A model generated the notes under the pieces. That model saw nothing but the letters and a program-made list of their open reading frames with translations, did no database searches and was not told the origin of the DNA. Source: Bacteroides sp. (GTDB taxonomy: Bacteria; Bacteroidota; Bacteroidia; Bacteroidales; Muribaculaceae). From it: a DNA stretch of 32,057 bases. The stretch spans positions 1 through 32,057 of the forward strand of contig JAAVDX010000025.1 in NCBI GenBank assembly GCA_014801585.1, written 5' to 3'. Shown in pieces: positions 1 through 32,057 of this stretch. Every line of letters starts with the position of its first letter. Position 1 is the stretch's first letter. The position numbers and the translations under genes were made by a program.

Positions 1-768
1 AAGAGTTCGGTATTGAACCGGACTCTTTCCTTTTAACCGGGATTTGATTCTTTTATTGTTATAATAATCAATATATTCCTCCAAAGCCTTTATAAAGGCT
101 TCCGGCGATTCAAATTTATCGGCATATAGGAGTTCCGACTTCATGATTCCAAAGAAGTTTTCGGCCATTGCATTGTCCAGACAATTACCTTTTCTTGACA
201 TACTCTGGATAATATGACGTTGTTCAAGTCTTTTCCGGTAACCAAGGTGCTGGTATTGCCAGCCCTGATCAGAGTGTAGGATTAACCCTTCAAGATTGTC
301 ATATCTGGCAAAAGCCTTATCCAGCATATCGTATATCTGCTCCAAATTAGGCGATTTAGAGATATTATAGGATATGATTTCTCCATTGAACATATCCAGT
401 ATAGGAGAAAGATAAAGTTTGGTGTTGCCAATGTTTATCTGGGTTACATCCGTCGCCCATTTCTGATTAGGAGACGACGCTGTAAAATCTCTATTTATAA
501 GATTAGGAGCGATTTTACCAACATGGCCTTTATAAGAACGGTAGCGAACCTTGCGTATCCTGCTCTTAAGACACATGCCTGTCATTAATCGCTGTACTGT
601 TTTATGATTGATTATAAATCCGCGGTTATGCATCTCGGCAGTGATACGTCGGTAGCCATAACGACCTCTATGCTCATGAAAAATAGATTTGATTGTCTCT
701 TTCTCTACAGCATATTTATCCTTAAGCTTAAGACGTTTAATATGATAGTAAAATACTGAACGGGCCAT
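1..768 (-). CDS. IS3-family transposase OrfB (DDE integrase), C-terminus beyond window edge
   Basis: Catalytic half of the transposase. Reading the minus strand from the ATG at 768 gives 256 codons without a stop: an HTH_21-like start (YYHIKRLKLKDKY, then HRGRYGYRRI), then an rve integrase core. The three acidic residues are visible in WATDVTQI (first Asp), LILHSDQGWQYQ (second Asp) and DNAMAENFFG (Glu). It ends in KGKSPVQYRTL at the edge, normally only a few residues from the end of such proteins. The frame stays open upstream of the ATG to the A7 run at 879-885, so the protein is probably made as an OrfAB fusion by -1 frameshifting as well as or instead of from this ATG. Confidence 0.93.
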   Translation of the reverse strand, partial: MARSVFYYHIKRLKLKDKYAVEKETIKSIFHEHRGRYGYRRITAEMHNRGFIINHKTVQRLMTGMCLKSRIRKVRYRSYKGHVGKIAPNLINRDFTASSPNQKWATDVTQINIGNTKLYLSPILDMFNGEIISYNISKSPNLEQIYDMLDKAFARYDNLEGLILHSDQGWQYQHLGYRKRLEQRHIIQSMSRKGNCLDNAMAENFFGIMKSELLYADKFESPEAFIKALEEYIDYYNNKRIKSRLKGKSPVQYRTL

Positions 769-809
769 CTTTCTTAACTCAAGCAATAAGTCAAGAGGAT
801 ATTCAGACC

Positions 810-1328
810 TTAGTTCGTCGATGGCTTCTGCCCATTGAACCGTGCTCGAGCTTCCTGTTCCTCGACTAAGGCCTTCACTTTTTTTAGCAGCGCATTCTCA
901 GCCCTCAGACGCAGATTCTCCGCCTGAAGTTTCTCAAGTTCTGTCTGAGGTTCTTTCTTCTTTGGTCGTGCCATAATTACTTTGGGTGGACGGCCTCGAC
1001 GTCTGTTCTCAAGGGTTTCTCCCCTTCGCGTCTTTCGTATCCAACTCTTGACTGCCGACAGGCTAAGGTTGTAACGGAGGCATATCTCTTGCAAAGGTAA
1101 TACTTTTTCGGTATATTCTGACACTATCTTCTGCTTTTCTTGAGATGTATAATGATAGGATGCTGTTCCATGCAAGCCTTCCTCACCATATTTCTGATAA
1201 CGGAGGTACCATTGTCGCACTTCATTAGCATCTAATCCATATTCTCTACAGATCTTCTTAAATGGTTCCCCATTAATAATACGGAGGATAACATTTAGCC
1301 TTTCTTCAATTGTGTGATGTCTATACAT
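810..1328 (-). CDS. IS3-family transposase OrfA (HTH DNA-binding protein)
   Basis: DNA-binding and regulatory half of the IS3 transposase, 172 residues from the ATG at 1328. Two helix-turn-helix units are visible: one around HTIEERLNVILRIINGEP and WYLRYQKYGEEGL, the other around LPLQEICLRYNLSLSAVKSW. A basic linker (RRRGRPPK) follows, then a leucine-zipper coiled coil (LEKLQAENLRLRAENALL) used for multimerisation. A TTG at 1355 would add nine residues but lies inside the terminal inverted repeat, so the ATG is preferred. The gene ends about 70 bases beyond the slippery A7 run; ribosomes that slip by -1 there enter the orfB frame. Confidence 0.9.
   Translation of the reverse strand: MYRHHTIEERLNVILRIINGEPFKKICREYGLDANEVRQWYLRYQKYGEEGLHGTASYHYTSQEKQKIVSEYTEKVLPLQEICLRYNLSLSAVKSWIRKTRRGETLENRRRGRPPKVIMARPKKKEPQTELEKLQAENLRLRAENALLKKVKALVEEQEARARFNGQKPSTN
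879..885 (-). promoter_or_regulatory. Programmed -1 frameshift site (A7 slippery run)
   Basis: The minus strand reads CTA AAA AAA GTG in the orfA frame, an A-AAA-AAA heptamer. After a -1 slip the frame is open without a stop to the orfB ATG and on to the window edge. This is the usual way IS3 elements make the OrfAB transposase; position and open frame are seen, use is inferred from the family. Confidence 0.75.
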
Positions 1329-1330
1329 AA

Positions 1331-1373
1331 TGCACTCCAAAAGTTTTGTGTCCAACTTTTGGGGTGCAGTTCA
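1331..1373 (-). repeat. IS outer end with terminal inverted repeat and nested palindrome
   Basis: The last bases of the element (1354-1373) form the terminal repeat. 1331-1345 and 1354-1368 are inverted copies of each other with one mismatch around an 8-base spacer (TTGTGTCC), so the end can fold into a 15-bp hairpin just upstream of the orfA start. In a transcript read in from outside, such a hairpin could hide the orfA start region. Confidence 0.7.
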
Positions 1374-1685
1374 TAAAAAACAGTCCGGCCCTCCCCCCAA
1401 AATAAGCATAGTTCAGTGAAACGCCTAACAGGCGCGGCCCAAAAAATCCCCCCCCCAAAAAAACAGTAAGCCCGTATCAATGGCAGCCACGCCGCCATAG
1501 ATACGGGCTTAACAATCACAATATCAGCCCCCCGCATACCACAACCCACCAAAAAAAGAAAAAAATTCAAACTTTGTGGAAAATAAACATAATTTTCCCC
1601 CGATCCCATATTAACTTTGCACTCGAAATCAAAAAAACCAACTCCAAAATTATGAAAAAATCAAAAATCTCTCCCACAACTCCCA
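1374..1685. other. Non-coding gap between IS and lipoprotein gene
   Basis: About 310 bases with no convincing gene. It holds a nine-C run followed by seven A's (1448-1463), the terminator hairpin at 1468-1510, and a start-like region on the plus strand (TAACTTTG at 1612-1619, ATG with a Lys-rich beginning at 1650). A short plus-strand reading frame from that ATG runs antisense into the end of the lipoprotein gene and ends at 1816; its Pro/Ser-rich product resembles no family and is not called. Confidence 0.6.
1457..1510 (-). terminator. Rho-independent terminator of the DUF4836-like gene
   Basis: AAGCCCGTATC (1468-1478) pairs perfectly with GATACGGGCTT (1500-1510), and inside it ATGGC pairs with GCCAT. 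On the minus strand the stem is followed by ACTG and seven T's, as expected for a terminator about 180 bases past the stop codon of the gene at 1686-2993. Confidence 0.75.
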
Positions 1686-2993
1686 TCAATCCCAAACCGA
1701 CACCTTCAGCCGAAGCGATCCCTCAGAAGGCACAAGCAGCATCAAAACCTTCTCCTCCTTCTGTCCCTCTTTCTGAGCGACTGCAGCACCTAACCATGCG
1801 CCATCCATCTTCTTAGCTATTTCAGCCACATCGAAGACTCCGTCGCCATAACTCCCCTCACTAAGATGAAAGTCATTCCCCTCGATCTTCACAGTGGCAA
1901 GCCCCTCCAATATCTGTCCCAAGGCCGCATTCTGTTCACCGTTGGTGGAGACTACCGCGCGATATCCACCCGGCGACGCACTGAATTCACGACCCTCTTC
2001 CTGAGAGGCCATCGCTATCGTTCCGTCAAGTGGAGATATCATGCTCGACATCCCCATAGGCAACGCACCACCCATCGATTTCCCCAGATCTTGAATCTGC
2101 TTCACAAGCTTCTGCGAAACTCCCATCGCCAATACCATATTGGCATTCCCTCCAAGAGCCGCCACTTTCTTCACATCGATCTTCTCTACATCGATCACAC
2201 ACTTGGCCGCTTTGTAATCGGACATCATAGGCATTAGGGTAAGTTCGCATCCCTGCTTGTTGAAATCAAGCGTTCCCGTCAGGAATTTTGGTGAGTCAAA
2301 TAGCATACTCGATGCCATCCTCACCTGCGCCTGCTGCGAAAATGGCAGCGTGGAGTAAAGTGCATCAAGCGACATCCATATCGTTGCCGCACTGTCGCTC
2401 CCCGCCATCTCTGAGGAATACGGGCAGGAGAGAAAACTCTGGGCCTCCGAAAGCTGCATCATCTCAAGCACCTTCGGTCCCGTCAGAGCATCTCCTACCC
2501 AGAGCCGGTCGTTGTCGACAATGGCGTAGTCTCCCTTACATTCCACGTTTCCGGTCTTCTCCCATTGTCCCGGCGTCTTCGCGTCGACTACACTGCGGAG
2601 TCCCTCTGCGTCTGCAAGCATACACGTCAGATAGGTCTCTCCTTTATAGACGAAGCCCGCAAACGCGCCGGCCTTTACGTTGACGGCCACTTTCTGAAAT
2701 TCATCCAGTGTTGTCGCGGAGAGTTTCCCTTTGCCGAAAGTGGAGAGCGATCCTTCCGTGCCGAAGGTGATGATGCGTTCATCTTTCACCTTTCCGCCAC
2801 ATTGATCCACGATCTTCGCCAGATCGCCGCTGACTACTACCGCCGCTTCCGACGGCACATTGTTATACAGGGCGTTGAGATCCTCTTTTACGCCGCTCGA
2901 ACATGATGTGATCACCAGCGTCAGCATTGCTGCTATCATGGCCGGCAATAGTCTTACTGCCGGTCGCATCGGGGATATTGATAACTTTGCCAT
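1686..2993 (-). CDS. DUF4836-like lipoprotein
   Basis: A 435-residue exported lipoprotein of unknown function. The N-terminus has Arg-rich residues, a hydrophobic stretch (residues 12-30) and a lipobox ending LVITSC with Cys31. The mature start (NNVPSEAAVVVSGDLAKIV) has the pattern of the Bacteroidetes DUF4836 family, where a short segment about proteins 'at risk' of being converted to a rigid beta start recurs; the length is somewhat below the 500 or so residues usual there. The rest is alternating beta and alpha with no visible catalytic motif. It stands alone: IS downstream, divergent aminotransferase gene upstream. A promoter fits at 3046-3076. The family assignment comes from general pattern only. 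Confidence 0.65.
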   Translation of the reverse strand: MAKLSISPMRPAVRLLPAMIAAMLTLVITSCSSGVKEDLNALYNNVPSEAAVVVSGDLAKIVDQCGGKVKDERIITFGTEGSLSTFGKGKLSATTLDEFQKVAVNVKAGAFAGFVYKGETYLTCMLADAEGLRSVVDAKTPGQWEKTGNVECKGDYAIVDNDRLWVGDALTGPKVLEMMQLSEAQSFLSCPYSSEMAGSDSAATIWMSLDALYSTLPFSQQAQVRMASSMLFDSPKFLTGTLDFNKQGCELTLMPMMSDYKAAKCVIDVEKIDVKKVAALGGNANMVLAMGVSQKLVKQIQDLGKSMGGALPMGMSSMISPLDGTIAMASQEEGREFSASPGGYRAVVSTNGEQNAALGQILEGLATVKIEGNDFHLSEGSYGDGVFDVAEIAKKMDGAWLGAAVAQKEGQKEEKVLMLLVPSEGSLRLKVSVWD

Positions 2994-3045
2994 ATTATTC
3001 CGATATTTTTTGGGTTAATTTGCGATTTTTAATTTCAATATTTCA

Positions 3046-3076
3046 CAAAATTAAAATAAATTTCTTAACTTCGCAA
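3046..3076 (-). promoter_or_regulatory. Bacteroidetes-type promoter for the lipoprotein gene
   Basis: The minus strand carries TTG (3076-3074), a 20-base spacer and TAATTTTG (3053-3046), an exact match to the TAnnTTTG -7 element. The leader would be about 45 bases. On the other strand TAACTTCG (3066-3073) is a weaker -7 candidate for the divergent aminotransferase gene, so the two promoters may overlap. Confidence 0.6.
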
Positions 3077-3220
3077 TGAAGTAACACCTCCGAAGGAAAA
3101 TATATCCTCAGAATCTGTGGGTTTTTCTTCCCGGGAAGTTTCGATTATTTTAATTTTTTGTTGACCTTAAATCAGAAGTACCATCTCTCTGAAACGCAAA
3201 TTTAATTTTACCAATCGGTT

Positions 3221-4423
3221 ATGAGCATCATTTCTCAGCGCATTGAGCGCTTATCCCCCTCAGCCACTCTCGCAATGTCGCAGAAAAGCGCTGAGCTGAA
3301 GGCTAAAGGTGTCGACGTTATCAATATGTCGGTCGGCGAACCGGATTTCAACACGCCGGAGCATATCAAGGAAGCGGCCAAACGGGCTATCGATGAGAAT
3401 TTCTCGCGCTACACCCCCGTAGCAGGTTATCTCTCGCTCCGTCAGGCTGTCTGCGATAAATTGCTGCGCGAAAACGGCATCTCGTTCTCCCCGGAGCAGA
3501 TCGTGGTCGGCAATGGCGCGAAGCAGGAACTCTACAACGCGCTGCTCGCTTGCGTCGATCCCGGCGAGGAGGTAATTATCCCTACCCCCGCATGGGTCAG
3601 CTATGTCGAAATGGTGAAACTCGCTGAGGGTAAAGTGGTGGAAGTCCCCGCCGGCATCGAGAATGATTTTAAGATCACTCCCGACCAACTTAAGGCTGCC
3701 ATATCCCCGAAGACTAAGATGCTCATGCTCAATTCCCCTTGCAACCCTACCGGTTCTATCTACACCTATGATGAACTGAAGGGGCTCGCCGAGGTGCTTG
3801 AGCAGCATCCCGATATCCTTATCCTCGCTGATGAAATCTATGAGCATATCAATTTCGTCGGTAAGGTACATAGCATTTCGGAATTCCCGGCTCTCCATGA
3901 TCGCGTCATTATCGTCAATGGTGTCTCCAAAGCATATGCAATGACCGGCTGGCGCATCGGCTATCTCGCTGCTCCGCTAAAGATCGCAAAGGCTGTATCC
4001 AAACTCCAGGGCCAGTCTACCTCCGGAGCGTCCTCTATCGCTCAGAAGGCTGCCGAAGCCGCCTACAACGGTTCGCAGAATTGCATCGAGGAAATGCGCA
4101 AGGCTTTCGAACGCCGTCGTGATCTTATCGTGGAATTGGCCAAGGAGGTCCCCGGATGGCAGGTCAATCGCCCCGACGGCGCTTTCTATCTCTTCCCGAA
4201 GGTCGACAGCTATGTCGGAGCTTTCACTCCCGATGGCCGTCGCCTTGAAAGCGTCAGCGACTACGTGATGTATCTCCTCGAAGAGGCCCATGTGGCATGC
4301 GTCGACGGTGAAGCCTTCTGCGCCCCCGGCTACATGCGCCTGAGCTACGCCACTTCCGACGACAACATCCGCGAAGCAATCCGCAGAATCCGGGAAGCCT
4401 CCCTCCGCCTAAAAAATATCTGA
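3221..4423 (+). CDS. aspC: Aspartate aminotransferase, PLP-dependent class I/II
   Basis: Cytoplasmic pyridoxal-phosphate aminotransferase of 400 residues, normal for the family; most likely interconverts aspartate/2-oxoglutarate and oxaloacetate/glutamate. Seen: the GEPDFNTP start segment (residues 39-46), Asn175 in SPCNPTG, Asp204 in ILADEIYEH (binds the pyridine nitrogen), Lys237 in VSKAYAMTGWRIGY (Schiff-base lysine) and the C-terminal substrate-carboxylate Arg in YMRLSYATS. The ATG at 3221 gives the usual N-terminus. It lies just 4 bp before the SusA-like gene, so the two are probably co-transcribed, a pairing with no obvious metabolic logic. Related enzymes (prephenate or alanine aminotransferases) cannot be excluded. 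Confidence 0.9.
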   Translation: MSIISQRIERLSPSATLAMSQKSAELKAKGVDVINMSVGEPDFNTPEHIKEAAKRAIDENFSRYTPVAGYLSLRQAVCDKLLRENGISFSPEQIVVGNGAKQELYNALLACVDPGEEVIIPTPAWVSYVEMVKLAEGKVVEVPAGIENDFKITPDQLKAAISPKTKMLMLNSPCNPTGSIYTYDELKGLAEVLEQHPDILILADEIYEHINFVGKVHSISEFPALHDRVIIVNGVSKAYAMTGWRIGYLAAPLKIAKAVSKLQGQSTSGASSIAQKAAEAAYNGSQNCIEEMRKAFERRRDLIVELAKEVPGWQVNRPDGAFYLFPKVDSYVGAFTPDGRRLESVSDYVMYLLEEAHVACVDGEAFCAPGYMRLSYATSDDNIREAIRRIREASLRLKNI

Positions 4424-4427
4424 TATC

Positions 4428-6266
4428 ATGTTAAGTTCACTTTTTCTTCTTGCCGCTTCGGCAAGTGCCTCGCCGTTGGTGACTAATGTCGAGCCTCCAT
4501 GCTGGTGGACCGGTATGCAAAACGATACCCTCCAGATCATGGTGACCGGTAATAATGTCGGCAACGCCTCCGTGAAGACTGATTATCCGGGCGTGACTCT
4601 CCTTGAAGATCTCACTCTCGATAATCCCGATTATAAATTCCTGTATTTCAAAATCTCTCCTGAGGCTAAGGCGGGCGATCTCCCTCTCAGTTTTCAGTTG
4701 GGTAAGCAGAAGCAGACGGTTAAGTATCCGCTCCTCAGCCGCAAAAAGGCTCCCGAGGATTTTGAGGGTTTCGATGCCTCTGATGTGCTCTATCTCCTCA
4801 TGCCCGACCGTTTCGCGCAGGGCAAACCCGCTGCTAAGGATCCCTACGCCGGCCTGAAGTATAAGGCGCAGCCCGACCGCAATAATCCCAATGCACGCCA
4901 CGGCGGAAATATTCAGGGCATCATCGATCATCTCGATTATCTCCACGATCTCGGAGTAACTGCCATATGGGCTTGCCCCGTCCTCGAAAATGATATGCGC
5001 GGCGGATCTTACCATGGGTATGCCACTACCAATTATTATCGCATCGACCCTCGCTTCGGCACAAATGAGGAGTGGAATCTCCTCGTCGAAGAGGCGCAGA
5101 AACGCGGAATGAAGGTCGTTATGGATATGATCTTCAATCATTCAGGTTCCGATCATCCCTGGATGGAGTCGATGCCCGCTAAGGATTGGTTTAATCATCC
5201 CGACGGCGACGTGATGACTAATCATCGCCTTACTACTATCCACGACCCCTACGCCTCCGATATCGATAAGGATGCCTGCATTAATGGTTGGTTCGTAAAG
5301 ACTATGCCCGACCTCAATCAGCGCAACCCCCATCTGATGAAGTATCTTACTCAGAATAGTATCTGGTGGATCGAATCTTCGGGCATCAATGGTATCCGAA
5401 TGGATACTTATCCCTATGCCGACATGGATGGGATGGCTTATTGGATCGATGGCGTGATGAAGGAGTATCCAAATTTCAATATCGTCGGCGAATGTTGGTA
5501 CCCCAATGAGGGCAGTTCCGCTTTCTGGCAGACCGGCTCTCGCGTCAACCCCACCGACACGAAGCTCCCGACTGTCATGGATTTTAAATATGCCACTGAA
5601 GGTCGGCAGTTCTTCAACGAGGAGTCTACCCCCTGGACCGGTCTCAATAAGCTCTACGACCATCTCGCTATGGATTTCCTCTTCCCCGATCCGTCGAAGA
5701 TCCTGACTTTCCTTGATAATCACGACACTGACCGCTGGTTGCTCGAAGAACCCGAAAACCTCGACACGTGGAAGCAGGCTCTGACGTTCCTCCTCACTTC
5801 GCGCGGTATCCCGCAGCTCTATTACGGCACAGAATTGCTGATGAATGGTTCGAAGGAGGGCAGCGATGGCTATATCCGACTCGATTTCCCCGGTGGTTTC
5901 CCCGGTGATAAGGTCAACGCTTTCGAGGCTTCGGGGCGCACTCCCCTGCAGAATGAAGCTTGGGATTATCTCTCAAGCATCCTCCGCTGGCGCCGCGATG
6001 TTGCCAACGATGTAATCGGTAAGGGCTCTCTCAAGCATTTCCTCCCCAACAACCGCGCCTACGTCTATGAGCGCCGTCTGGGCGACAAGAGTGTTATCGT
6101 TATGATCAACGGCACCGACGAGACTCTCGAACTCCCCGCCGAGCGCTACGCTGAAATCCTCCCCGCCGGCTCCAAATGGACGGTAGCTCCCACCGGGGAA
6201 GCCTACACAATCAGCGACGACATCACCCTCTCCCCCCGTCAGACCCTCATCATCCAGAATTTCTGA
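4428..6266 (+). CDS. susA: SusA-like neopullulanase / cyclomaltodextrinase (GH13)
   Basis: Alpha-glucan hydrolase of 612 residues, close to the 617 of B. thetaiotaomicron SusA, which degrades imported malto-oligosaccharides in the periplasm. A short signal peptide (residues 1-16, ending ASASAS) is followed by a cyclomaltodextrinase N-domain (NVEPPCWWTGM, 20-30), the GH13 barrel from about 118, and a C-terminal beta domain from about 530. Catalytic residues: Asp326 (NGIRMDTYP, nucleophile), Glu355 (VGECWYP, acid/base) and Asp433 (FLDNHDTDR). The frame has a TAA six codons before the ATG, so this is the only likely start; the signal peptide has no Lys/Arg, which is unusual. It is separated from susC by an ABC transporter unit. 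Confidence 0.9.
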   Translation: MLSSLFLLAASASASPLVTNVEPPCWWTGMQNDTLQIMVTGNNVGNASVKTDYPGVTLLEDLTLDNPDYKFLYFKISPEAKAGDLPLSFQLGKQKQTVKYPLLSRKKAPEDFEGFDASDVLYLLMPDRFAQGKPAAKDPYAGLKYKAQPDRNNPNARHGGNIQGIIDHLDYLHDLGVTAIWACPVLENDMRGGSYHGYATTNYYRIDPRFGTNEEWNLLVEEAQKRGMKVVMDMIFNHSGSDHPWMESMPAKDWFNHPDGDVMTNHRLTTIHDPYASDIDKDACINGWFVKTMPDLNQRNPHLMKYLTQNSIWWIESSGINGIRMDTYPYADMDGMAYWIDGVMKEYPNFNIVGECWYPNEGSSAFWQTGSRVNPTDTKLPTVMDFKYATEGRQFFNEESTPWTGLNKLYDHLAMDFLFPDPSKILTFLDNHDTDRWLLEEPENLDTWKQALTFLLTSRGIPQLYYGTELLMNGSKEGSDGYIRLDFPGGFPGDKVNAFEASGRTPLQNEAWDYLSSILRWRRDVANDVIGKGSLKHFLPNNRAYVYERRLGDKSVIVMINGTDETLELPAERYAEILPAGSKWTVAPTGEAYTISDDITLSPRQTLIIQNF

Positions 6267-6287
6267 TCCCGAATATCCAACACAACC

Positions 6288-6317
6288 CCGGCCGACCTTT
6301 CCCATTAGGTCGGCCGG
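6288..6317 (+). terminator. Strong hairpin after the susA-like gene
   Basis: CCGGCCGACCT (6288-6298) pairs perfectly with AGGTCGGCCGG (6307-6317) around an 8-base loop. No T-run follows, so it may work as an RNA 3'-end barrier rather than a classical terminator. Confidence 0.55.
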
Positions 6318-6366
6318 AATAAGCTCCCGGCCACGCGCTAACGCCCCCCCAACCCCAACCCCCGAT

Positions 6367-7044
6367 ATGTCAGATAGCAACCACATCACCTCAATGCATA
6401 TAGACACCATCACTCTGGCCGATATGCTACCCAAAGTTTTCGTCGGTGAGGAGATCCCTCACTCCGAAGTATGGCTCACGGAATGTACTTTCCATCGCGG
6501 TAAGCACTATCTCATCGAGGCTCCATCCGGTGGCGGCAAATCTTCGCTTATGGCATATATCTATGGTGCACGACGCGATTTTGAAGGCCGCCTGCTCTTC
6601 AACGGCGATTCCGTATCCGGGTTTCCCATCGACCGCTGGCAGCAGCTCCGACGCACCAACATCGCATATCTCCCGCAGGAACTCGACCTCTTCCCCGAAC
6701 TCTCCTGCATCGAGAATATCCGACTTAAGAATGACCTTACCGGCCATATCCCCGAAAGTCGCATCGATGAATGGCTCGAACGCCTCGGTATTGCCTTCCG
6801 ACGCGACTATCCGGCCGGTAAAATGTCGATCGGTCAGCAGCAGCGGCTCGCTATCATCCGCGCCCTCTGTATGCCTTTCGATTTCATCCTCCTCGACGAA
6901 CCGGTCTCTCACCTCGATGCGGCCAATAATCTCATTGCCGCAGAAATCATCTCCGAAGAAGCCGTCCGTCAGGGAGCCGGTGTCATCTCTACCTCCGTCG
7001 GCAATCCGCTCCTCCTCCATTCCGCTGTAAATCTCAAACTATGA
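6367..7044 (+). CDS. ABC transporter ATP-binding protein
   Basis: Cytoplasmic ATPase of 225 residues that should power the FtsX-type permease encoded next. Seen: Walker A as EAPSGGGKSSL (51-61; the first Gly of the consensus is Ala), Q-loop YLPQELDLFP (101-110), signature MSIGQQQRL (153-161, replacing LSGGQ), Walker B FILLDEPVSHLD (173-184) with catalytic Glu178. The H-switch position reads STSVGN (208-213) with no His where VTHD is normal. Its stop overlaps the permease start (ATGA), so the two are translationally coupled. This ATPase/permease arrangement resembles LolDE/MacB-type exporters that act on envelope lipoproteins or peptides; the substrate is unknown. Confidence 0.85.
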   Translation: MSDSNHITSMHIDTITLADMLPKVFVGEEIPHSEVWLTECTFHRGKHYLIEAPSGGGKSSLMAYIYGARRDFEGRLLFNGDSVSGFPIDRWQQLRRTNIAYLPQELDLFPELSCIENIRLKNDLTGHIPESRIDEWLERLGIAFRRDYPAGKMSIGQQQRLAIIRALCMPFDFILLDEPVSHLDAANNLIAAEIISEEAVRQGAGVISTSVGNPLLLHSAVNLKL

Positions 7045-8357
7045 TATCTTCCGGTAAATCCACTTCCGTCATGATCGGCCGCCTTTTGCGACGTAACACG
7101 TCGGCTGCTCGTATCGCGGGCTTCATTATTTCTAATCTCGTCGGCCTCGCCATCATGGGCGCCGGTCTTCAGTTCTATCTCGATGCCCGTTCTCTCTGGG
7201 AGGAGAAGGATTCTTTCCTGAAGTCCGATTATCTCGCTATCAATAAGATTGTGGGTGCAGACGCTATGTGGGGCAATTCCGACGGCAGTTTCTCTCCTGA
7301 AGATATAGCCGATCTTCAGGCTCAACCCTGGGTGGAAAAGGTGGGCACTTTCTCTAAGGCCGATTTCCGGGTCTATGCCTCCGTTGCCCTCGGCGACACT
7401 CCCCCCACCGACAGTCAGTCTGACCAACCGAAAGAGAATAACGGCCGCCGTATGTCGACGGCTATGTTCTTTGAAGCGGTCCCCGATGAATTTATCGACC
7501 TCGGTTCGACCTCTTTTGAGTGGACCCCGGATTCTCCCGATATCCCTATCATTATCTCGAAAGATTATCTCGCTCTATATAATTTCGGATTCGCCTCTTC
7601 CGCCGGCCTCCCGAAACTTTCGGAAAGCCTCGTAAGCGGTATCCCGCTCAATCTGACCCTTAGCTCCGACGATGGCTCGCGCCGTATTCAGGCCTACGGA
7701 AGAGTGGCCGGTTATTCCAATCGTTTCAACACGATTCTCGTCCCCGCCTCTTTCCTCGATTACATGAATGAGCAATTAGGCCGTGGAATGGGTAGCGACA
7801 GCCGGAAATCGGTAAAGTCTTCGCATAAGGAGTCTGCTGCATCGGATACGCCGGCCCCGTCGCGACTGATCGTCGACGTCAATTCCCCGGGCGATGCAGC
7901 TATCGCTCCCTATCTTGAAAGTAAGGGCTGGGAAGTGGCCGGCGATAAGAGTGCCGCTTCTGCCGCTTTTATGCTGCGGATTATAAGCGGTATAATCATA
8001 GGAGTCGGTTCGCTCATCACCATTCTGTCGCTGCTCATTCTTGCCCTCAGCATGTCGCTGCTCATGGAGAAAAACCGTCGCAAGCTCCATTCTCTGCTGA
8101 TGCTCGGTATCCCCGTGAGCGAAGTGGCTCGTCCTTATTGGCAACTGACTGCCCTCTCGGCTGCATCAGCCGCCGTCATCGCTTGGGGAGCTGTAGTCGC
8201 TCTGCGCGCCTATTATCTCAAACCTCTCCAGGCTATCGGTGCGGAGGGCGCCGGTCTCTTCTGGACCTCGCTGATGATTCTCCTCCTCACGTTCATCATA
8301 ATCTTCATCAACTGCCGTGGTGTCACACGCCGCGTTTTGAACGCATGGAGCAAATGA
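7041..8357 (+). CDS. ABC transporter permease, FtsX-like
   Basis: Inner-membrane partner of the preceding ATPase, 438 residues. One transmembrane segment lies near the N-terminus (about 23-46), then a large extracytoplasmic domain (47-310) containing a low-complexity Ser/Lys-rich stretch (252-273), then three transmembrane segments (about 312-342, 369-392, 405-425) with a charged cytoplasmic loop EKNRRKLHSLLMLGIP between the second and third. This is the MacB/FtsX/LolC topology, in which the protein transmits force to the periplasm rather than forming a channel. The start ATG lies inside the ATPase stop codon. Its place between susA and susC does not prove a role in starch use. Confidence 0.82.
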   Translation: MISSGKSTSVMIGRLLRRNTSAARIAGFIISNLVGLAIMGAGLQFYLDARSLWEEKDSFLKSDYLAINKIVGADAMWGNSDGSFSPEDIADLQAQPWVEKVGTFSKADFRVYASVALGDTPPTDSQSDQPKENNGRRMSTAMFFEAVPDEFIDLGSTSFEWTPDSPDIPIIISKDYLALYNFGFASSAGLPKLSESLVSGIPLNLTLSSDDGSRRIQAYGRVAGYSNRFNTILVPASFLDYMNEQLGRGMGSDSRKSVKSSHKESAASDTPAPSRLIVDVNSPGDAAIAPYLESKGWEVAGDKSAASAAFMLRIISGIIIGVGSLITILSLLILALSMSLLMEKNRRKLHSLLMLGIPVSEVARPYWQLTALSAASAAVIAWGAVVALRAYYLKPLQAIGAEGAGLFWTSLMILLLTFIIIFINCRGVTRRVLNAWSK

Positions 8358-8382
8358 TGCTAAAAAACAATGTGAAAAATTC

Positions 8383-8411
8383 TTTAAAATCTTTTATTTT
8401 AGTTATATTTG
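8383..8411 (+). promoter_or_regulatory. Probable promoter of the susCDE(F) operon
   Basis: TATATTTG (8404-8411) matches TAnnTTTG exactly. The upstream element is poor (TTTA at 8383-8386, spacer 17), which would fit a promoter that needs an activator. Transcription would start near 8418. Confidence 0.55.
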
Positions 8412-8646
8412 CATATTCTTTGGTCGGGGCTACGCCTGGATCCAAGCAGACTCACTCTACCGGAAAAACTCAAATTAGATGAATACCATAGAGTTAATTG
8501 CGTCTTCACACGCAATTACGCATGCAGTTCGCCCCCGATTCCACTCCATACATCCTCATCTCGGAGTCCCTCCGGGATCTCCTTTGACTTGAAAAAGAGA
8601 GAAACAAAATAATATTTTTTAACCCAAGAACTAAATTAATTCCTGC
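8412..8646 (+). promoter_or_regulatory. Long structured 5' leader of susC
   Basis: About 230 untranslated bases lie between the inferred start site and the susC ATG. They hold a perfect 8-bp hairpin AATTGCGT-CTTCAC-ACGCAATT (8496-8517) and a GC-rich hairpin at 8563-8582 (GGAG-CCC against GGG-CTCC with a bulge). No open frame of coding character is present. Such a leader can host post-transcriptional control; no known riboswitch class is recognised. Confidence 0.5.
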
Positions 8647-11600
8647 ATGAAAAATTACAGTTTTCATCTGAATCGGAAATTCTGGGTGACCATCGCGATG
8701 GTTGTCGCTCTTGCATTTCCAGCTTTAGCTCAAAAGATCACCGTGACAGGTACGGTCATTGATGAGTATGGCGATCCGCTGATCGGCGCCACAATCATGC
8801 AAAAAGGTACCTCTAACGGCACTGCCGCCGACATGGACGGTAATTTTGAGCTCTCATGCGACCCGCACGCTATCCTCGTGGTAAGTTACGTCGGTTACGA
8901 TCCTATGGACGTCCACGTCAACGGTCGCACTCACATCAACATCGAGATGAAGGAGAACGCTCAGATGCTCTCCGAAACCGTGGTCATCGGTTATGGCTCG
9001 GTGAAAAAGGCTGACGCCACCGGTTCTGTCGCTATCGTCCGCCCGGATGACGTCGACGCCGGTATCTCTACTTCTGCTCAGGACCTCCTCGTTGGCGCAA
9101 GCCCGGGTGTCGTTGTTACCACTTCCGGTGGTGACCCGACTGGCAACGCTTCGATCCGTATCCGCGGTGGCTCTTCTCTTTCTGCCTCCAACGACCCGCT
9201 CATCGTAATCGACGGTGTCCCCCAGAGCAACCAGAGCAATGCAGGCGGTACTAACGCCCTCACTATGCTCAATCCCCAGAACATCGAGTCGATGACTATC
9301 CTTAAGGATGCTTCCGCTACTGCTATCTATGGTTCGCGTGCATCTAATGGTGTCATCATCATTACTACTAAGAAGGGTACAAGCGGTCGCCCGCAGGTGA
9401 ACTTCGCTGCTAACTTCCACGTCAACACAGCTCGCAAGACGCTCAAGATGATGAACGCTTCTGAGTATGTCACTCTCATCGAGCAGTATGGCAACGACCG
9501 CGCGAAGCAGATGCTCTATGCTAACCCCGTCAACCCCGAACTCGGCACTGAGGCCGGCTCCGCTTTCAACCTCTACGACACTAACTGGCAGAAGGAAGTC
9601 CTCCGCACTGCTTTCTCTCACGACTATTCTCTGAGTGTCGGCGGTTCCGCTGGTTGGCTCCCCTATCGCGTCAACGCTTCTTATACCAACAATCAGGGTA
9701 TCATCAAGACCTCTTCGATGGAGCGTACAACCGTTGGTTTCAACCTCACTCCTTCGTTCCTTGAAAATCACCTCTCTGTAAGCCTTAACGCTCAGGGTTC
9801 TTATGTCCGCACCGGCAACGCCGCAGGCGTTATGGGCAACGCTGTTGGTCTGGCTCCCGTATATCCCGTATATGCTAAATACAGTATGCTCGACGCCAAC
9901 ATGCCGCAGGCTTACAATGGCTTCTACAATATCCTCCAGACTACCGGTAACCCCGAGGAGAATGCTTCCGAGAACCCCCTCCAGCTCCTCCTCAATCAGG
10001 AATCCGTTGGTAAGACTCTTAACTCTACCGGTAACATCCAGATCGATTATTCGCTCCATTGGCTCCCGGAACTCCACTTCAACCTCAACATGGGTTATCA
10101 GGTGTCGAAGAATACTTCTCACACTATCACCGACCCGAACTCCATCATGGCTTGGCGCTCTAACTATAAGGACGGTGCAGGTACGAAGTATAATTGGTAT
10201 GAGCTCCAGCGCAACACCAACCTCTCTTTCTTCATCAACTATAAGAAGCAGTTTGACGCTATCAAGTCTAACCTCGACGTTACTCTCGGTTACGACTGGC
10301 AGCGCTTCGACTATCACGGCCGCTCTGAGACTCTTCTCAACACTCTCGGTTATAACCTGAACTACTCCGGCGGCGTCTTCTCCCTCGAAGAGAACCCCGC
10401 TACCGCCGACCGTATCGGACACTCTTACGAAAACGCTCCCATGACCCGCTGGGGCAACATCAACCAGCTCGTATCTTTCTTCGGCCGTATCAACTATATC
10501 TTCGACGATACTTATCTCCTTACTTTCACTCTTCGTGACGACGGTTCTTCCCGCTTCTCGAAAGATAATCGCTGGGGTCTCTTCCCCGCTCTCGCTCTCG
10601 GTTGGAAGATCAATAACATGTCTTTCATGGAGCAGTCTCGCGGTTGGCTCGACGATTTCAAACTCCGTCTCGGCTGGGGTGAAACCGGTCAGCAGGATAT
10701 CGGCCAGTATTTCGCTTATCTCCCCATCTACACTGAATCTTATCAGCAGGGTTTCCAGTATCTCAACCCCAATGGCAACGGACAGTGGATCAACCCCCTC
10801 TATCCCCAGTCTTACAACTCTGACCTGAAGTGGGAGACTACTACCACTTGGAACGTCGGCCTCGACATGGGATTCCTCAACAATCGCATCACTCTCGCTG
10901 CTGATTGGTATCTCCGCAAGACTCGCGACCTCCTCTCTTACGTCCCCACTGCTTCTACCAACACTGCCAACTATGGCTGGCGTAACATCGGTTCGATGGA
11001 AAACCTCGGTGTCGAAGTCACTGTCGGTGCGAAGCCCGTCGTAACCAACGATTTCGTTTGGAACACAAGCGTCAACGTTTCTTGGAATAAGAATAAGATC
11101 ACCGAACTTCAGGGTGAGGGCGAAAATTCCCGTATCTCTGCTATCGGTCTCCCCTCCGGTACAGGCGGTAACCTCGGCTGGCATATCGTAGGTCAGCCCG
11201 CGTTCACTTTCATGGTTTACGAACAGGTCTACGATCAGAACGGCGACCCCATCGAAAATCAGTATGTCGACCAGAACGCCGACGGCGTGATCACTGAAGA
11301 TGACCTCATCATGTATCACTCTAAGGATCCGAAGGTGACTTTGACCTGGAACAACAATTTCTCTTATAAGAACTGGGATCTCGGCATCTCTCTGCGTGCC
11401 AATATCGGCAACTATGTCTACAACAACCTGAAGTACTCCAACACCCGCGTCTACAACATCTCCGCGGCTCAGTACCAGCTCGGCAACCTCCTCGCAGAGA
11501 CCCCGCTCTTCTACAACGCAAGCAGCGCTTCCCTCCTCCCCCTCTCCAGCTATTTCGTGGAGAACGCAAGCTTCCTCCGCTGCGACAACATCACTCTGGG

Positions 11601-11778
11601 ATACACTTTCCGCAATCTGCTCCACGACAATCTTACACTCCGTCTCTTCGCAGCTGTGCAGAATCCCTTCGTGATCACTACTTTCTCCGGCATCGATCCT
11701 GAGGAATTCGGCGGCGTTCAGAGCGACCCGTATCCGCGCCCCATCACTACCTCTCTCGGTATCGTGGCTACATTCTAA
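8647..11778 (+). CDS. susC: SusC-like TonB-dependent outer-membrane transporter
   Basis: Outer-membrane channel of 1043 residues that imports malto-oligosaccharides with its lipoprotein lid SusD, driven by TonB. Signal peptide 1-28; carboxypeptidase-regulatory-like beta domain 30-112 (VTGTVIDEYGDPLIGATI, then VSYVGYD); a TonB-box-like ETVVIGYGSVKK; a plug domain to about 235 (IRIRGGSSLSASNDPLIVIDG, then SATAIYGSRASNGVIIITTK); then the beta barrel ending in a terminal Phe (LGIVATF), the usual outer-membrane insertion signal. The length matches SusC (about 1000). It starts the operon susC-susD-susE-susF. A starch role rests on the neighbours (susE/F-type proteins and two GH13 enzymes), since SusC proteins for other glycans look alike. 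Confidence 0.93.
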   Translation: MKNYSFHLNRKFWVTIAMVVALAFPALAQKITVTGTVIDEYGDPLIGATIMQKGTSNGTAADMDGNFELSCDPHAILVVSYVGYDPMDVHVNGRTHINIEMKENAQMLSETVVIGYGSVKKADATGSVAIVRPDDVDAGISTSAQDLLVGASPGVVVTTSGGDPTGNASIRIRGGSSLSASNDPLIVIDGVPQSNQSNAGGTNALTMLNPQNIESMTILKDASATAIYGSRASNGVIIITTKKGTSGRPQVNFAANFHVNTARKTLKMMNASEYVTLIEQYGNDRAKQMLYANPVNPELGTEAGSAFNLYDTNWQKEVLRTAFSHDYSLSVGGSAGWLPYRVNASYTNNQGIIKTSSMERTTVGFNLTPSFLENHLSVSLNAQGSYVRTGNAAGVMGNAVGLAPVYPVYAKYSMLDANMPQAYNGFYNILQTTGNPEENASENPLQLLLNQESVGKTLNSTGNIQIDYSLHWLPELHFNLNMGYQVSKNTSHTITDPNSIMAWRSNYKDGAGTKYNWYELQRNTNLSFFINYKKQFDAIKSNLDVTLGYDWQRFDYHGRSETLLNTLGYNLNYSGGVFSLEENPATADRIGHSYENAPMTRWGNINQLVSFFGRINYIFDDTYLLTFTLRDDGSSRFSKDNRWGLFPALALGWKINNMSFMEQSRGWLDDFKLRLGWGETGQQDIGQYFAYLPIYTESYQQGFQYLNPNGNGQWINPLYPQSYNSDLKWETTTTWNVGLDMGFLNNRITLAADWYLRKTRDLLSYVPTASTNTANYGWRNIGSMENLGVEVTVGAKPVVTNDFVWNTSVNVSWNKNKITELQGEGENSRISAIGLPSGTGGNLGWHIVGQPAFTFMVYEQVYDQNGDPIENQYVDQNADGVITEDDLIMYHSKDPKVTLTWNNNFSYKNWDLGISLRANIGNYVYNNLKYSNTRVYNISAAQYQLGNLLAETPLFYNASSASLLPLSSYFVENASFLRCDNITLGYTFRNLLHDNLTLRLFAAVQNPFVITTFSGIDPEEFGGVQSDPYPRPITTSLGIVATF

Positions 11779-11805
11779 CCCTTTTTCATCCGAATCGATT
11801 TCAAT

Positions 11806-13713
11806 ATGAAAACATTAAATAAGATTTTCTTAAGTCTGGGTATCGCCGGCGCAGCGTTCGGTCTCTCTTCTTGCGTTGGAGACCTCGATCTTGAGCCCCG
11901 TGACCCGAGCGAAAACACCGATGTCACCAACGACATCGACGCCGTATTCGCCGACATATATATGAACTTCGCAACTTACGGCGCCAACGGTAATAGCCCC
12001 GTCAGCGGTTTCGACGGCGGTATGGCCGCTTTCCAGCGCGCGATGTTCATCGCTGAGGAGCTCCCCACTGATGAGGCTTCTTGGCTCTGGGACCCCGCTG
12101 ACTATGGCACTCTTAACTATGGTCAGTTCAACCCCGCTCTTGGATGTCTTTATGGTACTTATTCGCGTCTGATGATCAACATCACGCTCTGTAACCAGTT
12201 TATCCAGAATGTCAACAGCGGCTACTTCAACCTCGACGCCGAGGGTCAGAAGAACGCTGAGGAGTATAAGCGTCAGGCTAAGGTGCTCTGGGGCGCATGC
12301 TATTATTACATGCTCTCTTTCTACGACAAAATCCCCTATGCCGATGAGTCTACTCCCGTCGGTGCCGTACCCGTTCAGCTCTCCCGTCAGGAGGTCTACG
12401 ACCGCGTCACCGCTACTCTTGAGGATGTCGTAGCTGAATACGGCGATAATCAGACTCCCTATTATGGCTTCGTCGGTCTCGACGCCGCTGAGTCTATCCT
12501 CGCTAAAATCTATCTCAACGCTGAGGTCTTCACCGGCACTGCTGCATGGGATAAGTGTTACTCCCACTGTAAGAATGTCATCGACCGCCTCGGTAAGGGT
12601 GGCTATTATGGCAATGGCCTCGTTCGTAGCTATAACGCTCTCTTCGGCGCCAACAACGACAAGTACGTGCTCGGCAATGGTGGCTCTGACGTCAATGAGA
12701 TCATCTGGTCCATCGTTGGCGATGAAGTGCATCTGACCGGTTTCTCCGGCGCTACTTTCCTTCAGGCTGCATGGCTCGGCACAAATGGTGTTGAGGCTAC
12801 TATGGGTAAGCCGACTATGGATACCAAGTATCAGAACGCTCCCCTCGCCGATCGTATCGTGACCGATGCCGACGGTGTGCAGACTTTCTATGTCTACTAT
12901 GCTGATCAGGATGACTTCGCTGCCGCTGAGTCTGCCTACAATGAGGTCGCTTCCGATTCTAAGAATAAGTGGAAAACTCAGATCTCTGAAGTGCAGAATA
13001 ACACTGCTTATTCTTTCGACCCCACTCAGGTTGGCTATATCTCTCAGGACTGGTATAACTCCGGCAACGGCTGGAAGTGTATGGTGGCCCGCAAGTCGTT
13101 TGTCCGCAAGTTTGAATGGGACGACGTGCAGATGACTCAGAGCTCCGACCGTCGTGTCGCTCTCTGGCAGACTGCCGCTCACGGTTTCAGCGTGGAGAAT
13201 ATCTCGCTCCTCGGCGACGACTGGGGTAAGAATGGTTATCTCACTCCGAAATATACCAACTGGGCCTACAACGAAGACGGCACTATCAATAAGGAGCAGT
13301 CGCCCACTAACATCTCAAGCGCTGCCGGCGATTACGCCGCTATCCGTCTCGCTGAAATCTACCTCACAGCTGCTGAGGCTATCCTCAATGGCGGTGGCGG
13401 TACTCAGGCTGAGGCTCTCCAGTATGTCAACTGGATCCGCGAACGCGCTTACGCTGACGCTCCCGGCGATGCTACCCACCACTGGACTTCGCTCTCTATG
13501 CAGGACCTCCGCGACGAACGTTGCCGCGAGCTCTATCAGGAGAATGTGCGTCGCTCCGACCTTATCCGTTGGAATCAGTGGTGCACCGGTTACACTTGGG
13601 AATGGAAAGGCGGCGTCCAGTCCGGTACTAACCTCCCCGAGTCTTCTAAGCTCTACCCCATCCCCTCGCGTGTGATGTCGGCTTCCAACTTCCAGCAGAC
13701 TACAGGTTATTAA
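11806..13713 (+). CDS. susD: SusD/RagB-like glycan-binding lipoprotein
   Basis: Surface lipoprotein of 635 residues that binds starch and closes the SusC channel. Lipobox GLSSC with Cys23, followed by an acidic start (VGDLDLEP). The SusD-like N-domain (SENTDVTNDIDAVFADIYMN) comes first, then helical TPR-type segments (AEEYKRQAKVLWGACYYYML, DRVTATLEDVVAEYG) and the conserved C-terminal part (AAIRLAEIYLTAAEAILN, YVNWIRERAY, DERCRELYQENVRRSDLIRW, LYPIPSRVM). It is longer than B. thetaiotaomicron SusD (551). It lies 27 bp after susC in the same operon. Confidence 0.93.
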   Translation: MKTLNKIFLSLGIAGAAFGLSSCVGDLDLEPRDPSENTDVTNDIDAVFADIYMNFATYGANGNSPVSGFDGGMAAFQRAMFIAEELPTDEASWLWDPADYGTLNYGQFNPALGCLYGTYSRLMINITLCNQFIQNVNSGYFNLDAEGQKNAEEYKRQAKVLWGACYYYMLSFYDKIPYADESTPVGAVPVQLSRQEVYDRVTATLEDVVAEYGDNQTPYYGFVGLDAAESILAKIYLNAEVFTGTAAWDKCYSHCKNVIDRLGKGGYYGNGLVRSYNALFGANNDKYVLGNGGSDVNEIIWSIVGDEVHLTGFSGATFLQAAWLGTNGVEATMGKPTMDTKYQNAPLADRIVTDADGVQTFYVYYADQDDFAAAESAYNEVASDSKNKWKTQISEVQNNTAYSFDPTQVGYISQDWYNSGNGWKCMVARKSFVRKFEWDDVQMTQSSDRRVALWQTAAHGFSVENISLLGDDWGKNGYLTPKYTNWAYNEDGTINKEQSPTNISSAAGDYAAIRLAEIYLTAAEAILNGGGGTQAEALQYVNWIRERAYADAPGDATHHWTSLSMQDLRDERCRELYQENVRRSDLIRWNQWCTGYTWEWKGGVQSGTNLPESSKLYPIPSRVMSASNFQQTTGY

Positions 13714-13738
13714 TCTAACTTAAATCTGATTTTTAAAA

Positions 13739-14752
13739 ATGAAAAAATTATCAATCATATTCGCCATGGCAGCTGTGGCTCTCGGTTTCTCCTCCTGCAA
13801 GCAGGAAGATAATCCGCAGTATCACGCTCCGACGACTTTCACTATCAATGAGCCGGCTCTGAAGAATCAGGCGTTCCGCACATCTAATGAGATGACCGAC
13901 GCCGCTACTTTCGATCTCTTCTGCTCTCAGCCCGACTATGGCTATTCCGCCATCTGCAATTATTCCGCGCTCGTTTCTCTCGATCCTGAGGCTCCCCTCG
14001 ATGAGTGGATCGCTCTCCCCAACCAGAATGAGACTTCCGCTGCTATGTCTATTAAGACTTTCGAACTCGGCGTCGCTGTCAATAAGCTCCTCGATGTGAC
14101 TGACGCTGAGGATTTCGATGCCCGCAACCTCGGATCGCAGCAGTTTAAGTGCTATTTCAAGGCGGTCTGCGAAATCCCTTCTATCGAAGGCTCTAAGATC
14201 ATCTCTTCCAATACTGTCTCTTACGATAAGGTGATGATCTCGTATGCTGAGAAGCTCCCGGCTTGGATCTTCATCTGCGGCGATGTCCAGAACATCGATA
14301 CCGGTGTTGCCAACGGTTTCACCGCTCCCTCAAGCAGCAACTACGATCTCTACAAGAACAACTTCGCCCTCTATGAGCCCGAGAATATGATCGGCGAAAA
14401 GCTCTATGTCGGTGTATTCAACCTCACTCCGAAGGATTCCTCTATGGAGAACTTCAATGAAGGCAATCCCGACGCTTGCGCTCAGTTCCGTTTCTTCACC
14501 GAACTGCTCGGTTGGGTCAACACCGCTTCCCTCGGTTCTAATGAGGCTGACTTCTACTGCCTCCCGATCACCGATAAGTGGGGCGCCGGCTTCAGCGGCG
14601 ACGTCGTTCCGCAGGGTCTCGGCAACTGGGGCGTTTTCGTCACTGAACCCTCTCCTGTCACTATCGTAGTCGACCAGATCAACAATAAGATATTCGTCAA
14701 GGAAGGCGCTCACGATGTAACTTTCGTAGGACGCGATCCCGAATTCAATTGA
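13739..14752 (+). CDS. susE: SusE-like outer-membrane starch-binding lipoprotein
   Basis: Lipoprotein of 337 residues. Signal with lipobox GFSSC, Cys20, followed by KQED, which resembles the acidic surface-export signal of Bacteroidetes lipoproteins. The N-terminal part (TFTINEPALKNQAF, 36-49) has the pattern of the SusE N-domain (a strand-rich Ig-like fold); the C-terminal half (VFNLTPKDSSMENFNEG, then EADFYCLPITDKWGAGFSG) fits a SusE/F-type starch-binding module. It is close to SusE in length (387) but probably has only one binding module. It follows susD by 25 bp; a hairpin lies after it. Confidence 0.78.
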   Translation: MKKLSIIFAMAAVALGFSSCKQEDNPQYHAPTTFTINEPALKNQAFRTSNEMTDAATFDLFCSQPDYGYSAICNYSALVSLDPEAPLDEWIALPNQNETSAAMSIKTFELGVAVNKLLDVTDAEDFDARNLGSQQFKCYFKAVCEIPSIEGSKIISSNTVSYDKVMISYAEKLPAWIFICGDVQNIDTGVANGFTAPSSSNYDLYKNNFALYEPENMIGEKLYVGVFNLTPKDSSMENFNEGNPDACAQFRFFTELLGWVNTASLGSNEADFYCLPITDKWGAGFSGDVVPQGLGNWGVFVTEPSPVTIVVDQINNKIFVKEGAHDVTFVGRDPEFN

Positions 14753-14765
14753 TGACCATATCGCT

Positions 14766-14814
14766 GTCCGGAAGCGCTTCGGCGCTATATTATCTCCGCC
14801 CTTCGCTTCCGGAC
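14766..14814 (+). terminator. Intercistronic hairpin between susE and susF (possible attenuator)
   Basis: GTCCGGAAGCG (14766-14776) and CGCTTCCGGAC (14804-14814) form a perfect 11-bp stem. Inside the left arm GCGC-TTCG-GCGC (14774-14785) can form an alternative UUCG-capped hairpin that excludes the last bases of the long stem. No T-run follows, so partial termination or an RNA-processing stop that lowers susF relative to susCDE is the likely role. Confidence 0.6.
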
Positions 14815-14842
14815 CGCTTTCTTAACAACTGATAATCATCTT

Positions 14843-16315
14843 ATGAAAACTATCAAATTCATATCAGCTTTGGCTCTGACTCTCGGACTCGCAGCTTGTG
14901 ACTCCTATGATCTGCCGAATCCTCCGGGCCAGTCTTACCCCGCACCCGACGGATATTTCGAGAATTCGGGTCTGGTCATGAGCGCTAACTCTGAAACGCT
15001 CAACCTCACCGAAGCCAACGCGGCTAATAAATTTGTCACTGTAGCCTCTATCTCGGAACTCGTTAATTTCCCCGAGGACTACACTCTCGCTATCGACATG
15101 AAGCTCGGCGAAGGCTCTAAGGCCAAAATCTATTCCACTACTATCGACAACATGGATGTCACTGTCAACCCCGACATCCTCAACGGCGCTGTACAGGATG
15201 TGCTCACTAAGCAGCCCGGCACTTACTCTATCCCCGTGGAGTTCATGGCCTACGCTGAACGCGGAACTACCCGCATGGGCCTCGGTGGCGTCGGCGCAAC
15301 TTATGGCAACGGCAACCTCTCTATCAAGACTTATGACGCTGCTAAGGTCATCGAAGATGCTTATTATCTCGTGCCCGTCGTGAGCGGTAAACCCGCCCTC
15401 GCGCAGGCTCTTAAGATGAACAACACTGCCGGCAACTCCGTATCACCCTACGATAACCCCGAGTTCGCTCTCCAGATTGATGTTCCCGAGAATTCTGAAT
15501 ATCTCTTCATGATCGCGCCTCAGTCGGCTGTGACTGCCGGTGACGCTTCTGCTCTCTATGGTGGTAACCCCTCTGCCGATGGCATGTCCGGTAAGCTCGG
15601 TACTTCCTACGAAGTCATCAAGATGCCCGTAGCTGGCAGCGTCCTCGTCACTGTCAACATGGAGCAGGATTCCTACACTGTCAACTATGCGTTCGACGTA
15701 CTCTACGCTGTGTCCGGCTCTACGCGTCCCGCCAACGCTATGGCTCTCTACACTGACAACTACATCAACTACTATGGTGTGACTGCCCTCAACCAGCGCT
15801 TCACTATCTACACTGCTGCTGACAAGTCGGGCGTTGCATTTAAGTATGATGAATCTGTTGAGCCCGAAATCAGCGAGAATGGCCTTGAGCAGTCCGGTGC
15901 GATCACTGCCGACACTGATGTTGTCGCTCAGATCCCCGTACCCATCAAGGGCAACTGCCTCTACTACGTTGATATCAACCTCGTGCAGCTCACCTACGAC
16001 GTGAAGGCTCTCCAGACTATGAGTGTCATCGGTGCAGGCAACGATTGGAACCTCGAGACTGCAACTCCGCTCACTCCCTCGAAGGACTTCAAGACATGGA
16101 CTGCTTCCGACGTTGAGATCGGTGACGAGTTCAAGATCAACTGTAACGGCGCTTGGGACTTCGACTTCGGCGGTGCTCAGGTACAGGATGTCGATGGCCA
16201 GTCTGTCTACAACATCAACTTCAAGGGCTCCAACATGCCCGCAAAGGCCGGTAAGTACGACGTGAAGATCGACTTCTCAACAATGCCTTACGTCCTCACC
16301 CTCACAAAGAAGTAA
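14843..16315 (+). CDS. susF: SusF-like outer-membrane starch-binding lipoprotein
   Basis: Lipoprotein of 490 residues, close to SusF (485). Lipobox GLAAC with Cys19. An N-terminal Ig-like SusE/F domain (VMSANSETLNLTEANAANKF, about 48-67) is followed by repeated beta-rich binding modules; the last is clear (MSVIGAGNDWNLETATPLTP, then FKTWTASDVEIGDEFKINCN), a CBM-like fold with a Trp pattern for glucan contacts. It holds starch at the cell surface and does not cut it. It is separated from susE by the hairpin at 14766-14814, so its expression may be lower. Its last codons (ACA AAG AAG TAA) are the beginning of the tandem repeat that follows. Confidence 0.8.
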   Translation: MKTIKFISALALTLGLAACDSYDLPNPPGQSYPAPDGYFENSGLVMSANSETLNLTEANAANKFVTVASISELVNFPEDYTLAIDMKLGEGSKAKIYSTTIDNMDVTVNPDILNGAVQDVLTKQPGTYSIPVEFMAYAERGTTRMGLGGVGATYGNGNLSIKTYDAAKVIEDAYYLVPVVSGKPALAQALKMNNTAGNSVSPYDNPEFALQIDVPENSEYLFMIAPQSAVTAGDASALYGGNPSADGMSGKLGTSYEVIKMPVAGSVLVTVNMEQDSYTVNYAFDVLYAVSGSTRPANAMALYTDNYINYYGVTALNQRFTIYTAADKSGVAFKYDESVEPEISENGLEQSGAITADTDVVAQIPVPIKGNCLYYVDINLVQLTYDVKALQTMSVIGAGNDWNLETATPLTPSKDFKTWTASDVEIGDEFKINCNGAWDFDFGGAQVQDVDGQSVYNINFKGSNMPAKAGKYDVKIDFSTMPYVLTLTKK

Positions 16316-16460
16316 TCCCCCAATACGTTGATTATAAGAACCTTGAAATTCTCAATCACGTATCAACCCTTTTAAGAAATCAATTCCCTCAAAGTGTTGA
16401 TTATAAGAACTTTAAAATTCTTAATCTCGTATCAACCATTACAAGGAAGTAATTCTTAAT
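16312..16460 (+). repeat. 69-bp tandem repeat overlapping the susF stop codon
   Basis: Two units with a period of 69 (about 16312-16380 and 16381-16449) share GTTGATTATAAGAAC, then AAATTCT-AATC-CGTATCAACC. A third partial copy of the beginning follows. The tail of the gene, ACAAAGAAGTAATC, reappears as TTTAAGAAATCAATTC and ACAAGGAAGTAATTC. Each unit also has GTTGAT and ATCAAC at opposite ends of an imperfect hairpin. Confidence 0.85.
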
Positions 16461-16474
16461 TAATCTGATATGAA

Positions 16475-16505
16475 AAGGCCCGACTCTCTGTCGGGCCTTT
16501 TTATT
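16475..16505 (+). terminator. Rho-independent terminator of the sus operon
   Basis: AAGGCCCGAC (16475-16484), loop TCTCT, then GTCGGGCCTT (16490-16499) and a T-rich tail. It closes the susC-susF operon after the tandem repeat. Confidence 0.9.
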
Positions 16506-16549
16506 CATCTTGTTATTTGCAATTATTTTTTAGGTTTTTTGTTAAAAAA

Positions 16550-16581
16550 TTTGTAAATTTAAAAAACATTACCTAATTTTG
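16550..16581 (+). promoter_or_regulatory. Bacteroidetes-type promoter of the starch-binding-like gene
   Basis: TTTG (16550-16553), 20-base spacer, TAATTTTG (16574-16581): both elements match the consensus. The start site would be near 16588, giving a leader of about 147 bases. The gene is therefore an independent transcription unit after the sus operon terminator. Confidence 0.8.
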
Positions 16582-16641
16582 TCGTCAAGTTCAGGCCGAC
16601 GAAAGTATCACCTGTCGTCACCTCACCCCGAAGAACTCAAT

Positions 16642-16689
16642 TTGATTCATACATTGACTCATACATTGACTCATAGATTGATTCATACA
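16642..16689 (+). repeat. Four 12-bp tandem repeats in a 5' leader
   Basis: Four exact-length units: TTGATTCATACA, TTGACTCATACA, TTGACTCATAGA, TTGATTCATACA. They lie inside the inferred leader of the gene at 16735, 46 bases before its ATG. The period keeps A/T-rich words in phase; a regulator-binding or RNA-stability role is possible. Confidence 0.9.
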
Positions 16690-16734
16690 TTTAACTAAAT
16701 AAATTTTTGTTTAACCAATAAATCTAACTTCAGA

Positions 16735-17625
16735 ATGAAGAAATTTTACGCATTCGCAGCAGCAGCTCTTCTCGCTACTGCAGCTAACGCCCAGAACCTC
16801 TACGTAACTGGCGCAGGTGAATTCGCTAACGGCGAATGGAACGCTGAAACTCCCGATGAGTTCTCTTTCGTTAACGGTCAGTACGAAATCGAAATCGCTA
16901 ACCTTACTCAGCTCAAAATCTCCACTGAATGTGGCGACTGGGACACTTTCAACGCAGGTGTCCTCGGCTGTGAATACGGCAAAGAACCCGGTGTAGCTGT
17001 TGCTCTCGAACCCGGCTACGACGCTAACATCGCTTGCCCCTGGAAGGGTGACTACAAGGTAGTCGTTTCCGGCGATATGTCTACTATCACTCTTACTACT
17101 ACCACTCCTCCTCCCTCCGGCCCCGTTACTATCTACCTCCGTGGCGATATGAACGGCTGGGGTGCTGAAGAAGCTTGGGCTCTCACTCCCGTGACTGAAA
17201 ACATCTGGAAGTTCGTCTTCGCTGAAGAACAGCAGATCGCTCCCGGCGACGGCTTCAAGATCGCTGACGCTGACTGGAACGAGTATAACGCAGGTGGCGA
17301 TGGCACTCCCGCTTCCCTCGACCTCGACTACGAAATCTTCAACGGTGGCAACCCCGCTAACATCACTCTCGACGAGACTTGCAACGGTGTGCTCTGGTTC
17401 GGTATGAATATCGACGGTCAGAACTGGATGTACCTCTCCAACGATAAGGACGCTACTCCCGATTGGTACGAAGGTGGCGACGATCAGGATGGCGTTGCTG
17501 CTGTCGCTGTGGCCAACGAAGCTCCCGTATACTTCAACCTCCAGGGTGTGCGCGTAGCTAACCCCGAAAACGGCATCTACGTGAAGGTCGTTGCAGGCAA
17601 AGCTACTAAAGCTGTCATCAAATAA
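16735..17625 (+). CDS. Secreted protein with two SusE/F-type starch-binding-like modules and a sorting-like tail
   Basis: Exported protein of 296 residues. Type I signal peptide (cleavage after AANAQ, about residue 20), no lipobox. Module 1 (21-125: LYVTGAGEFANGEWNAETP) and module 2 (134-245: VTIYLRGDMNGWGAEEAWAL) share the beta-sandwich start and Trp pattern of SusE/SusF binding domains and are joined by a TTTTTPPPSGP linker. After an acidic linker (YEGGDDQDG) comes a 45-residue tail, YFNLQGVRVANPENGIYVK with a basic end, resembling type IX secretion C-terminal sorting domains. It probably binds starch outside the cell or at the surface. No catalytic domain. It has its own promoter, and its 3' end runs into a tandem repeat. 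Confidence 0.7.
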   Translation: MKKFYAFAAAALLATAANAQNLYVTGAGEFANGEWNAETPDEFSFVNGQYEIEIANLTQLKISTECGDWDTFNAGVLGCEYGKEPGVAVALEPGYDANIACPWKGDYKVVVSGDMSTITLTTTTPPPSGPVTIYLRGDMNGWGAEEAWALTPVTENIWKFVFAEEQQIAPGDGFKIADADWNEYNAGGDGTPASLDLDYEIFNGGNPANITLDETCNGVLWFGMNIDGQNWMYLSNDKDATPDWYEGGDDQDGVAAVAVANEAPVYFNLQGVRVANPENGIYVKVVAGKATKAVIK

Positions 17626-17733
17626 GAATCCCTCCGAGAACTAAAAAATCCTCTACGAGAATCCGCTCCAAGAAGGAAGGATCCTCCACGAGAACTAAGG
17701 TCCTCTACGAGAATCTTATCAAAGACATAAACC
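17626..17733 (+). repeat. About 54-bp tandem repeat directly after the stop codon
   Basis: Two units (17626-17679, 17680-17733), each with two half-units of the form TCCTC(C/T)ACGAGAA: CGAGAACTAA recurs at 17635 and 17689, and CTACGAGAATC at 17654 and 17706. The gene end ATCAAATAAG is echoed at each unit end as CCAAGAAGGAAGG and ATCAAAGACATAA, so the tail is seen about three times, more weakly than for the sufB repeat. Confidence 0.75.
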
Positions 17734-17749
17734 CACATTTCTCTCCCCT

Positions 17750-17783
17750 GAGGGGCGACCAATCGGTCGCCCCTCTTTTTTTT
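17750..17783 (+). terminator. Rho-independent terminator
   Basis: GAGGGGCGACC (17750-17760), AATC loop, GGTCGCCCCTC (17765-17775), then eight T's. It ends the transcript of the starch-binding-like gene after the tandem repeat. Confidence 0.95.
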
Positions 17784-17884
17784 AAGCACCCTCACAAATC
17801 CTCTTATAATGCCCCCTACACCCTTTTTATCAATCTTTCCCTTAAAAAATCCTTTTTATCTCAAATTTTCTCAAACATTTTGAC

Positions 17885-17892
17885 TAACTTTG
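17885..17892 (+). promoter_or_regulatory. Promoter -7 element before sufB
   Basis: TAACTTTG matches TAnnTTTG exactly, 15 bases before the sufB ATG. No clear TTTG is at the right distance upstream. With a start site around 17899 the leader would be very short, nearly leaderless. Confidence 0.45.
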
Positions 17893-17906
17893 TGTAATTA
17901 TTATAT

Positions 17907-19376
17907 ATGGAAAAGCTTGGTCAAAATGATATGCCTTCGTCGAGCAGCGTAATCGATGAGGCTACTAACTCTGAATATAAATATGGTTTCACCTCAGACA
18001 TCGAGACGGATATCGTCCCGCCCGGACTGACGGAGGAGACCGTTAGACTCATATCCCGACTTAAAGGTGAGCCGGAATGGCTGCTGCAGTTCCGCCTCGA
18101 TGCCTTCCGATACTGGGAGACCCTGACGCCACCTCATTGGGCACATCTCAACATCCCGGAGATTGACTTTCAGGCAATCTCTTACTATGCCGCTCCAAAA
18201 AAGAAAGAGACCAAGAAGAGCCTCGATGAAGTCGATCCCGAACTTATAGATACCTTTAACAAACTCGGTATCTCCCTGCAGGAGCAGAAGCAGCTCGCCG
18301 GCGTTGCCGTCGATGCCGTAATGGACTCCGTCAGCGTCAAGACCACCCACCGCGAAAAACTTGCCGAACTCGGAGTGATCTTCTGCTCTTTCTCGGAAGC
18401 CGTGAAAGATTATCCCGACCTGGTCAGAAAATATCTCGGCACCGTCGTAAATTATCGCGACAATTATTATGCAGCCCTCAACTCGGCCGTCTTCTCCGAT
18501 GGCTCGTTCGTATATATTCCGAAAGGTGTCCGCTGCCCGATGGAACTCTCCACTTATTTCCGTATCAATGCCGCAGGTACCGGGCAGTTTGAACGCACTC
18601 TCATCGTGGCCGACGATGATGCCTACGTCTCTTACCTCGAAGGCTGCACAGCCCCCATGCGCGACGAAAATCAGCTCCATGCCGCAATCGTTGAAATCAT
18701 CGTTGAAGAACGCGCCGAAGTAAAGTATTCTACCGTGCAGAACTGGTATGCCGGTGACAAGGACGGTAAAGGTGGCATCTACAATTTCGTCACCAAGCGC
18801 GGCCTCTGCCGTGGCCATCGCTCTAAGATTTCATGGACTCAGGTGGAGACCGGTTCGGCCATCACTTGGAAATACCCCTCTTGCATCCTGAAAGGCGATG
18901 AATCCGTAGGCGAATTCTACAGCGTCGCCGTCACCAATAATCATCAGGAGGCCGACACGGGCACGAAGATGATTCATATCGGCAAAAATTCACGTTCTAC
19001 TATCGTCAGCAAGGGCATCTCGGCCGGCAAGTCGCAGAATTCCTATCGCGGTCTCGTCCGTATCGATAAGAATGCCACAGGCTGCCGCAATTTCACTCAG
19101 TGTGACTCTCTGCTGATGGGACCCGACTGCGGCGCCCACACTTTCCCTTATATCGACGTGCGCAACCGCGAATCAGTGGCAGAACATGAAGCGACCACCT
19201 CCAAAATCAATGAGGAACAGCTCTTCTATTGCCAGCAGCGCGGAATCCCCATGGAGGAAGCCGTAGGCCTCATCGTCAATGGCTACGCCAAGGAGGTCAT
19301 GAACAAACTCCCCATGGAATTTGCCGTCGAAGCCCAGAAACTCCTCCAGATCACTCTCGAAGGATCCGTAGGATAA
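17907..19376 (+). CDS. sufB: Fe-S cluster assembly protein SufB
   Basis: Scaffold subunit of the SufBCD complex, on which Fe-S clusters are built; 489 residues, normal for SufB. Seen: the N-terminal part ([21 protein letters not shown]), the beta-helix core ([37 protein letters not shown]) and the C-terminal cluster region ([23 protein letters not shown], then EHEATTSKI) with the conserved Cys and Glu, ending in the usual LEGSVG. Normally sufC and sufD follow at once; here the next gene is phoH. SufB needs SufC and SufD, so they must be elsewhere or be replaced. The final codons GGA TCC GTA GGA TAA are repeated twice more downstream. Confidence 0.95.
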
Positions 19377-19486
19377 CATCATTATTCCCCCCGAGGGTTA
19401 AACGGATCTGTAGGATAACACCATTACCCACCCGAGGGTTATACAGTTCCGTAGGATAACACCATTATTTCCCCCGAGGGTTAAAC
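19362..19486 (+). repeat. Three 42-bp tandem units repeating the sufB tail and stop codon
   Basis: Units at 19362-19403, 19404-19444 and 19445-19486 (42, 41, 42 bases). The first is the coding end of sufB (GSVG, stop) plus 27 bases. Unit 2 begins GGATCTGTAGGATAAC and unit 3 AGTTCCGTAGGATAAC, so GSVG-stop is kept (TCC to TCT is silent) or nearly kept. Each unit also has TAAC and GTTA able to pair around a CCC-GAGGG motif. The units fill the whole gap between sufB and phoH. Confidence 0.95.
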
Positions 19487-19494
19487 ATTACTCT

Positions 19495-20490
19495 ATGATT
19501 GAAAGAACCGTAATAGTCGACGGCATAGACCCTCAGACCTTCTATGGCGTCAACAACTCAAATATCAACCTCATCCGCAATCTCTTCCCGAAATTGCGAA
19601 TGGCGGCGCGTGGCAGTGTCATCAAGGTGATCGGTGAAGATTCAGAGACTGCTGAATTCGAGCGCAAGATAAAGGCTATCGAGGCATATGCCGCCAAATA
19701 CAACAAACTGACGGATGAAGTCATTATCGACATCATCAAAGGTCAGCCTCCTAAAGCCGTCAATTCGGAAGGGGTCATCATCTTCGGTCAGAGCGGCCGT
19801 CCGATCGCACCGCGAAATGCCAATCAGGCTAAAATGGTGAAATCTTTCGAGGAGAATGATCTTACATTCGCTCTCGGTCCGGCCGGTACGGGAAAGACCT
19901 ATATCGCAATCGCACTTGCAGTCGCAGCCTTGAAAAACCGTACCTGCAAGAAAATCATCCTCTCGCGTCCGGCCGTGGAAGCAGGTGAGAAACTCGGATT
20001 CCTCCCTGGCGACATGAAGGATAAGATCGATCCCTATCTCCGCCCCCTCTACGACGCTTTGGAAGATATGCTCCCGGCCGTAAAACTTAAGGAGTATATG
20101 GAAGCCGACACAATTCAGATCGCTCCGCTCGCCTTCATGCGCGGACGCACCCTCAACGATGCAATCATCATCCTCGACGAAGCCCAGAACACGACGAAAC
20201 ATCAGATGAAGATGTTCCTTACCCGACTCGGCGTCAATGCCAAGATGATTATCACCGGCGACGCTACTCAGATCGATCTGCCGAGAAGTGTGCAGTCGGG
20301 CCTGATGCAGGCGCTCCGGATTCTGCGCGGAGTGAAGGGTATCGGAATTATCGAATATGCCAAGAAGGATATCGTGCGTCATCCGCTCGTGCAGCGTATC
20401 GTCGACGCCTACGAAGCCCGAGAAGAGAAGGTGGATAAGGAGTTTGAAGAAAAACTCGCTACTTCCACCGAGGACAAACCGAAAGATTGA
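19495..20490 (+). CDS. phoH: PhoH-family ATPase
   Basis: Cytoplasmic P-loop ATPase of 331 residues, typical for PhoH-like (YbeZ-type) proteins, linked in other bacteria to ribosome/RNA metabolism and YbeY. An N-terminal RNA-binding-like region (VIDGIDPQTF...SVIKVIGED, 8-49) precedes the PhoH core: Walker A GPAGTGKT (128-135), a SRPAVEAGEKLGFLPGD segment (157-173), Walker B AIIILDEAQNTT (223-234), and ITGDATQIDLP (253-263). It is translated from the ATG at 19495, 8 bases after the last sufB repeat unit. No ybeY gene follows here. Its own 3' end also runs into a short tandem repeat. Confidence 0.9.
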   Translation: MIERTVIVDGIDPQTFYGVNNSNINLIRNLFPKLRMAARGSVIKVIGEDSETAEFERKIKAIEAYAAKYNKLTDEVIIDIIKGQPPKAVNSEGVIIFGQSGRPIAPRNANQAKMVKSFEENDLTFALGPAGTGKTYIAIALAVAALKNRTCKKIILSRPAVEAGEKLGFLPGDMKDKIDPYLRPLYDALEDMLPAVKLKEYMEADTIQIAPLAFMRGRTLNDAIIILDEAQNTTKHQMKMFLTRLGVNAKMIITGDATQIDLPRSVQSGLMQALRILRGVKGIGIIEYAKKDIVRHPLVQRIVDAYEAREEKVDKEFEEKLATSTEDKPKD

Positions 20491-20527
20491 GATTGTTTAA
20501 GAGGACGGTTGTTTAAGAAAAAAGCTG
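20481..20527 (+). repeat. 16-bp tandem repeat overlapping the phoH stop codon
   Basis: GAAAGATTGAGATTG (20481-20495, contains the TGA stop), TTTAAGAGGACGGTTG (20496-20511), TTTAAGAAAAAAGCTG (20512-20527) and a partial CTTAGAGTC. TTGTTTAAGA is repeated exactly at 20493 and 20509. Short and partly degenerate, but the same layout as the longer gene-tail repeats upstream. Confidence 0.55.
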
Positions 20528-20579
20528 CTTAGAGTCTTTCTTATAAAGACGAGTCATTCAAAAAAATCTGTAAAAAGAA

Positions 20580-21302
20580 ATGATTAAACCAGGAGATACA
20601 GTCAGATACCTTAATTCCGTAGGCGGAGGTGTCGTCACCCGCGTCGACGGGAAGATAGCATACGTCGACGATCAGGGATTTGAGACCCCTTGTCAGGTGA
20701 AAGAACTCGTAGTAGTGCTTCCGGCAGGCCATCAGAAAAACCCTTCCGGAGCCAAACTGATGTTTGATCAAAGCGCTTTCGACGCCGGAAAGGCAGACGT
20801 GCGTCCCGAACCCAAGCTCGCAAAGGATAATACCCCCGAGCCCGCTCCTCTACCTCCTGCTCCGGAGACTGCCCACGGCGACCGCCTCACTCTCTCGCTG
20901 GCTTTCGAGCCTTCCGATCTGAAGCATCTCTCGGAATCCAATTTCAATGCCGTCCTCGTCAACGATTCCAACTATACCCTCCAATTCTATCTGGCAGGAC
21001 GCGCGCCTGAAAATGCTGAATGGAGCATAATATATCAGGGCGACGTGCAACCCAACGAATTGATCGACCTCGCACAATTCTCCCACTCCACTCTTGGAAG
21101 AATCGAGCGGGTAGTTTTCCAAGCCATAGCCTTCAAGCAGGGCAAGGGATTTGAGATAAAAGATCCGATAGCTGTGATGAGAAAACTCGATCTGACAAAA
21201 TTCTTCAAACTCCATTGCTTCCGCCCCGGCCGCTTCTTCGATGAACCCGTACTGGAATTCCCCCTCATCAACTCCGACCGCTTCCAGCGCCAGCAATCCT
21301 GA
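20580..21302 (+). CDS. DUF2027-family protein, short form
   Basis: Cytoplasmic protein of 240 residues. The first 45 residues (MIKPGDTVRYLNSVGGGVVT, DGKIAYVDDQGFETPCQVKE) are a small beta-barrel typical of DUF2027 proteins of Bacteroidetes. A Pro-rich linker (84-96) leads to a beta-sandwich domain (LSLAFEPSDLKHLSESNFNA, 104-123). Related proteins, as I recall them, continue into a C-terminal Smr-type domain of about 100 residues; here the protein stops at PLINSDRFQRQQS and the next gene starts 15 bases later, so that domain is absent. Function unknown; a nucleic-acid role has been suggested by Smr in longer members only. Confidence 0.7.
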   Translation: MIKPGDTVRYLNSVGGGVVTRVDGKIAYVDDQGFETPCQVKELVVVLPAGHQKNPSGAKLMFDQSAFDAGKADVRPEPKLAKDNTPEPAPLPPAPETAHGDRLTLSLAFEPSDLKHLSESNFNAVLVNDSNYTLQFYLAGRAPENAEWSIIYQGDVQPNELIDLAQFSHSTLGRIERVVFQAIAFKQGKGFEIKDPIAVMRKLDLTKFFKLHCFRPGRFFDEPVLEFPLINSDRFQRQQS

Positions 21303-21316
21303 AAACCACAATCCCA

Positions 21317-21760
21317 ATGGCAAAGCCCTCACAAATATTCTGGACCTATCCGGCCGAAGCGGAGTCGGGCAAGACTCTTATCGTCACAGGCCGAGATGAC
21401 ATAGATTCTTTCCGCGAATCCGGCAAATATCCTTTCCGACTCAACGTCTATTGGGATTATACCCCACTCCCCGATGGCATGCCCGGGGAGCAGGACGCTC
21501 AATTGATGGAGGAGGCTACCGAGCGCTTCCTCACCGAGACTAAGAAAGACACGGCCGCCGTGCTCACCGGTATCTATACCGGCGACGGGCGGCGTGACTG
21601 GGTGTTCTACACGCGTTCGCTACATATCTTCCGTAATATCCTCAATCGCGCGCTCGCCGATCTCCCACAACTTCCGATCGCCATCGAAGCCTGCGAAGAC
21701 CCTGACTGGGAAGAATACTCCCAAATGCGCGAAGCCACCTATATCCCGCCGGAAGACTGA
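21317..21760 (+). CDS. DUF695-domain protein
   Basis: Small cytoplasmic protein of 147 residues of unknown function. Features of DUF695: an aromatic-rich start (FWTYPAEAES), FRLNVYWDYTPLPDGMP, a middle segment on which YTGDGRRDWVFYTRSLHIFR lies, and IEACEDPDWEEYSQM at the end, where DPDWEEY is characteristic. No signal peptide or membrane segment. It lies 14 bases after the DUF2027 gene and is probably co-transcribed with it. Confidence 0.75.
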   Translation: MAKPSQIFWTYPAEAESGKTLIVTGRDDIDSFRESGKYPFRLNVYWDYTPLPDGMPGEQDAQLMEEATERFLTETKKDTAAVLTGIYTGDGRRDWVFYTRSLHIFRNILNRALADLPQLPIAIEACEDPDWEEYSQMREATYIPPED

Positions 21761-21881
21761 AAGCAGAGGCAAAAGATCCTACTGGAAAAGAATTAGCATC
21801 GCAAAATCAGCCGTCTTATAAGCTTGATAACTGTATCTCAAAATTTAAACAACTAAATAATTTAACTATAAAAATCTTATC

Positions 21882-24662
21882 ATGTTAAAATTCAAACTTC
21901 TGACTATCTGCGCCATGATTGCGGCAGCCTTCGGTCTGCAGGCTCAGGTCGTCACCTACGAGCCTGATCCGCTCTACGACAACAGTGAGAATGTCGTGAT
22001 CTATTTCCACGCCGATCAGGGCAACAAGGGCCTTGCCAATCAGGCCGAATCCGTGAAGATCTATGCCCACACAGGAGTAATCACTTCCAATTCCAAGGAT
22101 AACTCCGACTGGAAATATGCCACTGACTGGCTCGACAATTCCGCCAAGTATCTTCTGACCTACGTCTCTCCGAATCTCTACAAACTTGAGATCGGCAACA
22201 TCAAGACTTTCTACAACATTAAGTCAACATCGGAAGTAGTGAAGAGTCTGGTCTTCGTATTCCGTAACTCTACGGGCTCGAAGGAAGGCAAGGGCACGGG
22301 CGGCGCTGATATCACAGTCCCCGTCGTTTCAACTGCTCTTCAGCTGGATTTCACCTCCGACGCACCTTCCACTACCATCTCTGCCGAGAATGCTACCGTG
22401 AAGTTTGACTTCACTTCAAATCAGGTGGCCGATGAGATGTGGATCGCAGTCAACGGTATCGCCATTGCTGAAGGCACTAATATCAAGGAACTCCACGCCT
22501 CCTACACATTCACCGAACCGGGCGCATATAACGTCTACGGCAACGTGAAGATCAACGGCAAGCAGTCGTCGAAAGGTTTCCGTCTGACCTACGTCAACGC
22601 TTCCGCTCAGAAAGATTATCCCGGCGGTGTGCCCAAAATGGGCGCTGTACGTGCCGACAACGGTGACGTCCTCTTCTGTCTCGCAGCTCCGCAGAAACTC
22701 TCCTGCGAACTCATCGGTTCATGGAATGATTATGCTTCCGACCCCAACCAGAAGATGTACTATCAGGACTACGATGGCCAGCGCTATTTCTGGACCTCCG
22801 TCAGCGGTCTCGACAACACTTCGATGTATTTCTACTACTATAATGTAGACGAAGGCACAAAGGTAGGCGATCCTTATGCAAAACTTATTCTCGACCCCTC
22901 GAATGATAAATATATTCCCGAAAGCGTCTATCCCAATCTCCCGGCATATCCTTCGGATAAGGTGACAGGCAGCGTGCCTCTGGCAGTATATCAGGAGAAT
23001 ATCAACGACTATAACTGGACCGACGATGACTTCAAACCCGTAGCTAAGAAAGATCTCGTCATCTATGAGCTCCTTTTCCGTGACTTCACCGGCACTGAAG
23101 GTAAGGCCAACGGCAACGGCACCGTGAAGCTTGCACTCGAGAAGCTCCCCTATCTGAAGGAACTCGGAGTCAACGCCATCGAGGTGCTTCCGATCAATGA
23201 ATTCAACGGCAATATCTCCTGGGGCTATAATCCCAACTTCTACTTTGCTCCCGATAAGGCATATGGTACTCCCGATGATTATAAGGAATTCATCAACACA
23301 TGCCATGAAAACGGTATTGCCGTGATTCTCGATATGGTATTCAACCAGACCGACTGGCTCCACCCCTGGTATCGTATGTATCCCGCCGGATCCAACCCGA
23401 TGTATAACGCTGACGCCCCCCACGCCTACAGCGTGCTCAACGACGTCAATCAGGGTCATCCTCTGATCCGCCAGCAGTGGAAGGACGTTGTAAAATACTG
23501 GATGGAGGAATATCACATCGACGGCTATCGTTTCGACCTCGTAAAGGGTCTCGGCGACAATGATTCCTATGCCAACAGCGGCGACTCGGGCACAAACGCC
23601 TACAACGCTTCTCGCGTAGCCAACATGCACGCTATTCAGGAAGCCATGAATGAAGTGAACCCGGATGCTTACTTCATCAATGAGAATCTCGCAGGCGCTA
23701 AGGAAGAAAACGAAATGGCTGCGTTCGGCATGCTCAACTGGGCTAATGTGAATACTGAAGGATGCCAGTACGCGATGGGCTTCTCAAGCAATTCCGGCCT
23801 GCAGCGCATGTGGGCTGTGAAGGATTCCCGCACAGTCAATTCTACTGTAGCTTACCTTGAGTCTCACGACGAAGAGCGCCTTGCCTACAAGCAGATCACT
23901 TTCGGCAATGCCAATATCAAGAATAATCATCAGGCACAGTGTCGTCGTCTCGGTTCGGCCGCTGCCCAGATGATTCTCGTCCCCGGAGCTCACATGATCT
24001 GGGAATTCTCGGAAATGGGCAACGCTCAGTCAACGAAGAATGCCGATGGCGGTAATAATACCGACCCGAAGATCGTCAACTGGAATCTCCTTCAGGATCC
24101 CGACAACTATGGCCTTTATCGCAACTATTGCGAACTTATCGATATACGTACAGCCAACCCCGATCTCTTCGATGAGGCTGCCTCCTACAGCGCAGCGGTT
24201 ACGGCCAGCGATTGGGCTAAAGGCCGCACAATCATCTCCACAACTCCGGAGAAGGAGCTTATATGCGCCATCAACCCCGGCATGTCGACCGAACTGACAA
24301 TCCCCATCGCCTTCTCTTCTACTAAGGAGAGCGATTATAAGATTGCCTCTAAGTCATACGCAACTAATCCGACATTTGACGTAGCAGCCGGCACAGTAAC
24401 AGTTCCTGCCAACAGTTATGTTGTACTGGTCAACAATAAGGTTTCTGCTGTAGAGGGTATCGAGGCTGCCGACTCTTCACTGGCAGTTGCTACCGGTGCA
24501 GGCAGCCTGACAGTGGCAGGTGCTACGGATGGCATCGAGATCTACGGCCTTGACGGCACACTCCGCTACACTTCCGCCTCCGATGCAGCCGACGTAGCTC
24601 TCCCCGCCGGACTCTACATCGTGCGCAGCGGCAAGGAATCCCGCAAAGCCATCGTAAGATAA
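21882..24662 (+). CDS. Secreted GH13 alpha-amylase with binding modules and sorting-like tail
   Basis: Extracellular or surface starch hydrolase of 926 residues, likely the partner that plays the role of SusG. Type I signal peptide (1-22, ending LQAQ) without a lipobox Cys, unlike SusG. N-terminal beta domain 24-148; an Ig-like domain 150-240; a CBM48-like domain 252-340; GH13 barrel about 390-760 with Asp552 (DGYRFDLVKG, nucleophile), Glu601 (YFINENLAG, acid/base) and Asp663 (ESHDEER); C-terminal beta domain; then a tail, IEIYGLDGTLRYTS...LPAGLYIVRSGKES with a basic end, resembling a type IX sorting domain. It stands alone, 5.6 kb from susF, and ends in a strong terminator. No consensus promoter was found upstream. 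Confidence 0.88.
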   Translation: MLKFKLLTICAMIAAAFGLQAQVVTYEPDPLYDNSENVVIYFHADQGNKGLANQAESVKIYAHTGVITSNSKDNSDWKYATDWLDNSAKYLLTYVSPNLYKLEIGNIKTFYNIKSTSEVVKSLVFVFRNSTGSKEGKGTGGADITVPVVSTALQLDFTSDAPSTTISAENATVKFDFTSNQVADEMWIAVNGIAIAEGTNIKELHASYTFTEPGAYNVYGNVKINGKQSSKGFRLTYVNASAQKDYPGGVPKMGAVRADNGDVLFCLAAPQKLSCELIGSWNDYASDPNQKMYYQDYDGQRYFWTSVSGLDNTSMYFYYYNVDEGTKVGDPYAKLILDPSNDKYIPESVYPNLPAYPSDKVTGSVPLAVYQENINDYNWTDDDFKPVAKKDLVIYELLFRDFTGTEGKANGNGTVKLALEKLPYLKELGVNAIEVLPINEFNGNISWGYNPNFYFAPDKAYGTPDDYKEFINTCHENGIAVILDMVFNQTDWLHPWYRMYPAGSNPMYNADAPHAYSVLNDVNQGHPLIRQQWKDVVKYWMEEYHIDGYRFDLVKGLGDNDSYANSGDSGTNAYNASRVANMHAIQEAMNEVNPDAYFINENLAGAKEENEMAAFGMLNWANVNTEGCQYAMGFSSNSGLQRMWAVKDSRTVNSTVAYLESHDEERLAYKQITFGNANIKNNHQAQCRRLGSAAAQMILVPGAHMIWEFSEMGNAQSTKNADGGNNTDPKIVNWNLLQDPDNYGLYRNYCELIDIRTANPDLFDEAASYSAAVTASDWAKGRTIISTTPEKELICAINPGMSTELTIPIAFSSTKESDYKIASKSYATNPTFDVAAGTVTVPANSYVVLVNNKVSAVEGIEAADSSLAVATGAGSLTVAGATDGIEIYGLDGTLRYTSASDAADVALPAGLYIVRSGKESRKAIVR

Positions 24663-24687
24663 AACTTCTTAGATTACCATAAAATCA

Positions 24688-24722
24688 GGGTCGAATCCAT
24701 TCGCAGGATTCGACCCTTTTTT
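24688..24722 (+). terminator. Rho-independent terminator of the alpha-amylase gene
   Basis: GGGTCGAATCC (24688-24698), loop ATTCGCA, GGATTCGACCC (24706-24716), then six T's. Confidence 0.95.
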
Positions 24723-24784
24723 ATTCTTGTGTATCTTTAACTTTTCTACACTAATATTTACAGCCATAGCGGCGTTTTCAATAT

Positions 24785-24945
24785 GTCTAAACCAAAGATG
24801 GGTATCCTCCCGGAAGGCCTTACCGGCACTCCGCCCTGATGAGGATTATCCAAATCTTCTGGTAGCCTTAAGAGATACCCCCGGTAGGGCGGACAGGCCT
24901 GCCGCGATGGCATCCCTGCCCATAGGCGCGTGCCGACAGCAGTGG
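24785..24945 (+). ncRNA. ssrS: 6S-like RNA (SsrS), ends approximate
   Basis: A non-coding segment with a rod-like fold and words shared with 6S RNA, the RNA that mimics an open promoter and binds RNA polymerase. Matches to E. coli 6S as I recall it: GGCACTCCGC then TGATGAG, AGCCTTAA, and ACAGGCCTGCCGC then GGCATC, in that order and spacing. Folding: ATGGG (24798-24802) with CCCAT (24919-24923), AGGCCT (24815-24820) with AGGCCT (24895-24900), TCCGCCCT (24830-24837) with AGGGCGGA (24886-24893), and inner stems GGAT-ATCC and GGTA-TACC. It lies between a terminator and relA/spoT. Bacteroidales 6S candidates are known to Rfam as Bacteroidales-1, which this may be. Confidence 0.62.
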
Positions 24946-25054
24946 TGATTTACGCTTCATAGCCTTCAACCGCTGACACCGCTTCGCGCTAACCGGACGG
25001 AAAACATGAATTGTCTAAATTTTGGGTTATATACATTAGTAATTTCTATCAGAA

Positions 25055-25105
25055 GAAGAAATCTATAAGGGCTGAGAATGGAAGCTCGCCCCCAAAGATT
25101 TCTTC
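25055..25105 (+). ncRNA. Long hairpin upstream of a terminator (3' part of an RNA or a separate small RNA)
   Basis: GAAGAAATCT (25055-25064) pairs perfectly with AGATTTCTTC (25096-25105); inside, GGGCTGAG pairs with CTCGCCC with one bulge. It is followed after five bases by the terminator at 25111-25145. It could be the 3' portion of a transcript that starts with the 6S-like RNA, or a small RNA of about 90 bases of its own. No match to a known family recognised. Confidence 0.4.
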
Positions 25106-25110
25106 AAGAG

Positions 25111-25145
25111 AGCCGGACGTCGCGACGACGCCCGGCTTTTTCTTT
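25111..25145 (+). terminator. Rho-independent terminator before the Rel gene
   Basis: AGCCGG-A-CGTCG (25111-25122), CGA loop, then CGACG-C-CCGGCT (to 25137) and five T's. It ends whatever is transcribed from the 6S region and separates it from the Rel promoter. Confidence 0.92.
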
Positions 25146-25173
25146 GAAAAATCGCAATTTTTTAGTAATTTTG
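25143..25173 (+). promoter_or_regulatory. Bacteroidetes-type promoter of the Rel-PgpH operon
   Basis: TTTG (25143-25146), exactly 19 bases, TAATTTTG (25166-25173): a perfect match to the phylum consensus. The start site would be near 25180, about 30 bases before the TTG start codon. Confidence 0.85.
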
Positions 25174-25211
25174 CACTTACTGAACTCAGTGACTGAAATT
25201 ATAACGCTATT

Positions 25212-27020
25212 TTGAGAGACTTTCTGGAGATATCACCCCTCGCCGCCGACCACGACGCCACCGACCACGACGAACAGATCGTCGAGGCGGCTTTTCGCGA
25301 CCTGCTGGATACCTATCTTGCCAGCAATCATCGCAGGAAAGTGGAGATCATCCGGAAGGCTTATCGCTTCGCAAAAAGAGCTCATCAGGGAGCACGTCGC
25401 CGCAGCGGCGAGCCCTATATACTACATCCTATCGCGGTGGCCAAGATCGTCGTGGCCGAACTCGGATTGGGGTCGACCTCTATCTGTGCGGCTCTGCTCC
25501 ACGACGTAGTGGAGGATACGGATTTCACCTACGAGGATATTCTCTCTGCGTTCGGTCCGAAAATTGCCCAGATTGTTGAGGGCCTTACCAAGATTTCAGG
25601 TGGCATACTCGGTCGCCGCGCGTCGGAGCAGGCTGAGAATTTCCGTAAGCTTCTCCTGTCAATGTCGACCGACGTCAGAGTGATGCTCATTAAGATGGCC
25701 GACCGACTCCACAATATGCGGACCCTCGACGCTCTGCGTCCGGAGAAACAGATGGCAATCGCCGACGAGACTCTCTATGTATATGCTCCTCTTGCCCACC
25801 GCCTCGGCCTCTTTAAAATCAAGACCGAGCTTGAAGAACTTGCATTCCGCTATCAGCACCCGGCAATCTATAATGAGATACGGTCGAAAGTCGTGGAGAG
25901 TGAGGCCGAGCGTCATAGAATAGTGGAGGAATTTGTAGGCCCGGTCAGAAAAAAGCTCGATGCCGCGGGCTTTAAATATGAGATTAAGGCTCGCGTGAAA
26001 AGCGCCTACAGTATCTTCAACAAGATGCAGAAGAAGGGGGTATCGTTTGAGGAAGTATATGATATCTATGCGGTCCGCGTAATCTTTGAGAATGAGGATG
26101 ACGCTCTCGAGAAACTCCGCTGCTGGGAGATATATACTTTTTTCACAGCCGATCATCCCTGTCATCCCGACCGGCTCCGCGACTGGACCTCCACTCCGAA
26201 GGCCAATGGTTATCGCGCATTGCATCTGACTGCTATGGGCCCGGAAGGGCGCTGGATTGAGGTGCAGATCCGATCGCGAAAAATGGACGACATCGCCGAA
26301 CTCGGATATGCAGCCCACTGGAAATACAAAACCGATGACACATCGGCCGAGAGCGAGCTTGACTCATGGATGAATACGGTGAAAGATATTCTGGCACATC
26401 CCGAACCGAATGCTCTCGACTTTTTCGACACCATAAAACTCTCCCTCTACGCCCACGAAATTTACGTCTTCACTCCTTCGGGCGAACTGAAGACTCTTCC
26501 GGCGGGCGCCACAGTACTTGATCTGGCTTTTGAAATACATACCCAGCTCGGACTTCACTGCGTAGCGGGGAAAATCAACCATAGACTTCTTCCCCTCAGT
26601 CATCCTCTCGAGTCGGGCGATCAGGTTGAGATTATCACCTCCAACACACAGTGGCCTACGAACGACTGGCTGCAATTCTGCAACACTGCTAAGGCTCAGA
26701 ACCGCATACGCACTTGGCTCAGACGCAATTCCACATCTGACAGCCAAAGTGGAGCCGGAATATCCCCGGGGCGAGGCACATGGATGGTAAGAATTGAAGG
26801 GGTCGACCGCCACGCAATGCTACAGGATATCGTCAGCACTACGACGCGCAATTCGAGAGTGCGGATACGCGCTCTTACGATTGACACTCAGAATGCAGCC
26901 TTTGAATGTCGGATGACTCTTGACGCAGATTCTTCTCACGCGATGCGACGTCTTTGCCAGGCGCTGCGTAAGATACCTGACGTCACCAAAGCCGTTAAAA
27001 TTTTCCAGAACGAATCATGA
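25212..27020 (+). CDS. Bifunctional (p)ppGpp synthetase/hydrolase, compact form
   Basis: Makes and degrades the stringent-response alarmone. 602 residues, clearly below the 730-750 usual for Rel/SpoT. Hydrolase: His72 (LHPIAVA), His97-Asp98 and Glu101-Asp102 (LLHDVVEDTD), KMADRLHNMRTL (161-172). Synthetase: KSAYSIFNKM, Asp284 (DIYAVRVIF), GYRALH, Glu350 (WIEVQIRSRKMDDIAE); both sites look intact. TGS domain about 415-477. After TAKAQNRIRTWLRR only a 20-residue linker precedes an ACT domain (523-600), so the helical and zinc-finger/CC regions that contact the ribosome are missing. The start is TTG at 25212: the next in-frame Met is residue 151, and an in-frame stop lies six codons upstream. 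It overlaps the next gene by ATGA. Confidence 0.9.
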   Translation: MRDFLEISPLAADHDATDHDEQIVEAAFRDLLDTYLASNHRRKVEIIRKAYRFAKRAHQGARRRSGEPYILHPIAVAKIVVAELGLGSTSICAALLHDVVEDTDFTYEDILSAFGPKIAQIVEGLTKISGGILGRRASEQAENFRKLLLSMSTDVRVMLIKMADRLHNMRTLDALRPEKQMAIADETLYVYAPLAHRLGLFKIKTELEELAFRYQHPAIYNEIRSKVVESEAERHRIVEEFVGPVRKKLDAAGFKYEIKARVKSAYSIFNKMQKKGVSFEEVYDIYAVRVIFENEDDALEKLRCWEIYTFFTADHPCHPDRLRDWTSTPKANGYRALHLTAMGPEGRWIEVQIRSRKMDDIAELGYAAHWKYKTDDTSAESELDSWMNTVKDILAHPEPNALDFFDTIKLSLYAHEIYVFTPSGELKTLPAGATVLDLAFEIHTQLGLHCVAGKINHRLLPLSHPLESGDQVEIITSNTQWPTNDWLQFCNTAKAQNRIRTWLRRNSTSDSQSGAGISPGRGTWMVRIEGVDRHAMLQDIVSTTTRNSRVRIRALTIDTQNAAFECRMTLDADSSHAMRRLCQALRKIPDVTKAVKIFQNES

Positions 27021-29074
27021 AAAAGATATTTTCAAAACTCAATATTCTGCGCGCGCTGCTTATGATCGCAGCCACGGCAATAGTGCTCGCTCTTGTCCCG
27101 AGAGCTGATCATCAGAGCTATACTTACGAACTCAATCAGCCCTGGAAATATCCTCTGCTTACGGCTGATTTTGACACTCCAATCCTGCGCGACTCCACTT
27201 CTGCCCGACAGATCAAGGATAGTATCGAAGCGAATTTTATGCCGTTTGCAAAGGTGGTTCCTGATGTCGAAGCCAACAATATCGATCTCTTCAGCCGCCA
27301 TATTGCCGCAGTTGTCTCCCCTACCGATCGCGCTCTGCTCACAAATCTTCTTAAAGAAGCTTATGACAAAGGGATAGTCTCGGCCGACCTTCATGCCTAC
27401 ATCGTCAATGGCAATAATACTAAATATCGCGAGATGAAGAGTTCGGATAAGGGTGAGCCCGATGTGGCACAGACTTATGAAGGTCTGGAACTGCTGACGC
27501 AGAAGACAGCCTTCGACCGCATCGACTCCCTATATGCTCTCGCTACCGATAAGCAGCGCCACCAGCTTCCGTCAGAAGTAGCCAGAGCTCTGAGCGCTGC
27601 GATTGTGCCCGACATAGTGCTTGATTCAGTGACCGATCGTAAATTCCGTGATCAGGAATATCTGGCTGCCACGGGGGCAATCGGCGTAATCAAGAAAGGG
27701 CAACGAATCGTAGATCGCGGCGAGATCATTACTCCGCAGATATTCACAAATCTGAATACGTATCAGGAGATGCTTAACTCGCGCCAGAACTCCGACACGT
27801 CACACACATATTATTATATCGGGCAGGGGCTTTACATACTCCTCTGCTGGACCATGCTCTATATCTTCCTCGCCCTCTACCGCAAACGTTTCTTCAGCAA
27901 TCTGCGGCAGATGACATTTCTCGTGAGTTTCATTACTGTGTTTGTAGCTATTGCCACTCTCGTACTTGAATATAATCCGACGAGTATCTACGTAATTCCT
28001 TTTGCGGCGATTCCGGTAATAGTGATGGTATTCTTCGATTCACGCACTGCGATGTTCGCACTGCTGATATCTGTCACACTAATGGCGTTGATCGCTACTT
28101 ATCAGTTTCAATTTATCGTCATGGAGCTTGCGGCAGGACTTGCGGCTACCTTCAGCATCAATCATCTCTCCAAACGCAGTCAGTTGCTGCGCACGGCAGG
28201 CATTACCCTCATCGTCTATATCCTCACCTACGGCACACTCTGTCTGGCAACCGACGGCAATCTATCGCTCTTCTCTCCGAGGATGCTTCTGATGTTCCTC
28301 TGCAATTCAATCATCCTCTCATTCGCTTATATTCTGATTCTTATAATTGAGAAACTATTCGGTTTTACGTCGATGGTGACACTCGTAGAACTCTCCGATA
28401 TCAACCATCCGCTGCTGCGTCGGCTCGCGGAGGAAGCTCCGGGGACATTTCAGCATGTGATGCAGGTGTCGACTCTGGCAGCTGAGGGTGCGCGTGCCAT
28501 AGGTGCGAATGTGCAGTTGGTAAGAACCGGCGCGCTCTATCATGATATCGGGAAGATGGAGAGTCCGGTATTCTTCACTGAGAATCAGCACGGGGTCAAT
28601 CCTCATGCAGGGCTCGATCCGGAGACATCGGCTCGAAAGATTATCTCGCATGTAACGGATGGACTCGTACTCGCCTCAAAGGCAAAACTTCCGCAGGTAA
28701 TCAAAGACTTCATCGCCGAGCATCATGGAAAAGGGATTACAAAATACTTCTACAATACAGCCGTCAATGAAAGCAACGGCCAACCGGTAGACAGAAGCAA
28801 ATTCCAATACCCCGGACCTAATCCGCAATCGAAAGAGACCGCCATTCTGATGATGGCCGACTGCGTAGAGGCCGCCTCAAGAAGCCTGAAAGATTATTCG
28901 AAAGAGAACATTGACAATCTTATCGATAAGATTATCGATTCGCAGATTGCGGATGGTCTTCTTAAGGAATCACCGCTATCGTTTGCCGATGTGGAGACGA
29001 TCAAAGATACCTTCAAGAAGCGACTTGCTACAATCTATCATACCCGTATCGCCTATCCCGAAATAAAGAAATGA
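27017..29074 (+). CDS. PgpH-type membrane HD phosphodiesterase (c-di-AMP)
   Basis: Inner-membrane enzyme of 685 residues with the 7TMR-HD layout; such proteins hydrolyse cyclic di-AMP. One transmembrane segment (10-28), an extracytoplasmic 7TMR-HDED region (30-270; VVPDVEANNIDLFSRHI), a multi-pass region (about 270-450), and a cytoplasmic HD domain (460-640) with His480 (TFQHVMQVS), His509-Asp510 (LYHDIGKMESPVFF), His569-570 (EHHG) and Asp615 (MMADCVEAASRS), the expected metal ligands. Its ATG overlaps the Rel stop, so synthesis is coupled. Known from other bacteria: (p)ppGpp inhibits PgpH-type enzymes, which gives the pairing a functional reading. Confidence 0.88.
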   Translation: MKKIFSKLNILRALLMIAATAIVLALVPRADHQSYTYELNQPWKYPLLTADFDTPILRDSTSARQIKDSIEANFMPFAKVVPDVEANNIDLFSRHIAAVVSPTDRALLTNLLKEAYDKGIVSADLHAYIVNGNNTKYREMKSSDKGEPDVAQTYEGLELLTQKTAFDRIDSLYALATDKQRHQLPSEVARALSAAIVPDIVLDSVTDRKFRDQEYLAATGAIGVIKKGQRIVDRGEIITPQIFTNLNTYQEMLNSRQNSDTSHTYYYIGQGLYILLCWTMLYIFLALYRKRFFSNLRQMTFLVSFITVFVAIATLVLEYNPTSIYVIPFAAIPVIVMVFFDSRTAMFALLISVTLMALIATYQFQFIVMELAAGLAATFSINHLSKRSQLLRTAGITLIVYILTYGTLCLATDGNLSLFSPRMLLMFLCNSIILSFAYILILIIEKLFGFTSMVTLVELSDINHPLLRRLAEEAPGTFQHVMQVSTLAAEGARAIGANVQLVRTGALYHDIGKMESPVFFTENQHGVNPHAGLDPETSARKIISHVTDGLVLASKAKLPQVIKDFIAEHHGKGITKYFYNTAVNESNGQPVDRSKFQYPGPNPQSKETAILMMADCVEAASRSLKDYSKENIDNLIDKIIDSQIADGLLKESPLSFADVETIKDTFKKRLATIYHTRIAYPEIKK

Positions 29075-29209
29075 GCCAGTCGGAACTTTTATTGAGTTTT
29101 CGTAAGGATCATTTTACGGCGTCAATAGTTTTTAAATTTTTTAAGAGAATTTTATCAATATCGATTCTCATTCCGGCGTTATTAAGATAGACCCAAAATT
29201 ACGACCCTT

Positions 29210-29752
29210 ATGATGATATTCCTTATCATATTGAGCTGCCTTATATGGCTGGCGGCATTTTTGCTGCTACCGAAGCGGATTCTGATAGCTCCGGGACTGT
29301 CATATTGCGCATTGGTCATTCTTAGTTTCGCAAAAAAGAATGGCTTCCCCATCATGCCACTGAGCAATGGAATGTTGCTTTCATGGCTTGTGATCACGTT
29401 TGTCGTGATGATGATAGTATTGCTTCAAAATCCGGCAGTGCGTCAGCAAAGCCGTGGAGTCGGCTATATGACGATAGGAGGCATTGCAGGTATGGCAGTG
29501 GGACTGCTCGGCTTCACCTTCTCAACCAACCTCAATCTCCTTTACGCACTGATGATCGCAGGCAGCATAGCGGGAATATTCTTCGGATTTCTCCTCTTTA
29601 CGAATACTCCTGACGGGCGAGACGTAGCTCTGCCAACAGGGCGATTCTTCAAATATCTTCTCGCCAAGGGTTTCCCGATACTGGTCACAGTAGCACAGTT
29701 CGGTATTCCGGCGATAATATTGATAGCCAGGTCGCTCCTTTCTCCGATTTAA
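29210..29752 (+). CDS. Conserved integral membrane protein
   Basis: Small inner-membrane protein of 180 residues, family not recognised. Hydrophobic segments at about 1-20, 25-40, 51-70, 83-105, 108-128 and 150-176 give five or six transmembrane helices; a Gly-rich pair (GVGYMTIGGIAGMAVGLLG, then ALMIAGSIAGIFFGFLLF) could pack closely. The loop FTNTPDGRDVALPTGRFFKY (about 129-148) is polar. No signal for a transport or enzyme family. It stands 135 bases after the PgpH gene and 14 bases before the DUF4919 gene, with which it is probably co-transcribed. Confidence 0.75.
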   Translation: MMIFLIILSCLIWLAAFLLLPKRILIAPGLSYCALVILSFAKKNGFPIMPLSNGMLLSWLVITFVVMMIVLLQNPAVRQQSRGVGYMTIGGIAGMAVGLLGFTFSTNLNLLYALMIAGSIAGIFFGFLLFTNTPDGRDVALPTGRFFKYLLAKGFPILVTVAQFGIPAIILIARSLLSPI

Positions 29753-29766
29753 AAATCCAATTGAAG

Positions 29767-30738
29767 ATGAAAAGAAATTACTTTCGTGACATATTCGGCG
29801 TAGTAGCCTTAATTGGAGCGTTCCTGTTGGCGACTCCGGCAGTGTGGGGGGCGCCGGCAGCCCGTAAGGCTAACGACGCAAGAAAAATAAAGGTAGAAAA
29901 ACCGGATTTTAAAAAGATAGCTCAAGAGACTCAGAATCCGAAAGGTGAGTATTACTATCCGGAACTCGTGAAGAAATTCATGCGAAATGACACGACCATG
30001 ACGCATGATGAATATCGGAATCTTTATCTCGGCTATTTATTTCAGGAAGATTACGACCCCTATCGCACTTCCCCATACAATGCTGTGTCGGACTCGCTGC
30101 TTTCTATTGTCAATGCACAAAAAGAGCGCCTGACTCACGTATCCGACTCCCTCAATAAGCTTATAAAGGCCAATAAGATTTCAGGCCATGAGGCCGAGAA
30201 ACAGAAGGCTCACCTCAATACGCAATATAAGCGCACATTACGCGAACTTGCTACCGCCACGGAACTTTCGCTGAAGGATAACCCATTTGACCTGCGCCAG
30301 ATGTCGGTGCTTGTACACGCATCTCAAGAGATGGGTAATGCGATGAAGGCGAAGATATGGGAGTATCGCCTGGAGCATATTCTTGGGGCGATCAAATCTA
30401 CAGGTAATGGAGAGACGGAGGCTGATGCTTTCTACGTGATCTATCCGATGCATGAATACAATATGATTCAGCTGCTGGGCTACGAACCGGTGTCGGTAGA
30501 TTTCCCCTCAGACGGATTCGACTACATCTCTGTGAAACCGGATGCCGATGTAAAACGACGCGGAACACGCTCGGCTAAGGGATTCTATTTCAATGTAGGC
30601 CCGATGACGGAGCAATATGAACTCAAACATCCCGAAGGTCAGGAAGTCCCTGACAATTCCTTGCTCCAGAACGTCGAAGACTTCGACGACGAGGAGGAGG
30701 AACTTCTTACCAATCCCGACGAACTTCCTGCAGAATAG
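29767..30738 (+). CDS. DUF4919-family exported protein
   Basis: Exported protein of 323 residues and unknown function. Signal peptide about 1-28 (basic start, hydrophobic core, GAPAA). The mature part has the DUF4919 signature: FKKIAQETQNPKGEYYYPEL, then LVKKFMRNDTTMTHDEYRN and LYLGYLFQEDYDPYRTSPYN, followed by a predominantly helical middle (KLIKANKISGHEAEKQKAHL) and a domain ending in FNVGPMTEQYEL. The C-terminus is very acidic (EDFDDEEEELLTNPDELPAE). The ATG at 29767 is preferred; a TTG two codons earlier (29761) exists but adds nothing. Confidence 0.75.
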   Translation: MKRNYFRDIFGVVALIGAFLLATPAVWGAPAARKANDARKIKVEKPDFKKIAQETQNPKGEYYYPELVKKFMRNDTTMTHDEYRNLYLGYLFQEDYDPYRTSPYNAVSDSLLSIVNAQKERLTHVSDSLNKLIKANKISGHEAEKQKAHLNTQYKRTLRELATATELSLKDNPFDLRQMSVLVHASQEMGNAMKAKIWEYRLEHILGAIKSTGNGETEADAFYVIYPMHEYNMIQLLGYEPVSVDFPSDGFDYISVKPDADVKRRGTRSAKGFYFNVGPMTEQYELKHPEGQEVPDNSLLQNVEDFDDEEEELLTNPDELPAE

Positions 30739-30828
30739 GGATTGGAGGAGCGCCTATAAGGAGATAAGATCTGCTTGTAAGGTTGAATTTGCGAAACTTG
30801 AATAAATAATTAAAAATAAAATATAACG

Positions 30829-31410
30829 ATGGAAAATAAAGAAGTCGTAGGCCCCGGCAAATATGTCAAATACGCCTACAAACTCTATAACGATGCTGAT
30901 GGAGAACTCCTTTTCGAGGCAAAGGCTGACGCACCTGATGAAATGGTATATGGTGTGAGCCATGAAGTTGTGCCCGGTCTGATAGCAGCCATGAAGGATC
31001 TTGCCACAGGTGATAAGTTTGAGGTGGTGCTTCCTCCTCAGGCAGCCTTCGGGGAGCGCTATGATGAAAATGTCGTGACTCTTGAGAAGGAGATTTTCGA
31101 GCGCGACGGTAAGCTTGCGGAAGAGGTAAAGGTCGGTGCCGAACTACCGATGATGACGGCAGAAGGTTTCCGCATCCTCGGCAAAGTGCTTGAAATCGAC
31201 GACAAGAGCATTAAGATGGATTTCAATCATCCTTTTGCCGGTAAGACGGTGAAATATGAGGGTGAGGTGATCGAGGTGCGCGATGCTACCCCCGAAGAAC
31301 TCCAACCCGCTACGGGTTGCGGTTGCGGCGGTTGCGGTTCGCACAACGATTGCGGCGAATGTTCCGACGGCAATTGCGGTTGCGGCGAAGGCAGCTGTGG
31401 CTGTCATTAA
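30829..31410 (+). CDS. slyD: SlyD-like FKBP-type peptidyl-prolyl isomerase with Cys-rich tail
   Basis: Cytoplasmic folding helper and metal chaperone of 193 residues. FKBP part with inserted flap: VKYAYKLYNDADGELLFE (9-26), a VPGLIAAMKDLATGDKFEV segment, PPQAAFGERYDENVVTLEKE, GFRILGKVLEI, then DFNHPFAGKTVKYEGEVIEVRD, all in the SlyD order (E. coli AYGQYDENL, NHELAGK). The tail from about 165 is TGCGCGGCGSHNDCGECSDG and onward, with nine Cys and two His, a likely nickel/zinc-binding tail. A near-consensus TGAATTTG lies at 30784-30791, a possible promoter. Confidence 0.88.
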   Translation: MENKEVVGPGKYVKYAYKLYNDADGELLFEAKADAPDEMVYGVSHEVVPGLIAAMKDLATGDKFEVVLPPQAAFGERYDENVVTLEKEIFERDGKLAEEVKVGAELPMMTAEGFRILGKVLEIDDKSIKMDFNHPFAGKTVKYEGEVIEVRDATPEELQPATGCGCGGCGSHNDCGECSDGNCGCGEGSCGCH

Positions 31411-31430
31411 AAGCCGGCTAAAATATTCTC

Positions 31431-31470
31431 AAACGAGGGGATTGTGTCTAAGACACAATCCCCTCGTTTT
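31431..31470. terminator. Bidirectional terminator between slyD and the AraC-type gene
   Basis: AAACGAGGGGATTGTGTC (31431-31448), TAA loop, GACACAATCCCCTCGTTT (31452-31469): an 18-bp perfect stem with A's before and T's after, so it works in both directions for the convergent genes. Confidence 0.95.
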
Positions 31471-31543
31471 CATTTATCGATCCTTTTTATCAATCTTTTT
31501 TGTCAATTCTTTTTTATTGCTGTCCGATAAAAGTAGAATAGTG

Positions 31544-32057
31544 CTATTTTTGAGTAAGGCGGTATCTCGACGGTGAAATACCCAGATGTTTCTTGCAGTA
31601 GCGGCTGAAATATTCCAAGGATGCGAAATTCATTTCGTCGGCAATCTGCGAGATTGAGAGTTTATTATCCTTGAGGTAGTCAATTATCATTGCCCGTGCC
31701 GTACGGTTGATATGATAAGATACGGAACTGCCTGTCTGGCGCTTAATCACTGCATTAAGATATTTCCTGGTGACATTGAGAGCCGAGGCATACTGTGCAG
31801 GCTCGCGGTCGTATTTCACTCTGCCGCTCTCAAGCATCCGGAAAAACTGCCGCGAGATTTCCGATGCGCGGTTGGATTCCGGAATGGTCTCGGAAAATTC
31901 AGAGTGGATGTCGAAGAAATCGTAGACAAGCGTTCGCAATAGCCCACCTATCATTTCGTCATAGAATTTATGTTCTGTGTCTCCTACTCGCTTTTGCACC
32001 GTAAGAATATCCTCCCTGAAAATATCCGACTGTTCTGAAGAGATTGAGATTATCGGA
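31544..32057 (-). CDS. AraC-family transcriptional regulator, N-terminus beyond window edge
   Basis: The C-terminal 171 codons of a regulator read from the right edge. The AraC-type double helix-turn-helix is clear: PAQYASALNVTRKYLNAVIK then KLSISQIADEMNFASLEYFS and RYCKKHLGISPSRYRL at the end. The frame is open to the edge (…DIFREDILTVQKRVG), so the start and the sensing domain lie outside. Which genes it controls is unknown; the nearest are convergent to slyD, and it is not next to the sus genes. It stands as a candidate for a carbohydrate or stress regulator only by family. Confidence 0.88.
   Translation of the reverse strand, partial: PIISISSEQSDIFREDILTVQKRVGDTEHKFYDEMIGGLLRTLVYDFFDIHSEFSETIPESNRASEISRQFFRMLESGRVKYDREPAQYASALNVTRKYLNAVIKRQTGSSVSYHINRTARAMIIDYLKDNKLSISQIADEMNFASLEYFSRYCKKHLGISPSRYRLTQK

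Follow-up and report, generated by a model that had tools for sequence, protein, structure and literature searches.

Tandem duplications across stop codons in a Muribaculaceae genome look like ordinary minisatellites with a stop/start asymmetry

Introduction

Why should neighboring genes be followed by tandem repeats that begin inside the gene and repeat its stop codon? The question is raised by a contig of 32,057 nucleotides (JAAVDX010000025.1, whose full length is called the window here) from a Bacteroides sp. genome placed in the Muribaculaceae (GCA_014801585.1), a draft of 2.23 Mb in 39 contigs with a completeness of 79.75%. In an earlier, sequence-only reading of the window, four consecutive genes (susF-like, starch-binding-like, sufB and phoH) were each said to carry such a repeat, and a process acting locally or a selected RNA 3'-end structure was proposed. 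In a search of contigs from other genomes, the window sufB had its best match (94% identity) in a genome labelled uncultured Porphyromonadaceae, followed by Bacteroides- and Muribaculaceae-labelled genomes, and the source is taken to be a Muribaculaceae-like bacterium of the gut. Intergenic minisatellites, or VNTR loci, are well known in bacteria and have units of tens of base pairs, few copies, a locus-specific sequence and a fast turnover between relatives.

Results

The susF-like gene (14843..16315, forward strand, as for all window features whose coordinates are written in this form) is followed by 2.2 copies of a 69-bp unit (16304..16455; TRF score 192, also recovered by self-alignment), and the first 12 nucleotides of this array are the three terminal codons of the gene and TAA. 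Likewise, sufB (17907..19376; domains SUFBD_core and SufBD_N) is followed by 3.0 copies of a unit of 41-42 bp (19363..19487; TRF period 41, score 187), in which unit 1 holds the last sufB codons and the stop, the first 14 nucleotides being coding sequence and TAA. The self-alignment scores of the two arrays were 75 and 96 compared with null maxima of 23 and 24, respectively, and none of 60 resamples was as good in either case. The earlier statement that each gene tail is seen about three times is accurate for sufB, where the tail is present three times, and holds in part for the susF-like gene, where two clear occurrences and one decayed occurrence were found.

The repeat downstream of the starch-binding-like gene (16735..17625) is a weaker two-copy array (17624..17715). 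It is above chance (self-alignment score 36, 0 of 60 resamples as good), and its copies, 17624-17663 and 17677-17715, are 80% identical. However, copy 1 starts with the final two stop bases and thus contains no codon, so that the array adjoins the stop. A weaker match between 17620-17640 and 17693-17713 (71% over 21 nt) takes in the last codon, and to this extent the tail can be called repeated, but the 18-nt tail scores only 12, a value reached at 283 of 625 stops. The 16-bp repeat claimed 3' of the phoH-like gene (19495..20490; repeat at 20493..20524) is at chance level. It consists of a single exact 10-bp repeat beginning 3' of the stop, which was equalled in 9 of 60 resamples; TRF reported no row for it even with a score threshold of 30, and the score of the phoH tail was matched or beaten at 372 of 625 stops. 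Head-to-tail units alike beyond chance were therefore found after three of the genes but not after phoH, and repeats that cross the stop after two, the susF-like gene and sufB.

Other parts of the earlier description were confirmed. No likeness above that of shuffles was observed among the four repeat regions, and terminator-like hairpins were found 3' of the susF array (16470..16504) and of the starch-binding-like gene (17750..17775), with none on that strand from the end of sufB to position 22000. The susF-like and starch-binding-like genes keep the names given by that reading; a Pfam domain search found no domain in either. The window also contains a 12-bp x 4.2 tandem array identified by TRF (16642..16691, unit TTGACTCATACA), which lies 5' of the starch-binding-like gene, enters neither gene and occupies a possible promoter or leader of that gene. 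A 13-bp unit, TTTATCAATCTTT, is found in tandem at 31473-31517 (TRF), and one stretch matching it lies at about 17824-17838, between the starch-binding-like gene and sufB.

When used as DNA queries against 111 genus genomes, a search that could miss strongly decayed copies, the susF and sufB arrays each matched only their own locus in their own genome (7 of 11 and 2 of 2 own-genome candidates scored, respectively). With one match each in the own genome, none in the 110 other congeners and units unlike each other, the arrays do not look like a dispersed element, in support of the earlier statement. Of 14 congeners searched, 12 had matches to the susF-like gene. In five of these 12 (loci L173-L177 and L186-L190), the susF and starch-binding homologues were followed to their ends, and at a TRF score of 30 neither had a stop-crossing array in any of the five. 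By eye, most of them have tens of bases 3' of the stop and then a terminator-like hairpin. In L186, a 33-bp array lies 66-143 nt 3' of the stop of the starch-binding homologue.

The sufB 3' spacer was readable in 25 of 26 congener loci and, by eye, was either unrelated to that of the window or missing. In 3 of the 25, sufB and the next gene overlap at ATGA and have no spacer, while the remaining spacers are short or unrelated, some with repeats of their own. In L013, the spacer holds 4.1 copies of a 38-bp unit, with a GGACGCGCC...GGCGCGTCC palindrome, and similar GTAGGGACGCATCCCGATGCGTCC stretches are found 3' of the starch-binding homologue in L190.

The sufB tail itself (GSVG-stop or a near variant) is present in relatives, which identifies the copy nearest the gene as the original and those further out as derived. 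The susF tail, KK-stop, is present in four of the five relatives read to the end, L175 being without it. Unit 1 of each array thus contains the true, conserved end of its gene. Among 102 distinct sufB stops from this genus and from other, mostly Bacteroidota-labelled, genomes, stop-crossing arrays were found at three; their units, of 41, 16 and 18 bp, are unrelated, which points to independent origins. At 14 of the 102, an array starts within 100 nt. sufB was also considered as a hot spot and rejected as such, since 3 in 102 is close to the general rate (9 crossers in 613 spacers of the own-genome sample). Array copies are 82-88% identical in sufB and 79% in susF, a difference of 12-21%, whereas at fourfold sites in sufB the window differs from seven relatives by 0.48-0.67, which makes the arrays younger than those splits. 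The two window arrays are real, young, local and independent.

Arrays were then counted in spacers of up to 600 bp (TRF score 50, period at least 10), with thresholds and a deduplication rule of our own choice. In 798,603 bases of the own genome, 9 of 46 spacer arrays cross a stop and none a start; looser counting rules gave 8 and 12 stop-crossers. The corresponding numbers of stop-crossers were 16 of 71 in congener stretches (1,169,699 bases; two of these also cross a start) and 3 of 22 in the best 29 loci from contigs of other genomes (491,221 bases), while 51 more distant loci (788,743 bases) contained six stop-crossers and two start-crossers among 39 arrays. The whole census covers 3.2 Mb of related DNA and 178 spacer arrays, of which 34 cross a stop and 4 a start (2 cross both), with starts taken, like the genes, from a purpose-written dicodon finder, so that start-crossers may be undercounted. 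Identical 100-base stretches are common to L034/L135, L035/L051, L054/L160, L214/L215 and L089/L096, and two pairs of identical arrays, none crossing, were counted. Spacer arrays as such are above chance, with 40 compared to 0-3 in five resamples.

The earlier reading implied that stop-crossing repeats are more frequent than expected. At a crossing threshold of 6 nt, random placement of a unit within the same spacers predicts 18.7-29.8 stop-crossers and 16.2-25.4 start-crossers, depending on an assumed TRF end extension of 0-8 nt, where 33 and 3 were scored. This null varies with both the crossing threshold and the end extension, and stop-crossing exceeded it in all 15 settings, from 1.1-fold (33 versus 29.8) to 4.5-fold (15 versus 3.3). 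The expectation is thus borne out in direction, but at the 6-nt threshold the excess is only 1.1 to 1.8 times random placement, and it is accompanied by a depletion of start-crossing. Start-crossers are clearly too few at thresholds of 4-8 nt (3-6 versus 9.9-30.2 expected), and less clearly so at 10 and 14 nt (3 versus 3.2-16.2 expected). In convergent spacers, 8 of 31 arrays cross a stop compared with 3.8 expected; as such spacers have no start, purging at starts cannot account for their stop excess.

A similar asymmetry was obtained without TRF, by searching for the 18-nt gene tail within 150 nt downstream at a score of at least 22. In the three nearer sets, the tail recurs downstream in 23 of 1832 genes (shuffled 1) and the head recurs upstream in 5 of 1835 (shuffled 2; tails versus heads, Fisher p 0.0005). 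No asymmetry was observed in the 51 distant loci (tails 3 of 679, heads 2 of 690; shuffled 0 and 0), and the difference in tail repeats between nearer and distant sets (23 of 1832 versus 3 of 679) was not significant (p 0.08). A lineage-specific excess of arrays was rejected, as the three nearer sets have 0.57-0.72 arrays per kb of spacer and the distant set has 0.62. In a control of 200 kb of E. coli MG1655, only four arrays were found (three intergenic, one genic), none of them crossing, a number too small for a comparison; tails recurred in 0 of 171 genes (shuffled 1) and heads in 1 of 170 (shuffled 0), with genes from the purpose-written finder and not from the listed annotation.

Array edges were found at every depth around the stop: 31 lie more than 6 nt inside the gene and 15 up to 6 nt inside, followed by 20, 14, 14 and 6 in successive 10-nt intervals beyond it. 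The corresponding numbers at starts are 3, 7, 22, 10, 8 and 11. Arrays penetrate genes by 6 nt up to more than one whole unit. The stop itself is therefore unmarked, which fits breakpoints that ignore it. In 45 two-copy arrays of at least 95% identity, the number of extra matched bases at the junction was 0 in 14, 1 in 9 and at least 2 in 15, and the other 7 are shorter than two full units. As 23 of the 45 junctions have no or one extra base, long pre-existing direct repeats are unnecessary. Two congener loci have two-copy duplications of 308 bp (L222:19043-19659) and 215 bp (L223:2956-3387) that cross gene ends with a 100% match; their identity suggests a recent origin, unless the assembly produced it.

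Discussion

The window arrays are most probably young, lineage-specific tandem duplications, that is, minisatellites, with breakpoints that fell by chance inside a gene end and with selection tolerating those that cross a stop. A segment of tens of base pairs, running from the final codons through the stop into the spacer, would have been duplicated head to tail once or twice; the copy next to the gene would then retain the gene's true end, and the others would drift. The molecular route may have been template slippage or microhomology-poor strand switching. Such short duplications would arise anywhere in spacers. One that spans a start would place a second start and leader upstream and would usually be purged, whereas one that spans a stop would leave the first gene copy intact and the protein unchanged, and could persist. 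Selection of this kind would explain the asymmetry between stops and starts, and the class would recur because duplicating a stop is harmless to the protein while duplicating a start is usually lost. The earlier suggestion of a process acting locally on four consecutive genes was not supported, as only two of them have repeats that cross the stop. At the genome's own rate, the probability of two or more stop-crossers among about 22 genes is about 0.04-0.05, and the window was singled out for them, so that no local process is needed.

An unlikely alternative is a mutational bias toward gene 3' ends, in which short tandem duplications around stops would be promoted by transcription that stalls or terminates, or by R-loops close to the terminator, and gene tails would be duplicated more often than other sites. 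It would account for a stop excess over uniform placement in every setting, and the excess in convergent spacers is its best hint, albeit a small one. Of 72 non-crossing arrays in same-strand spacers, 46 are also closer to the stop (a count made before the final 40 congener stretches joined the sample), and the scarcity of junction homology in two-copy arrays of at least 95% identity agrees with it. However, how large the excess appears varies with the null chosen, some of it can come from constraint at the promoter end of spacers, and no terminator-like site lies in the sufB-phoH spacer. It is likewise doubtful that gene 3' ends in this lineage are mutational hot spots for a short, microhomology-poor tandem duplication coupled to the termination of transcription or translation, with about 1 in 80 genes carrying a decaying tail copy.

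Chance duplication tolerated at stops also has to be weighed against a selected RNA 3'-end structure, by which the repeats would stabilize the 3' end of the mRNA or shield the following gene. Both upstream arrays are positioned between the stop and the terminator-like site, and the susF array folds better than most shuffles even when its terminator is left out (z -2.30, matched by 4 of 200 shuffles; unit 1 alone, z -3.58). This leaves room for some RNA structure, as a local hairpin in the susF array and not as a shared feature. The sufB array (z -0.25) is no better than shuffles, however, and the starch-binding array (z -0.71) resembles them, while susF unit 2 (z -1.80) pairs unlike unit 1 and the z of -5.74 for the susF array including its terminator is driven by the latter. 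With this weak folding, and with the arrays unmatched in the other 110 genomes of the genus and, by eye, in relatives, a conserved 3'-end element was rejected, and the selected structure proposed earlier appears improbable. Even less can be said for a dispersed MITE- or MIRU-like mobile element that carries the tandem units and has gene ends as its insertion sites. Such elements occur in Bacteroidales (BrickBuilt; PMC4596501) and in mycobacteria (MIRU; PMC12548453), and this genome has a dispersed heptamer element, but an element of this type should be present in several copies per genome, whereas each array has one own-genome match (7 of 11 candidates scored for susF) and its first copy is the gene's own end; this candidate was rejected. 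Finally, an assembly artefact would be conceivable in so fragmented and incomplete a draft, but copies that differ by 12-21% are not readily produced by misassembling a single copy, and we regard this as extremely improbable.

The window arrays resemble bacterial minisatellites in unit size, low copy number, locus-specific sequence and turnover, as far as one genome of the species allows the comparison, and they differ in that unit 1 takes in a gene tail and its stop. Repeat units that touch flanking codons between genes are also a feature of MIRUs, as in the senX3-regX3 case. MIRUs appear to insert at start codons, their ORF then being coupled to the gene (PMC12548453); they are dispersed, unlike the window arrays, which are single-locus and derived from the gene's own end. 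The BrickBuilt MITE of Porphyromonas gingivalis ATCC 33277 is likewise an intergenic minisatellite in a Bacteroidales genome, but it has 19 occurrences and lies 49-591 nt from coding sequence (PMC4596501), whereas the window arrays are single and enter the gene. The TAACTGA heptamer direct repeats are also intergenic, and 14 of 169 sets run into the upstream gene's end, 13 of these at its stop in forward orientation (PMC4679880); they consist of one dispersed heptamer, in contrast to the long, gene-specific units of the window. Among the matches listed in literature searches, no title or abstract beginning dealt with stop-crossing tandem duplication as a class, which is weak evidence of absence.

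A dispersed heptamer element of another kind, (AAGTAAT)n, was observed elsewhere in the own genome (L033-L052 and L133-L152), typically with about four heptamers (for example at L038:5432, L143:17476 and L041:8786) and often adjoining a GGCGC...GCGCC hairpin or TTGAACTTGCGAAACTTAAAA. Among the places listed, 28 lie in 0.8 Mb of the own genome and none in the window. A perfect 21-bp version is present in 3 of 111 genus genomes, with 11 overlapping hits in the own genome, 26 in G084 and 1 in G068. The element gives TAA in every frame and resembles the TAACTGA heptamers (PMC4679880). It may be a better lead than the gene-end arrays.

Taken together, the gene-end arrays look like ordinary minisatellites with an instructive stop/start asymmetry, produced by no dedicated system, and they mainly warn that a gene tail repeated downstream requires no special mechanism. 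For short tandem duplications in the sampled sequence, stop-crossers outnumber start-crossers about eightfold (34 versus 4), a simple and testable pattern. If mutation and not selection caused the excess on the stop side, C-terminal novelty would arise continually from gene ends, and if gene 3' ends were indeed hot spots, tail duplications would seed new C-termini once the first stop is lost.
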